Source: Solirubrobacter soli DSM 22325 (GTDB taxonomy: Bacteria; Actinomycetota; Thermoleophilia; Solirubrobacterales; Solirubrobacteraceae). From it: a stretch of DNA of 64,000 bases. A program made the translations under genes and the position numbers. The stretch is from positions 810,422 through 874,421 of the forward strand of contig NZ_AUIK01000001.1 of assembly GCF_000423665.1 (NCBI RefSeq), read 5' to 3'. Of this stretch, positions 1 through 64,000 are shown in pieces; within the stretch, counting starts at the first letter, position 1, and every line of letters starts with the position of its first letter. The notes beneath the pieces are model-generated. The model was not told the DNA's origin, searched no databases, and saw nothing but the letters and a program-made list of their open reading frames with translations.

Positions 1-1
1 C

Positions 2-106
2 GCCGGCCAGAAGGGCCGCGTCTACGCCCGCGTGTACTTCCGCCGCACCGGCTCGAAGAAGCTGCACACGAAGACCGTCTCGCGGCGCTTCGTGATGTGC
101 GGCTGA
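2..106 (+). CDS. C-terminal end of an unidentified protein (partial)
   Basis: The window opens inside a reading frame that ends at a TGA at 104-106, leaving 34 residues. The visible tail is basic and rich in aromatic/beta-forming residues (RVYARVYF, then KTVSRRFVMCG) and ends with a Cys two residues before the stop. This resembles the last strands of a secreted beta-sandwich domain, but that is only an impression and I do not recognise the family. Its TGA overlaps the ATG of the next gene (TGATG), suggesting translational coupling. The N-terminus lies outside the window. Confidence 0.5.
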   Translation, partial: AGQKGRVYARVYFRRTGSKKLHTKTVSRRFVMCG

Positions 107-369
107 TGTCCGCCGACGAAGCCTCGAATCTCAACCGTCCGGGCGTATTCCGTTTCAACGTCTCGCTCGGCCGCGAGCGCTTCGAGGCCGAGCTCGGCTA
201 CCCGCCCTCGAGCGTCCCGGACAGCCTCGACTACGCGGCGTTCGACGTGCTGCTCCCGCACCCGGTCTACGCGACCCAGTCCTGGGCCTCGATCGTGTGC
301 CCCGGCGAGCGCACGGACGCGCTGGCGCGCGAGCTGATCGAGTTCGCGGCTACGCGCGCAGGTAGGTGA
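106..369 (+). CDS. Short DUF6194-like protein
   Basis: An 87-residue protein resembling the C-terminal half of the DUF6194 family: an NRPGVFRFNVSLGRERFE block, then an LLPHPVYATQSWASIVCPGE block. Function is unknown. Family members I know have about 60 more N-terminal residues before the RPGVFR block, so this is a short form or a remnant; the sequence upstream in the same frame does not look like the missing part. I chose ATG 106 because it overlaps the upstream stop (TGATG); GTG 97 is an alternative. The 3' end overlaps the convergent response regulator by 20 bp. Confidence 0.6.
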   Translation: MSADEASNLNRPGVFRFNVSLGRERFEAELGYPPSSVPDSLDYAAFDVLLPHPVYATQSWASIVCPGERTDALARELIEFAATRAGR

Positions 370-994
370 GCACCGCCAGCACACGGCGGTGCGTCTCGGG
401 CGTGGCGGTCAACCCGAGCTTGGAGAAGATCGCGGTCACGTGGCGTTCGACGGCGCGGTCGGAGAGGAACATCCGCTGGGCGATCGCCGTGTTGGAGCGG
501 CCTTCGGCCATCTGGGACAGCACCCGGCGTTCGCGCTCGGTCAGCTCCTCGAGCGGGCCGCCGCCGGTCGAGCGGCCGAGCAGGTGGGCGACGACCTCGG
601 GATCGAGCGCGGCGTCGCCGGCGGCGACGCGGCGGACCGCGTCGACGAACGCGTCGCCGTCGGTGATGCGGTCCTTGAGCAGGTAGCCGAGCTTCTCCGC
701 CCCGTCGCCGAGCAGGGCGAAGACGTAGTCCTCGTCGAGGTACTGCGAGAGGACGAGGACCGCGGTGTCGGGAAGGTCGCGGCGGATGTGCCGGGCCGCG
801 CGCAGCCCCTCGTCGGTCTGGGTGGGAGGCATGCGGATGTCGACGACGGCGACGTCGGGGCGGGTCGCCGTGGCCGCGGCGATCAGCTCGTCGAAGTCGC
901 CGGCGAGGCCGACGACCTCCATCCCCGCCGCCTCGAGCACGCGGGCGATGCCCTCGCGCAGCAGCAGCGAGTCCTCGCCGATCACGACCCGCAC
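350..994 (-). CDS. LuxR/NarL-family response regulator
   Basis: A 214-residue two-domain regulator. The receiver (about 1-120) has the acidic pocket (GED near residue 7), phospho-acceptor Asp52 in VVDIRMPP, and the conserved Lys in YLLKDR. A LuxR helix-turn-helix (about 146-210) follows, starting LTERERRVL and including SDRAVERHVTAIFSKLGL. It should bind DNA after phosphorylation by the kinase encoded just upstream. Start GTG 994 lies 13 bp inside the kinase gene, so the two are co-translated. The target genes cannot be told from the sequence. Confidence 0.93.
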   Translation of the reverse strand: MRVVIGEDSLLLREGIARVLEAAGMEVVGLAGDFDELIAAATATRPDVAVVDIRMPPTQTDEGLRAARHIRRDLPDTAVLVLSQYLDEDYVFALLGDGAEKLGYLLKDRITDGDAFVDAVRRVAAGDAALDPEVVAHLLGRSTGGGPLEELTERERRVLSQMAEGRSNTAIAQRMFLSDRAVERHVTAIFSKLGLTATPETHRRVLAVLTYLRA

Positions 995-2511
995 GGGATC
1001 ACTCCGGTCACGCGGGTGCCACCGCCCACGGGGCTGTCGATGGTGAGCGACCCGTCGAGCGCGACGAGCCGGTCCTGCATCCCGCGCAGGCCGGACCCGG
1101 CGGCCGGATCGGCGCCGCCGCGCCCGTCGTCGGTGATGGTCACGGTCAAGCTCGCCCCCTCGCGCCCCACGTGGACGTCGGCGCGGGTGGCCTCGGCGGA
1201 GCGGACCACGTTGGTCAGCGCCTCCGCGACGAGGAAGTACGCGGCGGCCTCGACCGGCGCCGGGCAGCGGTCCTCGCACTCGTACTCCAGGCCGACGGGG
1301 AGCGGTGTCCGGCGCGCGAGCGTCCGCAGCGCGGCCACCAGGCCGAGCTGGGTCAGCACCGCCGGGTGGATGCCGCGCGCGAGCTCGCGCAGCTCGTCGG
1401 TGGCGAGGGCGAGCTCCTCGCGGACGGCGGCGATCTGCTCCGCCTCCGGCCCGGAGAGCGTGTTCTGGAGCAGCTTCAGGTCGAGGGCAATCGCCAGCAG
1501 GCGGTTCTGCGCGCCGTCGTGGAGGTCGCGCTCGAGGCGGCGGCGGGCCGCGTCGGCCGCGGCGACGATGCGGGCGCGCGACTCGCGCAGCTCCCGCTCG
1601 CGCTGGAGGCGGTCGGTGATGTCGCGGACGTAGCCGGTGTACATCGGCGGGCCGGGGACGTCGATGCGGGTGATCGTCAGCTCGACCGGGATCTCGCGGC
1701 CGTCGGCGTGCAGCGCGGTGATCTCGATCCGGCGGCCGATCAGCCCGCCGGACGGCTGCGCCAGCCCGCGGCGATGCGCGGCGCGCATCGCGTCCGGCAC
1801 CAGCGCGGACGCCAGCTCGCGCCCGATCAGCGACTGCGGCGGGTGGCCGAAGAGGTCCTCGACCGCGGCGTTGACCTCGACGATCCGGCCGCCCGCGTCG
1901 ATCGTGATCACAGCGTCCAGCGCCGCGTCGAGCATCGCCCGCTTGCGCGCCTCGGACTCGCGCACCGCGGCCTCGGTGCGGCGCTGCTCGACGAACTGGC
2001 CGGCGAGGCGGCCGAGGCTCGCGAGCGTCGCCATCAGGTCCTCGTCCGGCTCGTGCGTCTCGACCGTGAGGAACTCCATCGCGCCGCCGGAGTGCGCGAG
2101 CGGGATCGCGAACGCGGAATGCAGGCCGGCGGTCCGCGCGTCCTGCCCGCGCGGGAAGTTGGGGTCGGAGCCGACGTCGGCGATCCACGCCGGCCGCCCG
2201 CGGGCCTGCACGCGCCCGGGCAGCCCTTCACCCGGGCCGAGCACGAGCGTGCGCGAAGCGGCGGCGAACCGCTCGAGCGGCTTGCCGCCCGCGGACCAGG
2301 TGGCGACGCAGTGCAGCGCGCCGCTGGCGACCGGCAGCCAGATGCCGCCGTAGTGCCAGCCGAGGCCTTCGCCGACCGCGGCGAGCAGGCGCGGGAAAGC
2401 GTCGTCGGCCGAGGCCGTGTCGAGCAGGGCCTCGGCGACCGCGTGCTCGACGCGCAGCAGGCGTGAAGCGCTGAGCGGAGGAGGAGCGAGCATGGGTGCT
2501 GCGAGCGACAT
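982..2511 (-). CDS. GAF-PAS sensor histidine kinase (HisKA_3)
   Basis: A 509-residue soluble sensor kinase with no obvious membrane segment. Order: GAF-like domain (about 25-175), PAS domain (about 190-305, with ITIDAGGRIVEVN and GYVRDITDR), HisKA_3 dimerisation domain with phospho-accepting His331 in ERDLHDGAQNR, and a HATPase_c domain (about 415-508) with DDGRGG and GLRGMQDR G-boxes. It belongs to the NarX/DesK-type kinases that pair with LuxR-type regulators and overlaps its partner by 13 bp. The N-box region (LTNVVRSAEA) lacks the usual NVxKHA pattern. ATG 2493 (residue 7) is an alternative start. The GAF/PAS ligand is not evident. Confidence 0.93.
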   Translation of the reverse strand: MSLAAPMLAPPPLSASRLLRVEHAVAEALLDTASADDAFPRLLAAVGEGLGWHYGGIWLPVASGALHCVATWSAGGKPLERFAAASRTLVLGPGEGLPGRVQARGRPAWIADVGSDPNFPRGQDARTAGLHSAFAIPLAHSGGAMEFLTVETHEPDEDLMATLASLGRLAGQFVEQRRTEAAVRESEARKRAMLDAALDAVITIDAGGRIVEVNAAVEDLFGHPPQSLIGRELASALVPDAMRAAHRRGLAQPSGGLIGRRIEITALHADGREIPVELTITRIDVPGPPMYTGYVRDITDRLQRERELRESRARIVAAADAARRRLERDLHDGAQNRLLAIALDLKLLQNTLSGPEAEQIAAVREELALATDELRELARGIHPAVLTQLGLVAALRTLARRTPLPVGLEYECEDRCPAPVEAAAYFLVAEALTNVVRSAEATRADVHVGREGASLTVTITDDGRGGADPAAGSGLRGMQDRLVALDGSLTIDSPVGGGTRVTGVIPCGS

Positions 2512-2523
2512 TACGCCACGCGA

Positions 2524-2574
2524 CCGGTGCGCGCGGGATGAACGCGCGCACCGGCCCCGGCGCCGAGCGCCGGG
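2524..2574 (-). terminator. Tandem hairpins between globin and kinase genes
   Basis: Two perfect inverted repeats sit between the globin stop and the kinase start. One has 12-bp arms (CCGGTGCGCGCG 2524-2535 and CGCGCGCACCGG 2543-2554) with a 7-nt loop. The other has 8-bp arms (2556-2563 and 2567-2574) with loop CGA. No U-tract follows on either strand, as is common in GC-rich actinobacteria. On the minus strand they lie after the globin and before the kinase, so they are a likely terminator or a leader structure for the kinase operon. Confidence 0.6.
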
Positions 2575-2597
2575 ACCAGTCGGCGCTTCAGGTCTCG

Positions 2598-3020
2598 TCA
2601 GGCGGCCAGCGCCAGGTCGGCTTCGGCGGCGCCTTCCAGCATCGCGCCGGCGACCACCCCGAAGGCCTCGGTCCAGGCCTTGGCGTAGCGCGGCTCCCAG
2701 TCCGGGCCCGCGACGTGCGCCATCGCACCGATGAGCACGTTGCCGACCACCGGGTAGTGCTCGGGGCGCGCGCCATACCCGACGTGGCGCGCGCCGAGGC
2801 GCTTGAGGGTGGGGACGACCGAGTCGAGGTCGCGCAGCGACTTGCGCAGCAGCACGAGCGCCGACAGCAGCATCGCGTGCTGCTTGCGCATGTCGGTGCC
2901 CTCGAACAGCGGCTTGACCGACGGAGCGACCGCGAACAGGTTCGAGTAGAAGATGTCCATCAGCTCGTCGCCCTTGGGCGCCACGAGGTCGAAGCTGGTT
3001 TCCAGGGCGTCGATGTCCAT
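2598..3020 (-). CDS. Single-domain globin (Vitreoscilla-type)
   Basis: A 140-residue heme protein of the flavohemoglobin-like/VHb class without a reductase domain. Visible globin landmarks are Tyr25 (B10, in IFYSNLF), Gln47 (E7, MRKQHAM) and proximal His79 (F8, in GARHVGYG), followed by EHYPVVGNVLIGAM. B10 Tyr plus E7 Gln is the distal pair of oxygen-binding and NO-detoxifying bacterial globins, so O2 or NO handling is likely. A reductase would have to come from elsewhere. The gene stands alone between the esterase and the kinase. A small inverted repeat abuts the start codon (separate entry). Confidence 0.9.
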   Translation of the reverse strand: MDIDALETSFDLVAPKGDELMDIFYSNLFAVAPSVKPLFEGTDMRKQHAMLLSALVLLRKSLRDLDSVVPTLKRLGARHVGYGARPEHYPVVGNVLIGAMAHVAGPDWEPRYAKAWTEAFGVVAGAMLEGAAEADLALAA

Positions 3021-3021
3021 G

Positions 3022-3036
3022 GCGGAAAGCTTCCGC
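3022..3036 (-). promoter_or_regulatory. Inverted repeat abutting the globin start codon
   Basis: GCGGAA (3022-3027) and TTCCGC (3031-3036) form a 6-bp stem with loop AGC. The repeat ends one base before the globin ATG (3020-3018) on the minus strand, so in mRNA it would occupy the ribosome-binding position. It could be an operator or a translation-modulating hairpin. No known regulator site is recognised. Confidence 0.3.
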
Positions 3037-3090
3037 GATCAGCCGGGTCTACTCGATACGGTCACCCTCCGCGTCGCTGGCGGCAAACCG

Positions 3091-4059
3091 TCAGGCGAGG
3101 CGTTCGTTGATGAAGCGGATCGCCTGCGCGGTGGCGGCCTTGGCGGCCTTCGTGTCGCGCGTGGCGTCGAGCATCATGAAGTCGTGGATGATGGCGGCGT
3201 AGCGCGTCGCCTCGACCTCGTTGCCCGCCTCCCGCAGCAGCTCCGCGTAGGCCTCGCCCTCGTCGCGCAGGACGTCGGCTTCGCCGGTGATCACGAGCGC
3301 CGGCGGCAGGTCGCGCAGCTGGTCCGGCGTCGCCCGCCGCGGCGACGCGGTGATCTCCGCCCGCTCGTCCGGGTCGGTCGTGTACTGGTCCCAGAACCAC
3401 TGCATCATGTCCCGGCGCAGGTGGAAGCCCTCGGCGAAGCGCTCGTAGGAGCCGGTGTCGAAGTTCGCGTCGGTGACGGGGTAGAAGAGCGCCTGGCCGC
3501 GGAACGCCGGCCCGCCCTGCGCCTTGGCCATGAGCGTCACCGCGATCGCCATGTTGCCGCCGCAGGAGTCGCCGGCGACGACCACGCGTTCGCCGTCGAG
3601 CCCTTTGGACGCGCCGTCGGAGACGATCCACCGCGCGGCCGTGTACGCCTCCTGGTTGGCCTGCGGGTACTTGGCCTCGGGCGAGCGGACGTAGTGCGGG
3701 AAGACGACCGCGGCGCCCGTGCCCGCGACGAGCTCACGCACCAACCGGTCGTGGGTCTTGGGGTCGCCGAACACCCAGCCGGCGCCGTGCAGGTAGAGGA
3801 TCACCGGCAGCGGGCCGGTCGCGCCCTTCGGCTTGAGCAGGTGGATCGCCACCTCGCCGTGCGGGCCGCCGGGGATCGTGAAGTCCTCGACGTCGACGTC
3901 GGGGCGCGTGACGTTGGGCTCGGACTGGACCTGGTCGAGCACCTTGCGCCCGTTCTCCGGGCCGAGGTCGGTGAGGAACGGCGGCTTCGCGTTGGCGTCG
4001 GCGAACGCCTGCGCGGCGGGTTCGAGGGTGAGCGTCTCGATGTGGGTATGTGCGGCCAT
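3091..4059 (-). CDS. HSL-family alpha/beta hydrolase (esterase)
   Basis: A 322-residue cytoplasmic esterase/lipase-like enzyme of the hormone-sensitive lipase (alpha/beta hydrolase_3) family, expected to hydrolyse short-chain acyl esters. Diagnostic features are the oxyanion motif HGAGW (91-95), the nucleophile elbow GDSCGG with Ser165, the acid in TGEADVLRDE, and the catalytic His in IIHDFMML. The nucleophile motif carries Cys where most relatives have Ala (GDSAGG). ATG 4059 was chosen; the open frame extends further upstream without family similarity. Monocistronic. The physiological substrate is unknown. Confidence 0.9.
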   Translation of the reverse strand: MAAHTHIETLTLEPAAQAFADANAKPPFLTDLGPENGRKVLDQVQSEPNVTRPDVDVEDFTIPGGPHGEVAIHLLKPKGATGPLPVILYLHGAGWVFGDPKTHDRLVRELVAGTGAAVVFPHYVRSPEAKYPQANQEAYTAARWIVSDGASKGLDGERVVVAGDSCGGNMAIAVTLMAKAQGGPAFRGQALFYPVTDANFDTGSYERFAEGFHLRRDMMQWFWDQYTTDPDERAEITASPRRATPDQLRDLPPALVITGEADVLRDEGEAYAELLREAGNEVEATRYAAIIHDFMMLDATRDTKAAKAATAQAIRFINERLA

Positions 4060-4125
4060 GCCCCACAGGCTTCCGTCCGGCGTGGGTCGCCGCCATGCCC
4101 GCCCACCGGACTCCGGAGTACGGCT

Positions 4126-4148
4126 GGCCGGACGTGAGCTGTCCGGCC
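4126..4148. other. Inverted repeat in a divergent intergenic region
   Basis: GGCCGGAC (4126-4133) and GTCCGGCC (4141-4148) are perfect 8-bp arms around a 7-nt loop, extendable by a wobble and a pair. It lies in the 132-bp gap between the divergent esterase and secreted-protein genes. It could be a shared operator or simply a GC-rich palindrome. Other TCCGG-containing short repeats surround it. Confidence 0.3.
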
Positions 4149-4191
4149 GGTGGTGGTGTCCGGCGCCGCGGGCGGGCGGGACGCTACGTCC

Positions 4192-4638
4192 ATGTCCTTC
4201 TCGAGATCGATCACCTGGCTCGCCGGCGCCGGGGTCGCGGTCGCGCTGGCGTTCGCTGTCGCCGTCGTCGCGCACGCCGACCAGCGGGGCCCGCTGTCGA
4301 CGCCTCAGGGCACCGTGCGGTCGTTCCTCACCGACGCGGTCGTCGACCACGACCCGGTGGACGCCTGCGGCTACCTCACGCCACGCGCCCGCAAGAGCTT
4401 CGAGCCCGGCCAGGATTGCGCCAGCCTGTTCGCGTCCGCGCGGCTGGACGGCGTCATTTCCGACCGCGGGCTGGCCCGCCTCACCTACCGGGTCACCGCG
4501 GACGGCAGCGCGCGGGTCGTGCACGCCGGCGGCCGCTCGTTCGTCCTGCTCCCCGCTTCACCGGAGGCGCTGGCGGAGTTCCACGCGCCGCCGACGGACT
4601 GGCGGATCGACTCGGGGATCGCGGGTCTAGCGGGGTGA
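4192..4638 (+). CDS. Small secreted or membrane-anchored protein, unknown function
   Basis: A 148-residue protein with an N-terminal hydrophobic segment (about residues 7-27, LAGAGVAVALAFAVAVVAHA) that reads as a signal peptide or anchor. The mature part has a GTVRSFLTDAVVDHDPVDAC start and a second Cys (EPGQDCASLF), which may form a disulfide. The layout resembles SnoaL/DUF4878-like small exported proteins, but I cannot assign a family. ATG 4192 places the signal sequence at the N-terminus; a further in-frame start at 4150 would add 14 residues. Its 3' end overlaps the convergent regulator gene by 12 bp. Confidence 0.7.
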   Translation: MSFSRSITWLAGAGVAVALAFAVAVVAHADQRGPLSTPQGTVRSFLTDAVVDHDPVDACGYLTPRARKSFEPGQDCASLFASARLDGVISDRGLARLTYRVTADGSARVVHAGGRSFVLLPASPEALAEFHAPPTDWRIDSGIAGLAG

Positions 4639-5274
4639 GCGCAGGTACTCGAGCACGGCGAGGACGCGGCGGTGCTCGGTCGGCGTCGTGTCGGTCAGGT
4701 TCAGCTTGCGGAAGATGCGCCCGACGTGCTTCTCGACCGCGTTCTCGGTGACGACGAGCTGCTCGGCGATGCCGACGTTGGACAGGCCCTCGGCCATCGC
4801 GGCGAGCACGTCGAGCTCGCGCGGGGTGAGGTCGGCGATCGGGCCGCGGTGCTTGCCGCGCCCGAGCATCAGCTTGACCACCTCGGGGTCGAGCGCGGTC
4901 CCGCGACCGGCGACGCGGCGGATCGCGTCCACGAACGCGTCGACGTCGCCGACGCGCTCCTTGAGCAGGTAGCCGACGCCCGACGGATCGTCGCCGATCA
5001 GCGCGTTGGCGTAGGACTCGTTGCAGTGGCCGGAGAGCACGAGCACGCCGAGGTCCGGCCGCTCCTCGCGCAGCTGGACCGCCGCGCGCAGCCCGTCGTC
5101 CTCCCCGTGCGGAGGCATCTGCACGTCGACGATCGCGACGTCCGGCTTGTGGGCGCGGACCTTGCGGACGAAGTCGTCGGCGTCGCCGGCGCGCGCGACG
5201 ACCTCGACGCCCTCGTCGCCGAGCAGCCGCGAGATCCCTTCGCGCATGAGCACGTCGTCCTCGCCGATCACCAC
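4627..5274 (-). CDS. LuxR/NarL-family response regulator
   Basis: A 215-residue receiver plus LuxR HTH protein. Phospho-acceptor Asp50 lies in AIVDVQMPPHGEDDGLRAA, the switch Lys in YLLKERVGD, and the HTH in LTPRELDVLAAMAEGLSNVGIAEQL with TENAVEKHVGRIF. It is a paralogue of the regulator at 350-994. It is divergent from the kinase at 5316-6305 with only 41 bp between them, so the two probably form a pair with back-to-back promoters. The start is the first of two adjacent GTG codons; an upstream CTG would restore the family's usual xRVVIGED opening. Confidence 0.9.
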   Translation of the reverse strand: MVIGEDDVLMREGISRLLGDEGVEVVARAGDADDFVRKVRAHKPDVAIVDVQMPPHGEDDGLRAAVQLREERPDLGVLVLSGHCNESYANALIGDDPSGVGYLLKERVGDVDAFVDAIRRVAGRGTALDPEVVKLMLGRGKHRGPIADLTPRELDVLAAMAEGLSNVGIAEQLVVTENAVEKHVGRIFRKLNLTDTTPTEHRRVLAVLEYLRSPR

Positions 5275-5315
5275 GCGCAGGGCTGTCCGGTCGTCGCTGA
5301 TGGGGCAGCACGATA

Positions 5316-6305
5316 ATGCCCCGGATGACGAACCGTGACGGCCCGCTGGTGAGCCTGGCGTTCGCGGTGCTCGTCGTCGCCGCGGTGACGCTGGTCCTGT
5401 ACCCGATCTCCGACATCGATCCGGGCGTCTCCAGCGGCGTCCTGTACGTCCTCGGCGTGCTGATCGTCGCCACCACCCGCGGGCTCTGGATGGGGTTGGT
5501 GACCGCCGTGCTGAGCGCGCTCGCGCTCGACTACTTCCACACCGACCCGACCGGCGACCTGCTCGCGGGCAAGTCCGCCGGCGACCTGGTCGCGATCGGC
5601 AACGTGATGGTGACCGCGGTCGCCGTCGCGCTGATCGCCCATTACGGGCGCCGGCGCGCGGTCGAGTCCGAGCAGCGGCGCGTGCGCCTGCAGGAGGTCG
5701 ACGCGTCGCGCAGCCGGGTCCTCGCCGCCGCCGACCGCGAGCGCCGCCAAGTCGTCCGCGACCTCCACGACGGCGCGCAGCAGCGGCTCATGCACACCGT
5801 CGTGACGCTCAAGCTCGCCTCGCGCGCGGTCGACTCCGACCCCGTGCAGGCCAAGGCGATGTTGGGCGAGGCGCTCGACAACGCCCAGCAGGCGACCAAC
5901 GAGCTGCGCGAGCTCGCCCACGGGATCATGCCGTCGGTCCTCACCCACGGCGGCCTGAGCGCGGGCGTGGACGCGCTCGTGGCCCGGATGCCGTTGCCGG
6001 TCGACTGCGACATCGCCGACCAGCGCTTCCCGGCGGAGCTCGAGGCGACCGTCTACTTCGTGATCGCCGAGGCGCTGACGAACGTCGCCAAGCACGCCGA
6101 GGCGAAGGAGGCGCGGGTGAGCGTGCGCACCGAAGGCGAGGTGCTCGTCGCCGAGGTCGCCGACGACGGCGTCGGCGGGGCGTTCACCGGCGGCTCCGGG
6201 CTGCTCGGGCTCGAGGACCGGCTGGAAGCGGTCGGCGGGCGGCTGCACGTCTCCAGCCCGCCGGGCGGGGGCACGACGCTACGCGTCGAGATTCCCCTCC
6301 AGTAG
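5316..6305 (+). CDS. Membrane sensor histidine kinase (HisKA_3)
   Basis: A 329-residue kinase. Residues about 10-108 contain roughly four closely spaced hydrophobic segments in a DUF4118/KdpD-like arrangement with almost no extracellular domain, so it probably senses a membrane or intramembrane cue. HisKA_3 follows with His151 in VRDLHDGAQQR. The HATPase_c domain has N-box EALTNVAKHAEA and G-boxes DDGVGG and GLLGLEDRL. Divergent from its likely partner at 4627-5274. The 3' end overlaps a convergent receiver gene by 27 bp. Confidence 0.92.
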   Translation: MPRMTNRDGPLVSLAFAVLVVAAVTLVLYPISDIDPGVSSGVLYVLGVLIVATTRGLWMGLVTAVLSALALDYFHTDPTGDLLAGKSAGDLVAIGNVMVTAVAVALIAHYGRRRAVESEQRRVRLQEVDASRSRVLAAADRERRQVVRDLHDGAQQRLMHTVVTLKLASRAVDSDPVQAKAMLGEALDNAQQATNELRELAHGIMPSVLTHGGLSAGVDALVARMPLPVDCDIADQRFPAELEATVYFVIAEALTNVAKHAEAKEARVSVRTEGEVLVAEVADDGVGGAFTGGSGLLGLEDRLEAVGGRLHVSSPPGGGTTLRVEIPLQ

Positions 6306-6653
6306 CTCGACCAGGCGCCCGTCGGCGAGCTCGTCCTTCGTCAGGAAGCCGATCGCTCCCGCGCGGGCGATGCGGGCGGCACGGCCCGCGTCGGCGTCGC
6401 CTGAGGTGAGGACGACTCGCGGCGCCCACGGGAGGGCGGCGAGCATGCGCGAGAGGCCGATCCCGTCGCCGTCGGGGAGGTTGACGTCGACGAGCGCGGT
6501 CGCGGGCCTGCAGGTCCGCGCCGTGGACATCGCACCCGCGCAGGTCCCGGCTTCGCCGACGACGTCGAACCCGGCCGCGGCCAGCACGCGCACGGCGAGC
6601 CGCCGGAAGCCCTCGTCGTCGTCAACGATCAGCACGGAAACCATCGATTCCAT
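6279..6653 (-). CDS. Stand-alone response regulator receiver
   Basis: A 124-residue single-domain receiver: VLIVDDDEGFRRLA opening, phospho-acceptor Asp56 in ALVDVNLPDGDG, and switch Lys in GFLTKDELA. There is no output domain, so it likely acts by protein-protein contact or as a phosphate sink. It is convergent with and overlaps the 3' end of the kinase at 5316-6305, which makes that kinase a candidate donor. ATG 6653 chosen; ATG 6644 is possible. Confidence 0.85.
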   Translation of the reverse strand: MESMVSVLIVDDDEGFRRLAVRVLAAAGFDVVGEAGTCAGAMSTARTCRPATALVDVNLPDGDGIGLSRMLAALPWAPRVVLTSGDADAGRAARIARAGAIGFLTKDELADGRLVELLEGNLDA

Positions 6654-6703
6654 TGTCTGCCCATCCGCGCCGGGCGCGTATCCGGGCAGCCGGACAATGG
6701 CCG

Positions 6704-7381
6704 TCAGGCTCCGACCGCCACCTCGAGGCGCAGGTCGGCACCGGTGACGCGATAGCCGGAGCCGAGGCCCTCGACGCGGGCGACGCGGTCGCCGTCGTAG
6801 ACGAGCACGGTGCCCTCGTCGACCGCCCAGCCCTCGGGCGCGAGCCCGGCGCGAACGGCGTGGATGAGCCGCGTGACCGTCCCCCACTGGGTCGCGTGGA
6901 CGTCGACCGCGAACGGCACCAGGCCGAGGCCGGGACGCACCGTGAGCGGCTCGAGATCCTCGCCCGCCTCCTCCGCGCAGACGTCGCGGCCGCCGTGGCG
7001 CCAGCCGCCGACGATCGCCCACTCGCCCGCGATCGCCGCACCGGCCGAGAAGCCGCCGTAGACGACGTCGGGCGGGAGCCAGTCGCCGCCCACGAGCGCC
7101 TCCTGATAGCCGGGCGTCCAGCCGCCTGCGACGAACACGCCGCCCGCGCCCTCGACGTCGGCGGCGGTCGGCGGCCGGTCCTTGGAGACCACCACCGCAC
7201 GCACCTCGTTCGCACCTGACGCGGTCAGCGCGCCCGTCCAGCGGTCGACGTCGGTGTCGTCGCCTTCGTCGAGCACGATCGCGACGATCGCCCGCTCTCC
7301 CACGGCGTGGACGAACGGAGCGTGGGAGGCGCGCACGGCATCCTCGCCGCGGCCGCCGCCGATCAGGTACACGGATCGCAT
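6704..7381 (-). CDS. Peptidase S51-like protein (class I glutamine amidotransferase-like)
   Basis: A 225-residue protein resembling the S51 group (dipeptidase E/cyanophycinase). It begins MRSVYLIGGGRGED, has a VFVAGGWTPGYQEAL block, and places a nucleophile Ser112 in GGFSAGAAIAGEWA. The family hydrolyses Asp-dipeptides or cyanophycin-like isoaspartyl bonds; which applies here cannot be said. ATG 7381 was chosen because it gives the canonical N-terminus; the frame is open further upstream. Divergent from the phosphoesterase at 7430. Confidence 0.8.
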   Translation of the reverse strand: MRSVYLIGGGRGEDAVRASHAPFVHAVGERAIVAIVLDEGDDTDVDRWTGALTASGANEVRAVVVSKDRPPTAADVEGAGGVFVAGGWTPGYQEALVGGDWLPPDVVYGGFSAGAAIAGEWAIVGGWRHGGRDVCAEEAGEDLEPLTVRPGLGLVPFAVDVHATQWGTVTRLIHAVRAGLAPEGWAVDEGTVLVYDGDRVARVEGLGSGYRVTGADLRLEVAVGA

Positions 7382-7409
7382 CCGCACAGGATCACCCGTG
7401 AGCCGGACG

Positions 7410-7427
7410 CGCAACTGTATGGTTGCG
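7410..7427 (+). promoter_or_regulatory. Inverted repeat in the phosphoesterase leader
   Basis: CGCAAC (7410-7415) and GTTGCG (7422-7427) flank TGTATG, ending three bases before the ATG at 7430. The repeat overlaps the expected ribosome-binding position in the 48-bp divergent gap shared with the S51 gene. It could be an operator or an mRNA hairpin; the assignment is speculative. Confidence 0.3.
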
Positions 7428-7429
7428 TC

Positions 7430-8140
7430 ATGAACGTCCTCGCCCTGTACGACATCCACGGCAACATCGACGCGCTCGAAGCGGTCCTCGCCGACCCGCG
7501 GGCGGCGAGCCCCGACGTGGTGCTGGTCGGTGGCGACGTCGTCCCCGGCCCGTTCGCCGCCGCCACGCTGGAGCGTCTCGCCGGTGCCCGCTGGATCCGC
7601 GGCAACGGCGAGCGCGAGGTCGCCGAGGCGATCGACGGTCCCGAGCCCTCACCGGACGACCCCGCGCGCTTCACGGCCAAGCTCACGCTCGACCAGATCG
7701 GTGCCGAGGCCGCCCGCCCGCTCGGCGAGCTCCCGCTCACGGTCGAGATCGACGGCGTCCTCTACTGCCATGCGACGCCGCGCGCGGACGACGAGATGGT
7801 CACCCGGATCTCCTCGCCCGAGCGCTACGCGACGGTGCTGTCGGGCGTCACCGCGCAGACCGTCGTCGCGGGCCACACGCACCAGCAGCACGACGTGATG
7901 GTGGGCGCGATCCGGTTCCTGAACGCCGGCAGCGTCGGCATGCCGTACGAGGGCGACGGCGCCGCGCGCTGGCTCTGGGTGGCCGACGGCGAGCCGGAGC
8001 TGCGTCGCACCGAGTACGACTCGCTCGCCGCGGGCCGGCGGATGCTCGGCGCCTGGCCGGACGCGCGGTCATTGAACGCGTCGCTCGTGGAGCCGGTCGA
8101 CCCGATGGAGATCACACGGTTCTTCGAGGGCCTGATCTAG
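7430..8140 (+). CDS. Calcineurin-like metallophosphoesterase
   Basis: A 236-residue cytoplasmic phosphoesterase of the YfcE/MPE type. Metal-ligand motifs appear in order: DIHGN (DxH, residues 8-12), GGDVVPGP (GDxxxxGP), GNGE (GNxE), HATPR, and GHTH near residue 148, followed by NAGSVGMP. It probably hydrolyses a phosphomonoester or phosphodiester using two metal ions; the substrate is unknown. The gene ends 9 bp before the M13 peptidase start, so the two may be co-transcribed. Confidence 0.9.
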   Translation: MNVLALYDIHGNIDALEAVLADPRAASPDVVLVGGDVVPGPFAAATLERLAGARWIRGNGEREVAEAIDGPEPSPDDPARFTAKLTLDQIGAEAARPLGELPLTVEIDGVLYCHATPRADDEMVTRISSPERYATVLSGVTAQTVVAGHTHQQHDVMVGAIRFLNAGSVGMPYEGDGAARWLWVADGEPELRRTEYDSLAAGRRMLGAWPDARSLNASLVEPVDPMEITRFFEGLI

Positions 8141-8149
8141 CCTTGGCGG

Positions 8150-10015
8150 ATGGCCCTCCCCGCGTCCGACCGAGACCTCTCCGCCGACCCCGGCGTCGAC
8201 TTCTACCGCTTCGCCAACGGCGGCTGGCTGGACGGGAACCCGATCCCCGCCGGATACGGCGCGTGGGGGTCGTTCGAGGAGGTCAGCCGGCGCAACGAGG
8301 TCGCGCTGCGGGAGCTGCTCGAGCGGGCCGCCGAGACACCCGGGGACCTGCTAGGGGACGCGTACGCCGCCGGGATGGACCTGGAGGCGATCGAGGCCGC
8401 CGGGACGGGGGCGATCACGGAGCTGCTGGCGGCGGCCGAGCGGGAGGACGTGGCGGCGCTGCACCGGGCGGGGATCTTCGTGCTGTTCGGGTGGGGCGTC
8501 ACCGCCGACCACGACGACACGGACCGCAACCTGCTGTGGCTGTCGCAGGCCGGGCTCGGGCTGCCGGATCGCGAGTCCTATTTCGACGAGTCGGCCGCGG
8601 AGCTGCGCGGCGCGTACGTCGAGCACATCGACGCGCAGCTGCGCAACGCGGGCGTCGCGGGCGACGGCGCCGCGGTCCTCGCGTTCGAGACGCGGCTCGC
8701 CGAGCTGCACTGGCGCGCGGAGGAACGGCGCGACACCGACCGCACCCACAACCGCTTCGAGCGCGCGGCGATCGTCGCGTTGCTCGGCGACTACCTCGAC
8801 CGGCTCGGCGCGCAGGCGGCCGCTTCCGTCAACGTCGAGAACCCGAAGCTGATCGAGGGCCTGCAGGCCGTGCTCGACGACACGCCGCCCTCGACGCGCC
8901 GCGCCTACTTCGCCTTCCACGTCGTCAAGGCCGCGGCCGACGCGCTGCCGAAGCGCTTCGACGACGAGGACTTCGCGTTCTACGGGCGTCGGATCCGCGG
9001 GCAGCAGGAGCAGCACGAGCGCGCCAAGCGGGTGATCGACGCGATCGGCTCAGACCTCGGCGAGGCGCTGGCCGAGCGCTACGTCACGACCGCGTTCTCG
9101 CCTGAGGCCAAGGAACGGGCGGAGCGGATGGTCGCGGCGATCCTCGAGGAGATGCGGAGCTCGATCCGCACCCGCGAGTGGATGAGCGCGGAGACCCGCG
9201 CCAAGGCCGAGATCAAGCTCGACGCGCTGCGGGTGAAGATCGGCTACCCGGACGAGTGGCGCGACTGGTCCGCGCTCGAGCAGCACCGCGACACCTACGC
9301 CGCCAACCGCCTCGCCGCCGCGCGGTTCGAGCTCGAGCGCCAGCTGGCCAAGCTGCCCGAGCCGGTCGACCGCGGCGAGTGGGAGATGCCCGCCCACATC
9401 GTCAACGCCTACTACCACCCGACGCTCAACGAGATCGTCTTCCCGGCGGGCATCCTGCAGCCGCCGCTGTTCGACGCCGAGGCCGACGACGCGGTCAACT
9501 TCGGCGGGATCGGCATGGTCGTCGCGCACGAGATCACGCACGGCTTCGACGATCAGGGCCGGCGCTTCGACGCCGACGGCGCCCTGCGCGAGTGGTGGAC
9601 GCCCGAGGACGCGGAGCGCTTCACGGCGCTCGCCGACCAGTTGGTCGCCCAGTTCGACGCTTACGCGATCCTCGAGGACGTCCACATCAACGGCCGCCTG
9701 ACCTTGGGCGAGAACATCGCCGACCTCGGCGGCCTCGCCCTGGCGCAGCGCGCCCACGCCCGCGTCGCCGACGGGGCGCCGGCGATCGACGGCCTCACAC
9801 CCGCGCAGCGCTTCTTCCTCGCCAACGCGACGCTGTGGCGGGCGAACATCAGCCCGGAGCTCCAGCGCACGCTCGCGGGCATCGACCCCCACAGCCCGCG
9901 CGAGCTGCGGGTGCTCGGCCCGGTCTCCAACCTCACCGCCTTCCGAGACGCCTTCGGGCTGCCCGACGACGCGCCGATCATGCGCGCCCCGGAGGAGCGC
10001 ATCGAGATCTGGTGA
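8150..10015 (+). CDS. M13-family zinc metallopeptidase (neprilysin/PepO-like)
   Basis: A 621-residue metallopeptidase. Catalytic motif HEITH is at residues 460-464 (VVAHEITHGFDDQG), and the third zinc ligand is Glu521 in ENIADLGG. NAYYHPTLNEIVFPAGILQ is the family's substrate-binding block (NAYY). The N-terminal PGVDFYRFANGGWL block is also typical. No signal peptide or membrane anchor is visible, so it is likely cytoplasmic like PepO. The C-terminus ends EERIEIW without the CxxW seen in many relatives. It probably cleaves peptides of limited length. Its stop codon lies in a shared terminator hairpin. Confidence 0.95.
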   Translation: MALPASDRDLSADPGVDFYRFANGGWLDGNPIPAGYGAWGSFEEVSRRNEVALRELLERAAETPGDLLGDAYAAGMDLEAIEAAGTGAITELLAAAEREDVAALHRAGIFVLFGWGVTADHDDTDRNLLWLSQAGLGLPDRESYFDESAAELRGAYVEHIDAQLRNAGVAGDGAAVLAFETRLAELHWRAEERRDTDRTHNRFERAAIVALLGDYLDRLGAQAAASVNVENPKLIEGLQAVLDDTPPSTRRAYFAFHVVKAAADALPKRFDDEDFAFYGRRIRGQQEQHERAKRVIDAIGSDLGEALAERYVTTAFSPEAKERAERMVAAILEEMRSSIRTREWMSAETRAKAEIKLDALRVKIGYPDEWRDWSALEQHRDTYAANRLAAARFELERQLAKLPEPVDRGEWEMPAHIVNAYYHPTLNEIVFPAGILQPPLFDAEADDAVNFGGIGMVVAHEITHGFDDQGRRFDADGALREWWTPEDAERFTALADQLVAQFDAYAILEDVHINGRLTLGENIADLGGLALAQRAHARVADGAPAIDGLTPAQRFFLANATLWRANISPELQRTLAGIDPHSPRELRVLGPVSNLTAFRDAFGLPDDAPIMRAPEERIEIW

Positions 10016-10045
10016 ACCTAAAGGGGCCTGACCCCTTTAGGTTCA
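10013..10045. terminator. Bidirectional terminator containing both stop codons
   Basis: TGAACCTAAAGGGG (10013-10026) and CCCCTTTAGGTTCA (10032-10045) form a perfect 14-bp stem with loop CCTGA. The first three bases are the M13 peptidase stop and the last three are the stop of the minus-strand zinc-ribbon gene, so the repeat is symmetric with respect to the two convergent genes. The AT-rich base of the stem can serve as an oligo-U/A tract in both directions. Confidence 0.8.
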
Positions 10046-10219
10046 GCGCGCGAAGCGCTCGAAGACCGTCGTGACGACGGGCTCGCCGCAGTCCAGGCAG
10101 GTGCGGTCGAGCAGCGAGGACGGGCGTGACAGGGAGGTCCCGCCCAGCCCGCAGGACGGGCAGTGGAACGCCGTCTCGACGAAGCCGGCGGCCTGTAGTG
10201 CTTCCGTGACGTCGGCCAT
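10043..10219 (-). CDS. 58-residue zinc-ribbon protein
   Basis: A short frame from ATG 10219 to TGA 10043. It carries two CxxC knuckles, CPSC at about residues 20-23 and CLDC at about 42-45, with about 18 residues between, which should bind one zinc. Function is unknown; such mini-ribbons can be RNA, DNA or protein binders. It ends in the shared bidirectional terminator and is convergent with the M13 gene. The MFS gene upstream on the same strand ends 9 bp before its start, so it may be the last cistron of the MFS operon. Confidence 0.7.
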   Translation of the reverse strand: MADVTEALQAAGFVETAFHCPSCGLGGTSLSRPSSLLDRTCLDCGEPVVTTVFERFAR

Positions 10220-10228
10220 GCCTCGAAC

Positions 10229-11749
10229 CTAGCGGGCCGCCGCCTGGGGTTCCCGCCCTATTGGGGAGTGTGGGGCCTGGACGGAATAGGCGCCCGCGGC
10301 GCAGTCCTCGCAGCGGACCTCGCGGCGCGGGTTGCGGATGCCGACCAGGCCGAGCACGCCGCCGAGGGCGACGAGCGTGGCGCAGATGCCGATGCCGACG
10401 TGGAAGGCGTCCACCGAGGCGGTGATCGATTGCGGCATGCCGGGGATCACCTCAAGCGTCTCGCCCGCGGCTCCGCCCATGCCGTTGACGTAGACCGCGC
10501 TGACCACCGCGCCGATGCCCGCGACGCACAGCAGGCTCGCCACCCGCGCAATCGCGTTGTTGACGCCGGAGGCGATGCCGGCGTTGTTCTCGTCGGCATC
10601 GGCGAGCACGGTCGCGGTCAACGGCGCGACCGTGGCGACCAGGCCGAACGAGAAGATCAGCAGCGCGGGGAAGAGCTCGGTCCAGTAGTCGACGTCCTGG
10701 TCCATCCGCAGCATGAGCGCGATCCCGACGGCGGCGACGAGCGGCCCGCAGCCCATGAACAGGCGCGGGCCATAGCGATCCGCGAGGCGGCCGGCGCGCT
10801 TGGCCAGCAGGAACGACACGACCGTGGTCGGGAGGGTCGCGAGCCCGGCCTGCAGCGCCTCGTAGCCCGCGACCTGCTGCAGGAAGAGGGTGAGGAAGAA
10901 GAACATCGTCCCCAGGCCGCCGTACATCGCGAACGTCTGCAGGTTGCCGAAGGCGAAGTTGCGGCGCTTGAAGAGCTCCAGCGGCAGCATCGGCTGCGGG
11001 GTGCGCCGCTCGTGGAACACGAACGCGACCAGCAGCGCGATCCCGGTCAGTCCGACGAGCCAGACCTCGGGCGAGCTCCAGCCGACGGTCGGCTGGCGGA
11101 TCAGCGCGAGCACCGGACCCGCGAGGCCGAGCACGGTCAGCAGGGCGCCCAGCCAGTCCAGGCGCACGTCTCGGCGGCCGGGCGACTTCGGCACCGCGAT
11201 CATCACCAGCGTCAGCGTGATCAGCACGAACGGGACGTTGATCGCGAAGATCCAGCGCCAGGAGGCGGTGTCGACGAGCCAGCCGCCCGCGAGCGGGCCG
11301 ATCACCATCGCGATGCCCGACCAGGCGGTCCACGAGCCGATCGCGCCGCCGCGCTCGTCGGGGCCGAAGGTGGAGATGATCACCGCGAGCGCGCTCGGCG
11401 TCAGCAGCGCGCCGAACACGCCCTGCAGCGCGCGCCCGACGATCAGCACCTCGATCGTCGGCGCCAGGGCGCAGAGCATCGAGACGACGCCGAAGCCGCC
11501 GACGCCGATCGAGAACACCCGCCGTTCCCCGTACAGGTCGCCGAGCGAGCCCGCGACGAGGATCAGCGAGCCGAGCGTCAGCAGGTAGGCGTTCGACACC
11601 CACTGCTGGCCGGCGAGCCCGCCGCCGAGGTCCTCGCGGATCGCCGGGAGCGCGACGTTGACCGCGGTCGCGTCGAGGCCCGCCACGAAGGACCCCATGA
11701 TCGCGGCCGCGAGGGCCAGCCGTTTCTGCCGCGCGCCGATGACGGACAC
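10229..11749 (-). CDS. MFS drug-efflux transporter, DHA2 (14-TM) family
   Basis: A 506-residue integral membrane antiporter of the EmrB/QacA type. Diagnostic motifs: LDATAVNVALPAIREDL in TM1 (motif D1), GSLGDLYGERRVF (motif A), and IGPLAGGWLVDTASWRWIFAINVP (motif C plus the following loop). Length and hydrophobic pattern suit 14 helices. It is expected to export hydrophobic compounds by proton exchange. The C-terminal tail has a CEDC pair (VRCEDCAAGAYS), unusual for the family. It begins next to the spermidine-synthase-like gene (1-bp gap) and may belong to the same transcript as the nadK operon. Confidence 0.95.
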   Translation of the reverse strand: MSVIGARQKRLALAAAIMGSFVAGLDATAVNVALPAIREDLGGGLAGQQWVSNAYLLTLGSLILVAGSLGDLYGERRVFSIGVGGFGVVSMLCALAPTIEVLIVGRALQGVFGALLTPSALAVIISTFGPDERGGAIGSWTAWSGIAMVIGPLAGGWLVDTASWRWIFAINVPFVLITLTLVMIAVPKSPGRRDVRLDWLGALLTVLGLAGPVLALIRQPTVGWSSPEVWLVGLTGIALLVAFVFHERRTPQPMLPLELFKRRNFAFGNLQTFAMYGGLGTMFFFLTLFLQQVAGYEALQAGLATLPTTVVSFLLAKRAGRLADRYGPRLFMGCGPLVAAVGIALMLRMDQDVDYWTELFPALLIFSFGLVATVAPLTATVLADADENNAGIASGVNNAIARVASLLCVAGIGAVVSAVYVNGMGGAAGETLEVIPGMPQSITASVDAFHVGIGICATLVALGGVLGLVGIRNPRREVRCEDCAAGAYSVQAPHSPIGREPQAAAR

Positions 11750-11750
11750 G

Positions 11751-12533
11751 CTACCGAGCCGTCTGCACCTGCTCGCGCGGCACGGCGTTGCGCGCCGCCC
11801 GGTCGAGCGCGGCGACCGGCAGCGGCACGGCGGAGGCGAAGAGGACGCAGTTGCCGGGCGCGCGGCCGCGGAGCACGCCGGGCGGGGCGACCCACAGCAC
11901 GTGCTCGAAGACCTCCTCGATCAGCGCCGAGTGGCCGTGGACCTCGTCCAGCGGCGGGATGTCGATCACGTTGAGGGCGTAGACGCCTTGCGGGCGCAGG
12001 ACGCGCCTGATGTGGGCGAGGAACTGTGGGCCGGAGACCCGCGCCGGGACGTGCGGGCCGTCGAACGCGTCGCCGATCACGAGGTCCGCGGACTTGTCGG
12101 GCCGCGCGGGGAGCAGGTCGGCGGCGTCCCCGACTTTGATGCGCATGCGTGGCGTCGCTCTGAAGCCCATGTGCTCGCGGGCGAGCGCGACGACGCCGGG
12201 ATCGAGCTCGAAGACGAGTTGGCGCGAGGCCGGTCGGGTCGCCTCGATGTAGCGCGGGAGGGCGCACGCGCCGCCACCGACGTGGAGGACGTCGATGCCG
12301 CTGTCGGATGGGCGGAACGCGTCGATCAGGTCGGCGATCCGGCGCATGTAGGCGAACGTGAGGAGCTTCGGGTCGTTGATGTCGACCTGGCCGGCCTCGC
12401 GGCCGTCGAGCAGCAGCGTCCGGGACGAGGGCCGGTTCGGGTCGGCGACCACCTCCGCCATGGCGTGGAGGGTGCGGACCTCGACCGGCGCGGGGGCCGG
12501 GCGGCCGCGTCGCTCGCGGCCGCGACGATTCAC
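11751..12533 (-). CDS. Spermidine synthase-like methyltransferase-fold protein
   Basis: A 260-residue protein with the spermidine synthase fold: LLLDG near the N-terminus, the nucleotide-binding glycine loop VLHVGGGACALPRYIEA, acidic FELDPGVVALARE, and GDAFDGPHVPARVSG. It probably binds SAM or decarboxylated SAM; whether it makes polyamines is unclear because it lacks part of the usual N-terminal domain, and many actinobacterial relatives are of unknown function. I chose GTG 12533 because it overlaps the NAD kinase stop by one base and includes the VEVRTLHAMAEVV segment; ATG 12461 is an alternative. Confidence 0.8.
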   Translation of the reverse strand: MNRRGRERRGRPAPAPVEVRTLHAMAEVVADPNRPSSRTLLLDGREAGQVDINDPKLLTFAYMRRIADLIDAFRPSDSGIDVLHVGGGACALPRYIEATRPASRQLVFELDPGVVALAREHMGFRATPRMRIKVGDAADLLPARPDKSADLVIGDAFDGPHVPARVSGPQFLAHIRRVLRPQGVYALNVIDIPPLDEVHGHSALIEEVFEHVLWVAPPGVLRGRAPGNCVLFASAVPLPVAALDRAARNAVPREQVQTAR

Positions 12534-13402
12534 TACTGCGGAGCCAGCTCGGACGAGTCGGTCAGCTGCAGCTTGCGCCGCGCGCGCTCGTAGAAGCCCT
12601 GGGGGAACAGGCGCAGGATGCGCGCGGGGGTGTCGCTCATCGCGAACTGGATGCAGTCGCCGGCGTTGAGCTCGGCCACGCGCTGGCCGTCCGCCTCCAG
12701 CAGCAACGGGGCGGAGCGGTCGAGGACGTGGACGCGCAGGCTCTCGGAGGGGTGCAGGAAGACCGCGCGGTCGAAGGCCGCGTGCGGCGCCACCGGCGTG
12801 ACCAGGAGGCCGCGGTGGCGGGGGGACACGATCGGCCCGCCCGCGGCGAACGAGTAGGCGGTCGAGCCGGTCGGCGTGGCGATCACGAGCGCGTCCGCCG
12901 TGTAGCGGGCGAACACCTCGTCCTCGACCTCGACCGCCAGCGCCGCGGGACCGTGACCCGGGACGCGCGAGAGGGCGGAGTCGTTGAAGGCGTTGAAGGC
13001 GGTCGGGAAGCACGTGCCGGTGACCGTCATCACCGCGCGCTCCTCGACCCAGTGCTCCTCGCGGTCGATCCGGTCCAGCGCGTCCGGCAGCTCGTCGAGG
13101 TTGACCTCGGCCAGGAAGGCGAGACGCCCGAGGTTGACGCCCAGGACCGGCACGCCGTACTCGGTCGCGAGCTTGAGCGCGCGCAGGATCGTCCCGTCGC
13201 CTCCGAGTCCCATCAGCAGCCCGGCGCCGACCGCCAACTCCTCCTCGGGCACGAGCACGACCTCCGGCGGCATCAAGTCGCGGGCCTCCTCGAGCCCCCG
13301 CACCTGCTTGCCGTGACCATCGGCCCAGCGGACGACGCATTCGATCATCGCGCGGCTGTCGCGCCGCGGATGCACCACGACGCCGATGGACCCGGGTTTC
13401 AC
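12533..13402 (-). CDS. nadK: NAD kinase
   Basis: A 289-residue ATP-NAD kinase that makes NADP+ from NAD+. Motif GGDGTIL (67-73) carries the catalytic Asp. The downstream signature DALVIATPTGSTAYSFAAGGPIV is complete. The NE/D motif reads FNDSALSR, with Asp in place of the common Glu. GTG 13402 overlaps the cupin stop (GTGA), and the gene's own stop overlaps the next start by one base, so cupin, nadK and the spermidine-synthase-like gene form a tightly coupled operon. Confidence 0.95.
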   Translation of the reverse strand: MKPGSIGVVVHPRRDSRAMIECVVRWADGHGKQVRGLEEARDLMPPEVVLVPEEELAVGAGLLMGLGGDGTILRALKLATEYGVPVLGVNLGRLAFLAEVNLDELPDALDRIDREEHWVEERAVMTVTGTCFPTAFNAFNDSALSRVPGHGPAALAVEVEDEVFARYTADALVIATPTGSTAYSFAAGGPIVSPRHRGLLVTPVAPHAAFDRAVFLHPSESLRVHVLDRSAPLLLEADGQRVAELNAGDCIQFAMSDTPARILRLFPQGFYERARRKLQLTDSSELAPQ

Positions 13403-13758
13403 GAGTCGTCGCGGTGGACGGTGTCGGGGGAGAAGGCGGGCAGGCAGACGGCGACGTACTCGGCGCCCTCGGGCGTGGAGTAGCGGACCCATTCGCCCGC
13501 TTTGGCGAGCACGGCCTGGCCGGTGTTGACGACCAGGGTCCCGCCCTCGTGCTCGACGTGCAGCGCACCGCCGATCACGAGCGTGTACTCGTCGAAGTCG
13601 GGGCGCTGGCCGGGCTCCACCCACCCCGCCGGCGACCGCATGTGCGCCAAGCTCAGGCGCTCTTCCCCATTGTTGACGCGACCGGCGTATTCGTCGATCA
13701 GCTTCGGCTTGGTCCCCGCGGCCTCGACGCGCGAGGGCGACTCGATCAGCTCGGGCAT
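13399..13758 (-). CDS. Small cupin-domain protein
   Basis: A 119-residue single-domain cupin. The first cupin motif is degenerate, GQRPDFDEYTLVIGG, keeping the Glu and Gly but lacking the two metal-binding His. The second reads NTGQAVLAKAGEWVRYSTPEG. It therefore may bind no metal, or bind it differently. EutQ-like ethanolamine cupins have a similar layout. First gene of the coupled operon with nadK. Function unknown. Confidence 0.75.
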   Translation of the reverse strand: MPELIESPSRVEAAGTKPKLIDEYAGRVNNGEERLSLAHMRSPAGWVEPGQRPDFDEYTLVIGGALHVEHEGGTLVVNTGQAVLAKAGEWVRYSTPEGAEYVAVCLPAFSPDTVHRDDS

Positions 13759-13796
13759 GTGCTCGCGGAGTCTAGGGTCACCGGTCCTTCATCGTA

Positions 13797-13815
13797 ACCC
13801 GACCACATTTCGGGT
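13797..13815 (+). promoter_or_regulatory. AT-rich promoter region with inverted repeat before carbonic anhydrase
   Basis: The 70-bp gap between the divergent cupin and carbonic anhydrase genes has an unusually AT-rich patch. ACCCGA (13797-13802) and TCGGGT (13810-13815) form an inverted repeat with a 7-bp spacer, overlapped at its right end by TATTTT (13815-13820), a plausible -10. It looks like a promoter with an overlapping operator; the regulator is unknown. Confidence 0.35.
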
Positions 13816-13828
13816 ATTTTGCCGGGCC

Positions 13829-14326
13829 ATGAGCGTCACCGACGACCTGCTGGCCAATAACGCGGCCTACGCCGAGAACTTCGACAAGGGCGACCTCCCC
13901 CTTCCCCCGGCCAAGAAGGTCGCGGTGGTCGCCTGCATGGACGCCCGCCTCGACGTGCACGGCCTCCTCGGCCTGGCGCTGGGCGACGCCCACGTGATCC
14001 GCAACGCCGGCGGCGTCGTGACCGACGACGAGATCCGGTCTCTGGCGATCTCGCAGCGACTGCTCGGCACGGAAGAGATCGTCCTGATCCACCACACCGA
14101 CTGCGGCATGCTCACCTTCACGGACGACTCCTTCCGCGCCGACCTCCAAAAGGACACGGGCATCAAACCGCCTTGGTCCCCGGAGTCCTTCACGGACCTC
14201 GACGACGACGTGCGCTCGTCGATCGGACGCATCAAGGCGAGTCCGTTCATCCCGAACAAGTCGTCGGTGCGGGGGTTCGTGTACGACGTGCATACGGGAC
14301 TGCTGCGTGAGGTGGACGCTTCGTAG
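13829..14326 (+). CDS. Beta-class carbonic anhydrase
   Basis: A 165-residue zinc enzyme for CO2/bicarbonate interconversion. Zn ligands are Cys36 (VACMDAR, with the Asp38-Arg40 dyad), His89 and Cys92 (IHHTDCGM). The short length and the VIRNAGGVVTDDEIRSL block match the compact clade common in actinobacteria. ATG 13829. It is monocistronic, and the long inverted-repeat element begins just after its stop. Confidence 0.93.
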   Translation: MSVTDDLLANNAAYAENFDKGDLPLPPAKKVAVVACMDARLDVHGLLGLALGDAHVIRNAGGVVTDDEIRSLAISQRLLGTEEIVLIHHTDCGMLTFTDDSFRADLQKDTGIKPPWSPESFTDLDDDVRSSIGRIKASPFIPNKSSVRGFVYDVHTGLLREVDAS

Positions 14327-14331
14327 CTTGG

Positions 14332-14826
14332 CCGTGGCATCGGTGGGCGGTTGTGGCGTTGTGTGGCCGTGCCGGTATTCGGGAAACGGCTTGCGGTGAG
14401 GGGGGAGGGGGCAGAGAGCCAGCGGGTCCTCGAGCCTTCGTCCTGCGCGTCTATCGGCTCCCGCTCTCGTGGCGGGGTCGTGAGGAACGTCCATCTGCAC
14501 TCCGCGGGGGGTGGGTTACGTTTCGCCCCTGTACGGGGGCGGAACGTCGAACACCCCCACGAACGCGCCAACTCGAACAGTGCGGTTTCGGTCGAGAAGC
14601 GCCACCACCGACGAAAGCGACCACAACCGATCTCGCACGGTCTCCGTGGACCGTAACTTGACGGTCTCCCTGCAGGGCGCGGCGAGTCAGCACGGCCAGG
14701 CGCCACGGCGAACGGCGGCACGACCGATCAGGCCGGGGCGCAGCAGCGTCCCCCTCCCTCAGTGCTCGGCCGTTCCCCGAATACCGGCACGGCAGCGCAA
14801 CGCCACGGCGCCCACCGATGCCGCGG
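14332..14826. repeat. Long inverted-repeat element, copy A
   Basis: About 495 bp filling the whole gap between the convergent carbonic anhydrase and epimerase genes. The ends are inverted repeats of about 55 bp: GGCATCGGTGGGC at 14336 faces its complement ending at 14822, and GTGCCGGTATTCGGG faces CCCCGAATACCGGCAC. A purine-rich subterminal stretch (GTGAGGGGGAGGGGG) faces CCCCCTCCCTCA. Inside are two hairpins: 14518-14547 (12-bp arms around TGTACG) and 14649-14666 (GACCGT, loop AACTTG, ACGGTC). A second, highly similar copy is at 50756-51292. No protein is convincingly encoded. It could be a MITE-like element or a structured bidirectional terminator/RNA. Confidence 0.85.
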
Positions 14827-14828
14827 CG

Positions 14829-15731
14829 CTAAGCGGTCATCCAGGCCAACGTGCGCCGCAACCCCTCGGCCAGCGGCGTTGACGCCGTCCACCCCAGCCG
14901 CGAGCGGGCCGCGGCCGGGTCGAGGCTCGAACGGGCGATCTCTCCCAGCCGCGCCGGGCCGGTGACGGTGGACAGGTCCAATGTGCGCGCGAGGTCGAGG
15001 AGGCTCGTCTCGACGCCGGTCGAGAGGTTGATCGCGCCCTCCTCGGAGGAGCGGCCGGCGGCGGAGAAGCCGGCGACGACGTCCTCGACGTAGACGAAAT
15101 CGCGGGTCTGGGTGCCGTCGCCGAAGAACGTCACCTCGCGGCCGTCGGCGGCGGCGGCGCAGAAGATGGCGATCACGCCCGCCTCGCCGTGGGGGTTCTG
15201 GCGCGGGCCGTAGACGTTCGACATGCGCAGCGCCAAGGTCGAGATGCCGTGCAGCCGGCTGAAGAGCGCGAGATACGACTCGGCGGCGGCCTTCGAGGCG
15301 CCGTACGGCGACAGAGGCGCGACCTCGGTGTCCTCGGCGATGGGCAAGGACGGCGGGTCGCCGTAGACGCCCGCGGTCGACGCGAGGATCACGCGCCGCG
15401 CGCCCGCGTCGCGCGCGGCCTCCAGCACGGCCGCGGTGCCGCCGACGTTCTGGTGGGCGTCCATCGAGGGGTCGCTGACCGAGCGACGGACGTCGATCTG
15501 GGCCGCGAGGTGGTAGACGACCTCGGGACGCGCGGCCCCGAAGACCGAGAGCATCGTGGCGACGTCGGTCACGTCGCCGCGCACCAACGACACGCCGCGG
15601 GCCTTGGCCGCGGACAGGTTCTCCTCGGTGCGCAGGTGGTCGACGACGGTGACCTCGTCGCCCGCGTCGAGCAGCACGTCGACGAGGTGCGAGCCGATGA
15701 AGCCCGCCCCGCCGGTGACGAGCGCTCTCAC
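14829..15731 (-). CDS. NAD-dependent sugar-nucleotide epimerase (GalE-like)
   Basis: A 300-residue extended SDR. NAD-binding GGAGFIGS (7-14), catalytic Ser118-Thr119 (ILASTAGVYG), and Tyr143/Lys147 (SPYGASK). ALRMSNVYGPRQNPHGEAGVI and FGDGTQTRDFVYVEDV are typical of UDP-glucose 4-epimerase/UDP-GlcNAc 4-epimerase-like proteins. It probably supplies UDP-galactose-type donors to the surrounding glycan genes; the exact substrate is not determinable. ATG 15731 overlaps the ctaA stop (ATGA), so the two are co-translated, an odd functional pairing. The stop lies next to repeat copy A. Confidence 0.88.
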   Translation of the reverse strand: MRALVTGGAGFIGSHLVDVLLDAGDEVTVVDHLRTEENLSAAKARGVSLVRGDVTDVATMLSVFGAARPEVVYHLAAQIDVRRSVSDPSMDAHQNVGGTAAVLEAARDAGARRVILASTAGVYGDPPSLPIAEDTEVAPLSPYGASKAAAESYLALFSRLHGISTLALRMSNVYGPRQNPHGEAGVIAIFCAAAADGREVTFFGDGTQTRDFVYVEDVVAGFSAAGRSSEEGAINLSTGVETSLLDLARTLDLSTVTGPARLGEIARSSLDPAAARSRLGWTASTPLAEGLRRTLAWMTA

Positions 15732-16678
15732 CGGCTCTGCGCGAGCTCGCGCTCAGGCTCGAGCGTCGGCGCGGGCGGTCCCACCGGAGCGCCGATCCGG
15801 CCGGCGGCCGCGGTGGCGACGAGCAGCGCGATCCAGGTCAGTGCGCTGAGCACGACGTGGAACCAGACGATCTCGGCGGGCAACTCCATCGAGTACTGCA
15901 CCAGGCCGACGAGGCCCTGGCAGGCGAGCAGGACGCAGACCGCGGTGACGGCGTTCTGCGTGGCGGCGTTCATCTTGCGGGCGCGCACGAGGAACCAGAC
16001 GCCGACACTCGCCAGGCCGAGGAACGTCGCCAGCGCGCCGTGCTGGTGGATCGCCCAGTCGAGCGTCTCCGCCCCGCGCCAGTCGAGCCGCGGCACGATG
16101 TCGCCGGTCCCCTCCCCGCCCGCGTGCGGGCCGGCGGCGGTGGCGATCGTCCCCAGCGACAGCGTCAGGAACCCCGGCAGCAGCAGGAAGCGCACGCTCC
16201 AGACACTCAAGCGATCCGTCGTGCGGGGTCGTTCTCCCGGTTCGAACGTCGCCCGCCAGGCCAAGGCGACGCACGCGACGAGCAGCAGCATCGACAGCAG
16301 GAAGTGGCCGATAACCCAGCCCGGGTCCAAGCCGTAGATCACCGTCAGGCCGCCCATGACGGCCTGACCGAGCACGCCGAGCGGCAGCAGCAGCGCGATC
16401 CAGCACAGGTCGCGCCGCACCGGGCGGCGGAACCACGCGAAGATCGCCGCGGCGAGACACGGGATCGCAACCACGGACGTCATCACGCGGTTGGAGAATT
16501 CGATGATGCCGTGCGTGTGCAGCTCCGGCGTCAGCCGCGTGCCCTCGCAGCGCGGCCATTCCGGGCAGCCGAGCCCGGAGCCCGTGAGACGCACCGCGGC
16601 GCCGGTGAAGACGATCAATGTGCACACGCCGAGCGCCGCGTAGGCGATCTGGCGATAGCGGGCGGGAGACACCTGCAT
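15728..16678 (-). CDS. ctaA: Heme A synthase (CtaA/COX15 family)
   Basis: A 316-residue membrane monooxygenase that oxidises the C8 methyl of heme O to give heme A for aa3-type cytochrome oxidase. About eight hydrophobic segments are visible. The extracytoplasmic loop GSGLGCPEWPRCEG holds the Cys pair (38/43) typical of Gram-positive CtaA; conserved His lie in LHTHGIIEFSNR, GHFLLSM, HQHGALATF and WFHVVLS. ATG 16678 was chosen; a TTG at 16699 preceded by a G-rich stretch is an alternative adding seven residues. Confidence 0.9.
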   Translation of the reverse strand: MQVSPARYRQIAYAALGVCTLIVFTGAAVRLTGSGLGCPEWPRCEGTRLTPELHTHGIIEFSNRVMTSVVAIPCLAAAIFAWFRRPVRRDLCWIALLLPLGVLGQAVMGGLTVIYGLDPGWVIGHFLLSMLLLVACVALAWRATFEPGERPRTTDRLSVWSVRFLLLPGFLTLSLGTIATAAGPHAGGEGTGDIVPRLDWRGAETLDWAIHQHGALATFLGLASVGVWFLVRARKMNAATQNAVTAVCVLLACQGLVGLVQYSMELPAEIVWFHVVLSALTWIALLVATAAAGRIGAPVGPPAPTLEPERELAQSR

Positions 16679-16687
16679 CGACCGCCA

Positions 16688-16718
16688 TTGTGTCAGCAAC
16701 CGACCCCCCTTCTAGACT
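16688..16718 (+). promoter_or_regulatory. Candidate promoter of the NeuB-led operon
   Basis: TTGTGT (16688-16693) and TAGACT (16713-16718), separated by 19 bp, could be a sigma70-like promoter. A clear Shine-Dalgarno AGGAAGGA (about 16788-16795) sits 10 bp before GTG 16806. The region is shared with the divergent ctaA gene. The promoter is inferred from hexamer resemblance only; the ribosome-binding site is firm. Confidence 0.35.
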
Positions 16719-16805
16719 TCCGGCCCTGACGCGCGCCTTTCGCGGGAGCCGTCCGTCTTAACGAGGAAACCTCCACGACCCGCGATCAGGAAGGACCTGC
16801 CACCC

Positions 16806-17912
16806 GTGCCTGACCAGTTTGATAACCCGCGCGCGCTGCGACTGAACGACTTCGAGATCTCCGACACGAGCGACTGCTACGTGATCGCCGAGATCGGCCA
16901 CAACCATGGTGGCTCGCTCGATTCGGCGCATGAGCTGTTCGCCGAGGCGAAGGCGGCGGGGGCGCACGCGGTCAAGCTGCAGAAGCGCGACAACCGCTCG
17001 CTGTACACCAGGGAGGGCTACAACAAGCCCTACGAGAACGAGAACTCGTACGGCGCGACGTACGGCGAGCACCGCGAGTACCTCGAGTTCGGCAAGGCGG
17101 AGTACGAGGACCTGATCGCGCACTCCAAGGAGATCGGCGTCACGTTCTTCTCGACGGCCTTCGACATCCCGAGCGCGGACTTCCTCGCCGAGCTCGACAT
17201 GCCGCTGTACAAGATCGCTTCTGCGGACCTGATCAACACGCCGCTGCTCAAGCACGTGGCCAAGATCGGCAAGCCGATGATCCTGTCGACCGGCGGCGCC
17301 ACGCTGGAAGACGTCAAGCGCGGCTACAGCACGGTCGCCGAGATCAACCCGGAGGTCGCGCTGCTGCAGTGCACGGCGGGCTACCCGGCCGCGTGGGAGG
17401 AGCTCGACCTGCGCGTCATCTCCACCTACCGCGACCTGTTCCCGGACGCGGTCGTCGGCCTGTCCAGCCACGACAACGGCATCGCGATGGCGGTCGCCGC
17501 GTACGTCCTGGGCGGGCGCATCGTCGAGAAGCACTTCACGCTCAACCGCGCGCTGAAGGGCACCGACCATCGCTTCAGCCTCGAGCCGCAGGGCCTGCGC
17601 AAGCTCGTCCGCGACCTCAAGCGCACGCGTGTGGCGCTCGGCGACGGCAACAAGTCGATGTACCCGTCGGAGACCGAGCCGATCATCAAGATGGCCAAGA
17701 AGCTCGTCGCCGCGCGCCCGCTGCCCGCCGGCCACACGCTGACCGAGGCCGACATCGCGTTCAAGTCGCCCGGCGACGGCCTGCCGCCCTACGAGCTCGA
17801 CCGCGTCCTCGGCCGCACGCTCACCCACCCGGTGATGGAGGACGGCGCGCTGACCTTCGAGGTGCTCGAGCCGGCCGACGAGCAGGTCGGTTCCACCACG
17901 CACGGTGACTGA
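16806..17912 (+). CDS. NeuB-family sialic acid/ulosonic acid synthase
   Basis: A 368-residue enzyme of the N-acetylneuraminate synthase family, which condenses phosphoenolpyruvate with an aldose to give a 3-deoxy-ulosonic acid. The TIM barrel starts at AEIGHNHGGSLDSAHEL; metal-binding His222 (GLSSHDNG) and His243 (EKHFTLNR) are present, followed by KGTDHRFSLEP. A C-terminal SAF/antifreeze-like domain (about 310-368) includes the ADIAFKSPGDGLPPYEL block. GTG 16806 has a strong Shine-Dalgarno. First gene of a seven-gene operon ending in a methyltransferase. Which aldose it uses is unknown; standard Neu5Ac/legionaminate precursor genes are not nearby. Confidence 0.92.
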   Translation: MPDQFDNPRALRLNDFEISDTSDCYVIAEIGHNHGGSLDSAHELFAEAKAAGAHAVKLQKRDNRSLYTREGYNKPYENENSYGATYGEHREYLEFGKAEYEDLIAHSKEIGVTFFSTAFDIPSADFLAELDMPLYKIASADLINTPLLKHVAKIGKPMILSTGGATLEDVKRGYSTVAEINPEVALLQCTAGYPAAWEELDLRVISTYRDLFPDAVVGLSSHDNGIAMAVAAYVLGGRIVEKHFTLNRALKGTDHRFSLEPQGLRKLVRDLKRTRVALGDGNKSMYPSETEPIIKMAKKLVAARPLPAGHTLTEADIAFKSPGDGLPPYELDRVLGRTLTHPVMEDGALTFEVLEPADEQVGSTTHGD

Positions 17913-18645
17913 CCTCACCGGTCAGGTCGCCGTCGTCACGGGCCTTTCGGGGCGCCTCGGTCCCGTCTGGGCCAAGGCGCTCCGGGACGCGGGCGCGACG
18001 GTCGTCGGCGTCGACCTCAACGCCGGCGAGAACGTCTACGCGGCCGACGTGACCGACCGCGCCGGCATGGACGCCGCGCGCGAGCAGATCACCGCCGACC
18101 ACGGCGCGCCGACGATCCTCGTCAACAACGCGGGGATCGACCAGCCGCCGGGCGCGGGCGGAACCGGCTACGCGATCGAGGACGTCCCCTTGGAGGCGTT
18201 CACGAAGACCGTGGACGTCAACCTGGCCGGCACGTTCAACGCGATCCAGGTCTTCGGCCCCGCGATGGTCGCGGCCGGCCGGGGCTCGATCGTGAACATC
18301 GGCTCGTTGTACGCGAGCATCGCCCCCGAGCCGGCGTTCTACGACCACATCCCGGGTTTTCTGAAGCCCGCCGCCTACGGCGCGTCGAAGGCCGCCGTAC
18401 TGAACCTGACGCGCTACTTCGCCCGCCTCTGGGGCCCGCACGGCGTGCGCGTGAACGCGATCTCGCCCGGCGGCGTCGAGGGCGGCCAGGACGCCGAGTT
18501 CCTGGCCAAGTACACCGCGCGCGTCCCGCTCGGGCGGATGGCGCAGGAGGCCGACCTCGGCGGCCCGCTCGTCTTCCTGGCCTCCGAGGCCTCCCGGTAT
18601 GTGACCGGGCAGCACCTGCAAGTCGACGGAGGATTCACCGTATGA
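17905..18645 (+). CDS. Short-chain dehydrogenase/reductase
   Basis: A 246-residue classical SDR using NAD(P)H. The glycine motif is variant (VVTGLSGRLGPVWA), NNAG is at 74-77, and the catalytic Ser134, Tyr158 and Lys162 (YGASK) are present; the C-terminus GQHLQVDGGFTV is standard. Overlapping NeuB by 8 bp and followed by an aldehyde dehydrogenase, it probably oxidises or reduces a hydroxyl of the pathway's sugar or sugar acid. An insertion-like stretch (SIAPEPAFYDHIPGFLKP) before the Tyr resembles SDRs found in other nonulosonate loci. Confidence 0.92.
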   Translation: MTDLTGQVAVVTGLSGRLGPVWAKALRDAGATVVGVDLNAGENVYAADVTDRAGMDAAREQITADHGAPTILVNNAGIDQPPGAGGTGYAIEDVPLEAFTKTVDVNLAGTFNAIQVFGPAMVAAGRGSIVNIGSLYASIAPEPAFYDHIPGFLKPAAYGASKAAVLNLTRYFARLWGPHGVRVNAISPGGVEGGQDAEFLAKYTARVPLGRMAQEADLGGPLVFLASEASRYVTGQHLQVDGGFTV

Positions 18646-20084
18646 GCGCCCCCACGGCCGTCCGCACCATCGGCAACGTCATCGGCGGCGAGGAGCGTCC
18701 GGCCGCATCCGGCGAGACGATCCCCAAGTACGCGCCCGCGACGGGCGAGGTGCTCACCCACGTCGCGCGCTCCGGCAAGGCCGACGTCGACGCCGCGATC
18801 ACCGCCGCGCAACAGGCCCAACCCGCATGGGCGCGCGAGACCCCCGCGCAGCGCGGCGCGATCCTGCGCCGGATCGCCCAGCTGCTCGAGCGCGACGCGC
18901 AAGAGCTCGCGGAGATCGTCGCCGCCGAGACCGGCAAGTCCCCCAAGGACGCGCTCGGCGAGGTCGGCGGCGCGATCGAGATGGGCTACTTCGTGGCCGG
19001 CGAGGGCCGCCGTCTATACGGCAAGACGACCACGAGCGCCGTCCCGAACCGCCAGGCGATGATCGTGCGCCAGCCGCTCGGTGTCGCGGGCCTGATCATC
19101 GCCGCCAACACGCCGATCGCGAACGTCGCGTGGAAGGTCTTCCCCGCGCTCGTGTGCGGCAACGCGGCGGTCCTGAAGGCGAGCGAGGACACGCCCGAGA
19201 CCGCGCTGGCGTTCGCGCGGCTCGCCGCCGAGGCGGGCCTGCCCGCGGGCGTGCTGAACATCGTCCAGGGCCTCGGCCCGGAGGCCGGGCAGCCGATCGT
19301 CGAGGACCCGCGGGTGGCGATCGTCTCCTTCACCGGCTCGACCGCCGTCGGGCGGATGATCGCGCGGGTCGCCGGCGAGCGGCTAGCGAAGGTCTGCCTC
19401 GAGCTCGGCGGCAAGAACCCGTTCGTGGTCTGCGACGACGCCGACCTCGACGCCGCCGCCACCGCGGCCGCTCTGAGCGCCTACTCGAACGCGGGCCAGC
19501 GCTGCGCCGCGGGCAGCCGGATCATCGTCTTCGACGCCGTCTACGACGACTTCAAGGCGAAGCTCCTCGAGCGCACGCAGGCGCAGAAGGTCGGCCCCAC
19601 CGACGACCACGACTTCGGCCCGGTCATCAACCAGCGCCAGCTCGACAACATGCTGGCCAAGGTCCGCGAGGCCAAGGAGAACGGCGCCACGATCCTCGCG
19701 GGCGGCGAGCGCATCGGCGACGAGGGCTACTACATGGCGCCGACGCTGATCGAAGGCCGCATCGACAACGAGCTCTTCGGCCCGATCACGACGCTGCACC
19801 GCGTCTGGAGCTTCGACGAGGCCGTCGAGCTGGCCAACGACACGCCCTACGGCCTGACCGCTGCGATCTGGACCGCTTCAGTGCACCGCGGGCAGGAGTT
19901 CCTGACCCGGATCGCGAGCGGCGTCGCTTCCGTCAACGGCCCGACCTACGGGTCCGAGCCGCACATGCCGTTCGGCGGCCTCGGTGACTCGGGCACGGGC
20001 TGGCGCGAGGCGGGCACCGAGGCGATCGACGTCTACTCCGACCTCAAGACGATCTACGTCAACCACGACCCGTCCCTTGTCTAA
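18642..20084 (+). CDS. NAD(P)-dependent aldehyde dehydrogenase
   Basis: A 480-residue ALDH that oxidises an aldehyde to an acid. General-base Glu254 (LELGGKNP) and nucleophile Cys288 (NAGQRCAAGSR) are in place; cofactor-site FTGSTAVGR and the C-terminal GSEPHMPFGGLGDSGTGWREAG are intact. ATG 18642 overlaps the SDR stop (ATGA). An ALDH inside a NeuB/CMP-transferase operon is not part of known Neu5Ac, legionaminate or pseudaminate routes; it could act on a chain-cleaved or side-chain aldehyde of the sugar. Substrate inferred from context only. Confidence 0.93.
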   Translation: MSAPTAVRTIGNVIGGEERPAASGETIPKYAPATGEVLTHVARSGKADVDAAITAAQQAQPAWARETPAQRGAILRRIAQLLERDAQELAEIVAAETGKSPKDALGEVGGAIEMGYFVAGEGRRLYGKTTTSAVPNRQAMIVRQPLGVAGLIIAANTPIANVAWKVFPALVCGNAAVLKASEDTPETALAFARLAAEAGLPAGVLNIVQGLGPEAGQPIVEDPRVAIVSFTGSTAVGRMIARVAGERLAKVCLELGGKNPFVVCDDADLDAAATAAALSAYSNAGQRCAAGSRIIVFDAVYDDFKAKLLERTQAQKVGPTDDHDFGPVINQRQLDNMLAKVREAKENGATILAGGERIGDEGYYMAPTLIEGRIDNELFGPITTLHRVWSFDEAVELANDTPYGLTAAIWTASVHRGQEFLTRIASGVASVNGPTYGSEPHMPFGGLGDSGTGWREAGTEAIDVYSDLKTIYVNHDPSLV

Positions 20085-20784
20085 CGCCGTCGCCCTCGTC
20101 CCGGCGCGGGCGGGCTCCAAGCGCGTCCCTGGCAAGAACATCGCCGACCTCGCCGGCCATCCGCTGATCGCCTACTCGATCGCGGCGGCCCGCGAGTCCG
20201 GCCTGTTCACCGACGTGATCGTGTCGACCGACAGCGGGGAGATCGCGGAGGTCGCCGAGCGCTACGGCGCGACCGTGCCCGGCCTGCGCCCGACGGCGAT
20301 CGCCGGCTCGACCTCGCCGGACATCCTCTGGGTCCAGCACGCGCTCGAGGGCCGCGACGAGGCGCTGTTCTCGATCCTGCGCCCGACGAGCCCGTTTCGC
20401 ACCGCCGCGACGATCCGGCGCGCCTGGGACCAGCTGCACGCCGTCGAGGGCGCGGACTCGATCCGCGCCGTCCGCAAGGTCCGCGAGCACCCCGGGAAGA
20501 TGTGGCGGATCACCGGCGACGTGATGGTCCCGTTCATGGCCCAGACCGACGGCGAGGTGCCGACGCACTCGCGCCAGACGGCGTCGCTGCCGGAGGTCTA
20601 CGTCCAGGACTCGTCGCTGGAGATCGCCTACACGCGGATCGTGGCCGACGGCGAGATCGCCGGAAGCACCGTCGTCCCGTTCCTGACCGAGGGCTACGAG
20701 GGCCTCTCGATCGACTATCCCGACGAGCTCGACGCCGCCCGCGTCCTGGCCGCGGAGCACCCCGACCTCCTCCCAAGGATCTGA
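20077..20784 (+). CDS. CMP-ulosonic acid (acylneuraminate) cytidylyltransferase
   Basis: A 235-residue NeuA/CMP-Kdo synthetase-type enzyme that activates the sugar acid with CTP. The nucleotide motif ALVPARAGSKRVPGKNI and the TDSGEIAEVAERYGA and SILRPTSPFRTAATI blocks are diagnostic. It has no C-terminal esterase domain. TTG 20077 is the only reasonable start just before the conserved motif and overlaps the ALDH stop by 8 bp. Together with NeuB it defines a CMP-sugar pathway. Confidence 0.92.
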   Translation: MSNAVALVPARAGSKRVPGKNIADLAGHPLIAYSIAAARESGLFTDVIVSTDSGEIAEVAERYGATVPGLRPTAIAGSTSPDILWVQHALEGRDEALFSILRPTSPFRTAATIRRAWDQLHAVEGADSIRAVRKVREHPGKMWRITGDVMVPFMAQTDGEVPTHSRQTASLPEVYVQDSSLEIAYTRIVADGEIAGSTVVPFLTEGYEGLSIDYPDELDAARVLAAEHPDLLPRI

Positions 20785-22631
20785 TGGAAGCCGCCACCTT
20801 CGCCGCCAACGCGCCGATCGCGCTGACCTACGTCCCGCCGGCCGAGCTCGCCCGCATCCGCGAGACGCGGGACCCGGTCACCCGCGCGGCCGCGCTCGCC
20901 GACGCCAACCGGATCAACGCGCTCTCGAGCATCATGGAGGCCGGCTCCGGGCACATCGGCACGTCGTTCAGCGTCGCCGACATCCTCGCTTGGCTGCACC
21001 TCGAGGTGCTGACCGGCGACGACGTCTGCTTCTCCTCCAAGGGCCACGACGCACCCGCCGTCTACGCCGCGCTGGCGTCCGTCGGCAAGCTCGACTTCGA
21101 GCTGCTGCACAAGCTGCGCAAGGGCGACGGCCTGCCCGGGCACCCGGACATCCACGCCACGCCTCAGGTCTTCACCAACACGGGAAGCCTCGGCATGGGT
21201 GTCTCCAAGGCCAAGGGCTTCGCCCGCGCCGCCCGCCTCGACGGCGGCCGTCGGCGCGTCTTCGTCATCACCGGCGACGGCGAGCTGCAGGAGGGCCAGT
21301 TCTGGGAGTCGCTCAGCCAGGCCGCCAACGAGGACTTCGGCGAGATCACGGTGATCGTCGACCACAACAAGATCCAGTCCGACACGTGGGTCGAGCACGT
21401 CAACGACCTCGGTGACCTCGAGGCCAAGGGGCGCGCGTTCGGCTGGGCCGTCGCACGCTGCGACGGCAACGACATGGCGGCGCTGTCGAGCACGCTCACC
21501 GAGCTGCTGGAAGACCTCCGCCCGAAGCTGCTGATCGCCGACACGGTCAAGGGCGCGGGCGCGGAGATCTTCACGCCGCACGCGCTGGAGAAGTCCGGCA
21601 CCGCGCTCTACGCGTACCACTCGGGCGCGCCGTCGGAGGAGCTCTACGGCATCGCGATCGCCGAGTTGGTGGGCAAGCTCGCCGACACGCTCGGTCGCGA
21701 CCCCGAGCTCGAGGCCGGCGAAGCCCCGCGCCGGGTCGCCCCGCAGACGCCGCAGAAGCTGGTCGACGCGTACGGCAGCGCGCTCAAGAGCGCCGCGGAC
21801 CGCCGCGAGGACATCGTGGCGCTCGACGCCGACCTCTACCTCGACTGCGGCCTGATCCCGTTCCGCGGCGCGCATCCCGGCCGCTTCGTCGAGTGCGGCA
21901 TCGCCGAGATGGACATGGTCTCCCAGGCCGGCGCGCTGGCGCTGGGCGGCAAGCTCCCGGTCGTCCACTCCTTCGCGTGCTTCCTGACGCCGCGGGCCAA
22001 CGAGCAGATCTACAACAACGCGTCCGAGGGCACGAAGGTCATCTACGGCGGCTTCCTCGCCGGGATCGTCCCCGGCGGGCCGGGTCACTCGCACCAGTCG
22101 GTCCGCGACATCGCGCTGATGGGCAGCGTCCCCGGGATGACGTGCCTGGAGCCGTTCTCCATGTCCGAGGCGGCGCGCTGCGTCGAGTACGCGGTCGACG
22201 AGGCCACCGGCCCCGTCTACCTTCGGTTCGTCAGCGTGCCGTGGGAGCTGGGCTTCGAGCCGCCCGAGGCCGCGCCGCTGCAACGCGGCCGGGGCACCGT
22301 GCTGCGCGCCGACGGCGACGTCGTGCTGGTGACCACCGGCCCGGTGCTCGTCTCGCAGGCGTACAACGTGTCCGAGGTTGCACTGGTCGCGCTGCCGTGG
22401 CTGCGCGACGTCGACGGCGCGTGGCTGGCGGAGATCGCGGGCGGCCGGCGGGTCGTCGTGCTCGACAACCACGTGCTCAGCGGCGGCCAGGGCGACGCGG
22501 TGCGCGCCGCGCTGCCCGGTCACGCGGTCGAGGTGTTCGGCATCGACCGCGTACCCGCGGGCGGCACCAACGACGAGGTGCTCCGCGCCCACGGCCTCGA
22601 CACCCACTCCCTGCGGGAGCGCCTGCGGTGA
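20784..22631 (+). CDS. Transketolase (full-length, pathway-dedicated)
   Basis: A 615-residue thiamine-diphosphate enzyme with both halves in one chain. The N-terminal half has the TPP motif GDGELQEGQ through IVDHNKIQSD; the pyrimidine domain has VECGIAEMDMVSQAGALA, carrying the catalytic Glu; a C-terminal transketolase domain follows. It transfers two-carbon ketol units between sugars. ATG 20784 overlaps the cytidylyltransferase stop (TGATG). Its position between a CMP-sugar synthetase and a phosphatase suggests a biosynthetic role, making or extending the sugar precursor, rather than the central pentose-phosphate enzyme. It is slightly shorter than housekeeping TktA (about 660). Confidence 0.92.
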   Translation: MEAATFAANAPIALTYVPPAELARIRETRDPVTRAAALADANRINALSSIMEAGSGHIGTSFSVADILAWLHLEVLTGDDVCFSSKGHDAPAVYAALASVGKLDFELLHKLRKGDGLPGHPDIHATPQVFTNTGSLGMGVSKAKGFARAARLDGGRRRVFVITGDGELQEGQFWESLSQAANEDFGEITVIVDHNKIQSDTWVEHVNDLGDLEAKGRAFGWAVARCDGNDMAALSSTLTELLEDLRPKLLIADTVKGAGAEIFTPHALEKSGTALYAYHSGAPSEELYGIAIAELVGKLADTLGRDPELEAGEAPRRVAPQTPQKLVDAYGSALKSAADRREDIVALDADLYLDCGLIPFRGAHPGRFVECGIAEMDMVSQAGALALGGKLPVVHSFACFLTPRANEQIYNNASEGTKVIYGGFLAGIVPGGPGHSHQSVRDIALMGSVPGMTCLEPFSMSEAARCVEYAVDEATGPVYLRFVSVPWELGFEPPEAAPLQRGRGTVLRADGDVVLVTTGPVLVSQAYNVSEVALVALPWLRDVDGAWLAEIAGGRRVVVLDNHVLSGGQGDAVRAALPGHAVEVFGIDRVPAGGTNDEVLRAHGLDTHSLRERLR

Positions 22632-23320
22632 CCACGTATCTGTTCTGGGACATCGACGGCACGCTGCTCAACACCGCGCGGGCCGGCGTCTTCGCGCTCG
22701 AGGAGGCCACCGAGGAGGTCCTCGGCGAGCGGATCGACCTGACGACGATGCGGACCGCCGGGCTGACCGACGCCGAGATCGCCCGCGTGCTGGCCGAGAG
22801 CCGTGACCGGGCCGACGAGGCGACGGTCGGCGCGCTGCTGGACGCGTACGCGCGCCTGCTGCCCGACCGGCTGCCGTGGCGCCAGGGCTGGGTCTACCCG
22901 AACGTCGTCGAGATCCTCGACGCGCTCTCAGGCCGCGACGACGTCGTCAACATGCTGCTCACGGGCAACATCGCCGGCGGCGCCGAGGCCAAGCTGCGCC
23001 ACTACGGCCTCTGGGACTACTTCAGCGCCGGCGGCGCCTTCAGCGAGTACGGCTCGGACCGCCCCTCGATCGCCCGCCGCGCCGCCGAGCTGGCCGGCAA
23101 CCCGGACGGCGACCGGATGGTCGTGATCGGCGACACGCCCCACGACATCTCCTGCGGAAAGGCGATTGGCGCGCGCACGCTCGCCGTGGCCACCGGCCCT
23201 GGCTACGACCTCGAAGAGCTGGAAGCGTGCGATCCGTGGCGGGCGCTGCCCGAGCTTCCCGATCCGGCCGACTTCGAACGCCTGATCGATCCGGACCGCG
23301 CTAGCCTTCCGCCGCGATGA
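22628..23320 (+). CDS. HAD-family phosphatase
   Basis: A 230-residue haloacid dehalogenase-like hydrolase. Motif I WDIDGTLLNT has nucleophile Asp8 and acid Asp10; motif II Thr lies in LLTGNI; motif IV GDTPHDI. A helical cap lies between (about 20-90). GTG 22628 overlaps the transketolase stop. It most likely dephosphorylates the sugar-phosphate product of the NeuB step or the transketolase step, by analogy with the phosphatase step in Kdo, Kdn or sialate-9-phosphate routes. Substrate not proven. Confidence 0.9.
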   Translation: MTTYLFWDIDGTLLNTARAGVFALEEATEEVLGERIDLTTMRTAGLTDAEIARVLAESRDRADEATVGALLDAYARLLPDRLPWRQGWVYPNVVEILDALSGRDDVVNMLLTGNIAGGAEAKLRHYGLWDYFSAGGAFSEYGSDRPSIARRAAELAGNPDGDRMVVIGDTPHDISCGKAIGARTLAVATGPGYDLEELEACDPWRALPELPDPADFERLIDPDRASLPPR

Positions 23321-24372
23321 GAGACCGCCTCCGCTCACTGATGAAGGGCGGGTCGTCGCCTGCCGCCCCGTTGGATCCCGCATTGCGCAGCTTCCTCGCG
23401 CAACTGGAGGAGGCCAAGGCGCGGTCGCGCCCGAGCGTCTTCTGGCAGAAGCAGCTCGAGGACCACGTCGCGTACGACGCCGGCTCCGACGAGGACATCG
23501 CGGCCCTGACCGAGCGCGTGACCCGCGGCTACGGCTTCGAGGACCTGCCCGAGACGGTCAGCGCCCCAGCTGAGGACCCGGCCTACGTCGCGGCGTGGGA
23601 CGCCCTCAAGCGCTCGCGCTCGATCGCCAAGCAGCTGGACCCGACCCGCATGGGCATCGACAAGGCGACCTACGAGCACATGCGCGCGCTCGGGTTCCTG
23701 CAGCTGCAGGGGCTGCTCGACGACTACCTGGAGTTCATCGCGCCGCTGCAGGTGCGCTCGACGATGTCGACGGCGCGCCACTGGTACTACGCCCGTCAGG
23801 TCGACGCCTGGGCGAAGGAGACGCACGGCGACAAGGCGCTCGACGTGCTCGAGGTCGGCGCCGGCGCGGGCAACCTCGGCATCTTCCTCACGCACATGGG
23901 GCGCGTGAACTCGTACACGATCGTCGACCTCCCGCAGATGCTCGTCCACTCGGCGTTCACCGTCTGGCGGCAGCTCGACGAGCCGCAGCTGCGCTTCGAG
24001 AGCGCCCCCGAGCCGGGCACGTGGACCTTCATCTCGGACGGCCTCGCGCACGAGATCCTGACCGAGCGCTCCTTCGACCTCGTCCACAACTACAACTCGT
24101 TCATGGAGATGGATCAGAAGGCCCGCGACGGGTACCTCGACATCTTCTACCGCACCGCCCGCCCCGGCGCGCTCTTCGTGAACATCAACCGCCGTCAACC
24201 CGCCCTGCCGCAGCCGGACGGGTCGACGTTCGACAACAACCCGCTGCTGTACCCCTACCGCACGGACGACCGGATCCTGGCCTGGGAGGAAGACCGCTTC
24301 CAGACCGTGACCCGTATCAAGCTCGAGGTCCCGATCACGTTGACCGTGACACGAGCTGCCGTGATCGCTTGA
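23317..24372 (+). CDS. Putative sugar O-methyltransferase
   Basis: A 351-residue SAM-dependent methyltransferase. The SAM loop is VLEVGAGAGNLGIFL (about 183-197), then TIVDLPQML and, near the C-terminus, FVNINRRQP. The long helical N-terminus (about 1-170) matches the putative sugar O-methyltransferase family found in capsule and LPS loci. Last gene of the NeuB operon, overlapping the phosphatase stop (ATGA). It may methylate the ulosonic acid or a residue of the glycan. The 3' end overlaps the convergent GT2 gene by 38 bp. Confidence 0.8.
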   Translation: MRDRLRSLMKGGSSPAAPLDPALRSFLAQLEEAKARSRPSVFWQKQLEDHVAYDAGSDEDIAALTERVTRGYGFEDLPETVSAPAEDPAYVAAWDALKRSRSIAKQLDPTRMGIDKATYEHMRALGFLQLQGLLDDYLEFIAPLQVRSTMSTARHWYYARQVDAWAKETHGDKALDVLEVGAGAGNLGIFLTHMGRVNSYTIVDLPQMLVHSAFTVWRQLDEPQLRFESAPEPGTWTFISDGLAHEILTERSFDLVHNYNSFMEMDQKARDGYLDIFYRTARPGALFVNINRRQPALPQPDGSTFDNNPLLYPYRTDDRILAWEEDRFQTVTRIKLEVPITLTVTRAAVIA

Positions 24373-25327
24373 GCCCCGCGTAGGTGACGTCGACCGCGAC
24401 CCGCACGGGTCGCGGCGCCGCCGCCACGCTGCGGGCCCCGTGGTGCATGACGCGGTTGACGAGGAAGTTGGCCTGCCCACGGGCGAGGATCGCGCCCGTG
24501 CGGCCCGCGTAGACGGTCCACAGGCGCGCGCGCTCACCCGCCGGGCGGCCCTTCAGCGCGCCGCGCCCGAGCGCCGCGTCGGCGGCGAGCAGCGTCAGGT
24601 GCGGGAAGACCCACGGCAGCCGCGACCAGCGCGGCGCGCCGTCGGGGAAGATCGCGTCGCGCTGGCGGTCGGCGGTCACGACGTGCTCGTAGCGGCGCCG
24701 CCAGAGCGTCCGCGGGACCTGCACGAGCGAGCCCTTCATCGCCAGCTCGGCGATCAGCAGCCGGTCCGGCAGCAGCACGCGCCGGAACCGCATGCCGTCC
24801 AGCGCGTCCAGCCGGATCAGCCCGTAGACCATGTCGCCGGCCACCATCGTGCGGCTGGCGTCGCTCACGCGCGTGGAGGGCAGTGGCGCGGTGTACTCGC
24901 GGTCAGGCCACTCGAGGCGAAGCACCTCGCCGCCATCGCCGACGCGGACGTTGCGCGGGTAGGCCAGCACGGCGCCGGGGTCGCCTTCGAGCGCGTCCAC
25001 GAGCTCGGAGAGGAAGCGCGGGTGCCAGGCGTCGTGATCGGAGGCGGGCAGGAAGTAGCGGGCGTCCGGGAAGCGCCGGCGCGCGAGCTCCAGCGTCCGC
25101 ATCCAGTTGCCCACGAGCCCGAGCCGGCGCTCGTTGACCTCCACGCGGATGCGGGGGTCGCGCTCGGCGTACCCGCGCGCGACCTCGACCGTCTCGTCGG
25201 TGGAGCGGTCGTCGCAGACGACGATCGCGAAGTCCTGCAGGCGCTGGCCGAGCAGGGTCTCGAGCGCCTCCGGGAGGTGGGCGGCCTGGTTGTACGTCGG
25301 GAGGCCGACGACGACGAGCGGCGTCAC
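24335..25327 (-). CDS. GT2 glycosyltransferase
   Basis: A 330-residue inverting GT-A enzyme. VVVGLPTYNQAAHLPEALE opens the nucleotide-sugar fold, VVCDDRSTDET follows, and the metal-binding region reads PASDHDAWHP. It is a clear paralogue of the N-terminal half of the fusion protein at 30381-32228; both share the NERRLGLVGNW and DRLLxAE blocks. Start GTG 25327 overlaps the upstream methyltransferase stop (GTGA). Third gene of the left arm of the mirror-image cluster. Donor and acceptor unknown. Confidence 0.9.
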   Translation of the reverse strand: MTPLVVVGLPTYNQAAHLPEALETLLGQRLQDFAIVVCDDRSTDETVEVARGYAERDPRIRVEVNERRLGLVGNWMRTLELARRRFPDARYFLPASDHDAWHPRFLSELVDALEGDPGAVLAYPRNVRVGDGGEVLRLEWPDREYTAPLPSTRVSDASRTMVAGDMVYGLIRLDALDGMRFRRVLLPDRLLIAELAMKGSLVQVPRTLWRRRYEHVVTADRQRDAIFPDGAPRWSRLPWVFPHLTLLAADAALGRGALKGRPAGERARLWTVYAGRTGAILARGQANFLVNRVMHHGARSVAAAPRPVRVAVDVTYAGLKRSRQLVSRST

Positions 25328-26418
25328 TTGTCCACGCGCCGCCAGCCGACGACGTGCCGGTACCCGAACTCCTCCTTGCCCGGCTTGCCGAGCGTGCGGC
25401 TCGCGGCCTGGGCCAGCAGCGCGCGCACGCCGCCCGCGGGGAGCTTCGGGAGCATCTGCGTGTACTGGATGCCGGGCAGGACCGTCGTCTCCTGCGGCCA
25501 GTAGTACGGCGAGATCAGGTCGCGCACGCTGGTCATCTGCGGGTTGTACGGCGAGCGGTCGCGGTTGAGGCTGTAGAGGTACGGCGCGCCCAGCTCGTGC
25601 GCGTGGCGGACGTAGCCCGCGACCTGGTCGGCGGTCATCTCCTGGAAGGAGACGGTGTTCATCGCCAGGTCGAGCCTCGGCGGGCGCGTCTGGTCCAGGA
25701 ACGTGTTCGGGACGAAGACGAAGTCCGCGTCGGGCGGGCCGAGCGGGCCGTCCGGGTGGTCGGGGTCGAAGAAGTGCAGCTTCGCGTCCGGGAACGCGCT
25801 GGCCAGGTACGTGGCCGAGAACAGGAACAGCTCCGGCAGGTCGGTGAGGACGTACTTGACGTCCGGGAACAGCGTCTTGAAGACGTACGCCAGGCCGCCC
25901 CAGCCCGTCCCGATCTCCCACACCGTCTTGCGCTCGTCCGTCTTGCGGAGCTCGTCGAGCACCGCGCCCTTCTCGAGGGCGATCATCACCTCGAAGTACT
26001 TGAGCGTGTCGAGGTTGTAGAGCTGGCCGTCGATCTCGTGCCCGAAGCCGCCGAGCACCTCCGGCTCGGGCACGAGCAGCTCGCGGCCGCCCGCCACCTC
26101 GATCAACGCGTCGAGCTTGGCCTTTAGCTGCGCGCGCCGGTTGTCCTGGTGCGTGCGGTACTCGTAGACCTTCAGACCCGTGACGTGGTAGCTGTGATGG
26201 CGCAGGCGCTTGATCAGCAGCGGGGAGGCGTCGAACAGGTACTCGAAGCCCGCGAGCTCCTCTTCCCAGTAGTCGCTCGGCGCGGCGGTCCCGCCGCGGC
26301 GTTCGCGATCGAGCGCGCGGAAGCGCAGCACCTCCTCGCGAGCGCGTTGGTAGGCACGGAATTCACGGCTCGCGCTCAGGCGCTCGAGCTCGGCCGGCAA
26401 GTCATCGATCGCAGTCAT
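25324..26418 (-). CDS. Putative sugar O-methyltransferase
   Basis: A 364-residue protein. The SAM site is TVWEIGTGWGGLAYVF, then VLTDLPELFLFSATYLAS, and FVPNTFLDQ followed by AMNTVSFQEM. The family match is to putative sugar O-methyltransferases, as for 23317-24372 but only distantly similar. ATG 26418 overlaps the upstream stop (TGATG) and has a GGGGCGG stretch before it; ATG 26430 is an alternative. It lies between a GT-B-like gene and a GT2 gene, so it probably methylates the glycan those enzymes build or cap. Confidence 0.8.
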   Translation of the reverse strand: MTAIDDLPAELERLSASREFRAYQRAREEVLRFRALDRERRGGTAAPSDYWEEELAGFEYLFDASPLLIKRLRHHSYHVTGLKVYEYRTHQDNRRAQLKAKLDALIEVAGGRELLVPEPEVLGGFGHEIDGQLYNLDTLKYFEVMIALEKGAVLDELRKTDERKTVWEIGTGWGGLAYVFKTLFPDVKYVLTDLPELFLFSATYLASAFPDAKLHFFDPDHPDGPLGPPDADFVFVPNTFLDQTRPPRLDLAMNTVSFQEMTADQVAGYVRHAHELGAPYLYSLNRDRSPYNPQMTSVRDLISPYYWPQETTVLPGIQYTQMLPKLPAGGVRALLAQAASRTLGKPGKEEFGYRHVVGWRRVDK

Positions 26419-27911
26419 CAGCCGCCCCATGGTGGCAGGAGTCGTTTGGCAAGTCCTCGCAGACGAGTCGGGCTCGTCGCGGTCAACAGCGCGACCGAGA
26501 GCCAGATCAGCGGCGCCGCCGCGCGTGCCCTCGGACCGGGCGGCGGGGCCGGAACCGCGGACGCCGCGCGCTCGATCGCGTCGGCGACGAGCGGTGTCGC
26601 GGGCCGCTCGAGCCCGTGCGGGCGCACGAAGGAGCCGAGGAACGCGCGGCCTGCCGCGCGGGCCGCCTCGCCGTCGGCCAACGTCGCGCCGAGCATGGCC
26701 GCGTGCTCCTGCAGATCATGCGCGACCGCGACCGGCCCGCCGCCGTTGCGCGTCAGGTAGCCGAAGTGCACCGTCCCGCTCTGGGTGGCGGTGAAGTCCT
26801 CCGACTCGATCGTCAGCACGGGCCGCCCGACGATCGCGGCCTCGACCATCGCGCTCGTGTTGATCCCGACCACGGCCTCGGCGTGGTAGAGCGAGTCGTA
26901 GTAGTCCGCGCGGTCGTCCTCGTCGACCGGGTTCGCGCCCGCGCGCGGGTAGACGGCGACCGCGTCGAGGTCGGAGAGGTCCGCGTCGCGCCACGCGCTG
27001 ACGTTGTACGGGTGCGGGCGCACGAGGACGCCGACGTCGTCCAGGCCCGACCGGCGCAGCGCGGCGATCCAGCGGCGAACGAAGTCGACCTCGGCCGCCG
27101 GGGCGGAGATCGACGCCGTCGAGCCGACGAAGAGCACGAACGGCTTCTCGGCGGGCAGCCCGACGCGCGCGGCGAACGCCTCCCGCGTCCCGCTCGGGCG
27201 GCGCGCGAACCAGCGGTCGAACGGCTGCGCGCCCGTCACCTCGATCGTCTCGGGAGCGATGAAGTGCAGCTCGGTCGCCTCGTCGCGCTGCAGCTCGTTC
27301 CACACGAGCACGCGGTCCACGCGCTCGCGGATCATCCCCTTGGTCGTCAGGTGATCCCAGCTGCCGACGGCGAGCACGGCCGGGATGCCGAGCGCGTGGG
27401 CGGCCTTGACGACGTCGGTCTGGCGCGACGCGTCGGTCACCAGCGGCGTCACGACGACCACGTCGGGGCGCGCCTCGGCGACGACGCGCTCCATGCGGCG
27501 GCTGGAGGGGATCGCGTGCTCGAGCGCCAGCAGCGCCTTCAGCGCGCGTTCGACGCGCCGCGCGGGCTGCGTCGGGAGCCGCGTGAGCCCGCGCGCCACG
27601 CCGGCCAGCAGGTGCTCGAGCCGCCGCCGGAGATAGTCCGCCTGCGCGAAGCGCGGGTGCAGATAGCGCACGTAGTCCGTGGTCCGGCGCAACTCGGTCG
27701 CCACGGGCTCCCAGAAGTCGCGCCGGCCGCCGAGGGCGCCCGCGATCGTGACCCCGGCGGGCCGGTCGTCGAGCGCGCGCAGGCCCTCGGCCTGCTTGCC
27801 CGGCTCGTCGAAGCGAAGCGTGACGTGATGGCCGCGCGCGGCGAGCTCGCGGACGACGCCGTCGTAGTACCGCAGGTAGCCGGGATAGTGCATGACGAAC
27901 AGCACGTTCAT
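26418..27911 (-). CDS. GT-B-like glycosyltransferase, unclassified
   Basis: A 497-residue protein starting MNVLFVMHYPGYLRYYDGVV, a two-domain GT-B pattern. The C-terminal half has LFVGSTASIS, then RPHPYN and GINTSAMVEAAIVGRPVLTIE, resembling CDP-glycerol/KpsS-like transferases. A hydrophobic stretch near the C-terminus (PLIWLSVALLTA) and a basic tail suggest membrane attachment. It is a paralogue of the gene at 28846-30384, with the same blocks in order (KQAEGL, SWDHLTTKG, DDRADYYDSLYHA). The specific reaction is unknown. Confidence 0.75.
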   Translation of the reverse strand: MNVLFVMHYPGYLRYYDGVVRELAARGHHVTLRFDEPGKQAEGLRALDDRPAGVTIAGALGGRRDFWEPVATELRRTTDYVRYLHPRFAQADYLRRRLEHLLAGVARGLTRLPTQPARRVERALKALLALEHAIPSSRRMERVVAEARPDVVVVTPLVTDASRQTDVVKAAHALGIPAVLAVGSWDHLTTKGMIRERVDRVLVWNELQRDEATELHFIAPETIEVTGAQPFDRWFARRPSGTREAFAARVGLPAEKPFVLFVGSTASISAPAAEVDFVRRWIAALRRSGLDDVGVLVRPHPYNVSAWRDADLSDLDAVAVYPRAGANPVDEDDRADYYDSLYHAEAVVGINTSAMVEAAIVGRPVLTIESEDFTATQSGTVHFGYLTRNGGGPVAVAHDLQEHAAMLGATLADGEAARAAGRAFLGSFVRPHGLERPATPLVADAIERAASAVPAPPPGPRARAAAPLIWLSVALLTATSPTRLRGLAKRLLPPWGG

Positions 27912-27924
27912 GGCGACCCCGGGC

Positions 27925-28803
27925 TCAGAGCGAGTCGACCGCGACGGCCTCGGCGCGGCCGAAGTACCAGAGGCCGGAGGCCCCGACGCCGACGATCAAC
28001 ACACCCACCCACGCGAGGCCCCAGGCGCTCACGATCCCCGCGTCGAAGAGCCCCCAGCGGAACAGCTCGACGACCGGTGTCATCGGGTTCACCGTCGCCA
28101 GCGGGCGCCAGGTCTCGGGAATCGCGCTGAGCGGATAGATGACGGGCGTGATGAACATCCAGAAGCCGAGGCCGTATGTGAGGCCATAACGGATGTCGCG
28201 CGCGTTCGCTCCGAGGATCGACGTCCAGATCCCGAACGTGAGCGCGAGCGCGGCGGACAGGCCCAGCGCGGCGACCGCGGCCAGCAGCTGCGCGCTCAGC
28301 TCGATGTGGATGGGGTCGCTGAAGATCGCGTACCCCACGAGCGCGAGTACGAGCAGCACGAGGTAGACGCTCAGCTCCCACAACGCGGGAGCGAAGCTCG
28401 CGATCGGGATCAGGAGGCGCGGGAGGTAGATCTTCGTCAACAGCCGGCGGTTGATCTCCAGGCTGCGGGTGCACCAGATCAAGCCGCTGTCGAACAGCTT
28501 CCAGGCGGCGGTGCCGGCGAGGAAGAAGACGGGGTACGGGATGCCGTCCGACGGCGCATTGAGCAGCGCGCCGAACACGAGCGCGCGCGACGCGACGTCC
28601 ATCAGCGGGCGCAGGAGCAGCCAGACCCGGCCGAGCACGGTGCGGGCGGCGAGCTTGTCGATCGCGCGGTCGCCGAAGAAGCCCATCAGGCCGCGGTAGC
28701 GGACGAGCTCGCGGAGGCGCTCACCGACCCCGGCGCGGCGCGGCTCGATCACGTGCACTTCGTCATGCGCCCCCGTCGGGGACGTGCTGAGGCCGCTTGC
28801 CAT
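27925..28803 (-). CDS. wzm: ABC-2 polysaccharide export permease (Wzm-like)
   Basis: A 292-residue membrane protein with about six hydrophobic segments and the ABC-2 layout: an amphipathic N-terminus, then LGRVWLLLRPLMDVASRALVFGALL, and a late TPVIYPLSAIP loop typical of O-antigen/teichoic-acid exporters. It should form the channel with the Wzt ATPase encoded at 32225-33472. It is the centre of a mirror-image cluster: minus-strand GT-B-like, methyltransferase and GT2 genes follow it, and related plus-strand genes start 42 bp away. Divergent transcription with 28846. Confidence 0.9.
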   Translation of the reverse strand: MASGLSTSPTGAHDEVHVIEPRRAGVGERLRELVRYRGLMGFFGDRAIDKLAARTVLGRVWLLLRPLMDVASRALVFGALLNAPSDGIPYPVFFLAGTAAWKLFDSGLIWCTRSLEINRRLLTKIYLPRLLIPIASFAPALWELSVYLVLLVLALVGYAIFSDPIHIELSAQLLAAVAALGLSAALALTFGIWTSILGANARDIRYGLTYGLGFWMFITPVIYPLSAIPETWRPLATVNPMTPVVELFRWGLFDAGIVSAWGLAWVGVLIVGVGASGLWYFGRAEAVAVDSL

Positions 28804-28845
28804 CGCAGGCAGAGGCTAGCGGGGCTGCTTCTACCATCTCGCGCC

Positions 28846-30384
28846 GTGCGCGTCCTCTTCGCCATGCAATATCCCGGCTATCTCCGGTATTACGACTCGA
28901 CCGTCAAGCAGCTCACCGAACGCGGTCATGAAGTCCTGATCGTCTTCGACACCCCGCACAAGCAGGCCGAGGGGCTCGAGGCGCTGGAGGGCGTGGACGG
29001 CGTCATCAATCTCGGCACGCTGCCGCGCCGGGCCGACATGTGGGAGCACTTCGCCGCCAACCTGCGCGGCACGCTCGACTATGTGCGCTACCTGCTCCCG
29101 GAGTACGAGCAGGCGCAGTACCTGCGCCGCCGCTGGGAGCGGTTCGTGCCGCCTTCGATGAGCTGGCTCACGCGCCTGGATTCGCTGCCCGTCTGGCAGG
29201 TCCGCGCGGCGCACCGCGTGCTGCTGGCGTTCGAGCGCGCGATTCCCTCCAGCCAGCGCTTCGAGGGCTTCCTGCAGGCGCTCCAGCCCGACCTCGTGAT
29301 CTGCACGCCGCTGCTGACGACATTCGGGCAGACCGATCTGATCAAGAGCGCCGGCGTGTTGGGGATCCGCACGATGATGGGCGTCGCGAGCTGGGACCAC
29401 CTGACGACCAAGGGCGTCATCCGCGCCGATCCGCAGCGGCTGCTCGTCTGGAACGAGCGCCAGCTCGAGGAAGCGCAGCGCTACCACCGGATCCCGCCCG
29501 AGCGCGTGGTCGTCACCGGCGCGCAGAACTTCGACAAGTGGTTCGCGCGCACGCCCTCGCGCGACCGCGCGGCGTTCGCCGAGCGCGTCGGCCTGCCCGG
29601 CGACAAGCCGTTCGTGCTGTTCACGGGGTCGACGGCGTCGATCTCCGAGCCCGATGCCGAGCTGCAGTTCGTCCGGCGCTGGATCGAGACGCTGCGCGCC
29701 TCGGAGGACCCGCACGTGCGCGACCTGGCCGTGCTCATGCGCCCGCACCCGTACAACTCAGCCCACTGGGCCGAGGCGGACTTCGGCGACGTCGACGGCT
29801 TCGCCGTCTGGCCGCGCAACGGGGCGAACCCGGTCAACGAGGACGATCGCGCCGACTACTACGACTCGCTGTACCACGCCGACGTCGTGGTCGGCGTGAA
29901 CACGAGCGCGATGATCGAGGCCGCGATCGCGCGTACGCCCGTGCTCACCGTCCGCGACGAGCACTTCGCCGAGACCCAGGACGGCACGTTGCACTTCCGC
30001 TACCTGCTGCTCGAGAACGGCGGCTTCGCGCGGTCGGCGCAGACGCTGCAGGAGCACACGGGGCAACTCGCCGACGTGCTCGCCGAGCCCGAGCGCATGC
30101 AGGTGGCGATCGAGAGCTTCCTCGGCTCGTTCGTGCGCCCGCACGGTCTCGACCAGGACGCGACCCCGCTGGTCACCGACGCGATCGAGAAGCTCGCCGC
30201 GCGCGGACGCACCAAGCGCCTCGTCCCGCCGGTCTGGAACCTCCCTCTGCAGGCGGTCATGTGGCCGGCGGCGTGCTGGCTGCGGCTGCGCTACGAGGCC
30301 ATGAAGGTCGTGCACGTCGGCCGGGCGGTCAAGCGCACGACCAAGGCCCGGCTGGCCCGCCACGACGCCGAGGCGCACGGTTGA
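28846..30384 (+). CDS. GT-B-like glycosyltransferase, unclassified (paralogue)
   Basis: A 512-residue paralogue of 26418-27911, opening VRVLFAMQYPGYLRYYDSTV and sharing FTGSTASIS, MRPHPYN, GVNTSAMIEAAIARTPVLTV and FLGSFVRPHGL blocks. The tail (PLQAVMWPAACWLRLRYEAMKVV) is hydrophobic then basic, again suggesting membrane association. GTG 28846 fits the paralogue's N-terminus. First gene of the right arm; its TGA overlaps the next TTG start. It likely elongates or caps the glycan exported by the adjacent ABC system. Confidence 0.75.
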   Translation: MRVLFAMQYPGYLRYYDSTVKQLTERGHEVLIVFDTPHKQAEGLEALEGVDGVINLGTLPRRADMWEHFAANLRGTLDYVRYLLPEYEQAQYLRRRWERFVPPSMSWLTRLDSLPVWQVRAAHRVLLAFERAIPSSQRFEGFLQALQPDLVICTPLLTTFGQTDLIKSAGVLGIRTMMGVASWDHLTTKGVIRADPQRLLVWNERQLEEAQRYHRIPPERVVVTGAQNFDKWFARTPSRDRAAFAERVGLPGDKPFVLFTGSTASISEPDAELQFVRRWIETLRASEDPHVRDLAVLMRPHPYNSAHWAEADFGDVDGFAVWPRNGANPVNEDDRADYYDSLYHADVVVGVNTSAMIEAAIARTPVLTVRDEHFAETQDGTLHFRYLLLENGGFARSAQTLQEHTGQLADVLAEPERMQVAIESFLGSFVRPHGLDQDATPLVTDAIEKLAARGRTKRLVPPVWNLPLQAVMWPAACWLRLRYEAMKVVHVGRAVKRTTKARLARHDAEAHG

Positions 30385-32228
30385 GCGAGGGTCCGGTCGC
30401 CGTCATCGGCGTCCCGCTGTACAACGGCGGCGCGTTCTTCGAGCGCGCCATCGGCTCCTTGCTGTCCCAGACCGAGCGGCGCCTCGCGCTGGTCCTCGTG
30501 GACGACGGCTCGTCCGACGGGACGGGCGAAGCCGCCGAGCGCGCCGCCGCCCGCGACCCGCGCGTCGTCTACGTGCGCAACGAGCGCCGGCTCGGGCTCG
30601 TCGGCAACTGGCGCCGCTGCTACGAGGAGGCGATGACCCGCTTCCCGCAGGCCGACTACTTCGCCTGGGGCAGCGACCACGACGTCTGGGAGCCCCGCTG
30701 GCTGGAGGAGATGATCGCCGCGCTGGAGGCGCATCCGGACTGCGTGCTGGCCTACCCGTACAGCGTCCGCGTCGGTCCCGACGGCGAGCACCTCACGCAC
30801 CATCGGCGGTACTCCAGCGCGCATATGCGCGACCCGCTCGATCGCCTCAAGCACACGTTCGCGGCGATGGCCGCCGGCAACAAGATCTACGGCCTCTTCC
30901 GCACCGACGCGATCCGCCGCGCGGGCGTGTTCCGCGACGTCCTGCTGCCTGACCGGCTGTTGCTGGCGGAGGCGTCGATCGAAGGCGGGTTCGTCGAGGT
31001 CCCCGAGATCCTCTGGCTGCGCCGTCAGCTCGGGCAGGCGACGATCGCCCGCCAGCGGGTCACGTTGTTCTCCGAACCGCCGAGCTACATCAACTTGCCG
31101 TGGTGGCTGCAGCACATCGGCGTCTTCACGCACGCGTACCTGATCCGCGGCGGCGGGCGCTCGCGGCGTGAGGGCGCCTACTGGAGCGCGCAGTACGCGC
31201 GGACGGTGCTGATGTTCCAGTACCGGCGTACGCGGCGCCGGCGCCGGCTGCCGTTCGCGCTCCAGCGCAAGCATCTCCGGAAATGGGTGCACCGGCACTT
31301 CATCGCCCCGGCGGCGGAAATCGTCGCCAGTACCCTCGAAGCTATGCGTTTCCCGCTCCGGCGCCCCGCGAGGCCTGAGGCCGATCCGGCGCCGCTCACC
31401 GTCGCCCCGCCCCCCACCCCGAGTGAGGATGTCGCGTACTCGCGCGCGCCGACGGTGGTCGAGGCGCAGCTGACGGAGCTGACCACCGAGCTGGGCACGG
31501 TGAAGAAGACGCTGATGGCCGGGATGAACCGGGTCGCGCAGATCGAGGAGTCGATCGCCGACAGCCGGCGCGCGATCGTGCGCCAGGAGGGCGCCCGCGT
31601 CAAGGTCGAGGACCCGCGCTTCACCGAACTGGTGCGGCCGGTCGTGGAGTCGGAGCGGACGATGCTCTCGGTCCCGCGCCTGTACACGCTGTACAACGCG
31701 GTCTCCAACTCGGCACGCCCCGGCGTGGCGATGGCCGAGGTCGGAACCTTCCGCGGCGGCACCGCCTATTTCCTCGCCTCTGCCGCCGCCGAGCGGCTCG
31801 GCGAGGAGGTGCCGCTGTTCGTGTTCGACACCTTCGAGGGCCATCCCGAGCACAAGATCACGTCCGAGATCGAGCCCGAGCAGTACGTCGGCAACTTCTC
31901 CGAGACCACCTTCGAGGACGTGCGCGAGTACCTGTCCGGCTTCGAGAAGGTCCAGGTCATCGCGGGCGAGGCGACCGCGAGCCTGCGCGAGCTGCCCGAC
32001 CAGCAGTTCGCGCTCGTGCATCTCGATGTCGACCTCTACCTGCCGACGCTCGAGTGCCTGCGCTACTTCGTCGAGCGGCTCGTGCCCGGCGGCGCGATCG
32101 TCGTCGACGACTTCGGCGCCCCGAGCTGCCCCGGCATCATCCAGGCGGTCGACGAGTTCCTCGCCGAGCACGCCGAGTTCGCGTGCTGGCCGATGCTGAC
32201 CGAGCAGGCGGTGTTGGTGCGCAAGTGA
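30381..32228 (+). CDS. Fusion: GT2 glycosyltransferase + coiled coil + TylF-like methyltransferase
   Basis: A 615-residue fusion. Residues about 5-300 are a GT2 domain (VIGVPLYNGGAFFERAI, VLVDDGSSDGTGEA, WGSDHDVWEP) paralogous to the protein at 24335-25327. Residues about 370-425 look like a coiled coil (VEAQLTELTTELGTVKKTL and on). Residues about 450-615 form a TylF/MycF-type methyltransferase domain: VAMAEVGTFRGGTAYFL, FVFDTFEGHPE, VHLDVDLYLPTLECL and VVDDFGAPSCPGI. TTG 30381 overlaps the upstream stop (TTGA). An in-frame ATG at 31344 could start a separate C-terminal product. The layout recalls chain-terminating transferase/methylase proteins that measure glycan length with a coiled coil; that role is inference. 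Confidence 0.88.
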   Translation: MSEGPVAVIGVPLYNGGAFFERAIGSLLSQTERRLALVLVDDGSSDGTGEAAERAAARDPRVVYVRNERRLGLVGNWRRCYEEAMTRFPQADYFAWGSDHDVWEPRWLEEMIAALEAHPDCVLAYPYSVRVGPDGEHLTHHRRYSSAHMRDPLDRLKHTFAAMAAGNKIYGLFRTDAIRRAGVFRDVLLPDRLLLAEASIEGGFVEVPEILWLRRQLGQATIARQRVTLFSEPPSYINLPWWLQHIGVFTHAYLIRGGGRSRREGAYWSAQYARTVLMFQYRRTRRRRRLPFALQRKHLRKWVHRHFIAPAAEIVASTLEAMRFPLRRPARPEADPAPLTVAPPPTPSEDVAYSRAPTVVEAQLTELTTELGTVKKTLMAGMNRVAQIEESIADSRRAIVRQEGARVKVEDPRFTELVRPVVESERTMLSVPRLYTLYNAVSNSARPGVAMAEVGTFRGGTAYFLASAAAERLGEEVPLFVFDTFEGHPEHKITSEIEPEQYVGNFSETTFEDVREYLSGFEKVQVIAGEATASLRELPDQQFALVHLDVDLYLPTLECLRYFVERLVPGGAIVVDDFGAPSCPGIIQAVDEFLAEHAEFACWPMLTEQAVLVRK

Positions 32229-33472
32229 GCACCGCGATCGACGCCTCCGAGCTCGCCAAGCGCTACCGCGTGCGCAAGGGCGGCGGCGGCACGCTGCCGC
32301 CCCTGCTGCCGTGGCTGCACCGGCGCCAGTCCGCCTTCGTCAAGGAGGTCTGGGCGCTCGAGAACGTGTCGTTCAAGCTCGAGGCAGGGGAGCTGCTCGG
32401 GATCGTCGGGCCCAACGGCGCCGGCAAGTCGACCCTGCTGAAGATCCTCGCGCGGGTCACGCCGCCGACCTCGGGGCGGGCGGTCGTCCGCGGGCGCGTC
32501 GTGTCGCTGCTCGAGCTCGGATCGGCGTTCCAGGCCGAGGCGACGGGCCGCGAGAACATCTATCTCAACGCGGCCTTGAATGGGATTCCACGCGCCGACG
32601 TGCGCCGGCGGATGGATGAGATCGTCGCCTTCGCCGAGCTCGAGGACCACATCGACCTGCCGGTCGGCAAGTACTCGAGCGGCATGTACCTGCGGCTGGC
32701 GTTCTCGGTGGCGATCAACATGGAGCCGGACGTCCTGCTGGCCGACGAGGTGCTCGCGGTCGGCGACATCGCGTTCCAGGAGCGTTGCCTGCGGCGCGTC
32801 GAGGAAGAGGGCAAGCGCGGCCTGACCGTGCTGTTCGTCTCCCACGACATGGACGCGATCCGGCGCCTGTGCTCGCGCGCGCTGTGGATCCAGAGCGGGC
32901 GGGTCGTGCAGGACGGCGACTCGGACGAGGTCACCGAGGCCTACGAGTCCTCCGCCTGGAAGGCGACGGGAGCGAAGTCGCTCGACAGCGGCGCACACGT
33001 CCACGAGGCGGCCGAGTTGCTCGACGCCACGCTCGCCGGCCCCACCGGCGCGCAGATCGGCGCCGTCAGCGTCGACCAGGACTTCTACGTCAACGTGCGC
33101 TTCGCGGTCCGCCGCCCGGGGGTCGGGCTGCGCGTGGTGCTGGTCTTCCACGTGCGCGGGGCGATCGTCTTCCGGGTCGTGCAGCCGACGGTCGAGGAGA
33201 TCGCCGAGCCCGGCAACGTGACGATCCGCGCCCGCGTCCCGGGCCATCTGCTCGCCGACGTCGACTACACGGTCAAGGCGAGCGCCTGGGTGCACTACCA
33301 GGGGACCGAGAGCACGATCGTCCGCCATCAGGCGCTCGGGTTCCGCGTCTACCAGAGCGAGCGTGCCGACACCGCGCGCGGCGACTACGAGTGGCCGCTG
33401 GGCGGCGTCCTGCAACCGCGGCTCGACTGGGAGACGATCGGCGAGCCGCTGGCGGTCGACGCCCCACGCTGA
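32225..33472 (+). CDS. wzt: ABC polysaccharide export ATPase with C-terminal domain (Wzt-like)
   Basis: A 415-residue ATPase. Walker A is GPNGAGKST, the signature SSGMYLRLAF, Walker B LLADEVLAVGD, and the H-loop VSHDMDAIRR. Residues about 245-400 form an extra beta-rich domain like the glycan-recognition domain of Wzt from O8/O9a systems, where it binds the capped, often methylated, chain end. GTG 32225 overlaps the fusion gene stop, so the methyltransferase fusion and the transporter are co-translated. Partner permease is probably 27925-28803. Confidence 0.93.
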   Translation: MSTAIDASELAKRYRVRKGGGGTLPPLLPWLHRRQSAFVKEVWALENVSFKLEAGELLGIVGPNGAGKSTLLKILARVTPPTSGRAVVRGRVVSLLELGSAFQAEATGRENIYLNAALNGIPRADVRRRMDEIVAFAELEDHIDLPVGKYSSGMYLRLAFSVAINMEPDVLLADEVLAVGDIAFQERCLRRVEEEGKRGLTVLFVSHDMDAIRRLCSRALWIQSGRVVQDGDSDEVTEAYESSAWKATGAKSLDSGAHVHEAAELLDATLAGPTGAQIGAVSVDQDFYVNVRFAVRRPGVGLRVVLVFHVRGAIVFRVVQPTVEEIAEPGNVTIRARVPGHLLADVDYTVKASAWVHYQGTESTIVRHQALGFRVYQSERADTARGDYEWPLGGVLQPRLDWETIGEPLAVDAPR

Positions 33473-34827
33473 TGCGCTTCCTGTTCACGACCCTCCAGTT
33501 CCGCGAGTCGGACTTCTACGGCCGCGTGGGCGCTGAGCTCACGCGTCGCGGGCACGACGTCGCCCACGTCGTGTACTCCCGCCGTGGGGCCGAGGCGCTG
33601 CGCCGTACCGGCGTGAAGGCGGAGTGCCTGACCGACCGGATGGCGGCGCTCGGCCCGATCGCCGACCCTGAGGGCGAGGGGCGGCGGATCGTGGAGCGCT
33701 ACGGACTGCCGACGCTCCGTGACGTGTGGAAGACCGACTGGCCGTGCAACGGCAAGTCCGACGCGTACTGCGTCGAGCGCACGGTGCGCCATTTCCTCGC
33801 GCTGGAGGCGATCTTCGACGAGCTGGGACCCGACGTGGTCGTGCCCGAGGTGGGCTCGGAGACGATGCGCACCGCGACGCACGAGATCGCGCTCGCCCGC
33901 GGAGTGCAGGTCCTGTTCCTCTTCTACACCATCTTCGCGAACCCGCTTCGCCTGTACCGCAACACGATGCACGCGCCGATCGTCGGCGCCGACGAGCTGC
34001 GCGCGCTCAGCGACGCCGAGCGGGCGGAGGTCGACGCGTTCACCGCGCGCTTCACGGCGGCCGACAAGCCGATCCGCGAGTACCGCGCGGCCACGATCAC
34101 GCCCGCCAAGCTGCGCGACTTCGGCCGCCACGTCGCGGTCTCGGCGACCGCGGACGCCGACAACGACTACCTGCAGCCGCACCGCTTCGTCACGAACGTG
34201 CTGCGCGAGCGCTCCCGCGCGGTCGCCGCGCGCCGGCTCTATGCGCCGCTCGGCGACCGGCCGTACGTCTACTTCCCGCTGCACGTGGTCGACGACTACA
34301 AGATCAAGCGCGTGATCCCGCACTGCTACGACCAGGCGTCGATCATCGAGCAGGTCGCCGACGCGCTCCCGCACGGGTACGAGCTGGTGCTCAAGGAGCA
34401 CCCCATGTCGATCGGCCGCAACAAGCTCTCGCTGCTGCGGCGCGTGGCCCGGATCCCGAACGCGCGGCTGGTCGCGCCGCACACGTCGTCGCACGACCTG
34501 ATCAAGGGCGCCGACGCGATCGCCGTGATCTCGTCGACCGTCGGCCTCGAGGCGCTGCTGTATGACAAGCCCGTGTTGACGCTCGGCCAGCCGTTCTACT
34601 CGGGCTACGGCGTGACCGTGGACGTCGACTCGTTCGCCGAGATCCGCACCGCCGTGCCCGCGCTGCTGCGCTTCACGCCCGACCACGAACGGACGCAGCG
34701 CTTCCTGCACGCCGCGATGCGCGCGTGCTATCCGGGCAAGCCGGTGTTGGTCGACGACTCCGACGCCAACGCGCTCGCGCTGGCCGGCTCGCTCGACGCC
34801 GCGGTCCGCGAGCCCGTCCCCGCGTAG
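33472..34827 (+). CDS. Capsule-type (KpsC/KpsS-like) glycosyltransferase
   Basis: A 451-residue protein with PF05159 (Capsule_synth)-like features: PYVYFPLHVVDDYKIKR, LVLKEHPMSIGRNKLSLL, VAPHTSSHDLIKGADAIAVI and SSTVGLEALLYDKPVLTLG. In Gram-negative capsule systems this family contains retaining beta-Kdo transferases that use CMP-Kdo. A CMP-ulosonic acid operon lies 10 kb upstream, so this enzyme is a candidate user of that donor; the link is inference. ATG 33472 overlaps the Wzt stop (TGATG). The repeat at 34853-34964 lies just after the stop. Confidence 0.75.
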   Translation: MRFLFTTLQFRESDFYGRVGAELTRRGHDVAHVVYSRRGAEALRRTGVKAECLTDRMAALGPIADPEGEGRRIVERYGLPTLRDVWKTDWPCNGKSDAYCVERTVRHFLALEAIFDELGPDVVVPEVGSETMRTATHEIALARGVQVLFLFYTIFANPLRLYRNTMHAPIVGADELRALSDAERAEVDAFTARFTAADKPIREYRAATITPAKLRDFGRHVAVSATADADNDYLQPHRFVTNVLRERSRAVAARRLYAPLGDRPYVYFPLHVVDDYKIKRVIPHCYDQASIIEQVADALPHGYELVLKEHPMSIGRNKLSLLRRVARIPNARLVAPHTSSHDLIKGADAIAVISSTVGLEALLYDKPVLTLGQPFYSGYGVTVDVDSFAEIRTAVPALLRFTPDHERTQRFLHAAMRACYPGKPVLVDDSDANALALAGSLDAAVREPVPA

Positions 34828-34852
34828 TGGCCGCGCCCGGAACCACGCTCGG

Positions 34853-34964
34853 TTCTGGCGGGCCCCGCCCGCCCCTGCCGGCCCCCGGCCGGCACACACG
34901 TACCACCAGTATGCGAGCGCCGACCGTGGCCCGGCAGGAGCGACCGGTGATCTGGCCAGCGATC
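34853..34964 (+). repeat. GT-leader repeat, copy 1
   Basis: A 112-bp sequence that recurs on the other strand at 57843-57989. Shared blocks in order: TTCTGGC, GGCCCCGCCCGCCCCT, CACACGTAC, GTATGCG, and GCGACCGGTGATCTGGCCAG followed by CGATC. CGTAC and GTATG flank a variable loop and could pair with one wobble; CTGGCCAG is a palindrome. Here it fills the gap between the stop of the KpsS-like gene (34827) and the start of the next glycosyltransferase. The function is unknown: mobile REP-like unit, processing site or leader RNA. Confidence 0.8.
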
Positions 34965-34992
34965 GACCGTGGTCCCGAGCGCGGCCACTAGG

Positions 34993-36021
34993 TTGCGCGT
35001 CGCCTACGACGAGACCGGGCTCGAGTTGGACGCGACCGGCTCGGCCCGCGCGGCGCGCTGCCTGCGCGACGCGCTGGAGCCGCTCGCCACCGTCGTCGGG
35101 CTCGCTCAGCCCTCGGGGCCCGGAGGCCGCTACGGCCGCGGGCTGATCCGCGAGCTCGCGTGGTACCCGTTCGGCCTGCCGCGCCGGGCGCAGACGGTGC
35201 GCGCGGACGTGCTCGCCTGCCCGATGCCGCTGGCGCCGCCACGGCGGGTCCAGGTCCCGGTCGTGCTGACGATCAACGACGGGATCGTGTGGGACCACCC
35301 GGAGTGGCTGACCCGCGCGCACGCGCTCCACGCCCGGCTCGTCCTCGCCCCCGCCGCCCGTGCCGCGACCCGCGTGCTGGTGCCGTCGCAACACACGCGC
35401 GAGCGGGTGCTGGCCAACGTCCGCGGGCTCGACCCGGAGCGCCTGGTCGTGACGCCTTATGGCATCGATCCGCGCTTCTCGCCCGGGCCGGGACCGGACC
35501 GCGCCCCGTACCTGCTGGCGGTCGGCACGCTGCAGCCGCGCAAGAACCTCGAGGCCGCGCTGCGGGCGTTCGAACGGCTCGACGGCGGGCATCGCCTGGT
35601 CGTCGTCGGCGCGCGTGGTTGGCGCGACGAGGAGCTGCTCGCCCGCGTGCACGGCTCGCCCGCGGCGGCCCGGATCGACCTGCTCGGCCGCGTCGACGAC
35701 GACGAGCTGCTGGCGCTCTACCGCGGCGCGGCCTGCCTGTTGTACCCGTCGCGCGCCGAGGGCTTCGGCTTCCCGCCGCTGGAGGCGATGGCCTGCGGGA
35801 CCCCCGTGGTGTGCACGGCGGCCGGCAGCCTGCCCGAGGTCACGGGCGACGCCGCGCTCGTCGTCGAGCCCGACGACGATTCCGGGATGGCCGCCGCCGT
35901 CGAACGGATCCTGGCCGATCCGGCGCCGTGGCGCGAAGCCGGGCTCGAGCAGGCCGCGCGGTTCAGCTGGGCGCGCTGTGCGGAGCTGACGGTGGCGGCG
36001 TACGCCGCAGCCGCCGCATGA
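34993..36021 (+). CDS. GT4 glycosyltransferase
   Basis: A 342-residue retaining GT-B enzyme (mannosyl/rhamnosyl-type GT4). VTPYGIDPRF, VGTLQPRKNLEAAL (donor-site Lys) and the E-x7-E motif EGFGFPPLEAMACGTP near residues 256-264 are all present. The acceptor domain opens LRVAYDETGLELDATG. The start is uncertain: TTG 34993 gives the family-like N-terminus, GTG 34969 would add eight residues and begin 5 bp after the repeat. The last 59 bp overlap the convergent GT2 gene. Confidence 0.88.
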   Translation: MRVAYDETGLELDATGSARAARCLRDALEPLATVVGLAQPSGPGGRYGRGLIRELAWYPFGLPRRAQTVRADVLACPMPLAPPRRVQVPVVLTINDGIVWDHPEWLTRAHALHARLVLAPAARAATRVLVPSQHTRERVLANVRGLDPERLVVTPYGIDPRFSPGPGPDRAPYLLAVGTLQPRKNLEAALRAFERLDGGHRLVVVGARGWRDEELLARVHGSPAAARIDLLGRVDDDELLALYRGAACLLYPSRAEGFGFPPLEAMACGTPVVCTAAGSLPEVTGDAALVVEPDDDSGMAAAVERILADPAPWREAGLEQAARFSWARCAELTVAAYAAAAA

Positions 36022-36781
36022 CCTCGTAGCTGGAGACGATCCCCGCGCTCAGGACCTGGTTGGCGAGGACCGCCGCGCGGTGGCCGTCGCCGTGCCGGCG
36101 CGCCTGCTCGGCGTGCTCCCGGAACTGCGTGCGGAACCCGGACATCGAGAGCGTGCCGTCGACCATCCGGAACGACGACAGGTAGCGGCGCAGGATCAGC
36201 GGCTCGTGCTTGCGGGCGATCCGGAGCTGGATGTCGTAGTCGACCGAGATCCGGTAGCGCTCGTCGAAGCCGCCCGACTCCGCCAGCGTCTCGCGCCGGA
36301 AGAACGTCGCGGGCGCGCTGATGAAGTTGTGCGTCAGGTACAGGTCGAGCGAGTACCGGTCCAGCAGCCAGTTCTTGTACGCCGTGATCGGCTTGCGGAT
36401 CTCCTGCCCGGTGCCGTCGATGATCCGGCAGTACCCGGTCAGCCACATCGCGTCCGGGTGCTCGGCCAGCGCCGTGCCGACCGCGGTCAGCGCGCCCGGC
36501 TCGTACACGTCGTCGGCGTTGAGCTCGCCGATCACCTCGCCGGTCGCCATCGCGATGCCCTTGTTCAGCGCGTGGCTGAGCCCCCGGTCGGACTCCGAGA
36601 TCCAGCGGATGCCCTCGGCCCCGCGCAGCAGCTCGACCGTGCCGTCCGTCGAACCCCCGTCGACGACGATGTGCTCGAGCCCCGGATAGCCCTGGGCCCG
36701 CACGCTCTCGAGCGTCGCCGGCAACGTCGCGACGGCGTTCAGGCAGGGCGTGATGATGGTGAGGGTCGGGAGCTCCGGCAC
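35963..36781 (-). CDS. GT2 glycosyltransferase
   Basis: A 272-residue GT-A enzyme: LTIITPCLNAVATLPATLES, HIVVDGGSTDGTVELL, metal-binding ELNADDVYEPGAL, and acceptor-side FISAPATFFRRETLAESGGFDE. These are typical of GT2 enzymes that add sugars to capsule or LPS repeat units. GTG 36781 chosen because it precedes the conserved strand; the frame is open further up without similarity. The proline/serine-rich C-terminus is encoded opposite the end of the preceding GT4 gene (59-bp convergent overlap). Confidence 0.9.
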   Translation of the reverse strand: MPELPTLTIITPCLNAVATLPATLESVRAQGYPGLEHIVVDGGSTDGTVELLRGAEGIRWISESDRGLSHALNKGIAMATGEVIGELNADDVYEPGALTAVGTALAEHPDAMWLTGYCRIIDGTGQEIRKPITAYKNWLLDRYSLDLYLTHNFISAPATFFRRETLAESGGFDERYRISVDYDIQLRIARKHEPLILRRYLSSFRMVDGTLSMSGFRTQFREHAEQARRHGDGHRAAVLANQVLSAGIVSSYEVMRRLRRTPPPSAPHSAPS

Positions 36782-36809
36782 GGCTACGAGGCTAGCTAGC
36801 CTGCTTCGC

Positions 36810-37967
36810 TTGCATGTCGCGCTCAGCCTCTTGACGCTCGATCCCGGCCACATGGGCGGGTCTGAGACGTACGTCCGGGGCCTTCTCGCGGCGTTCGCGG
36901 CCGGTGGTGGACCCGAACGGGTCACGGTGCTCGCGGGCGAGCAGGCGGCGCGCACGCTGGACGCCGGCGACGTGGTCGACGTGCGGCCGATCGCGTTCGC
37001 GCTCGGCCACGGGGCGGCGGGGCGGGCGGTCGGGCTCGCTCGCGGGCTCGCGTTCCCGCCCACGGCGGCGCGCGTCGTCGTGGACGGAGCCGACGCGGTG
37101 CACTTCCCGCTGACGGTGCCGATCCCGCGCAGCACCGCCCCCGCGGTCGTGACGCTCCACGACGTGCGCCACCTCGACGTCCCCGACACGTTCTCGGCGG
37201 CCGAGCGCGCGTACCGGCGCGTGGCGTACGACCGCGCGGCGCGGCGCGCCGCCCGCGTGGTCACGGTCTCCGAGCACGCGCGCAGCCGGATCGGCGAACG
37301 CCTCGGCATCCCCGTGGAGCGCATCGCCGCCGTCCCGCACGGCATCGACCACGAGCGCTTCACGCCCGCCGGCGACGACGGGCCGCTGCAGGGGCTCCCG
37401 CTGCCCGCCGAGCCCTTCGTGCTCTATCCCGCGAACCTGTGGCCGCACAAGAACCACGAGCGGCTGTTGGCGGCGCTGGCGCAGGCCCCGTCCGCGCCGG
37501 CGCTGGTGCTGACCGGCGCGACCTACGGACGCCTCGACGCGTTGCTGGAGAGCGCGCGGAGGCTCGGTGTCGGCGAACGCGTCCGTCACCTCGGGTACGT
37601 CCCGGCCGCCGCGCTCGCGCCGCTCTACCGGCGTGCGGCGGCCGTCGTGTTCCCGAGCCTGTACGAGGGCTTCGGGCAGCCGCCGCTGGAGGCCATGGCC
37701 TGCGGCTGCCCGGTCGCCGCCTCCGACGCGGGCGCCGTCGCCGAGGCGTGCGGGGGCGCGGCGCTGAGCTTCGACGCGCGCGACGTGACCGCGATCGCCG
37801 CGGCGATCACCCGCGTGACCGGCGACGAGCCGTTGCGCGACGAGCTGCGCGAGGCGGGGCTCGAGCGCGCGCGGGGCTTCACGTGGGCGCGTGCCGCCGC
37901 GCGGCACGCCGAGGTCTACGCCGACGCTATGCGACGCGGCGCAGGAACCCGCTCGGCGCGTACGTGA
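36810..37967 (+). CDS. GT4 glycosyltransferase
   Basis: A 385-residue GT-B enzyme: DPGHMGGSETYVRGLL acceptor loop, VTLHDVRHLD, VPHGIDHERF, LYPANLWPHKNHERLL, and E-x7-E in YEGFGQPPLEAMACGCP (Glu286/294). TTG 36810 is the most likely start, preceding HVALSLLTLDPG; the frame is open upstream. Divergent from the GT2 gene at 36781 with a 28-bp gap. The 3' end overlaps the convergent CmcI-like gene by 41 bp. Confidence 0.88.
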   Translation: MHVALSLLTLDPGHMGGSETYVRGLLAAFAAGGGPERVTVLAGEQAARTLDAGDVVDVRPIAFALGHGAAGRAVGLARGLAFPPTAARVVVDGADAVHFPLTVPIPRSTAPAVVTLHDVRHLDVPDTFSAAERAYRRVAYDRAARRAARVVTVSEHARSRIGERLGIPVERIAAVPHGIDHERFTPAGDDGPLQGLPLPAEPFVLYPANLWPHKNHERLLAALAQAPSAPALVLTGATYGRLDALLESARRLGVGERVRHLGYVPAAALAPLYRRAAAVVFPSLYEGFGQPPLEAMACGCPVAASDAGAVAEACGGAALSFDARDVTAIAAAITRVTGDEPLRDELREAGLERARGFTWARAAARHAEVYADAMRRGAGTRSART

Positions 37968-38694
37968 TGTTGCGGCCGAGGTCGGACTCGTTGAACCGCC
38001 AGCTCGGCTGCTCGATCACGAACTCGGGATGCTTGGCGGCGAAGTCCTCGACCGCGGTGATCGGGTTGTCCTCGTCCCACGACGGCGTGCCGCGGGGCGT
38101 GTCGGCCACGGCGGCCATGATGCCGTCGAACGCGACCAGGTAGGAGCCGACGGAGACCAGCGGGGCGTACTTCTCGAGCTCCTCGGTCACGTGCTCGCGC
38201 GTGTGGTTGGAGTCGAGGATGACCAGCACGGTCTCGGCGTCGCCGACGTCCTCGCGCACCTGCGCGACGAGCCCGTCATCGACCGAGCTTCCCTCGTAGA
38301 GCGTGATCCGGTCGAACAGCGGGTGCGCCTCGATCGCCGCGCGGTTGTGCGCGCGGATGTCGATGTCGATGCCGATCACGCGGCCCTTGCCCAGGGCCTT
38401 GAGCAGCGACGCATAGAAGATGAGCGAGCCGCCGTGCGCGACACCCGTCTCCACGATCACATCCGGCTGCAGGGTGTGGATGATCTCCTGCATGCGGACG
38501 AGGTCCTCGGGCTCCTGGATCACGGGGATGCCCATCCACGTGAACGTGTAGCTGTGCTTCTGGTTCCAGCCGACCTTCAGCCAGAGGTCCGACAGCAGCT
38601 CGAAGCCCTCGGTCGAATACAGCGGCACGTCCGTGACGCCGCCGTCGTTCTCGATGGCGATGACCGCCTTGGTCGTGTCGATCGTGTAGTTCAT
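37927..38694 (-). CDS. CmcI/cephalosporin-hydroxylase-family methyltransferase
   Basis: A 255-residue protein of the PF04989 family (CmcI, rhamnosyl O-methyltransferase). The SAM site is IVETGVAHGGSLIFYAS, then GIDIDIRAHNR; ILDSNHTREHV carries the metal-binding residues of the family. WNQKHSYTFTWMG in the N-terminal region is also typical. Despite the family's historical name, the characterised members in glycolipid loci methylate sugars. ATG 38694 has GGGAG eight bases upstream. Last gene of the long minus-strand operon. Confidence 0.85.
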   Translation of the reverse strand: MNYTIDTTKAVIAIENDGGVTDVPLYSTEGFELLSDLWLKVGWNQKHSYTFTWMGIPVIQEPEDLVRMQEIIHTLQPDVIVETGVAHGGSLIFYASLLKALGKGRVIGIDIDIRAHNRAAIEAHPLFDRITLYEGSSVDDGLVAQVREDVGDAETVLVILDSNHTREHVTEELEKYAPLVSVGSYLVAFDGIMAAVADTPRGTPSWDEDNPITAVEDFAAKHPEFVIEQPSWRFNESDLGRNITYAPSGFLRRVA

Positions 38695-38707
38695 GTTCTC
38701 CCTTGGT

Positions 38708-41509
38708 CTAGCAGCGTGGACCGACGCCGATCCCGGCCACCCGGATCCCGGCGCCTGAGATCCGCACGTCGATGGCACCGCGTTCGGCCAACCGCGGCAG
38801 GCCGACGAAGAAGCCCCGCGTCTGGTCGGCGCTCACCGAGCCCGTCACGGGCTTCGAGCCCTTGACCTTGACGTTCCAGGTCGCCGGCCCGGTCGTCGGT
38901 CCGATCAGCGAGATCGCCGCGCACTGGGCGCCGGGGCGCAGGCCGGTGCCGTAGAAGCGGACGGTCGCCCCGTCGCCCTCGGTGAACGCGCCGTTGGCGT
39001 CGATGCCCTTCGCGCTCCAGGCCATCGTGGCCGGCTTGGCGACCTTGATCAGCGCGATCGCGATGTACGGCGGCGCGGCCACGATGTCGCCGCGCACCCG
39101 CGCGGTGCCGACCGGGGTCGGGATCACGAGGTAGTCCGGCAGCGGCACGTTGCTGGTGATCTTGCCGGTGCGCTCGTCGAAGCCGACCTCGCCGACCATC
39201 TTGATGTTGGGCAGGACCGCGTTGCCGGGCGGGCCGAGCGCGTACACGCGGTCGATGCGCTGGTTGTAGAACTGCACCTCCTGCCAGAGCGGCCCGAAGC
39301 CCGGGGCGTTGCCGGCGCCCTCGAAGAACTCGCCGACCGTCGCCCCGGCGGGCACGTTCGTGTCCACGAAGGCGCGTTCGCGCGTGCTCGGCCCGGAGCG
39401 GCTCCCGGCGCCGTCGACGTACTTGCCGAGCGCGTACTGCGCCTGCAGCGGCACGCTGAACGCGACGATCGCGACGAGCACTGCGACGGGGGCACCGGCG
39501 ATCCGCGTGGGCGCCCAGCGGATCGCGGCGGCGAGCGCGAGCCCCGCGACCAACAGGCTGAGCCCGACGAGCGTCAGCGGCGCGATCCCGTGGTCGCCGA
39601 TCACCGAGCGCACGTTGAGCCCGATCGCGTTCGTATAGAACATCTCGACGGGCGAGACGAAGAAGCCGAACGGTCCCTGGTCGGGGTTCCACGACACCCG
39701 CAGCACGAGCAGCGCCAGCAGCACGGAGGCGATCGCCACGCCCAGCGCCGAGACCTCGCGGCGCGCGAGCGCCAGCGTCGCGGGCAGCAGGACGAGCGGG
39801 GCGAAGTAGATGACGTAGCGCTCGTCGGGCCCGGCGGTGTTGAGCGAGTACAGGAGCGCCAGCGACGCCACGGGCACGAGCAGCGCGAACGCGAAACGGC
39901 GCGGATCGCGCGAGCGCACGATCTGCACCGCCACCCACGGCAGCCCGATGACCGCCGGGAAGAACCCGGTCCCGATGACGACGCGCGAGAGGTAGCCGCC
40001 GAACTTCTCGAGCTCCTCGACGAGGTCGAAGCCCAGCTGGGTCTGGTAGCCGCCCGCGAGCCGCGTCTTCAGTCCGCCGACGCCGCTGACCAGCAGCAGC
40101 AGCCCGAACACGATCACCGCCCACACCACGATGTGGTCGCGCAGCACCTGCTTCACCCGCGCGGACAATGGGCCGGTGCCGGTCCGCAGCCCGGTCGCCG
40201 CGAGCACGACCGGCAACACGGGCAGCAGCAGGATCAACCCGCTGCGCGCCGCGGCCGCGACGACCAGCAGCGCGAGCGCGCGGACGTCCCGCAACGGGCT
40301 CGGCTTGGCGGCGGCCTCGACGATGCTCCACAACGCCCACATGCAGGCGGGGTAGGCGACGTTCTCGGTCAGGAAGCCGGTCGTGACGACGGCCCACGGG
40401 ACGAGGATCGCGACCGTCGCGGGCAGCAGCGCCCAGGGCTTCGAGAGCCCCTGCGCGCGCCCGATCAGGTACACCGGGATCGCGGTCGAGACGTAGGCGA
40501 TCGTGTTCAGGACCCGGCCGGCATTGAGCGAGGTGGGCGAGTCGAACAGGGCGGTCGGGATCGCCAGCAGCCACACCTCGAGGCGTTGCAGGCCGCGCCC
40601 GAACAGCGCGAAGTCGAACAGCCGCCCGGGGAAGCCGTCCTGCACCCAGCGGGCGAGGAAGACGTACTGGTTCTCGTCGTTCTGGAAGACGTGCGTCCCC
40701 AGGCTCCAGTGGGCCAGCCACAGCGTCACCACCGTGCCGATCGCGATCAGCCACGCCCAGCCCGGGATCGCGGCGAAGCGCGTGCGCCACCGCTCGGAGT
40801 CCCACGCGTACTCCGGACCGGAGCGCGCCGCGCCCAGCTGCGCGTCGTCGGCGACCAGCGCCGACCCGATCGCGCGCCACAGCGCGACCGGCACGAACGT
40901 CACGAGAGCGATCGCCAGCACCCACAGCCACCAGGCGCCGAAGGGCTTGAGCGTCGAGGCGTGCGTGGTCACCTCACCGAGGCGCGAGACGATGCTGTGC
41001 TGTCCGGACTCGAGGATCCGCAGCGGCAGCTCCCCGGCGAACACCTGATCGTTGACCTTCAGCGTGGGTCGCGCCGCCGCGCGGCCGTTCTCGTTGCCGA
41101 CCAGCGCGACCGTCTGCGAGCCCGCGTTGCGCACGCAGAAGGTCCCCATCGTGTCGGTGGGCGGCGGCTTGAGCGGGACGTCGATCGCGCGTGTCGCGGT
41201 CCAGCCGCCGGCGACCTTGGCGCTCGTGCGGTAGCCGCTCTTCCCGTCGCCCGTCACGGTGATCTCGAGCGGCGGCGCGCCGCCGTCGCCCGCGATCGCG
41301 CCGAAGCGCGCGACGCGGCCGTTGTCGGCGAACAGGATCTGGTCGACGCACGCCTTCCACCCGCTCTGCAGCGGGACCGGCATCTGCGCGCCGGTGTATG
41401 CGGCGGGCGTCGACGCGATCACCTCGCGCGGCTTGGTCAGGTACCCGATGACGGGCAGTGCCGCGATGACCAGCACCGCGACGAAGACGATCAGCGGGCC
41501 CTTACGCAT
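38708..41509 (-). CDS. Large GT-C-type membrane glycosyltransferase with N-terminal ectodomain
   Basis: A 933-residue membrane protein. An N-terminal helix (about 6-26) is followed by a periplasmic/extracytoplasmic beta-rich domain (about 30-190) homologous to the whole of the protein at 44255-44917. About ten helices follow, with the GT-C catalytic-loop signature FQNDENQYVFLARW near residue 270; a soluble C-terminal region (about 700-933) is predicted to be outside. It should transfer a sugar from a polyprenyl-phosphate donor to a surface glycan. ATG 41509 is embedded in the last codons of the upstream DUF2142 gene (8-bp overlap). Confidence 0.85.
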   Translation of the reverse strand: MRKGPLIVFVAVLVIAALPVIGYLTKPREVIASTPAAYTGAQMPVPLQSGWKACVDQILFADNGRVARFGAIAGDGGAPPLEITVTGDGKSGYRTSAKVAGGWTATRAIDVPLKPPPTDTMGTFCVRNAGSQTVALVGNENGRAAARPTLKVNDQVFAGELPLRILESGQHSIVSRLGEVTTHASTLKPFGAWWLWVLAIALVTFVPVALWRAIGSALVADDAQLGAARSGPEYAWDSERWRTRFAAIPGWAWLIAIGTVVTLWLAHWSLGTHVFQNDENQYVFLARWVQDGFPGRLFDFALFGRGLQRLEVWLLAIPTALFDSPTSLNAGRVLNTIAYVSTAIPVYLIGRAQGLSKPWALLPATVAILVPWAVVTTGFLTENVAYPACMWALWSIVEAAAKPSPLRDVRALALLVVAAAARSGLILLLPVLPVVLAATGLRTGTGPLSARVKQVLRDHIVVWAVIVFGLLLLVSGVGGLKTRLAGGYQTQLGFDLVEELEKFGGYLSRVVIGTGFFPAVIGLPWVAVQIVRSRDPRRFAFALLVPVASLALLYSLNTAGPDERYVIYFAPLVLLPATLALARREVSALGVAIASVLLALLVLRVSWNPDQGPFGFFVSPVEMFYTNAIGLNVRSVIGDHGIAPLTLVGLSLLVAGLALAAAIRWAPTRIAGAPVAVLVAIVAFSVPLQAQYALGKYVDGAGSRSGPSTRERAFVDTNVPAGATVGEFFEGAGNAPGFGPLWQEVQFYNQRIDRVYALGPPGNAVLPNIKMVGEVGFDERTGKITSNVPLPDYLVIPTPVGTARVRGDIVAAPPYIAIALIKVAKPATMAWSAKGIDANGAFTEGDGATVRFYGTGLRPGAQCAAISLIGPTTGPATWNVKVKGSKPVTGSVSADQTRGFFVGLPRLAERGAIDVRISGAGIRVAGIGVGPRC

Positions 41510-42944
41510 AGAAGCGCGTGAAGGTGAGCATCAGGCCGGACAGGTTCAGCGCGAGCAGGCCGCCCAGCACGAGCGCGCCGGCGAGCGCGCTCCAGCGCGG
41601 GCGCAGCGAGCTCACGACGAAGGCGACGGCGAGCCCGAACACGCTCACGAGCGGCAGCAGGTAGCGGCCGGTGATCAGCGGGTCCGGGCCGGTCGCGAGC
41701 GCGCGATAGGACGCCAGGTGCAGCAGCCCGAGCATCGACACCGCGATCGCCGCGAGCACGGCCAGTTGGGCCCAGCGGGCGCGCACCGCGGTCCAGCGGC
41801 CCACGAGGAACGCCGCCAGGCCGGCGAGGCCGATGGCGGCCACGCCCTGGATCAGCGCGTAGACCTTCGCCGGATAGCCGACCTCGAGGCTCGCGAAACG
41901 CCCGAAGAAGCCCTCGATGAACATCTGGTGGTACCCGTAGGACGGGCCGATGCGCGGGCCCATGAACGGCAGCCGCGGGAAGTAGAACTGCCACGTGTTG
42001 GAGATGAAGCCCTTCAGGCTCATCGCGCCGCCGTGGCTGATCGTGACCTCGCCGCCGTAGGCGCCCGTGTCCGGCGTGAGCAGGAAGCGATACGCCGCGG
42101 CCGCGACGGCCAGCAGCGCGACACCCGGCGCGAGCATGCGGCCCGCTTTCGCGATCGACGGCCGCCAGCGCAGCGCCACGATCACCAGCACGAGCGCCAG
42201 GGCGGGGAGCATCGCGATGCCGCGCCCGTGCGTCAGCGCCGAGGCGACGGCGAGTGCGCACGCGACGAGGATGCGGCGCGCGCTCGGGCCGCGGTTGACC
42301 AGCCGCAGCGCGGTGAACGTGAACGCGCTCCAGAGCGCGATCAGCAGGTTGTCGGCGTTGACCGTGCCGCTCATCATCGTCATCTGCGGCAGCAGCGCGA
42401 CGCTCGCCGTCGCGAGCACCCGCGGCCACGTCGCGCGGAAGAGCTCGCTCGCGGCCAGCCACGTGAACGCCACGGTCAGCAGGAACAGCACGCCGCTCGA
42501 CAGCCGCATCAGCGTCAACCGGTCCCAGAACGAGAACAGCGAGCCGATCTTGTACGGCACGACCTCGAACGCGTAGTACAGGGGCGGGTTCTTGGCCAGG
42601 GGGTTCGCGCCGGTGCCGTCCTTCGCCGCGGCCGGCCCGAGCGCGTCCAGCGTCTGCTGGAAGTGACGTTCCTCCACCTTCGACCACGCGGGGCGGGCGT
42701 CGGAGACGCCCGCGAGCTGGTTGAGGTTGAAGTAGTAGAGGGCGTTGGCGACCTGGGTCGAGTCCGGGTGATAGCCCGTCGTGACCGACGGCCGGTGCCC
42801 GGTCTCGGCCAGGTGCTGCGAGTAGTTGAAGTGCGCGGGCTCGTCCGGCCCCTGGAACGGCGCCAGCGTGAACGCCCAGGCGACGCTCAGCAGCGCCGCG
42901 ACGCCGAGCAACAGCGCCAACGGGCGCGGGATCCGCCGGAGCAT
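41502..42944 (-). CDS. DUF2142 membrane protein (GT-C-like)
   Basis: A 480-residue multispanning protein of the DUF2142 family. The first extracytoplasmic loop has FQGPDEPAHFNYSQHLAE, matching QAPDESVHFAYTQ in the paralogue at 44910-46466 and resembling the acidic metal/donor site of GT-C enzymes. NPPLYYAFEVVPYKIGS, GTVNADNLLIALW and ITGRYLLPLV are shared family blocks. ATG 42944 is 7 bp after the DUF2304 stop; ATG 43034 would add 30 poorly conserved basic residues. Likely a polyprenyl-phosphate-sugar-dependent transferase. Confidence 0.85.
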   Translation of the reverse strand: MLRRIPRPLALLLGVAALLSVAWAFTLAPFQGPDEPAHFNYSQHLAETGHRPSVTTGYHPDSTQVANALYYFNLNQLAGVSDARPAWSKVEERHFQQTLDALGPAAAKDGTGANPLAKNPPLYYAFEVVPYKIGSLFSFWDRLTLMRLSSGVLFLLTVAFTWLAASELFRATWPRVLATASVALLPQMTMMSGTVNADNLLIALWSAFTFTALRLVNRGPSARRILVACALAVASALTHGRGIAMLPALALVLVIVALRWRPSIAKAGRMLAPGVALLAVAAAAYRFLLTPDTGAYGGEVTISHGGAMSLKGFISNTWQFYFPRLPFMGPRIGPSYGYHQMFIEGFFGRFASLEVGYPAKVYALIQGVAAIGLAGLAAFLVGRWTAVRARWAQLAVLAAIAVSMLGLLHLASYRALATGPDPLITGRYLLPLVSVFGLAVAFVVSSLRPRWSALAGALVLGGLLALNLSGLMLTFTRFYA

Positions 42945-42951
42945 CCCTCGG

Positions 42952-43389
42952 CTAGCGCTTCCCAGACCGGCGAAAACCGCGCGATCCGAGCTGCGCGAAC
43001 GCCTCTTCAGGCTCGTCGTCCGCGTCATTCCCATTCGCTTCGACCTCTTGCCGGCGCATCCGCTCTTCGAGCATCGCGATGCGCTGGGCCAGGATCTTCG
43101 TCTGATCGCTCAGGCGCGACACCGCGATCGAGAAGTGCAGCAGCATCCACAGCACGAACCCGAAGGCCACGATGAACAGCGCGTTCGGCGGATACGCGAC
43201 GCCGACCGACTCGGCGATCTTGTCCAGCGCGCCGCGCCAGACCGCCAACGCCAGCAGGACCAGGCTCGACAGCAGCCACAACATCGCGTAGCGCTCGAGC
43301 AGGCGGCGCCGGCGGACGAGGTCGATCACGCCGACCAGCAGCATCGCGGCGACGCAGATGATCAGGATCTGGATGCGGCTCGAGTCCAT
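42952..43389 (-). CDS. DUF2304 membrane protein
   Basis: A 145-residue protein with three hydrophobic segments (about 5-24, 36-53, 68-90), followed by a coiled-coil-like stretch (AVSRLSDQTKILAQRIAMLEE) and an acidic-then-basic tail. DUF2304 proteins typically sit next to DPM1-like GT2 genes, as here (TGATG overlap with 43389-44150), and probably help anchor the synthase or move the lipid-linked sugar across the membrane. Its function is not established. Confidence 0.88.
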   Translation of the reverse strand: MDSSRIQILIICVAAMLLVGVIDLVRRRRLLERYAMLWLLSSLVLLALAVWRGALDKIAESVGVAYPPNALFIVAFGFVLWMLLHFSIAVSRLSDQTKILAQRIAMLEERMRRQEVEANGNDADDEPEEAFAQLGSRGFRRSGKR

Positions 43390-44150
43390 CAGATCGCGTG
43401 CTCCGCGGGGACGTGCGCGGCGTCCGTCGGCCCCGGCACCGCGCGCCGGCGCAGCAGCCCGACGAACAGCGCGAGCAGGACCTTGATCATGTAGTACGCC
43501 GACTTGCCCGAGCTGATCGACGACTGGCCGCCGCCGCGGTTGAACATCCGCACCGGGACCTCGAGCATCCGCAACCGGTGGTTGTGGAGCATCAGCACCG
43601 CCTCGACCTCGGGATAGTCGTGCGGGTAGTCAGCCGAGAACAGCTCGATCGCGCGCCGGTTGTAGAGCCGGAAGCCTGACGTCGGGTCCGTGATCGTCTG
43701 CCGCACGATCCGCGAGAGCAGGAACGCGAAGACGTGGATGCCGGTGCGGCGCGAGATCGGCGGGAGGTACTGACCCGGCTCCAGGAAGCGCGACCCGCAG
43801 ACCACGTCGACCGTCGGATCCTCGGCCATCACGGCCTGCAGCGTGGCGATCTCCGCCGGCTCGTGCTGGCCGTCGCCGTCGACCTGGATCATCCAGCGGT
43901 AGCCGTTCTCCTTGGCGAACACGAAACCGGCCTGCACCGCGCCGCCGATGCCGAGGTTGAACGGCATCTCCAGCACGTCCGCGCCCGCCGAGCGGGCCTC
44001 GGCCGTGGTCGCGTCCCTCGAGCCGTCGTTGACCACGATCACGTCGCACCACGGCGCCTTGGTGCGCACCGCGCACACGACGGAGGCGACGGTCGCGGCC
44101 TCGTTGAAGGCCGGGATGACTACGAGGTGTTCGTTTCTGACTCGGGTCAC
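43389..44150 (-). CDS. Polyprenyl-phosphate sugar synthase (DPM1-like GT2)
   Basis: A 253-residue GT2: VVIPAFNEAATVASVV, VIVVNDGSRDATTAEA, MIQVDGDGQHEPAEI (metal-binding DxD), and SGFRLYNRRAIELF. The FNRGGGQSSISSGKSAYYMI region and a short hydrophobic stretch near the C-terminus suit a membrane-peripheral enzyme that moves a sugar from a nucleotide donor onto polyprenyl phosphate. It would supply donors to the three GT-C-like proteins of the same operon. GTG 44150 was chosen; the frame is open further upstream. Confidence 0.92.
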   Translation of the reverse strand: MTRVRNEHLVVIPAFNEAATVASVVCAVRTKAPWCDVIVVNDGSRDATTAEARSAGADVLEMPFNLGIGGAVQAGFVFAKENGYRWMIQVDGDGQHEPAEIATLQAVMAEDPTVDVVCGSRFLEPGQYLPPISRRTGIHVFAFLLSRIVRQTITDPTSGFRLYNRRAIELFSADYPHDYPEVEAVLMLHNHRLRMLEVPVRMFNRGGGQSSISSGKSAYYMIKVLLALFVGLLRRRAVPGPTDAAHVPAEHAI

Positions 44151-44254
44151 GCTGAGGTTCCGTTCCCCACAGACACGTTTCCGAGCGGGGAAAGTTGCGC
44201 GCAGCCGGGCGCAGCGACGCCGGATCAGCCTACCAACGGCCCTAGCGGACTCCT

Positions 44255-44917
44255 TCAGGCTGCGGCTCGGCGCAAGGCCCAGACGACGCCGGCCGGAACG
44301 CCCAGCACCGCGAGCGCGAGCAGCGGCCACAGCAGCCACGGTCCCACGATTCCCGGGCGGAACGCGCTCGCGCGGTCGACGATGTCGCCGAGGTGGGCGA
44401 GCGGCGTGCCGGTCGCGCCTTCGTAGAACGCGAGGTACGCGTCGGCGTCCACCGGCGCGCCGTCGATCCGGCCCTCCGGACGCGACTGGGTGCGGGTCTC
44501 GGCGGTCGCCGTCAGCGAGACTGGGGTGTTGCCGCGACGGGCGATGCAGACCGTGCCGAGCCGCGCGTCGGGCGGCGGGGTGATCCGCGGTGCCACCGTC
44601 GTCGCGTCCGCGTAGCCGGCGGGCACGGTGGCGCGCGCGCTGTAGCCCGGCGCCGCGAGCGTCACCGCCAGCTCCGGTCCGGGCGCGCCGCCGGTGATCG
44701 CCGTGAAGCGCACCTGGCGCGCGTCCGGCGGGATCGTGACGCGCGAGATGCACAGCGGCTGGTTCGCGGGCAGCGCGAGCGGGGTCACGTTGAACAGCGG
44801 CCGCGGCGAGGGTGTCGAGGCCACGAGGTCGTGGTCGCGCAGCAGGAACGGCACGAAGAACGCCGCCGCGACGAGGCACACGACGGCGGCCGCGACGGTG
44901 ATCGGCCGCCTAGACAT
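44255..44917 (-). CDS. Stand-alone ectodomain protein with flanking helices
   Basis: A 220-residue protein: N-terminal helix (about 6-26), an exported domain with two Cys (QPLCISRV and GTVCIARR), and a C-terminal helix (PWLLWPLLALAVLGVPAGVV). It is homologous to the first about 200 residues of the protein at 38708-41509, including VASTP at the domain start, the GTxC block and an LG-x-RAS-x-xRPG stretch before the last helix. ATG 44917 lies inside the last codons of the DUF2142 gene (8-bp overlap), the same arrangement as in the other pair. Possibly a partner subunit or regulator of the DUF2142 protein. Confidence 0.75.
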   Translation of the reverse strand: MSRRPITVAAAVVCLVAAAFFVPFLLRDHDLVASTPSPRPLFNVTPLALPANQPLCISRVTIPPDARQVRFTAITGGAPGPELAVTLAAPGYSARATVPAGYADATTVAPRITPPPDARLGTVCIARRGNTPVSLTATAETRTQSRPEGRIDGAPVDADAYLAFYEGATGTPLAHLGDIVDRASAFRPGIVGPWLLWPLLALAVLGVPAGVVWALRRAAA

Positions 44918-46466
44918 AGAACCGCACCAGGGTCATGCCGAGGCCGCTGATCCCGAGCAGCGCGCCGGTCAGCAGGAGCGTGGTGCCGGTCGCCAGCGAG
45001 GCGCGGCGCGGCAGCGCCCGCACGATCGCCGCGATCGCGAGCCCGAACAGCGGCAGCAGCACGAACAGGTAGCGGCCGACGATGATCGGGTCGCCGGCTT
45101 CGATCTGCAGGCTGCGATACGCGGCGAAGTGCAGCGAGGCGATCAGCACGACCGGCGCGGCCCCGAGCATCAGCGCGACGTCCCAGCGCGCGCGGATCGC
45201 CGCGCGGGCGCGGAAGAGGGTCACCGCGAGCGCGGCCAGCCCGGCGAGCGTCGCCACCGCGAGCAGCCGGTAGACCGTTTCCGGCCAGCGCACCTCAAGC
45301 GACGCGAAGACGCCGTAGAACGTGTCCACGAACGCCTGCTGGGCGCCGTAGTCGGGGCCGATCGCCTGGGTCATGAACGGCAGCTTGGGCAGGTAGAACT
45401 GCCACACGTAGGACACGAACTGGCGCACGTCGAAGCCCGCGCCGCTGGTCGAGTCCAGGACGCCGAGGCCCGCGACGAGCGCGAGGAGCACGCCCGCCGC
45501 CGCGACCGCGGCCCCGCCGACGAGCACCTTCGTGCTGAAGCGGTGCCGTAGCCCGAGCCCCGCCGCCAGCAGCGCCAGCAGCGCGAGCGGGGCGCCGCGC
45601 GGGTGGGTGAGGACCGCGGCCGCGGCGAGCGCCGCCAGCCCGCCGGCGGTGAGCGGCGTCAGCCCGCGGCTCACCACCCGCACCGCGAGCGTCAGGAACA
45701 GCGCCCAGATCGCGGTGAGCAGCGGGTCGGGCGAGACGCCCGCGACGACGAACGCGAACTGCGGCTGGACGGCGACGGCGCCGGCCGCGATCGTGCGCGC
45801 CCAGGTGTCGTCGCCGAAGATCTGGCCGGCGAGCCGCCAGGTCAGCGCGATCGTCAGCAGGTAGAGCGGCAGGTTCGCCAGTCGCATCGCGAACAGCCGG
45901 TCGAAGAAGTCGCCCCAGGACGCGAGCTCGTAGGCGACCCCGGCGTACAGGTACGAGCCGGGCGGGTTGCGCGAGGCCGTGTTCGGGCCGGTCTTCGCGT
46001 CGCGCGCGTCCGGCCCGAGCGTGCGGTCGTGGGCGTGCCACAGCCGCTCGTCGAGCCCGGTCCAGTACGGGCGCGCGCTGAGGTTCCCGACCAGCGGGCG
46101 CAGGCCGGCGTCGAGCCCCACCGCCTCGAGTTCGGGCGAGAACGGATCGCCGTCGCCCTCGAGCGGCGGCCGCTCGTGCGTCTCGACCAGCCGCTGCGTG
46201 TACGCGAAGTGCACCGACTCGTCCGGCGCCTGCAGCGCGGGCAGCACCAGCATCCAGGCGAGGAACTGGACCGTCGCGACGAGGAGGAGCGCGACGAGCG
46301 GCGCGCGCGTGGCCGCGCGGGGCCGCGCCTCGCCGCCCAGCCGCGTCCCGGCGCCCGGCCGCGCCTCGCCGCCCCGCGGCTCGCCGCCCGGCCGCGCCTC
46401 GCCGCCCCGCGGCTCGCGGGCCGGCCCCGTCCCGGCGCGGGGCGGCGTGGCGTCGGCGTCGCTCAT
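44910..46466 (-). CDS. DUF2142 membrane protein (GT-C-like)
   Basis: A 518-residue paralogue of 41502-42944. A Pro/Gly/Arg-rich N-terminal tail of about 50 residues, encoded by a 33-bp tandem repeat, precedes the first helix. The first loop reads LQAPDESVHFAYTQRLVE; further blocks are NPPGSYLYAGVAYEL, AGVSPDPLLTAIWALF and VGRYLFVLLPLFG. ATG 46466 overlaps the upstream glycosyltransferase stop (ATGA). Expected to act on the outer face of the membrane with a polyprenyl-phosphate donor; the reaction is unproven. Confidence 0.85.
   Translation of the reverse strand: MSDADATPPRAGTGPAREPRGGEARPGGEPRGGEARPGAGTRLGGEARPRAATRAPLVALLLVATVQFLAWMLVLPALQAPDESVHFAYTQRLVETHERPPLEGDGDPFSPELEAVGLDAGLRPLVGNLSARPYWTGLDERLWHAHDRTLGPDARDAKTGPNTASRNPPGSYLYAGVAYELASWGDFFDRLFAMRLANLPLYLLTIALTWRLAGQIFGDDTWARTIAAGAVAVQPQFAFVVAGVSPDPLLTAIWALFLTLAVRVVSRGLTPLTAGGLAALAAAAVLTHPRGAPLALLALLAAGLGLRHRFSTKVLVGGAAVAAAGVLLALVAGLGVLDSTSGAGFDVRQFVSYVWQFYLPKLPFMTQAIGPDYGAQQAFVDTFYGVFASLEVRWPETVYRLLAVATLAGLAALAVTLFRARAAIRARWDVALMLGAAPVVLIASLHFAAYRSLQIEAGDPIIVGRYLFVLLPLFGLAIAAIVRALPRRASLATGTTLLLTGALLGISGLGMTLVRFYV
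46353..46418 (-). repeat. 33-bp tandem repeat in the DUF2142 N-terminus
   Basis: Two adjacent, almost identical 33-bp units (46353-46385 and 46386-46418), with a partial third unit at lower coordinates. They encode an 11-residue unit, EPRGGEARPGG, in the cytoplasmic tail of the DUF2142 protein. The length is a multiple of three, so copy-number change would keep the frame. Confidence 0.85.
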
Positions 46467-47626
46467 GGGCGCGCGGCCTCGAGGCCCGCCTCGACCGCCG
46501 CGGCGGCCGCTTCCCACGTTCTCGTCGCCGCCCACGCGTGGCCGGCCTGCGCGCGGGCGCCGCGTTCGTCCAGCAGTCGTTCGAGGGCGCTCGCGAGCGC
46601 GCGCGGCGTCGGGTCGGCCAGCTCGATCGGCGAGTCGCCGAACGCGGCCTCGGTGCTCGGCGTCCTGAGCTCGACCGCGGGCAGCCCGCAGGCGACCATC
46701 TCCTGCGCGACCAGCGAGTGGTTGGTGAGCGAGAGGACGAGCCCCGCGCTCGCTCCGGCGTACGCGCGGGCGACCTCCGGCGGGTCGAGGATGCCGAGCT
46801 GCGTGAACGGCGTCTCCAACGGCGCCGCGTCGCCGTACAGCGCGATCTCCGTCTGCGGGCGGCGGGCGTGCAGCTCGTTCAGCGCCAGCAACCCGAGCGG
46901 GACCGCGCGGCGCGCCGTCGCGGCGCGGGCGTAGAAGAGGACGCGGTCCGCGCGGGGGACGTCCGGCTGCGGGCGGTAGGTCGAGTGGTCGATGCCGAGG
47001 TCGAACGGCGTGGCGATCAGCCCGCGCGCACGCATCCGCTCGGCCAGCCATGTCCCGGCCGTGATGGCAGGCAGCCGGAACGCCTGCTCGGCCCACAGCC
47101 GCTCCGCGGACGCCGGGTAGAACTCGGGCTCGTCGTCCTGCACGAGGTGGGCACGCGCCTCGCAGCCCTTCAGCCGCAGGACGGGCGCCACCGTCTGCCA
47201 GCCGGTCGCGACCGCGACACCGGCTCCGCTCCAGGCGCTCAGGTCGTCCTGGACGGGCGCGTCGAACGGTCCGAAGAACGCCTTGAACGCGGCGGCGCCG
47301 CCGGAGGTCTGCTGCGGGTCGTGGATCCACAGCTCGCACGGATGGCCGCGCGCCTCGAGCCCGCGCACGAGGTTGGAGATCGTCGTGTGCCCGCCGCTCC
47401 CGCGCCGGAACCCGGGGACGATGAACGCGACCCGCCGGTCCCCGCGCGCGGCGACGAGCGGGACGACGCCGTCGCGCTCGAGCGCGGCGATGTCGGCGAA
47501 CGGCGTGACGAGATCCTCCGGCGTCTTCTGCGCCGCGACGAGCTGCGTGGTCAGCCGCCGCGCGGGCGAGCTGCGCAACGCGCGCTGTGCGACTGCGCTC
47601 TGGGCGAGGCGTTTGAGGCGCGTCAT
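46463..47626 (-). CDS. WsaF-like GT4 glycosyltransferase
   Basis: A 387-residue GT-B enzyme. VAFIVPGFRRGSGGHTTI opens the acceptor domain, AHLVQDDEPEFYPASAE is the block I associate with WsaF-type rhamnosyltransferases, and the C-terminal domain has DRVLFYARAATARRAVPLGLLA. The donor domain is less conserved, with GLVLSLTNHSLVAQEMVACGLPAVEL in the E-x7-E region. ATG 47626 overlaps the upstream stop (ATGA). Probably transfers rhamnose or a related deoxysugar; that is family-based inference. Confidence 0.82.
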   Translation of the reverse strand: MTRLKRLAQSAVAQRALRSSPARRLTTQLVAAQKTPEDLVTPFADIAALERDGVVPLVAARGDRRVAFIVPGFRRGSGGHTTISNLVRGLEARGHPCELWIHDPQQTSGGAAAFKAFFGPFDAPVQDDLSAWSGAGVAVATGWQTVAPVLRLKGCEARAHLVQDDEPEFYPASAERLWAEQAFRLPAITAGTWLAERMRARGLIATPFDLGIDHSTYRPQPDVPRADRVLFYARAATARRAVPLGLLALNELHARRPQTEIALYGDAAPLETPFTQLGILDPPEVARAYAGASAGLVLSLTNHSLVAQEMVACGLPAVELRTPSTEAAFGDSPIELADPTPRALASALERLLDERGARAQAGHAWAATRTWEAAAAAVEAGLEAARP

Positions 47627-48846
47627 CTCCGCACCGCGCGGCGGGCGGCGCCCCACGCGCGTTTCGCCGGGCGGGACAGCCAGCGCGCGCCCGGGCGTTG
47701 CAGCGCGCGGTCGACGGCCATGATCGGGGCGGCGCGGTAGCGCAGGCGGTCGCGTTCGGCCGCGACCAGCGCGTGGCGCTCGATGCCGCCGCGCAGCTCG
47801 GCCAGCAGCCGCGCGTCGAACGGGCGGCCGGCGAGCGGCTCGCGGCGGGCGATCTCGCGTAGCGCGGCGGCCATCACGGTGCCCTGCTGCGACCACGACG
47901 GCCAGCCGCGGGCGGTCGCCAGCGCGCCCCAGCGCAGGCGGTGCAACAGCGCGTTGTCGGTGGCGAGCAGGTCGAGCGCGCGGGCGGTTCCGCGCGGGTC
48001 GTCCCAATCGACGACCAGCCCGTTCTCGCCGTGCTCGACGTACTCCTCGTGGCCGGTCACGGCGGTGATCACGCACGTCGCGCCGCGATGGAAGCCCTCG
48101 AGCGGCGGCCCGAACATCCCCTCGACCCGCGAGAGCTTGAGGACGACGTCGTGCTCCTCGTAGACGACGGCGAGCTCGCGCTGGGACACCGGTCCGAGCG
48201 CGATGTCGGCGCCGGGCAGCTTGCGCGCGTCCGGCGTGATCGTCGTGACGATCCTCGGCGCGCGCATCTGCTGGACCGCCTCGAGCGCCTCGCCGACGCC
48301 CTTGAACCACACGCCCGGGTTGCCCTCGATCAGGATCCGCAGCGGCTCGCCGCCGCCGCGCACGGCCGGCGCGGCGACCGGGGTGAAGACGTCCTTGTCG
48401 ATCCCGTTGCGGACGAGCAGGCAGCGGCGCTCGGGCATCAGCGACTCCAACGCTTCAGCGATCCACCGTGCTTCGGTGATGACCTCCAGCGGCAGGTCGT
48501 ACGTCAGCGCGGCGGCGAGCCGCGGCGCCTCGTGCGGCATGTAGAAGCGGTCCTCGAGCGACTGGACGAAGTACGCGTGGCGCCCCGCCTGCAGCTCGAG
48601 CGCCGCGCCGAGCGTCTCCCACCACGTCGCGACGACGACGTCGTAGCGCAGCGCCCGCGCCCGCTCCATCCCGTGCACCGCGACCTCGGCCAGGCCGGGG
48701 AAGCCCCACTCCGGCTCGGCCTGCTCGCGCGCGAGCACGAGCTCGACGTCGAAGCCGTGCTTGCCCACGAGCTGGCGCGCGTGCTCGATGACGACGCCGA
48801 CCCCGCCCGAGAGCTGCAGGTCGTTGACGACGAACGCGACCCTCAC
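47623..48846 (-). CDS. GT4 glycosyltransferase
   Basis: A 407-residue GT-B enzyme: VNDLQLSGGVGVVIEHA, YFVQSLEDRFYMPHEAP, VRNGIDKDVF, IEGNPGVWFKGV, and a variant E-x7-E, VEGMFGPPLEGFHRGAT, followed by GHEEYVEHGENGLVVDWDDP. It is a close paralogue of 51299-52525. GTG 48846 overlaps the methyltransferase stop (GTGA). The basic C-terminal tail (SRPAKRAWGAARRAVRR) may bind membranes. With the CgeB-like gene at 49738 it forms one of two duplicated pairs. Confidence 0.87.
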   Translation of the reverse strand: MRVAFVVNDLQLSGGVGVVIEHARQLVGKHGFDVELVLAREQAEPEWGFPGLAEVAVHGMERARALRYDVVVATWWETLGAALELQAGRHAYFVQSLEDRFYMPHEAPRLAAALTYDLPLEVITEARWIAEALESLMPERRCLLVRNGIDKDVFTPVAAPAVRGGGEPLRILIEGNPGVWFKGVGEALEAVQQMRAPRIVTTITPDARKLPGADIALGPVSQRELAVVYEEHDVVLKLSRVEGMFGPPLEGFHRGATCVITAVTGHEEYVEHGENGLVVDWDDPRGTARALDLLATDNALLHRLRWGALATARGWPSWSQQGTVMAAALREIARREPLAGRPFDARLLAELRGGIERHALVAAERDRLRYRAAPIMAVDRALQRPGARWLSRPAKRAWGAARRAVRR

Positions 48847-49712
48847 GGAAAGTCGAGCGGCGCGGTGGTCGGCGTCTTCCCGAGCTTGGTCTCGAGCTCG
48901 TTCATGTAGCCGCGCCACTCCCCGAACTCGCGCTGCGCCCACTGGATGCGGTCCTCGTAGAACGCGAGGTTGGCCTCGCGCTGGCGCTCCCAGCGGCGCT
49001 GCTCGGCGAGGTCGGTCTGGGCGACCGCGCTGCGCGGCAGGATCTCGCCCGCCCGGGCGCCGAACGCGACGAGGTAGTGCGAGGGGACCGCGTCCGGCAG
49101 CGGCGCGAAGGCGGGCGCCTCGAGCGCCGACGTCCCCTCCGGCACGATCGACGATCCCTGCATCGGCACCTGCTTGGCGACGACGTGGTCGGCGGGCAGC
49201 AGCCGGCGCAGCTCCTCGAACGCTCCCTCGCCCCACATCGTGGTGTGCCAGGGGGACTCGATCGGCCAGAACGCATCGTTGGGGACGCTGGCGACGACGG
49301 TGAAGTCGCGCTGGGTCGCCAGCTCGACGAGCAGCTCGACGACCCCCGTGTAGCGCTCGAGGTGCTCGATCACCTCGAAGCACGTCGCGACGCCGTCGCG
49401 GGCGTCGCCCAATGCACGCCGCACCTCGTTCAGGCCGTCCTCGGAGGCCAGATCGGCGACCACCTCGACGGTCGCGCCGGCGGGGACGTCGCGGGCGGCT
49501 TCGTGCAGCGCATCCTCGGAGGCGTCGACGAGCACGGCGCGCGCCGCCCCCTCGCCGCGCAGCGCCGCCGCGGCGGCCACGCCGGCGCCGCACCCGAGGT
49601 CGAGCCAGACCGGCGCGGAGCGGACCAGCGGAGCGGCCGTCTCGTAGCGCAGCTGGTGCTCGATCCGGATCGACGGCGGCGTCTCGCCGGTGATGCGCTC
49701 CTGCCATTGCAT
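48843..49712 (-). CDS. SAM-dependent methyltransferase with C-terminal coiled coil
   Basis: A 289-residue class I methyltransferase: VWLDLGCGAGVAAAAAL (SAM loop), AVLVDASEDALHEA, CFEVIEHLERYTGVVELLVE and TVVASVPNDAFWPIES. It is followed by a charged, helical segment (about 235-280, EQRRWERQREANLAFYEDRI) likely to be a coiled coil. First gene of the long minus-strand operon ending at 37927. Divergent from the CgeB-like gene 25 bp away. Substrate probably a glycan or lipid-linked sugar. Confidence 0.83.
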   Translation of the reverse strand: MQWQERITGETPPSIRIEHQLRYETAAPLVRSAPVWLDLGCGAGVAAAAALRGEGAARAVLVDASEDALHEAARDVPAGATVEVVADLASEDGLNEVRRALGDARDGVATCFEVIEHLERYTGVVELLVELATQRDFTVVASVPNDAFWPIESPWHTTMWGEGAFEELRRLLPADHVVAKQVPMQGSSIVPEGTSALEAPAFAPLPDAVPSHYLVAFGARAGEILPRSAVAQTDLAEQRRWERQREANLAFYEDRIQWAQREFGEWRGYMNELETKLGKTPTTAPLDFP

Positions 49713-49737
49713 GGCGGCCAGCGTACACTCACCCCCC

Positions 49738-50754
49738 GTGCGGAGATCCTTGCCGACGGCGCCCGCGAGCATGCGTACGCCGATGTCGGCGGGTCCGATC
49801 GTGGGCTGGGGACGCGGCCCCTATCCGACCCCGCGGATCGGCGCCGCGCTGCGGCTCGCGTTCGTCGGCCAGGCCACCTACTTCGAGGCCTGCGCGCTCG
49901 ACGAGCAGTCCGCGCGGGTGCGGACGCGCTTCTTCGAATACCGCGCGGGAGCCGACGCCGAGGCGATGCTCGCGCACGTCCGTTCGTTCGCCCCACACGT
50001 GGTCGTCGTGTTCCGCCCGGAGGTGCTGCCGCCGGGGATCTTCCACGGGTTGCGCGCCGCCGTCCTGGGCTTCCTGACCGAGCCGGTCCCCCGGACCCGC
50101 GGCAACCGCGCGCATCCAGACCTGAAGCGCCGCCGCGCCGCGCTGGCGGCGATGGACACCGGCAACGTCGACCGGCTCGTCGTCTTCGACCCGCTGATCG
50201 CCCCGACAGCGTCGGCGTTCATGCCGGTCTGGCGCTCGGTTCCCCTGCCCGTGGCCGACTCGTTGTTCGGCCCGGTGCGCGTGGGCGGGGGCCGCCCGTC
50301 GATCCTCTTCGTCGGCCGTTCCACCGACCACCGCGAGCGCTTCCTGGCGCGCGCCAAGAACGAGCTGGACGTGGTGCACGCCGCCCACGGCATCGGCCCC
50401 GAGGAACTCGCGAACCTCGTCGCCCAGCACGAGATCGCCGTCAACCTCCACAACGAGCCGTACCCGTCCTTCGAGAACCGCGTGTGCCTGCACCTCGCGG
50501 CGGGCCAGCTGGTCGTCTCGGAGACGTTGTCGCCGACCCACGGGCTCGAGCCCGACATCGACTACCTCGAGGCCGCCGACCCGGACCAGCTCACCGCGAT
50601 CCTCCATGCCGCCGTGCGGTTCCCGGCGGCGTATCTGCGGGTGCGGCACCGTGGCCGTCGCAAGGCCGAAGCGTTCCGCGCATCGCACGTCTACCCGCGG
50701 TTGGTGGACGACTTCCTGAACGACCTGCGGGTGTTCGGGACCGCGCGCTCGTAG
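49738..50754 (+). CDS. CgeB-like glycosyltransferase family protein
   Basis: A 338-residue protein resembling CgeB/GT1-type transferases: LRLAFVGQATYFEACAL at the start of the first domain, ILFVGRSTDHRERFL, then VAVNLHNEPYPSFENRVCLHLAAGQ and ETLSPTHGLEPDIDYLE. Paralogue of 52547-53326. The start is unsure: GTG 49738 sits just after TACACT (49725-49730), a possible -10, which would make it leaderless; ATG 49771 and ATG 49783 are alternatives. It ends one base before repeat copy B. Confidence 0.78.
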   Translation: MRRSLPTAPASMRTPMSAGPIVGWGRGPYPTPRIGAALRLAFVGQATYFEACALDEQSARVRTRFFEYRAGADAEAMLAHVRSFAPHVVVVFRPEVLPPGIFHGLRAAVLGFLTEPVPRTRGNRAHPDLKRRRAALAAMDTGNVDRLVVFDPLIAPTASAFMPVWRSVPLPVADSLFGPVRVGGGRPSILFVGRSTDHRERFLARAKNELDVVHAAHGIGPEELANLVAQHEIAVNLHNEPYPSFENRVCLHLAAGQLVVSETLSPTHGLEPDIDYLEAADPDQLTAILHAAVRFPAAYLRVRHRGRRKAEAFRASHVYPRLVDDFLNDLRVFGTARS

Positions 50755-50755
50755 G

Positions 50756-51292
50756 GGGCGTGGCATCGGTGGGCGGTCGCGTGTTGTGCTGCCGTGCCGG
50801 TATTCGGGGAACGGCTTGCGGTGAGGGGGCGGGGGCACAGAGCCAGCGGGTCCTCTCGCCTTTGTCCTGCTCGTCTATCGGCACGGTCGTTACAGATCGT
50901 GGTACCGGACACCCCTATCCGCTCTCGGCTGCCGTGAGCGGCATGAGGAACGTCCATCTGCACTTCGCGGGGGGTGGCGAACGTTTCGCCCCTGTACGGG
51001 GGCGAAACGTCGAACACCCCTACGAACGCGCCAGCTCGGACAGTGCGGTTTCGGTCGAGAGGCGCCACCACCGGCGAAAGTGATCACGATCGATCTCGCA
51101 TGGTCTCCGTGGACCGTAACTTGACGGTCTCCCTGCACGGCGCGGCGAGCCACCGCGGCCGGGCGCAGCGGCGGACGGCGGCACGACCGACCCGGCCGAG
51201 GCGCAGCAGCGACCCCCTCCCTCAGTGCTAGGCCGTTCCCCGAATACCGGCACGGGAACACAACGACGCAACCGCCCACCGATGCCACGCCC
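50756..51292. repeat. Long inverted-repeat element, copy B
   Basis: About 537 bp between the convergent CgeB-like gene (stop 50752-50754) and a GT4 gene (stop at 51299). The left end GGGCGTGGCATCGGTGGGCG (50756) faces its complement ending at 51292, and GTGCCGGTATTCGGGGAACG faces its complement near 51235-51255. Internal hairpins match copy A: 50981-51010 (12-bp perfect arms, loop TGTACG) and 51112-51129 (GACCGT/ACGGTC, loop AACTTG). It is longer than copy A because of different sequence around 50880-50945. No target-site duplication is evident at either copy. Confidence 0.85.
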
Positions 51293-51298
51293 GAAACC

Positions 51299-52525
51299 TC
51301 AGACGTCTTCGCCGCGGCGCTTCTTCTGCCAGCGCCCTGGCGCGCGGACGACGTTCTCGATCGTCGTCCGCCCACGCACCGCGGTGCGGTACGCACGCGA
51401 CGCTCGGACCTGCGCCGCGATCTGACGCGCGGCGGCCAGGTCGGACGCCACGCGCTCGCCGTCGGACAGGGCGCCGCCGAAGTCGCGGGCCAGGCGTAGG
51501 CCGAAGCGCGCCGCGTCCGGTGGCGGCTCCTCCAGGACCAGGCGCAGCACCCGCGCCATCTCCGAGCCCTGCTCCTCCCACCCCGGCCACGCGCGGGCGG
51601 TCTCCAAGGCGTTCTCGCGCAGCCGGCGCAGCAGCGCACGGTCGCGGGCGAGCAGCTCGAGCGCGCGTGTGGTGCCTGCCGGGTCGTCCCAGTCGACCAC
51701 GAGGCCGTTCTCGCCGTGGACGATGTACTCGTCGTGGCCGGTGACCGGGGTGACGACGCAGGTCGCGCCCTTGTGGAAGGCCTCGAGCGGCGGGCCGAAC
51801 ATGCCCTCGACGCGCGAGAGCTTCAAAAGCACGTCGGACTCCGCATACAGCTCCGCGAGCTGGGCCTGGCTGACCGGCCCGACCGCGCGGTCGACGGGAA
51901 GGCCGACGCCCGAGCCGTCGCCGGCGACGATCGTGACGTGCCGCGGCGAGGTCATCGCGCCACACGCCGCGACCGCCTCGTGAACGCCCTTGAACGCGAC
52001 GTTGGCGCTGCCCTCGATGATGATCCGCAACGCCTCGCCCGCCTCGGGAACGGCGTCCACGGGCGCGAAGACGTCCTTGGCGAGCCCGTTGCGGACCACG
52101 TGCACCCGCTCGCCAGGGTGCAGCGCCTCGAGCGTGCGGGCGATCCACGACGCCTCGGTGATGAAGCGCACCGGCAGGCCCTGGGCGAGCCCGGCCGCCG
52201 TGCGCTGCGGCGAGGCGGGCGGGTAGAAGCGGTCCTCCAGCGACTGGATGAACCACGCGTGCCGTTCGGCGCGCAGGTCGAAGAGGTGCGACGTCGTCTC
52301 CCACCAGGTGGCGAGCGCGATGTCGTACGCGACGTCCCGCGCTTCCTCCAGCTCGAGGACGCGCACGCGGTCGAGCCCGTGGTGGGTCCACTCGGGCCGT
52401 TCGGCGGCGCGGGTGAGGACGAGGTCGACGTCGAAGCCGTGGTGCGAGAGCTGGACGGCGTGGTGCACGATCACGCCGACGCCCCCGGACAGCTGGAGAT
52501 CCTGGGTCAGGAAGGCCACGCGCAC
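51299..52525 (-). CDS. GT4 glycosyltransferase (paralogue)
   Basis: A 408-residue paralogue of 47623-48846: TQDLQLSGGVGVIVHHA, WFIQSLEDRFYPPASP, VRNGLAKDVF, IEGSANVAFKGV, VEGMFGPPLEAFHKGATCVV, and GHDEYIVHGENGLVVDWDDP. GTG 52525 is followed by VRVAFLTQDL, matching the paralogue; an upstream in-frame extension lacks similarity. It is divergent from the CgeB-like gene at 52547 with a 21-bp gap, so promoters must overlap coding sequence or be leaderless. Its 3' end abuts repeat copy B. Confidence 0.87.
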   Translation of the reverse strand: MRVAFLTQDLQLSGGVGVIVHHAVQLSHHGFDVDLVLTRAAERPEWTHHGLDRVRVLELEEARDVAYDIALATWWETTSHLFDLRAERHAWFIQSLEDRFYPPASPQRTAAGLAQGLPVRFITEASWIARTLEALHPGERVHVVRNGLAKDVFAPVDAVPEAGEALRIIIEGSANVAFKGVHEAVAACGAMTSPRHVTIVAGDGSGVGLPVDRAVGPVSQAQLAELYAESDVLLKLSRVEGMFGPPLEAFHKGATCVVTPVTGHDEYIVHGENGLVVDWDDPAGTTRALELLARDRALLRRLRENALETARAWPGWEEQGSEMARVLRLVLEEPPPDAARFGLRLARDFGGALSDGERVASDLAAARQIAAQVRASRAYRTAVRGRTTIENVVRAPGRWQKKRRGEDV

Positions 52526-52546
52526 GAGCCGGGCTATCGTAGCCCC

Positions 52547-53326
52547 GTGCCCCTGCGCGTCGCCTTCGTCGGCCCGGCGGCGACGTTCGGCGCCCACGCG
52601 CTGCACGCTCCGGCGGACGGCGTGGAACCCGTCTTCGTCGATGCCCGCGACGGCGCGTCGGTCGACGCGGACGTCACGATCGCGCTCGATCCCGCCCGCG
52701 TGCCCGACACCGGCGGCGCCACGCTCGCGATCGTCGGCCCACGGGACCCCGCGCCCGAGGGCTTCGACCGCGTCCTGCGCACCCCCGGCCCGCACCTCGC
52801 CGCCGGCGCCTGGCGCTCACGCCCACTTCCGGTCGACGACCGCCTCTACCACGACCCCTCGCCTTCCGCACGCCCGCCGAAGGCGCTCTTCCTGGCGAAG
52901 GCGACACCGCGTCGCGAGTGGATCGTCACCCCCGCCAAGCACGACCACGACGTCGTCCACTACACGCACGGCCTCACCGGCGACGCGCTGTCGGCCGCGC
53001 TCGAGCACGCCGACGTCGGCATCGCCCTGCACGCCGAAGGCGAGCAGGGGTTCCCGTCGCAGACCCTCCTGCACCTGGCCGCCGGCCAGCTCCTGCTGAG
53101 CGAGCGCCTGTCGCCGAACTGCGGCCTCGAGCCCGGCATCGACTTCCTCGAGATCGACAGCCGCGACCATCTACTCACCTACCTGATCCAGCTGCGCTGG
53201 CGGCCGGATGCCTACGAGCGCGTCCGGGTCCGCGGCCGGTTGAAGGCCGAGGAGCATCGCGCGTCGCGGGTCTGGCCGCGGATCGCCCGCGACCTTCTCC
53301 AAGACCTTCGCGTCTTCGGGCGTTAA
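52547..53326 (+). CDS. CgeB-like glycosyltransferase family protein (paralogue)
   Basis: A 259-residue protein shorter than its paralogue at 49738-50754 but sharing VAFVGPAATFGAHAL, LFLAKATPRREWI, then LHLAAGQLLLSERLSPNCGL and the C-terminal HRASRVWPRIARDLLQDLRV. About 80 residues are missing from the N-terminal/middle part, so the first GT-B domain is reduced; it may be non-catalytic or act with the divergent GT4. Its TAA stop is the start of a TAATAC box just before the Wzt gene. Confidence 0.72.
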   Translation: MPLRVAFVGPAATFGAHALHAPADGVEPVFVDARDGASVDADVTIALDPARVPDTGGATLAIVGPRDPAPEGFDRVLRTPGPHLAAGAWRSRPLPVDDRLYHDPSPSARPPKALFLAKATPRREWIVTPAKHDHDVVHYTHGLTGDALSAALEHADVGIALHAEGEQGFPSQTLLHLAAGQLLLSERLSPNCGLEPGIDFLEIDSRDHLLTYLIQLRWRPDAYERVRVRGRLKAEEHRASRVWPRIARDLLQDLRVFGR

Positions 53327-53329
53327 TAC
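53324..53329 (+). promoter_or_regulatory. Possible -10 box for a leaderless wzt
   Basis: TAATAC at 53324-53329 includes the stop codon of the CgeB-like gene and ends 9 bp before the GTG at 53339, the spacing expected for a leaderless actinobacterial transcript. No convincing -35 or Shine-Dalgarno sequence is visible. Confidence 0.3.
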
Positions 53330-53338
53330 CCTGCACCT

Positions 53339-54583
53339 GTGACCCCAGACCGCCCAGCCGTCGCGATCCGCGGGGTGTCGAAGACGTTCGAGCTGCCCAC
53401 CGAGCGCGTGCAGACGCTCAAGGAGCGCGCCCTGCACCCGCTGCGCCGCAGCCGGACGGACACCCTGCACGCGTTGCGCGACGTCAACGTCGACGTCGCC
53501 AGAGGCGAGTTCTTCGGGATCGTCGGGCGCAACGGCTCGGGCAAGTCCACGCTGCTCAAGTGCCTCGCCGGCATCTACGCGGCCGACCGCGGCGACATCT
53601 ACCTCGACGGGCGCCTGTCGGCCTTCATCGAGCTCGGCGTCGGCTTCTCCATGGACCTCCCGGCGCGCGACAACATCATCATCAACGCGACGATGCTCGG
53701 CCTGAGCCCGCGCCAGGCCCGCCATCGCGTGGACACCGTGATCGAGTTCGCCGAGCTCGGCCAGTTCACCGACCTCAAGCTCAAGAACTACTCGAGCGGC
53801 ATGCTCGTGCGGCTCGCGTTCGCGGTGATGATCCAGGTCGACGCCGAGATCCTGCTGATCGACGAGGTGCTCGCGGTCGGCGACGCCGCCTTCCAGCAGA
53901 AGTGCTTCGACGAGTTCGTGCGCATCCGCGAGGCGGGCAAGACGATCCTGCTCGTCACCCACGACATGGGCGCCGTGCACCGCTTCTGCGACCGGGCGAT
54001 GCTGCTGGAAAGAGGCCGCGTCGTCGAGACCGGCGACCCCGACGACGTCGGCAACCGCTACCTGGAGCTCAACTTCTCCGAAGCGGCCCGCAAGGACGCC
54101 GAGGCCGACAAGCTCGGCTCGACCGAGCGGATCGGCGACGGCACCGCCGAGATCGTCGACGCGTGGTTCGAGGACGAGGCCGGCGCCCGCGTCGGCAACC
54201 TGCCGACCGGCGGCCAGGCGACGTTCGCCGCCCGCGTGCACTTCCACGCCGACATGGACGACCCGCTGTTCGGCGTCGTGCTGCAGAACGACCGCCGCGA
54301 GACCATCCTCGCCGCGTCCAACCTCTGGTCGAACCCCGAGATCGGGCGCTTCGCCGAGGGCACCGAGATCGAGTACCGCGTCCGCTTCCACAACCTGCTC
54401 ACGCCCGGCCGTTACCACGCGACGCCCGCCGTGGCGAAGCAGGGCGGCGGCATCAACTGGGTCGACCGGCGCGAGCGGATGCTGTCGCTGCTGGTCAACG
54501 GCCACACCCGCACCGACGCGGTCGTCGACCTTCCGTACGAGGTCGCCGTCTCGCCCGCCTCGCGCGAGGAGGTGCCGTCATGA
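53339..54583 (+). CDS. wzt: ABC polysaccharide export ATPase with C-terminal domain (Wzt-like)
   Basis: A 414-residue ATPase: Walker A GRNGSGKST, signature SSGMLVRLAF, Walker B LLIDEVLAVGD, H-loop VTHDMGAVHR. As in the other system, a C-terminal Wzt-type domain (about 250-405; includes RVHFHADMDDPLFGVVLQND) likely recognises the exported glycan or its cap. GTG 53339, possibly leaderless. Overlaps wzm by 4 bp (ATGA). The two Wzt proteins differ most in their C-terminal domains, suggesting two different glycans. Confidence 0.94.
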   Translation: MTPDRPAVAIRGVSKTFELPTERVQTLKERALHPLRRSRTDTLHALRDVNVDVARGEFFGIVGRNGSGKSTLLKCLAGIYAADRGDIYLDGRLSAFIELGVGFSMDLPARDNIIINATMLGLSPRQARHRVDTVIEFAELGQFTDLKLKNYSSGMLVRLAFAVMIQVDAEILLIDEVLAVGDAAFQQKCFDEFVRIREAGKTILLVTHDMGAVHRFCDRAMLLERGRVVETGDPDDVGNRYLELNFSEAARKDAEADKLGSTERIGDGTAEIVDAWFEDEAGARVGNLPTGGQATFAARVHFHADMDDPLFGVVLQNDRRETILAASNLWSNPEIGRFAEGTEIEYRVRFHNLLTPGRYHATPAVAKQGGGINWVDRRERMLSLLVNGHTRTDAVVDLPYEVAVSPASREEVPS

Positions 54584-55431
54584 GCCTCGTCGACACCAGC
54601 GTCCTCGGCACGCCGATCAAGGGCCCCTCCGCGCTGGGCAACGACCCGCGCCGCCTCTGGCACCTGGCGCGGACGATGGCGGTCAGCGACTTCAAGCTGC
54701 GGTTCTTCGGCTCCGCGCTCGGCTACCTCTGGCAGCTGATCCGGCCGCTGATGCTCTTCGGCGTCCTCTACACGGTCTTCACCCAGATCGTGCGGCTGGG
54801 CTCCGACGTCGAGCTCTACCCGGTCGCCCTGCTGCTCGGCATCGTGATGTTCACGTTCTTCAGCGAGGCGACCGGCGGCGCGCTGAGCTCGCTGGTCGAC
54901 CGCGAGGCGTTGATCCGCAAGGTCGACTTCCCGCGCCTGGCCGTGCCGCTCTCGACGGTCCTGACGGCGCTGATGAACGTCGCGCTGAACCTGATCGCGG
55001 TCGTCGTCTTCCTCCTGCTGGCCGGCGGGAGCATCCGCTTGAGCTGGCTCGAGGTGCCGCTCCTGATCGGCGCCCTCGCGCTGTTCACCACCGGTCTCGG
55101 GATGCTGCTCTCGTCCCTGTTCGTCCGCTACCGCGACATCAAGCCGATCTGGGAGGTCGCGCTGCAGATCCTCTTCTACGGCACCCCGATCTTCTATCCG
55201 ATCGACATCGTCGTCGACCGGGCCCCGGTGCTCGCCAAGGTGATGATGCTGAGCCCGTTCGCGGCGATCGTCCAGCAGGCCCGCCACGCGCTCATCGCCC
55301 CCAGCCACCCGAGCGCGACCGCGATCGCGGGCTGGTGGATCCTCGGCACGATCGCGATCTTCATCGGAGTGATCGTGCTCGGCTACCGCGTCTTCTCCAA
55401 GCGCGCGCCGAACATCGCCGAGCAGCTCTAG
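54580..55431 (+). CDS. wzm: ABC-2 polysaccharide export permease (Wzm-like)
   Basis: A 283-residue membrane protein with six hydrophobic segments: FKLRFFGSALGYLWQLIRPL at the amphipathic start, LSSLVDREALIRKVDFPRLA in the conserved cytoplasmic loop, and FYGTPIFYPIDIVVD near the end, all typical of TagG/Wzm permeases. Together with the ATPase just upstream it forms a complete transporter for a lipid-linked polysaccharide. A GC-rich hairpin follows its stop. Confidence 0.95.
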   Translation: MSLVDTSVLGTPIKGPSALGNDPRRLWHLARTMAVSDFKLRFFGSALGYLWQLIRPLMLFGVLYTVFTQIVRLGSDVELYPVALLLGIVMFTFFSEATGGALSSLVDREALIRKVDFPRLAVPLSTVLTALMNVALNLIAVVVFLLLAGGSIRLSWLEVPLLIGALALFTTGLGMLLSSLFVRYRDIKPIWEVALQILFYGTPIFYPIDIVVDRAPVLAKVMMLSPFAAIVQQARHALIAPSHPSATAIAGWWILGTIAIFIGVIVLGYRVFSKRAPNIAEQL

Positions 55432-55470
55432 CGGCTCCCGCGACTCAGCGCACGCACAAGATCGACCTCG

Positions 55471-55518
55471 CGCCCGGGCCGGGCGGGGCGCTTGCAGCGC
55501 CGTCACCCGGCCCGGGGC
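55471..55518. terminator. GC-rich hairpin between convergent genes
   Basis: CCCGGGCCGGG (55473-55483) can pair with CCCGGCCCGGG (55506-55516), giving an 11-bp stem with a 22-nt loop. It sits in the 95-bp gap between the convergent wzm and repeat-protein genes, so it can act for both. No U-tract is present. Confidence 0.5.
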
Positions 55519-55526
55519 AGGCTCGC

Positions 55527-56864
55527 TCACGGACCGGTCGCGAACTGGATCCGGTCGTTCGTGCCGTCGAAGCGCTGCCAGTCGGCGATCGTGTTGCCGG
55601 CGCCGTCGATGCCAACCGGCGGCGACAGCGCGTTCTGGCCCGCGGCCGAGAGCTGCGTCGGCGCGCTGATGGCGCCCGCGGCGGACACGGTAGCCGCCTC
55701 CGCGCGCGTGTTCGTGCCGTCGGAGCGCTGCCAGCCCACCACGGCATCGCCCGCTGCGTTGACCGCGATGTGGGGGAAGACGGCGTCCTCCCCGGCGTCC
55801 GACAGCGTGCTCACCAGGCCGGGAACGCCGGCGGCCGACAGGGTGCGCGTCTGCACGCGCCAGTTGCTCCCGTCGCTGCGGTACCAGGCGAAGACGGCGT
55901 TGCCGGCCGCATCGACTCCCACCTCGGGTTGGTAGGCGAACTCACCCGGGTCGGAGATCGTCTGGACGATGCTCAGCACGCCGGCGGCCGACACCGCGCG
56001 CGTCTGGATCTCGTATTCGGTCCCGTTGAACGCGTACCAGGCGAACGTGGCATTGCCGGCCGGGTCGACGGCCACGTCGCCGGGGTAGGCCTCCTGGCCG
56101 ACGAGCGACAGCGTGCGGACCGCGCTCAGCACGCCGGCGGGCGACAGTGAACGGGCCTGGACCCGGCGCGAACCGAGGACGCCGCGGGTCCAGATGAACG
56201 CGGCGTCGCCGTTGGCGTCCATGGCGACCCGGGGCTGGATCGCGTCCTGGCCGCCGGCCGACAGCGTTATGATCGGTCCGACGGCGCCCGCCGCCGACAG
56301 CGTGCGCGCATAGACGCGGTCGTTGGCGCCGTCCCAGCGACGCCATGTGAAGACGGCATTGCCGGCGAAGTCGACCGCGACGTGCGGATCGACCGCGTCC
56401 TGCCCCGTCGGCGCGAGGTTGAGGATGGGACCGAGCACGCCGGCCGCGGACAGTCTGCGCGCCTGCGCGATGTCGTAGGTGCCGTCGTTGCGCAGCCAAG
56501 TGACGACCGCGTTGCCGGCTCCGTCGATCGCCACCTGATTGCCGAACGCGGACTGCCCGCCCACGGACAGGGTCCTGACCAGCCCGAACACACCCGCGGC
56601 GCTTCGGGTCTGCGCTTGTATGCGGTCGTTGGTTCCGTCGGATCGGCGCCAGGCGAAGACGGCGTCACCGGCGTCGTCGACTGCGAGGGATGCCGATCGA
56701 GCGTTCTGCCCGCCGGCCGAGAGATCGGCGGGCGCGGTCCAGGCCGCGAGGGCCGCTGCTGGAGCGACGGCAAGGACCGCCGCGGTGGAAACGACGCCCG
56801 CCGCGGCGAGCGCATTCGTGCGCAACCTGCGACCGGCGCGAGTACCCAACGTCTGGGTAAACAT
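55527..56864 (-). CDS. Secreted protein of eight exact 51-residue repeats
   Basis: A 445-residue exported protein. A signal peptide (about 1-40, basic start then VVSTAAVLAVAPAAALAA) precedes eight repeats whose LS-x-x-GQ-type starts fall at residues 48, 99, 150, 201, 252, 303, 354 and 405, an exact 51-residue period with no insertions. Each repeat has a V-x-D-AGNAVF-x-W core and a DGTN-x-R-x-Q-x-RT strand, which suggests an eight-bladed beta-propeller, probably closed by the strand at 41-47. Possibly a glycan-binding surface protein. ATG 56864 has an AGAAGGG ribosome-binding site. No catalytic motif seen. Confidence 0.82.
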   Translation of the reverse strand: MFTQTLGTRAGRRLRTNALAAAGVVSTAAVLAVAPAAALAAWTAPADLSAGGQNARSASLAVDDAGDAVFAWRRSDGTNDRIQAQTRSAAGVFGLVRTLSVGGQSAFGNQVAIDGAGNAVVTWLRNDGTYDIAQARRLSAAGVLGPILNLAPTGQDAVDPHVAVDFAGNAVFTWRRWDGANDRVYARTLSAAGAVGPIITLSAGGQDAIQPRVAMDANGDAAFIWTRGVLGSRRVQARSLSPAGVLSAVRTLSLVGQEAYPGDVAVDPAGNATFAWYAFNGTEYEIQTRAVSAAGVLSIVQTISDPGEFAYQPEVGVDAAGNAVFAWYRSDGSNWRVQTRTLSAAGVPGLVSTLSDAGEDAVFPHIAVNAAGDAVVGWQRSDGTNTRAEAATVSAAGAISAPTQLSAAGQNALSPPVGIDGAGNTIADWQRFDGTNDRIQFATGP

Positions 56865-56947
56865 TCAAGGCCCTTCTGTTGATGAACGGTGTCGCAGCAA
56901 AGGACCCGTCGGGGCTCGCAGAAGTTGGCCACTTACACGCGATCGCT

Positions 56948-57829
56948 CTAGGCCCGCTCCTCCAACGAGCACCACTCGCGCACGCGCGCCGGCAAACGGT
57001 CGGCGCGGGAGCCGAGTGCCCCGCCGACGGCGCGCACCGTGTGGTGGCGGAGCGAGCGGATGACCTCGCGCGCGGTGACCGGGTCCATCGCGCCGATGTC
57101 GTCGCGCACCTCGCGCTGCAGCGTCAGGGGGGCGAGCGGCTGCACCCAGCCGTGGACGTCGTGCAGGGCGCGCCACTCGTCGAACGCCCGCCTGAACTGC
57201 TCCAACGGGCCGTAGTCGTGCCAGTGGATGACCGCCGCGCCGGGCTCGAAGACCTTGGCGTAGCCGGCGCGGAGCATCGCGCTCGCGAGCGCCTGGTCCT
57301 CGGCGTACTGAACGTCCGGGAACGGGACGGAGCGCCACGCGGAGCGGCGCACGGCGCCGTTGGACGACGTGAAGAACGTCTCCAGACCCGGGCCTGACGG
57401 CGTTCGCGTTCGGTCGACTCGCGTCGCAGCCGGAAACCACGAGGAGAGCTCGCGCGCGATCGCCACCGGAGCGCCGGGGCCCGCCTGTGCCGGCCCGTAG
57501 ACGAGCGCGACGTCGTCCGACGAGAACCCGTCCAACAGCGCCTGCAGCCAGCCGGGAGATGCGGGCAGCGCGTCCTGGGTGAGGAACGCGACGACGTCGC
57601 CGGACGTGCGCGACATCAGCTCGTTGCGCGTCCCGCTGTGCGAGAAGCGCTCGACGCCGAACACCTCGGCGTCGAAGGACCGGGCGAGATCCGCCGACCC
57701 GTCCACCGACGCACTGTCGGCGATCACCAGCTCACACGGAACCGTCTGGGCGCGCACCGCGGCGAGCACCTCGCCCAGCCGCGCGCCCCCGTTGCGAACC
57801 GGGATCGCGACGCTAACGCGTTCGGTCAC
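56948..57829 (-). CDS. GT2 rhamnosyltransferase-like glycosyltransferase
   Basis: A 293-residue GT2 of the RfbF/rhamnosyltransferase type: VSVAIPVRNGGARLGEVLAA, LVIADSASVDGSADLA, FLTQDALPASPGWLQAL (metal-binding QDA), and SSNGAVRRSAW followed by YAEDQALASAML with the catalytic acidic pair. GTG 57829 directly follows repeat copy 2, which ends 14 bp upstream. No gene partner overlaps it. Probably adds rhamnose to a surface polysaccharide (family-based inference). Confidence 0.88.
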   Translation of the reverse strand: MTERVSVAIPVRNGGARLGEVLAAVRAQTVPCELVIADSASVDGSADLARSFDAEVFGVERFSHSGTRNELMSRTSGDVVAFLTQDALPASPGWLQALLDGFSSDDVALVYGPAQAGPGAPVAIARELSSWFPAATRVDRTRTPSGPGLETFFTSSNGAVRRSAWRSVPFPDVQYAEDQALASAMLRAGYAKVFEPGAAVIHWHDYGPLEQFRRAFDEWRALHDVHGWVQPLAPLTLQREVRDDIGAMDPVTAREVIRSLRHHTVRAVGGALGSRADRLPARVREWCSLEERA

Positions 57830-57842
57830 GTCGGGTCGGGCG

Positions 57843-57989
57843 GATCGCTGGCCAGATCACCGGTCGCCCCTGCCCCTGTCTGAAGGCTTCGCCTTCGCCA
57901 CCGCTTCGCTCGCCCGGTGGGCGTGCGCATACCGGGGCGTACGTGTGCGCCGGACGGGGCGCGGTAGGGGCGGGCGGGGCCGGCCAGAA
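57843..57989 (-). repeat. GT-leader repeat, copy 2
   Basis: The minus-strand counterpart of the 34853-34964 repeat. It reads TTCTGGCCGGCCCCGCCCGC at 57989 downward, then CACACGTAC, GTATGCG, and GCGACCGGTGATCTGGCCAG ending in CGATC at 57843. Compared with copy 1 it carries about 35 extra bases containing GGCGAAGGCGAAGCC. As with copy 1, it begins after the stop of an upstream gene (58016) and ends just before a glycosyltransferase start (57829). Confidence 0.8.
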
Positions 57990-58015
57990 TCCGTTCGCCC
58001 CGGCGTGATCGGACG

Positions 58016-59200
58016 CTACTTGCTGCGTCGCAGACCCAGGATCGAGAGCAGGAACGAGGTGAAGAAGATCTGCAGGCCGACGATGACGAGCGATGCGGCG
58101 AGCACGGCCAGGCGCTCCTCGGACAGCTGCCCGAAGCCGCGCTGGACCCAGATGATCACGATCGCGCCCATGACGACGAACCCGAGGAACGCGACGAGGC
58201 CGCCCAGGACGAGCCCGTGCTCGAGCCTGAACCGCGCCCGCATGCGATCGAACCAGGGGTCCTTCTCGTTCATGAAGTAGGTGCCGTAGGCGTGTGCGCA
58301 CAGGCCGAGGGCGACGATCTGGACGCCGACGATCATCAGCAGCGCGCCCGCGACCATCGTGTGCAGGTCCCACTCGCGGCCGAAGACGTCGATCTGCAGC
58401 AGCGCGACGAGCGAGACGAGCGTGCCCAGGAAGAGCATGATCGCGCCCGGCAGCATGAACAGGTACGTCGGGCTGTGGACGAGCAGGAAGCGCAGGTGGC
58501 GCCAGCCGTCGCGGAAGCTCGAGAGCTTGCTCTCGCCGCCGCGCGGGTGGTACTCGATCGGGAACTCCTCGATCCGCAGCTTCTCCTTGGAGGCGCGGAT
58601 GACCATCTCGGAGGCGAACTCCATGCCGGTCGTGCGCAGGTCCAGGCGCGGCAGCACGTCACGCCGCAGGGCGCGCATGCCGCAGTGCGCGTCGCTGACG
58701 CCGGTGCGGAAGAAGACGTTCAGGATGCCCGTGAGCACCGGGTTGCCGACGTAGCGGTGCAGCCACGGCATCGCGCCCGGATGGATCTGGTCCATGCGGT
58801 CGCCCATCACCAGCTCGGCGCCGCCGTCGAGATGCTTGACGAACTTCGGGATCTCGCGGAAGTCGTACGTCAGGTCCGCGTCGCCCATGACGATGTAGCG
58901 CCCGCGGGCGGCGGCGAAGCCGGCCAGGTAGGCGCTGCCGTAGCCGCGGCGCGGCTCGTGGATGACGCGCGCGCCGGCCGCCGCCGCGAGCTCCGCGCTG
59001 CGGTCCTCGGAGGCGTTGTCGGCGACGACGACCTCGCCGGGGATGCCGAACTCGGACATCACGGCCAGGGCGGTGGTGACACAGCGCTCGATGTTCGCCT
59101 CTTCGTTGAGGCACGGGATCACGACCGAGACGATGAGCTCCTCGTCGTCCTGGTGATCGAGGGGTTCGAGCGAGGGAGGTGAAGGCTGAAGTGTGCTCAT
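58016..59200 (-). CDS. DPM1-like GT2 with C-terminal membrane helices
   Basis: A 394-residue GT2 of the dolichol/polyprenyl-phosphate sugar synthase type: VSVVIPCLNEEANIERCV, EVVVADNASEDRSAELA, VMGDADLTYDFREIPKF (DAD metal site), and SDAHCGMRALRRDVL. Four hydrophobic segments (about 245-390) anchor it, as in GtrB-like synthases. It is a second source of polyprenyl-linked sugar besides 43389-44150. ATG 59200 chosen; upstream in-frame ATG 59248 would add 16 residues. Divergent from the GT4 at 59338 across 137 bp with a small AT-richer patch near 59245-59260. Confidence 0.9.
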   Translation of the reverse strand: MSTLQPSPPSLEPLDHQDDEELIVSVVIPCLNEEANIERCVTTALAVMSEFGIPGEVVVADNASEDRSAELAAAAGARVIHEPRRGYGSAYLAGFAAARGRYIVMGDADLTYDFREIPKFVKHLDGGAELVMGDRMDQIHPGAMPWLHRYVGNPVLTGILNVFFRTGVSDAHCGMRALRRDVLPRLDLRTTGMEFASEMVIRASKEKLRIEEFPIEYHPRGGESKLSSFRDGWRHLRFLLVHSPTYLFMLPGAIMLFLGTLVSLVALLQIDVFGREWDLHTMVAGALLMIVGVQIVALGLCAHAYGTYFMNEKDPWFDRMRARFRLEHGLVLGGLVAFLGFVVMGAIVIIWVQRGFGQLSEERLAVLAASLVIVGLQIFFTSFLLSILGLRRSK

Positions 59201-59337
59201 GGCAAGGCCGGGACGCGTCTGTCCCGATGATCGGCTAACGGGCGACAAAGCATTAAGTCGCGCAGAAAGCCGCGAGCCAGGGTAGCCAACGCCGCGGCGG
59301 GCTCCTGCAGGCGGTGTGCCACCCTACCCGCCCGCCC

Positions 59338-60471
59338 GTGCGCATCTGCATCGTCTACGACTGCCTGTTCCCCTACACCGTCGGCGGCGGGGAGCGCTGG
59401 TACCGCAACGTCGCGCAGCGGCTCGCCGCGGACGGTCACGACGTCACGTACCTGACGCTGCGCCAGTGGCCGAAGGGTGAACGCGGCGAGGTCCCCGGCG
59501 TGCGCGTGATCGCCGTCGGGCCGCGGATGGCGCTGTACGGCGCGAACGGCAACCGCCGGATCCAGCCGCCGCTGGTCTTCGGCCTCGGCGTGCTCTGGCA
59601 CCTGCTCCGCCACGGCCGTCGCTACGACGTCGTGCACACCTCGTCGTTCCCGTACTTCTCGCTGCTCGCGGCGGCCGCATTGCGCCCGCTGCACCGCTAC
59701 CGGATCGTCGTCGACTGGTTCGAGCTGTGGAGCCGCGAGTACTGGAGCGAGTACCTCGGCGGCATCGGCGGCAAGGTCGGCCGCGCCGTGCAGAACCTCT
59801 GCCTGCGCGTCCGCCAGCACGCGTTCTGCTTCGCCGAGCTGACCGCCCGCCGCCTGCGCGAGGACGGCCTGCGCGGCGAGGTGACCGTCCTGCGCGGGAT
59901 GTTCTCCGGGCCCGAGACGCCACCCGCTCCGGTCCCGGCCACCGACGTCGTCGTCTTCGCCGGCCGCCACATCCCCGAGAAGCGCGCACCCGCCGTCGTG
60001 CGCGCCGTCGCGCAGGTGCCGGACCTCCACGGCCTGATCCTCGGCGACGGCCCGGACTACGAGGAGGTCAAGGCCGAGATCGCGCGCCTGGACGTCGGCG
60101 ACCGCGTCGAGGCGCCGGGCTTCGTGGAGACCGCGCGGGTCGAGCAGGAGCTCGCGCGGGCGCTGTGCCTCGTGCTCCCGTCGCGTCGCGAGGGCTACGG
60201 GCTGGTCGTGGTCGAGGCCGCCTCGCTCGGCACGCCGTCGGTGCTCGTCCGTGACCCCGACAACGCGGCCACCGAGCTGATCGAAGAGGGCGTCAACGGC
60301 TTCGTCGCGGACGCTGTCGAGGATCTCCCAGAGGCGATCGAGCGCGTCAGATCCGCAGGGCCGGAGCTGCGCGCCTCGACCGCCGACTGGTACGGCCGCA
60401 ACGCGAGCCGGCTGTCACTCGCCGGCTCGCTCGACACGGTCGCGGAGAGCTACGCGAGCGTTCGCTCGTAG
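59338..60471 (+). CDS. GT4 glycosyltransferase
   Basis: A 377-residue GT-B enzyme: IVYDCLFPYTVGGGERWYRN acceptor loop, DVVHTSSFPYFSLLAA, WFELWSREYWSEYLG, and E-x7-E in REGYGLVVVEAASLGTP. The donor-side FAGRHIPEKRAPAVVRA block is clear. GTG 59338 chosen by its family-like N-terminus. The 3' end overlaps the convergent GT4 at 60450 by 22 bp. Confidence 0.88.
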   Translation: MRICIVYDCLFPYTVGGGERWYRNVAQRLAADGHDVTYLTLRQWPKGERGEVPGVRVIAVGPRMALYGANGNRRIQPPLVFGLGVLWHLLRHGRRYDVVHTSSFPYFSLLAAAALRPLHRYRIVVDWFELWSREYWSEYLGGIGGKVGRAVQNLCLRVRQHAFCFAELTARRLREDGLRGEVTVLRGMFSGPETPPAPVPATDVVVFAGRHIPEKRAPAVVRAVAQVPDLHGLILGDGPDYEEVKAEIARLDVGDRVEAPGFVETARVEQELARALCLVLPSRREGYGLVVVEAASLGTPSVLVRDPDNAATELIEEGVNGFVADAVEDLPEAIERVRSAGPELRASTADWYGRNASRLSLAGSLDTVAESYASVRS

Positions 60472-61535
60472 CTGGCCGCGGTCAGCTCCGCGGTCCGCTC
60501 CCACGTGAACTCGGCCACGCGCGCCAGGCCGGCCTCGCGCAGCCGCGCGGCCTCGGCGGGAATCCGCCGCAGGGCGTCGGCGATCGCCCGCGGGTCATGC
60601 GGGTCGAACAGGAGCGCCGCGTCACCCGCCACCTCGGGGAGCGACGTCGCGTCGCTGCACGCGACCGGCACGCCGCGCGCCATCGCCTCGAGCACCGGCA
60701 GCCCGAAGCCCTCGGCCAGCGAGGGGAACACAAACGCCGACGCGAGGGCGTACAAGCCCTCGAGATCCTCGGCCGACACCCACGCCGGGAACACCGCCCG
60801 CAGTCCGAGCGAGGCCGCTCGCGAGCGCAGCTCCGCCTCGTGCGGCGTCGCGTAGCCGGGCATGACCACCACCGGGCGGTCCTCGAGCAGCGCGACCGCC
60901 TCCAGCAGCCGCAGCAGGTTCTTGTGCGGCCGCTTGGCGCTGACGGTCAGCAGCACCGGACCGTCGCCCAGCTCCAGCCGCGCGCGCAATTCGGCGGCCG
61001 GCGTCGGCGCCACCGGCGGCCGCGGCGTCACGCCGAGCGGCACGACGTCGACCTTGGCCTCCGGCGTGCCCAGATGCTGCGCGAGGTCGCGGCGGGTCGA
61101 GGCAGCGTCGACGATGATCCGGTGCGAGCGGCGCGCCGCGGCCGGCACCAGCGCGCGCATGCCCAGCGCCCGCACGCCGAAGTGCGCGTCGGGCACGACC
61201 AGGTAGTTGAGGTCGTGGATCGTCGTGACGCGCCGCGGCCCGCTGACCAGCGGCGCGGTGCTCGCCAGCGAGTGGATCAGGTCGCAGCCGTGGGCGGCGG
61301 AGGCCCGCGGCACCGCGAGCTGGTCGCCGCGCACCCAGTCGACGCGGTTGCGGGCGTCGAGCCCGAGCACGACCGTGTCGACGCCGAGGTGCTGCCCGGC
61401 GGCCGCCCGCGACACGAACGCCGTCAGCCGCAGCCCCGGCCTCGCCGCCAGCCGCGGGATCAGCTCGCGGGCGTAGACCTCCATGCCGCCGATCTCCCCG
61501 GGTACGAGGTAGACGAGGTTGAGTGCGACGTGCAC
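60450..61535 (-). CDS. GT4 glycosyltransferase
   Basis: A 361-residue GT-B enzyme: LVYLVPGEIGGMEVYARELI, VTTIHDLNYLVVPDAHFGVR, VDVVPLGV, LTVSAKRPHKNLLRLLEAV, and E-x7-E in AEGFGLPVLEAMARGVP. It is similar to the genes at 62162 and 63256; all three may belong to one mannosyl/rhamnosyl elongation series. GTG 61535 lies 4 bp past the methyltransferase stop at 61540, so they are probably co-transcribed. Confidence 0.9.
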   Translation of the reverse strand: MHVALNLVYLVPGEIGGMEVYARELIPRLAARPGLRLTAFVSRAAAGQHLGVDTVVLGLDARNRVDWVRGDQLAVPRASAAHGCDLIHSLASTAPLVSGPRRVTTIHDLNYLVVPDAHFGVRALGMRALVPAAARRSHRIIVDAASTRRDLAQHLGTPEAKVDVVPLGVTPRPPVAPTPAAELRARLELGDGPVLLTVSAKRPHKNLLRLLEAVALLEDRPVVVMPGYATPHEAELRSRAASLGLRAVFPAWVSAEDLEGLYALASAFVFPSLAEGFGLPVLEAMARGVPVACSDATSLPEVAGDAALLFDPHDPRAIADALRRIPAEAARLREAGLARVAEFTWERTAELTAASYERTLA

Positions 61536-61539
61536 GGGG

Positions 61540-62136
61540 CTACGCGTTCGGCACGCGGGCCGTCAGCCACACGTTCCGGCGCCAGACAGGCAGCCACGCG
61601 AGGGCGGTGAACGGGAACGGGCGGCGGTTGTCCTTGGTGCGCGCCGAGACGATCGAGGTGCCGGGGAAGACCGACTCGTACCCGACGTGCTCGACGTCCC
61701 AGCCCTGGTCGGCGAACAGCAGCCGGAACGCCTTGCGGGTGAACGGACGGCGGTGCGTGTAGTCGTCCCACACCCACCGCTGCGCGTCCGGGGAGGACGC
61801 GAACACCCGCCCGCCGGGGACCAGCACCCGCTGGACCTCGCGGACGACCGCGACGGGGTCGCGCACGTGCTCGAGCAGGTCCTTGAGGATCGCCCCCTCG
61901 AACGCGTCGTCCTCGAACGGGAGCGGCTCGTCGACGTCGGCCAGCAGCACGCGCCGGCCCGCGGCGGCCGCCGCCTCGACCGCGGCGGGCGAGCCGTCGA
62001 TCCCCGTGTAGTCGGTGAAGTGCGCCGCCAGCCACGCGCTTCCGCAGCCGACGTCGAGCAGCTTCGTGTCGCGCCCGAAATGCCGCGTGACGTCGCGCCA
62101 GTACCCGGGCTGCTCGTGCCACTCGAAATACCCCAT
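61540..62136 (-). CDS. SAM-dependent methyltransferase
   Basis: A 198-residue class I methyltransferase of the Methyltransf_11 type: KLLDVGCGSAWLAAHF, TGIDGSPAAVEAA, ILKDLLEHVRDPVAVV and VLVPGGRVFASSPD. ATG 62136 begins GYFEWHEQPGYWRDVTRHF. Upstream of and probably co-transcribed with the GT4 at 60450; divergent from 62162 with a 25-bp gap. Likely modifies a sugar or lipid intermediate. Confidence 0.85.
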   Translation of the reverse strand: MGYFEWHEQPGYWRDVTRHFGRDTKLLDVGCGSAWLAAHFTDYTGIDGSPAAVEAAAAAGRRVLLADVDEPLPFEDDAFEGAILKDLLEHVRDPVAVVREVQRVLVPGGRVFASSPDAQRWVWDDYTHRRPFTRKAFRLLFADQGWDVEHVGYESVFPGTSIVSARTKDNRRPFPFTALAWLPVWRRNVWLTARVPNA

Positions 62137-62161
62137 GGGGCGTTGAGCCTACGATGCTGCG

Positions 62162-63286
62162 GTGCCACTGCGCCATGTCGGCTTCAACGCGCTGTTCCTC
62201 GATCCAGGGGTCTCGGGCGGCCCCGAGACGTACCTGCGCGGGCTCGTCCCGGCGATCGCGACCGAGTTCCCTTCACTGCAATTGACCGTCGTCACGACCC
62301 GCCGCGGCGCCCGCTCGCTGCGCGCCGACGGCTGGACCGACTTCGCGCGGATCGTGCACCTCCCGTGCGACGAGGGAGAGCGCGGACGGCGCCTCGCCGC
62401 CGAGCAACTCCTGCTCGGCACGGTCGCGCGCCGGCGGCGCTTCGACGTCCTGCACTCGCTCGCCTCGATCGGCCCCGTGCTGCCGTCGGTGCCCGCCGTG
62501 GTGACGCTGCACGACGTCACGTTCTTCCGCATCCGCACGTTCGGCCTCACGACCACGCTGGCGATGAAGGCGATCGTGACCGGCGCCGCGCGCACCGCGT
62601 CGGCGCTGATCTCCGGGTCGGCCGCCGCCCGCGACGAAGCGTGCGAGGAGCTGCACCTGGACCCGGCGCGCTTCACCGTCGTCCACCACGGCGCCGGGCG
62701 GCTGCCGGACACGGTGCCCACGCCCGCCGCGGACATCCGCGCCAAGCTCGGCCTCGACGGGCAGCGCGTGGTGCTCACCGTGGGCGCGATCCGCCCGCAC
62801 AAGAACCAGGGGGTGCTGGTCGAGGCGCTCCCGTCGCTGCCCGCCGACGTGGTGCTCGTGCTCGCGGGGCGCCCGGAGCTGGGCGCCGAGGAGCTGGGCG
62901 AGCGGGCGCGTGCGCTCGGCGTCGCCGAGCGGGTCGTCACGACCGGCTACCTCGACGACGCCGACCTCGAAGGCCTCTGGCGGGTGGCGTCCTGCTTCGC
63001 CTTCCCGACCCGCGCCGAAGGCTTCGGCCTCCCGCTGCTGGAGGCGATGCAGCGCGGCGTCCCCGCCGCGTGCTCGGACATCCCCGTGCTCCGCGAGGTG
63101 GGCGGCGACGTGGCGCGGCGCTTCGATCCCGACGACCCGGCCGGGGCCGCCGCCGCGGTGCAGGCCGCGATGGCCGATCCGGACGCCGCCGAGCGCGGCC
63201 GCGTCCAGGCGCAGGCGTTCTCGTGGGAGGCGTCGGCGCGCGGGACCTACGCGGCCTACGAGCGCGCGCTGACGGCGCGCCGGTAG
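62162..63286 (+). CDS. GT4 glycosyltransferase
   Basis: A 374-residue GT-B enzyme: FLDPGVSGGPETYLRGLVPA, VVTLHDVTFFRIRTFGLT, TVVHHGAGRL, LTVGAIRPHKNQGVLVEAL, and E-x7-E in AEGFGLPLLEAMQRGVP. GTG 62162. The 3' end overlaps the convergent GT4 gene at 63256 by 31 bp. Donor probably GDP-mannose or dTDP-rhamnose; not determinable here. Confidence 0.9.
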   Translation: MPLRHVGFNALFLDPGVSGGPETYLRGLVPAIATEFPSLQLTVVTTRRGARSLRADGWTDFARIVHLPCDEGERGRRLAAEQLLLGTVARRRRFDVLHSLASIGPVLPSVPAVVTLHDVTFFRIRTFGLTTTLAMKAIVTGAARTASALISGSAAARDEACEELHLDPARFTVVHHGAGRLPDTVPTPAADIRAKLGLDGQRVVLTVGAIRPHKNQGVLVEALPSLPADVVLVLAGRPELGAEELGERARALGVAERVVTTGYLDDADLEGLWRVASCFAFPTRAEGFGLPLLEAMQRGVPAACSDIPVLREVGGDVARRFDPDDPAGAAAAVQAAMADPDAAERGRVQAQAFSWEASARGTYAAYERALTARR

Positions 63287-64000
63287 CTCTCGAGCGTCGC
63301 CGCCGCGGTCGCCTCCCAGGTGAACGCGCGGCAGCGCTCGTACCCCGCCTCGACGAGCTGCGCGGCCAGGACCGGGTCGGTGAGGACGCGCTCCAGCGCG
63401 CCGCGGATCGCGTCGACGTCCAACGGGTCGAACTGCACGGCGGCCGACCCGACGACCTCCGGCAGCGAGGAGACGTTCGAGCACGCCACGGGCACCCCGC
63501 GGCGCATCGCCTCCAGCAGCGGCAGGCCGAAGCCCTCCTGCAGCGACGGCAGCGCGAACACCGCCGCGAGCCGGTAGAGCCCTTCGAGCTGCGCGTCGGT
63601 GAGCCAGCCCGGAAAGCGCACCCGGTCCGCCACACCGAGCTCCTGCGCGAGCGCGCGCAGCTCGGCCTCGTGCGGCGTCGCCGACCCGACGAGCACGAGC
63701 TGGACGTCGTCGGCCAGCCCGGCGACCGCGCGGATCAGCCGCGGCAGGTTCTTGTGCTCGCGCTTCTGCGCCACGCACAGCACGACCCGCGCATGACCCA
63801 ACCCGAGCTCGGACCGCAGCCGCGCCTCCGGCTCCGGCTCGGTCACGCCGCCCTCCGGCACGCCGTGCGGCACCACGTCGATCTTGGCCTCGGGCAGCCC
63901 GATCGTCGCGACCATGTCGCGCTTGGCCGCCTCCGAGATCGCGATCACGCGGTCCGCCACCCGCGCGCTCGGCAGCGCGGTCGCCTTCATCATGAACGTG
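63256..64000 (-). CDS. GT4 glycosyltransferase (N-terminus outside window)
   Basis: At least 248 residues remain, covering the end of the acceptor domain (DRVIAISEAAKRDMVATIGL) and the whole donor domain: VDVVPHGVPEGG, LCVAQKREHKNLPRLIRAV, and E-x7-E in QEGFGLPLLEAMRRGVP. The frame is open to the window edge, so the gene starts beyond 64000; ATG 63993 is internal. Convergent overlap with 62162-63286. Confidence 0.88.
   Translation of the reverse strand, partial: TFMMKATALPSARVADRVIAISEAAKRDMVATIGLPEAKIDVVPHGVPEGGVTEPEPEARLRSELGLGHARVVLCVAQKREHKNLPRLIRAVAGLADDVQLVLVGSATPHEAELRALAQELGVADRVRFPGWLTDAQLEGLYRLAAVFALPSLQEGFGLPLLEAMRRGVPVACSNVSSLPEVVGSAAVQFDPLDVDAIRGALERVLTDPVLAAQLVEAGYERCRAFTWEATAAATLESYRRAVSARS

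Follow-up and report, generated by a model that had tools for sequence, protein, structure and literature searches.

One close described system is the Kdn pathway, in which Kdn-9-P synthase, Kdn-9-P phosphatase and CMP-Kdn synthetase represent a NeuB-type synthase, a HAD phosphatase and a cytidylyltransferase. The operon described here has the same three kinds of enzyme, likewise without amino-sugar genes, and the KdsC-type phosphatase of its relatives matches the Bacteroides enzyme. However, it adds a conserved short-chain dehydrogenase (SDR), an aldehyde dehydrogenase (ALDH) and an altered transketolase (TK), and its own phosphatase is of another HAD type. Homologs of NeuB and of the CMP transferase are also common to the sialic, legionaminic and pseudaminic acid pathways, from which the operon differs by missing their curated cut-offs and by lacking, in tblastn searches of the window, the aminotransferase, acetyltransferase and hydrolysing epimerase.

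Transketolase of the pentose phosphate pathway belongs to the same family and has the same TPP-catalytic residues. Structural work on the E. coli, yeast and human enzymes has assigned R358, S385, H461 and R520 (E. coli TktA numbers) to binding of the donor and acceptor phosphate, and D469, the stereo-control Asp, to reading the hydroxyl adjacent to the aldehyde. In contrast, the TKs of the clusters studied here lack both the sugar-phosphate pocket and this Asp (67 of 67), and a normal TK is encoded elsewhere in the genome. The 3-deoxy-heptulosaric product proposed below would share the carbon skeleton, though not necessarily the stereochemistry, of Dha, a sugar of plant RG-II whose enzymes and nucleotide form are listed as unknown in a 2025 review (PMC12168206).

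The operon and its setting

The window is the whole stretch of DNA that was analysed, 64,000 nucleotides at 810422-874421 of contig C1 in the 9.3 Mb host genome, which its nearest relatives place with the Thermoleophilia/Solirubrobacterales. A first-pass annotation, made from the letters of the window, had described six overlapping genes. All six are present on the + strand at 16806-23320, and the reported overlaps of 1-8 bp were confirmed, successive genes sharing 8, 4, 8, 1 and 4 bp. The first encodes a NeuB-type ulosonate synthase with a SAF domain (16806-17912, GTG start), which belongs to the NeuB family by PF03102 (E 8.7e-75; 251.7 bits, gathering score 22.1) and PF08666 (SAF, 40.6 bits versus 21). 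It is followed by an SDR of the NAD type (17905-18645; adh_short, PF13561/PF00106, NCBIfam best match PRK08213), an ALDH nearest to 2,5-dioxovalerate dehydrogenase (18642-20084; Aldedh, PF00171 E 6e-150) and a CMP-sugar-acid cytidylyltransferase, CMPT (20077-20784, TTG start; CTP_transf_3, PF02348), whose PDB matches are NeuA/KdsB structures. The last two genes encode a ketol transferase of the transketolase family that lacks the sugar-phosphate pocket (20784-22631, ATG start; Transketolase_N/pyr, PF00456 and PF02779) and a HAD phosphatase (22628-23320; PF12710/PF13419, PDB match 2hcf). A longer open reading frame with a GTG start at 20502 was rejected as the TK gene, which starts at ATG 20784. 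A seventh gene on the + strand (23317-24372) shares 4 bp with the HAD gene and encodes a putative NanM-type sugar O-methyltransferase (TIGR04371, 50.8 bits versus a cut-off of 44).

By NCBIfam cut-offs, no curated equivalog claims any of the six proteins. NeuB scores 290.1 bits against NeuB_NnaB (TIGR03569, cut-off 399.65) and 236.7 bits against PseI (TIGR03586, cut-off 340.25). CMPT stays below the cut-off of PseF (121 bits versus 205.7) and that of KdsB, TK below the transketolase equivalog NF004559 (312 versus 488) and ALDH below DioxValDhHalo (406.7 versus 750).

The genes that follow lie on the - strand with one exception. They encode a family 2 glycosyltransferase (24335-25321, -; PF00535 E 5.4e-23), a second NanM-type sugar O-methyltransferase (25324-26430, -; TIGR04371, 90 bits versus 44), a GT-B protein that is a candidate ulosonyl (CMP-dependent) transferase (26418-27911, -; weak PF02350), an ABC-2 polysaccharide exporter permease (27925-28803, -; PF01061) and a second GT-B protein, 55% identical to the first by alignment (28846-30384, +; weak PF02350). 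Because these genes and the NanM-type methyltransferases surround it, the setting of the operon is a surface-glycan locus. PADLOC gave no match.

GT-B proteins of this kind occur at many related clusters. The structure model of the first (pLDDT 86) has a Z score of 24.5 to UDP-GlcNAc 2-epimerases and of 20-22 to GT-B transferases, and the epimerase fold fits the GT-B proteins too. Its score against Epimerase_2, 17.4 bits, is far under the gathering score of 30.6, and RPHP and NTSAMxEAAI motifs were recognised by eye in the GT-B proteins. For these two reasons we prefer to read them as putative transferases rather than hydrolysing epimerases, a role suggested by distant similarity.

The first-pass annotation had noted that the genes for making amino sugars are absent from the window. 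This agrees with tblastn of the window using a DegT aminotransferase, part of E. coli NeuC and a GNAT acetyltransferase as queries, a set without UDP-sugar dehydratases, which gave no match at E 1e-3. It had also named amino-sugar genes elsewhere in the genome, conserved together with the cluster, as evidence against a separate pathway. Searches of the host genome for single families did find such genes: a second NeuB on contig C22, 34% identical to that of the window, has a DegT aminotransferase and a GNAT protein nearby, and an Epimerase_2 gene lies on contig C21. The first half of that objection thus holds and the second does not, as these genes accompany the other NeuB and do not track with the TK cluster.

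Distribution of the gene set and exchange of the phosphatase

A genome collection was scanned with a NeuB alignment as query, giving 80 loci of 61-72% identity in about a dozen phyla, most of them with SDR, ALDH, CMPT and TK beside NeuB. By record titles, which may be wrong for single MAGs, the loci belong to Actinomycetota, Acidobacteria, Chloroflexi, Cyanobacteria (Moorena bouillonii, Gomphosphaeria), Desulfobacterales, Alpha- and Gammaproteobacteria, Planctomycetes, Verrucomicrobia (Pedosphaera), Spirochaetes, Calditrichota, Nitrospinota and others. In a NeuB tree the NeuB of the window groups with those of the other clusters (clade support 99/97), and both E. coli K1 NeuB (34% identity) and the additional NeuBs of these genomes fall outside. 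Since the same genes stand beside the same NeuB clade in about a dozen phyla, their recurrence is far beyond chance and is no local accident.

A TK search of 299 genomes in the class had matches in 23. Where the match was of at least 45% identity and flanking sequence was available, most cases have CMPT and ALDH, usually also SDR, and a NeuB of 55-72% identity, whether close by or at another place in the genome. A gene that seems to be missing from a locus often turns up at a short distance or at another site. In Svornostia abyssi the full set is split across about 20 kb, NeuB-TK being followed about 17 kb further on by SDR-ALDH-CMPT-HAD. When 13 genomes or records, most of them picked because no TK adjoins NeuB, were searched whole, TK was present in 11.

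Gene content was counted in the 53 loci having at least 8.5 kb of downstream sequence. The set of SDR, ALDH, CMPT and TK occurs with a KdsC-type phosphatase in 14 of the 53 and with the HAD type of the window in 13. Altogether a KdsC-type HAD is found in 19 loci, usually adjoining NeuB, and the window type, positioned after TK, in 13; the two were never found together (0 of 53), and 21 loci have neither. The solved structures nearest to the KdsC type belong to the KDO-8-P/KDN-9-P class of phosphatases, among them Bacteroides 3e81/3e8m, known as KDN-9-P phosphatase. In relatives it is the KdsC type that adjoins NeuB; the window has the other HAD type instead. That two unrelated enzymes fill one slot is best taken as a sign that a dephosphorylation is needed, and hence that the aldose used by NeuB probably carries a phosphate, like that of the Kdn route, an argument limited by the 21 of 53 loci without either phosphatase.

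Some Thermoleophilia clusters add an enolase-superfamily sugar-acid dehydratase and a PanE-like reductase, which fits a carboxylate on the sugar tail. A carboxylate cannot be universal, since searches of four genomes (G310, G311, G312 and G315) having NeuB, SDR, CMPT and mostly TK yielded no ALDH, and neither did a Streptomyces plasmid record of the cluster or the phage modules described below. We considered whether an aminotransferase stands in for ALDH in Streptomyces and discarded the idea: by its score, the class III enzyme there is a genuine lysine 6-transaminase (569 bits versus a curated cut-off of 520.8), and it belongs to an NRPS cluster.

Nine Anaerolineales loci have neither SDR nor phosphatase. 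A second locus there carries a CMPT-KdsC fusion and an SDR of 38-39% identity. The idea that it keeps the same SDR and phosphatase was not upheld, and because its NeuB is a different one (38% identity) the locus may serve a different pathway or sugar.

NeuB-SDR-CMPT-TK was also found on five distinct IMG/VR contigs (L146/L147, L151, L159, L168/L169 and L175), which the NeuB alignment query detected; a scan of viral contigs with a single TK protein had given no match. On L159, L169 and L175 the module lies between the large terminase and portal genes and is followed by an FkbM methyltransferase. PHROG matches cover terminase and portal on L159 and L175, and head protease and major head protein on L159. 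The phage contigs with the module in this position are of HK97 type. Among the phage loci KdsC occurs only on L152, a relative without TK. The complete phage TKs, of 420-443 amino acids, are without the C-terminal domain and the phosphate-binding residues and keep the catalytic residues. Carriage of the module by phages suggests that they, too, employ this sugar.

Residues of the transketolase and the dehydrogenases

We aligned 67 cluster TKs, a few genomes being represented twice, to E. coli TktA. The TPP and catalytic residues H26, H66, H100, D155, N185, E411, F434 and H473 (TktA numbers) are retained in all 67. The four phosphate-binding residues are replaced in every sequence, R358 mostly by V, A, I or S, S385 always by D, H461 by G, L or C and R520 by I or S; D469 is kept in none and has become A or G. 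Invariant residues have appeared near the catalytic His, D354, R441 and D442 among them. A phmmer alignment to human TKT agrees on these residues, and the separate housekeeping TK of the host keeps all of them, like TktA. With residue roles transferred from the E. coli, yeast and human enzymes, the natural reading is that the cluster TK would transfer a ketol unit on a non-phosphorylated substrate. The loss of the phosphate-binding residues, together with a phosphatase that implies a phosphorylated NeuB product, most likely places TK after dephosphorylation and not before NeuB; we consider it probable, with some reserve, that it acts on the non-phosphorylated ulosonate.

The SDR has the Asp of NAD-type enzymes (D37, after beta-2) and the Ser/Tyr/Lys set, invariant in an alignment of nine divergent members. 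Its PDB matches are 6uh2, 8wwf, 6le3 and 1vl8, and, among structures of named function, gluconate 5-dehydrogenase and the (R)-DHPS dehydrogenase HpsO come closest. Both of these oxidise the alcohol adjacent to a terminal CH2OH. Distant similarity of this kind points to a putative role as C8 oxidase. In the ALDH sequence the catalytic Cys lies in GQRC and the Glu in KASEDTP, and the closest family is that of 2-keto-acid semialdehyde dehydrogenases. Oxidation of the side chain by SDR and ALDH, as first proposed, is plausible.

Proposed pathway, alternatives and significance

The initial proposal of an apparently undescribed, dedicated CMP-ulosonate route in an operon without amino-sugar genes is supported, and we regard such a conserved pathway as very probable. 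A fuller scheme can be built on the observed gene set, its deep conservation, the exchange of the phosphatase, the residue pattern of TK and the NAD type of the SDR. NeuB would join PEP to an aldose phosphate, in all likelihood that of a hexose (hexose 6-phosphate), giving a nonulosonate 9-phosphate, from which the HAD enzyme (KdsC type in other species) would take off the phosphate. The SDR would then use NAD to oxidise the C8 secondary alcohol adjacent to the terminal CH2OH, giving the hydroxyketone end HOCH2-CO-CHOH- that a transketolase donor requires. With this ketol end as donor, TK would cut C7-C8 and remove a two-carbon unit, and the resulting C7 aldehyde would be turned by ALDH into a carboxylate, giving 3-deoxy-hept-2-ulosaric acid. 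Activation by CMPT might come last or before the SDR step, and the GT-B transferases and O-methyltransferases would use the CMP-activated acid. The acceptor sugar, the order from SDR to CMPT, the direction of TK and the product are as we infer them. In a pyranose the C6 oxygen is in the ring, leaving no hydroxyl for D469 to bind, and the loss of this Asp is thus consistent with the scheme but no proof of it.

This full scheme, yielding for the surface glycan a CMP-ulosonic acid whose side chain is remodelled and probably oxidised, is our tentative choice, at somewhat less than even chances. The more specific picture, in which the route leads to a CMP-heptulosaric (Dha-type) acid in many phyla and phages carry the core to decorate virions or host surfaces, is bolder still and on the unlikely side.

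Next in order, and rather improbable, is a full-length CMP-nonulosonate, with SDR and ALDH oxidising the C9 alcohol to a nonulosaric acid and TK acting separately, for example by adding a two-carbon branch to a keto-ulosonate. Pairs of SDR and ALDH do carry out stepwise alcohol oxidation, TPP enzymes form branched sugars in other pathways, and TK and ALDH are not always together. However, the relatives of the SDR act on secondary alcohols, and SDR and TK stay paired where ALDH is missing, as in phages, Rhodospirillaceae, Desulfobacterales and Streptomyces, which argues for a tie between the two.

We give less weight to the idea that the operon houses two pathways, in which NeuB, the phosphatase and CMPT would make a plain Kdn-like CMP sugar, and SDR, ALDH and TK a second acidic sugar for that glycan. 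Genes for several sugars are common in surface-glycan loci, and ALDH and SDR are missing from some clusters; but CMPT is the only nucleotidyltransferase conserved so widely alongside SDR, ALDH and TK, and TK, SDR and NeuB travel jointly in phages, in the plasmid-borne Streptomyces cluster and in many phyla.

The order given in the first-pass annotation, where TK builds or trims the aldose ahead of NeuB, has only a slim chance. Although ordinary TKs make aldose phosphates, and TK and NeuB are the genes that most often stay together, the phosphate-binding residues are gone from all 67 TKs and the NeuB product is apparently phosphorylated. The early placing of TK is probably wrong. An ordinary legionaminic, pseudaminic or sialic acid pathway with its remaining genes elsewhere is very improbable, for although NeuB and CMPT homologs are present, and amino-sugar genes elsewhere in the genome, NeuB and CMPT miss the NeuB_NnaB, PseI and PseF cut-offs, the contig C22 genes accompany a different NeuB, and neither TK nor ALDH has a function in such pathways.

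Returning to the side-chain-remodelling route, no description of it was found in the open-access literature, subscription journals being mostly outside that coverage. We know of no earlier example of a transketolase that tailors a CMP-ulosonate sugar, as this one would. If true, an entire class of bacterial surface sugars has gone unnoticed, as the usual sialic acid assays and predictions made from NeuB would score this sugar as sialic acid or as nothing. It would also provide a bacterial model for the unsolved biosynthesis of the plant pectin sugar Dha (PMC12168206).

Additional synthase loci

The genome of Solirubrobacter soli holds a second ulosonate synthase (NeuB) with GNAT and HAD genes (contig locus G000:C22:86000-105900, L050; 5869-10151), and a DegT aminotransferase gene lies 14 kb away. 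Together these genes are a separate amino-nonulosonate locus. A second locus of Anaerolineales, encoding a NeuB without the SAF domain, a fusion of cytidylyltransferase (CMPT) and KdsC-type phosphatase, and a short-chain dehydrogenase (SDR), was found twice (L229, 7270-10212; L230, 7913-10972) and is another, unassigned ulosonate cluster.

Candidate glycosyltransferases

Two GT-B proteins of the window (26418-27911, - strand; 28846-30384, + strand) share 55% identity. Their fold is epimerase-like, yet they carry the motifs RPHP and NTSAMxEAAI, and the family recurs adjoining clusters like the window operon. A 571-aa protein without Pfam or NCBIfam match (locus L081, 9609-11324) represents a candidate ulosonyltransferase family, which is also found in 24 further loci; in many of these 25 loci the gene is 3' of the transketolase (TK) or HAD gene.

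Phage, Thermoleophilia and plasmid clusters

A NeuB-SDR-CMPT-TK module is present on HK97-type phage contigs (L159, 3971-8698; L175, 2555-9071; L169, 3213-8829; L147, 48-5128; L151, 2087-6482), flanked by terminase and portal genes. The phage TK has no C-terminal domain, and an FkbM methyltransferase gene usually accompanies the module, which is possibly a sugar module for the virion or host surface.

Near CMPT and TK in L048 (15312-16595 and 17908-18864), as in about a dozen related Thermoleophilia loci, are genes for a sugar-acid dehydratase of the enolase superfamily and for a PanE-like reductase. These two enzymes may deoxygenate the sugar acid further.

On a plasmid of Streptomyces sp. 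NBC_01237, NeuB-SDR-TK-HAD (L030, 13105-20419) is embedded in an NRPS cluster whose other genes include one for lysine 6-transaminase and hydroxymandelate synthase/oxidase-like ones. The same chemistry may therefore supply a natural product.

What the first reader, a model, noticed from the sequence alone, without database searches (positions are those of the whole stretch)
34853..34964. Second repeat family upstream of glycosyltransferase genes (copies at 34853-34964 and 57843-57989)
The two copies, on opposite strands 23 kb apart, share several long identical blocks, including GCGACCGGTGATCTGGCCAG. Both have the same orientation relative to transcription: after the stop of one glycan gene and just before the GTG/TTG start of a glycosyltransferase. 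A short stem with variable loop (CGTAC...GTATG) is kept. One copy carries a 35-bp extra hairpin-like segment. It may be a REP-like mobile unit, or a leader RNA or promoter module controlling glycosyltransferases.
Basis: seen in the sequence. Interest (0 to 1): 0.75.

Follow-up and report, generated by a model that had tools for sequence, protein, structure and literature searches.

The report
ERIC-like hairpin mobile element, stop-codon insertions
The two repeats are copies of a small mobile DNA element that lands on stop codons of all kinds of genes in soil actinobacteria and whose one strand has been kept able to fold into a long hairpin; it resembles the ERIC repeats of enterobacteria, whose way of moving is still unknown.

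Summary
Each copy is a long imperfect palindrome between two TA dinucleotides (34825-34990; 57814-58018). The host genome (genus Solirubrobacter) has at least 16 full copies and a tip-deleted one. A covariance model finds the family in 60 of 399 genomes of the class. Other than the two window copies, neighbours are not glycosyltransferases (obg-proB, phoH-ybeY, ald, acyl carrier protein-RNase III), and gene orientation shows no rule. The element is mobile: near-identical copies in one related genome, and empty sites in relatives. It inserts at the TA of CTA-type sites, so in 26 of 40 copies the terminal TA lies in a neighbour's stop codon. The stem is held by compensatory changes on one strand only (G.T 299 versus A.C 49; held-out genomes 170 versus 17), whichever way genes run. 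This points to a single-stranded form (RNA or ssDNA) that matters to the element. IS630 transposases are absent from seven carriers; Y1/RAYT genes do not co-occur; reverse transcriptase is missing from several carriers. Closest known kind: TA-ended bacterial MITEs, above all ERIC, with which Solirubrobacteraceae copies share an apex core; common descent with ERIC is not shown. Mobiliser unknown.

The parts
34825..34826 (.). left flanking TA; with the element's first G it forms the stop codon TAG (34825-34827) of the capsule-synthesis-like gene 32785-34827
34827..34988 (-). copy 1 of the palindromic element (162 nt); the better-folding strand is the minus strand
   Evidence: CM R1 137.7 bits, E 6.3e-24 at 34823-34990 minus; folds -135.5 against -113.0 kcal/mol
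34897..34914 (-). apex motif GCATACTGGTGGTACGTG (reads CACGTACCACCAGTATGC on +)
   Evidence: G000:C1:845318-845335 minus
34989..34990 (.). right flanking TA (site CTAG)
34969..36021 (+). group 1 glycosyltransferase ORF; listed GTG start lies inside the element; a TTG at 34993, two bases after the right TA, is an alternative start
57814..57815 (.). left flanking TA of copy 2, inside the first codons of the family 2 glycosyltransferase ORF 56948-57829 (minus)
57816..58016 (+). copy 2 of the element, more diverged; better-folding strand is plus
   Evidence: CM R1 43.1 bits, E 3.7e-6 at 57816-58020 plus; folds -136.9 against -113.9
57876..57909 (+). extra ~34 nt in the 5' arm of copy 2, itself hairpin-like (GAAGGC TTC GCCTTC); limits approximate
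   Evidence: alignment
57927..57945 (+). apex motif of copy 2, GCATACCGGGGCGTACGTG
58017..58018 (.). right flanking TA; with the element's last C it is the TAG stop (58016-58018) of ORF 58016-59248 (minus)

Best explanation
A family of non-autonomous mobile palindromic elements (MITE / ERIC type) of Thermoleophilia. SHOWN: about 162 nt between flanking TAs; dispersed and recently mobile; inserted at the TA of CTAG/CTAA/CTAC sites, very often a stop codon, so that the gene keeps a stop; the whole unit folds into one long hairpin whose pairing is conserved by compensatory change; the surplus of G.T and purine-purine mismatches lies always on the same strand relative to the element, whichever way the neighbouring genes run. 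INFERRED: a machinery acting in trans uses a single-stranded form of this one strand (ssDNA exposed in replication, or a transcript) and recognises the ends and the apex; the wobble pairs tell the two strands of a palindrome apart. Stop-codon position follows from target choice (CTAG is rare and often a stop codon here) plus selection against gene damage. The copies in this window are neutral spacers between co-oriented genes, not regulators dedicated to glycosyltransferases.
For: Copies. Six copies 96-100% identical to the query in single-contig genome G022 and two alike in G108. Empty sites in relatives, e.g. G108 locus L082 against L160 and L166, L075 against L163. TA-to-TA spacing 162 in 14 of 20 copies with both ends intact; terminal TA in a neighbour's stop codon in 26 of 40, against 31 of 783 flanking TAs. 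Covariation: 38 of 54 pairs changed on both sides; 94.4% of cells paired; score 0.594 against at most 0.114 with slid partners. Strand bias: fold more stable on the apex strand in 44 of 44; G.T 299 / A.C 49 in 42 copies; 170 / 17, 21 of 21 held-out genomes; G.A 132 / C.T 47 and 68 / 10. Upstream base C in 26 of 28 but downstream base G in 16 of 30 (p 0.001). Class-wide: 60 of 399 genomes.
Against: No mobiliser found. The strand bias could reflect an RNA function unrelated to movement. Held-out copies were oriented by a structure-based model, which favours their better-folding strand. TA duplication cannot be told from an element that ends in CTA. Six of the 11 comparisons gave no clean empty site (L152, L153, L159, L161, L173, L181), and several copies have lost the right TA.
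Confidence: 0.75

Rival explanations
1. Classical MITE of an IS630/Tc1-mariner transposon (TA target, terminal inverted repeats, cut and paste of double-stranded DNA); the hairpin is incidental.
For: TA at both ends; end consensus TAGTG...CGGAAGTTCG in both arms of many copies; RUP is such a case (PMC2229807 passages).
Against: DDE_3 (PF13358) absent from all 7 carrier genomes searched; no longer element with these ends came up in G022; does not explain strand-biased compensatory pairing and a conserved apex.
Confidence: 0.1
2. REP/REPIN-type element moved by a Y1 (HUH) RAYT transposase acting on single-stranded hairpins.
For: Strand-specific hairpin and stricter upstream than downstream target base fit a single-strand mechanism; Y1_Tnp genes exist in G000 (2) and other Solirubrobacter.
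Against: Y1_Tnp absent from carriers G022, G108, G050, G137; no co-occurrence in the class: 20 of 60 carriers against 117 of 339 non-carriers.
Confidence: 0.1
3. A structured RNA element with a host function (mRNA 3'-end stabiliser, RNase III substrate or bidirectional terminator) that spread by an ordinary transposase and was then kept.
For: Strong RNA-type covariation; position at gene 3' ends; ERIC and Correia elements affect mRNA decay (PMC2229807 and PMC10969869 passages).
Against: Better-folding strand is antisense to genes about as often as sense; copies sit inside conserved gene pairs such as obg-proB and phoH-ybeY; few insertion sites are shared between genomes, and there are empty sites.
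Confidence: 0.25
4. Leader RNA or promoter module for glycosyltransferases.
For: Both window copies precede glycosyltransferase ORFs.
Against: 0 of 27 tested genes beside the 14 other copies matched a glycosyltransferase family; no orientation rule.
Confidence: 0.02

Closest known systems
ERIC / IRU / RU-1 elements of Enterobacterales
   Same: Imperfect palindrome with TA at the termini, intergenic, mobiliser not known (PMC2229807, PMC10969869 passages). Same apex core GC-NTAC-loop-GTAN-GT: ERIC GAGC-TTAC-ATAA-GTAA-GTGAC against GC-ATAC-TGGTG-GTAC-GTG. Same strand folds better in 20 of 22 ERIC-type loci with G.A excess 146 against 25 C.T.
   Different: 127 against about 162 nt; no full-length similarity, model R1 does not hit ERIC; ERIC has tandem G.A at the apex base and no G.T excess (43 against 37); the strict core is absent from 21 of 21 held-out Thermoleophilia copies.
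REP / REPIN elements with RAYT transposases
   Same: Palindromic, dispersed, single-strand hairpin logic.
   Different: No Y1 transposase in several carriers and no co-occurrence; far longer than 20-40-bp REPs (PMC3733652 abstract and passages).
RUP, Correia/NEMIS, Nezha (TA-type MITEs)
   Same: TA termini, terminal inverted repeats, fold-back structure (RUP and Correia: PMC2229807 passages; Nezha recalled).
   Different: RUP is tied to IS630-Spn1 (PMC2229807 passage); no IS630 transposase in 7 carriers here.
YPAL/RU-2 of Yersinia (168 bp)
   Same: Similar length, palindromic, mobile (PMC2229807 passage).
   Different: No TA termini, variable duplications of 3-26 bp (PMC2229807 passage).

Membership tests
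Bacterial MITE of the TA-ended palindromic kind | Small, non-coding, dispersed in several intergenic places, with inverted-repeat ends | tested here: met
Bacterial MITE of the TA-ended palindromic kind | TA at both termini and evidence of insertion | tested here: met
   20 of 40 copies have both TAs intact by the criteria used
Bacterial MITE of the TA-ended palindromic kind | Derived from an identified autonomous transposon (not demanded of ERIC or CIR) | tested here: inconclusive
   none found, but only DDE_3, Y1_Tnp and RVT_1 families were tested, so other transposases remain open
ERIC | Conserved central inverted repeat | tested here: inconclusive
   apex core shared by Solirubrobacteraceae copies, Clostridial loci and Vampirovibrio locus L110, but 0 of 21 held-out Thermoleophilia copies have the strict core
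ERIC | Sequence homology along the element | tested here: not met
   model R1 does not hit ERIC; pairwise ERIC-Solirubrobacter score 25 is within the shuffle range, max 30 of 1000
REP/REPIN | Cognate Y1 RAYT in the genome | tested here: not met
IS630/Tc1 MITE | IS630-type transposase with matching ends | tested here: not met
   0 of 7 genomes
Retro-element (reverse transcriptase dependent) | Reverse transcriptase in carriers | tested here: not met
   RVT_1 absent from carriers G022, G136, G137, G134 and G050
Known structured RNA (Rfam 15) | Match to a family at gathering score | tested here: not met
   (window, 0 matches); one search gave only sub-threshold chance matches to microRNA models and one intron model

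The most novel reading that the evidence does not exclude
ERIC and these Thermoleophilia elements, with the Clostridial and Vampirovibrio palindromes that share the apex, are branches of one trans-phylum class of mobile hairpins. They move through a single-stranded form of one fixed strand by a machinery that is none of the usual transposases tested; wobble pairs and purine mismatches mark the strand to be used.
Probability: 0.25. Interest if true: 0.85.

Novelty: new variant of a known kind. Interest (0 to 1): 0.6.

Why it matters
How ERIC-type repeats move is an open question (PMC2229807, passages read). This family gives strong evidence of strand-specific selection on the hairpin, defined ends, empty sites and a single-contig genome with a fresh set of copies (G022). 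That makes the question testable: which gene follows the elements, and is the moving form RNA or single-stranded DNA?

Tried and rejected
Glycosyltransferase control: rejected on flanking genes and orientation. Two window-only copies: rejected. IS630 MITE, RAYT/REPIN and reverse transcription were tested and found wanting. Known RNA family: none. A possible relation to the alanine dehydrogenase gene (copies beside it in G000, G022 and G135) was not pursued beyond noting. Blast of the Vampirovibrio element against plasmids gave only short matches (10% of the query or less); the four looked at did not look like the element and were dropped. Strand bias as a by-product of transcription by neighbouring genes: rejected, since the bias follows the apex and not the genes. 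ERIC as a member of the same sequence family: not supported by model or pairwise score, and G.T against A.C is balanced in ERIC-type loci (43 against 37); only the fold energies and G.A excess agree. Of the 37 loci L219-L255 used as the ERIC-type yardstick, 22 distinct ones were counted; 3 were left out as too near an end and the rest as repeats of the same sequence. L231 and the repeated L249-type loci look to me like chance or coding matches and folded no better on the apex strand; they are in the 22. No paper in the library held two or more of three apex strings and 'ERIC-like', and none of the listings names this family; all are limited to the held open-access library.

Full report
Observation. 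The repeat is real. The shared 20-mer occurs exactly twice in the 9.31-Mb genome that holds the window (C1:810422-874421), and ten times with up to two mismatches, with none for the reversed control. Blast and pattern searches of the same genome give 16 full-length copies and one tip-deleted copy (L025). The title lines of the named genome collection show the same elements in Solirubrobacter phytolaccae and Ca. Solirubrobacter pratensis; with the kinship labels this places the host in Solirubrobacter.

Anatomy. Each copy is one long imperfect palindrome between two TA dinucleotides. Where both TAs are intact (20 of 40 copies), 162 nt lie between them in 14, 161 or 163 in four, and 168 and 169 in two where a second CTA lies just outside. 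The two arms carry the same outer sequence, TAGTG then about nine bases then a CGGAAGTTCG-like block. The tip is GCATACYGGTRGTACGTG in Solirubrobacteraceae; two subfamilies with different arms share it. In the window, copy 1 spans 34825-34990 and copy 2 57814-58018. The first G of copy 1 completes the TAG stop of the capsule-like gene, and the last C of copy 2 completes the stop of ORF 58016-59248.

Mobility. G022, a single-contig genome of another genus, has six full copies at 96-100% identity to the query copy and several tip-deleted remnants; G108 has two near-identical copies. With 12 joined flank pairs as query, relatives without the element were found. Junctions were clean in L082 against L160 and L166, and in L075 against L163; approximate in L082 against L158 and L129 against L180; and not interpretable in the other six of the 11 comparisons. 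The target is CTAG, CTAA or CTAC. In 26 of 40 copies the terminal TA lies in the stop codon of a flanking gene, against 31 of 783 TAs in the flanks and 6 of 15 flanking CTAGs: target choice explains most of the stop-codon rule. Gene calls in these scripts are a frame-composition heuristic.

Neighbours. 27 of the 28 called genes next to the 14 other copies of this genome were put to Pfam (one short ORF of L017 was not sent): obg-proB, phoH-ybeY, alanine dehydrogenase, acyl carrier protein-RNase III, RelA, penicillin-binding protein and others. None matched a glycosyltransferase family; two had no Pfam match. Orientation of the apex strand to the flanking genes: 12 same, 12 opposite, 11 convergent, 5 divergent.

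Structure on one strand. The apex strand folds better than its complement in 44 of 44 copies, mean difference 27 kcal/mol. Aligning the two arms of 42 copies by Watson-Crick matches only, the apex strand has 299 G.T against 49 A.C, and 132 G.A against 47 C.T in 38 of them. In 32 aligned copies 94.4% of cells form standard pairs, 38 of 54 pairs changed on both sides, and the covariation score is 0.594 against 0.07-0.11 when partners are slid. Model R1 from this alignment finds the element in 60 of 399 genomes of the class, at most seven candidates scored per genome. In 21 copies from 21 genomes that were not rows of its alignment, G.T is 170 against 17 A.C and exceeds it in 21 of 21 (one of these, L194, is from G050, another copy of which was a row); orientation there came from the model, which favours the better-folding strand, but most of those copies keep a TGGTGG-like loop on the same strand. 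Copies sense and antisense to genes show the same bias, so it is a property of the element's own single-stranded form. The base before the left TA is C in 26 of 28 copies; the base after the right TA is G in 16 of 30 (p 0.001): the target too is read with a direction.

Mobiliser. DDE_3 (IS630): 0 of 7 carriers. Y1_Tnp (RAYT): absent from carriers G022, G108, G050 and G137, and not associated in the class, 20 of 60 carriers against 117 of 339 others. Reverse transcriptase: absent from carriers G022, G136, G137, G134 and G050. Other transposase families were not tested. No longer element with these ends was seen in G022.

Comparison. The nearest described kind is the TA-ended bacterial MITEs; ERIC stands out. 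Exact matches of the 18-nt tip in the named collection fell, besides Solirubrobacter and single chance-like hits, on the tip of a repeated palindrome in a Clostridiales Family XIII MAG (5 loci; the apex strand folds better in the 4 that could be folded) and on the middle of a MITE-like palindrome in a Vampirovibrio MAG, L110. L110 reads AGGAGC-ATAC-TGGTA-GTAC-GTGAC; ERIC reads AGGAGC-TTAC-ATAA-GTAA-GTGAC. Against common descent: R1 does not hit ERIC; ERIC against a Solirubrobacter copy scores within the shuffle range and ERIC against L110 barely above it, 5 of 2000 shuffles as high; and the strict core is missing from 21 of 21 held-out Thermoleophilia copies. I therefore call it ERIC-like, not ERIC.

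Verdict. A new family of palindromic mobile elements, common in Thermoleophilia (class name recalled for Solirubrobacter; the tool gives only kinship), without a special link to glycosyltransferases. The striking part is the strand-specific selection on the whole hairpin without an identifiable cognate transposase.

Noticed in passing
window 14321-14825 and 50749-51289: Two ~500-bp repeats, about 90% alike in their matching blocks, with inverted-repeat ends (GCCGTTCCCCGAATACCGGCACGG) and internal hairpins: another, larger mobile palindrome-ended element.
   Followed up: partly
L074:1425-1592 (G000 C9): A copy lies directly between an acyl carrier protein gene and the RNase III gene, the enzyme that would cut such a hairpin RNA.
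   Followed up: no
L062, L088, L078: Copies of different subfamilies sit beside the alanine dehydrogenase gene in three genomes, in two of them within a few bases of the same 3' position.
   Followed up: partly
L025, L131, L138: Remnants with the hairpin tip deleted, as expected when long palindromes are lost by slippage.
   Followed up: partly
L099, L102, L106, L114, L115: Repeated two-hairpin element in a Clostridiales Family XIII MAG carrying the exact Solirubrobacter apex and its own longer inverted ends.
   Followed up: partly
window 57815-57829: The listed GTG start and first codons of the family 2 glycosyltransferase lie inside the element end.
   Followed up: no
window 46306-46410: Three tandem 36-nt GC-rich repeats.
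   Followed up: no
window 16511-16633 (+): Very weak model match (E 0.41), possibly a decayed copy or chance.
   Followed up: no
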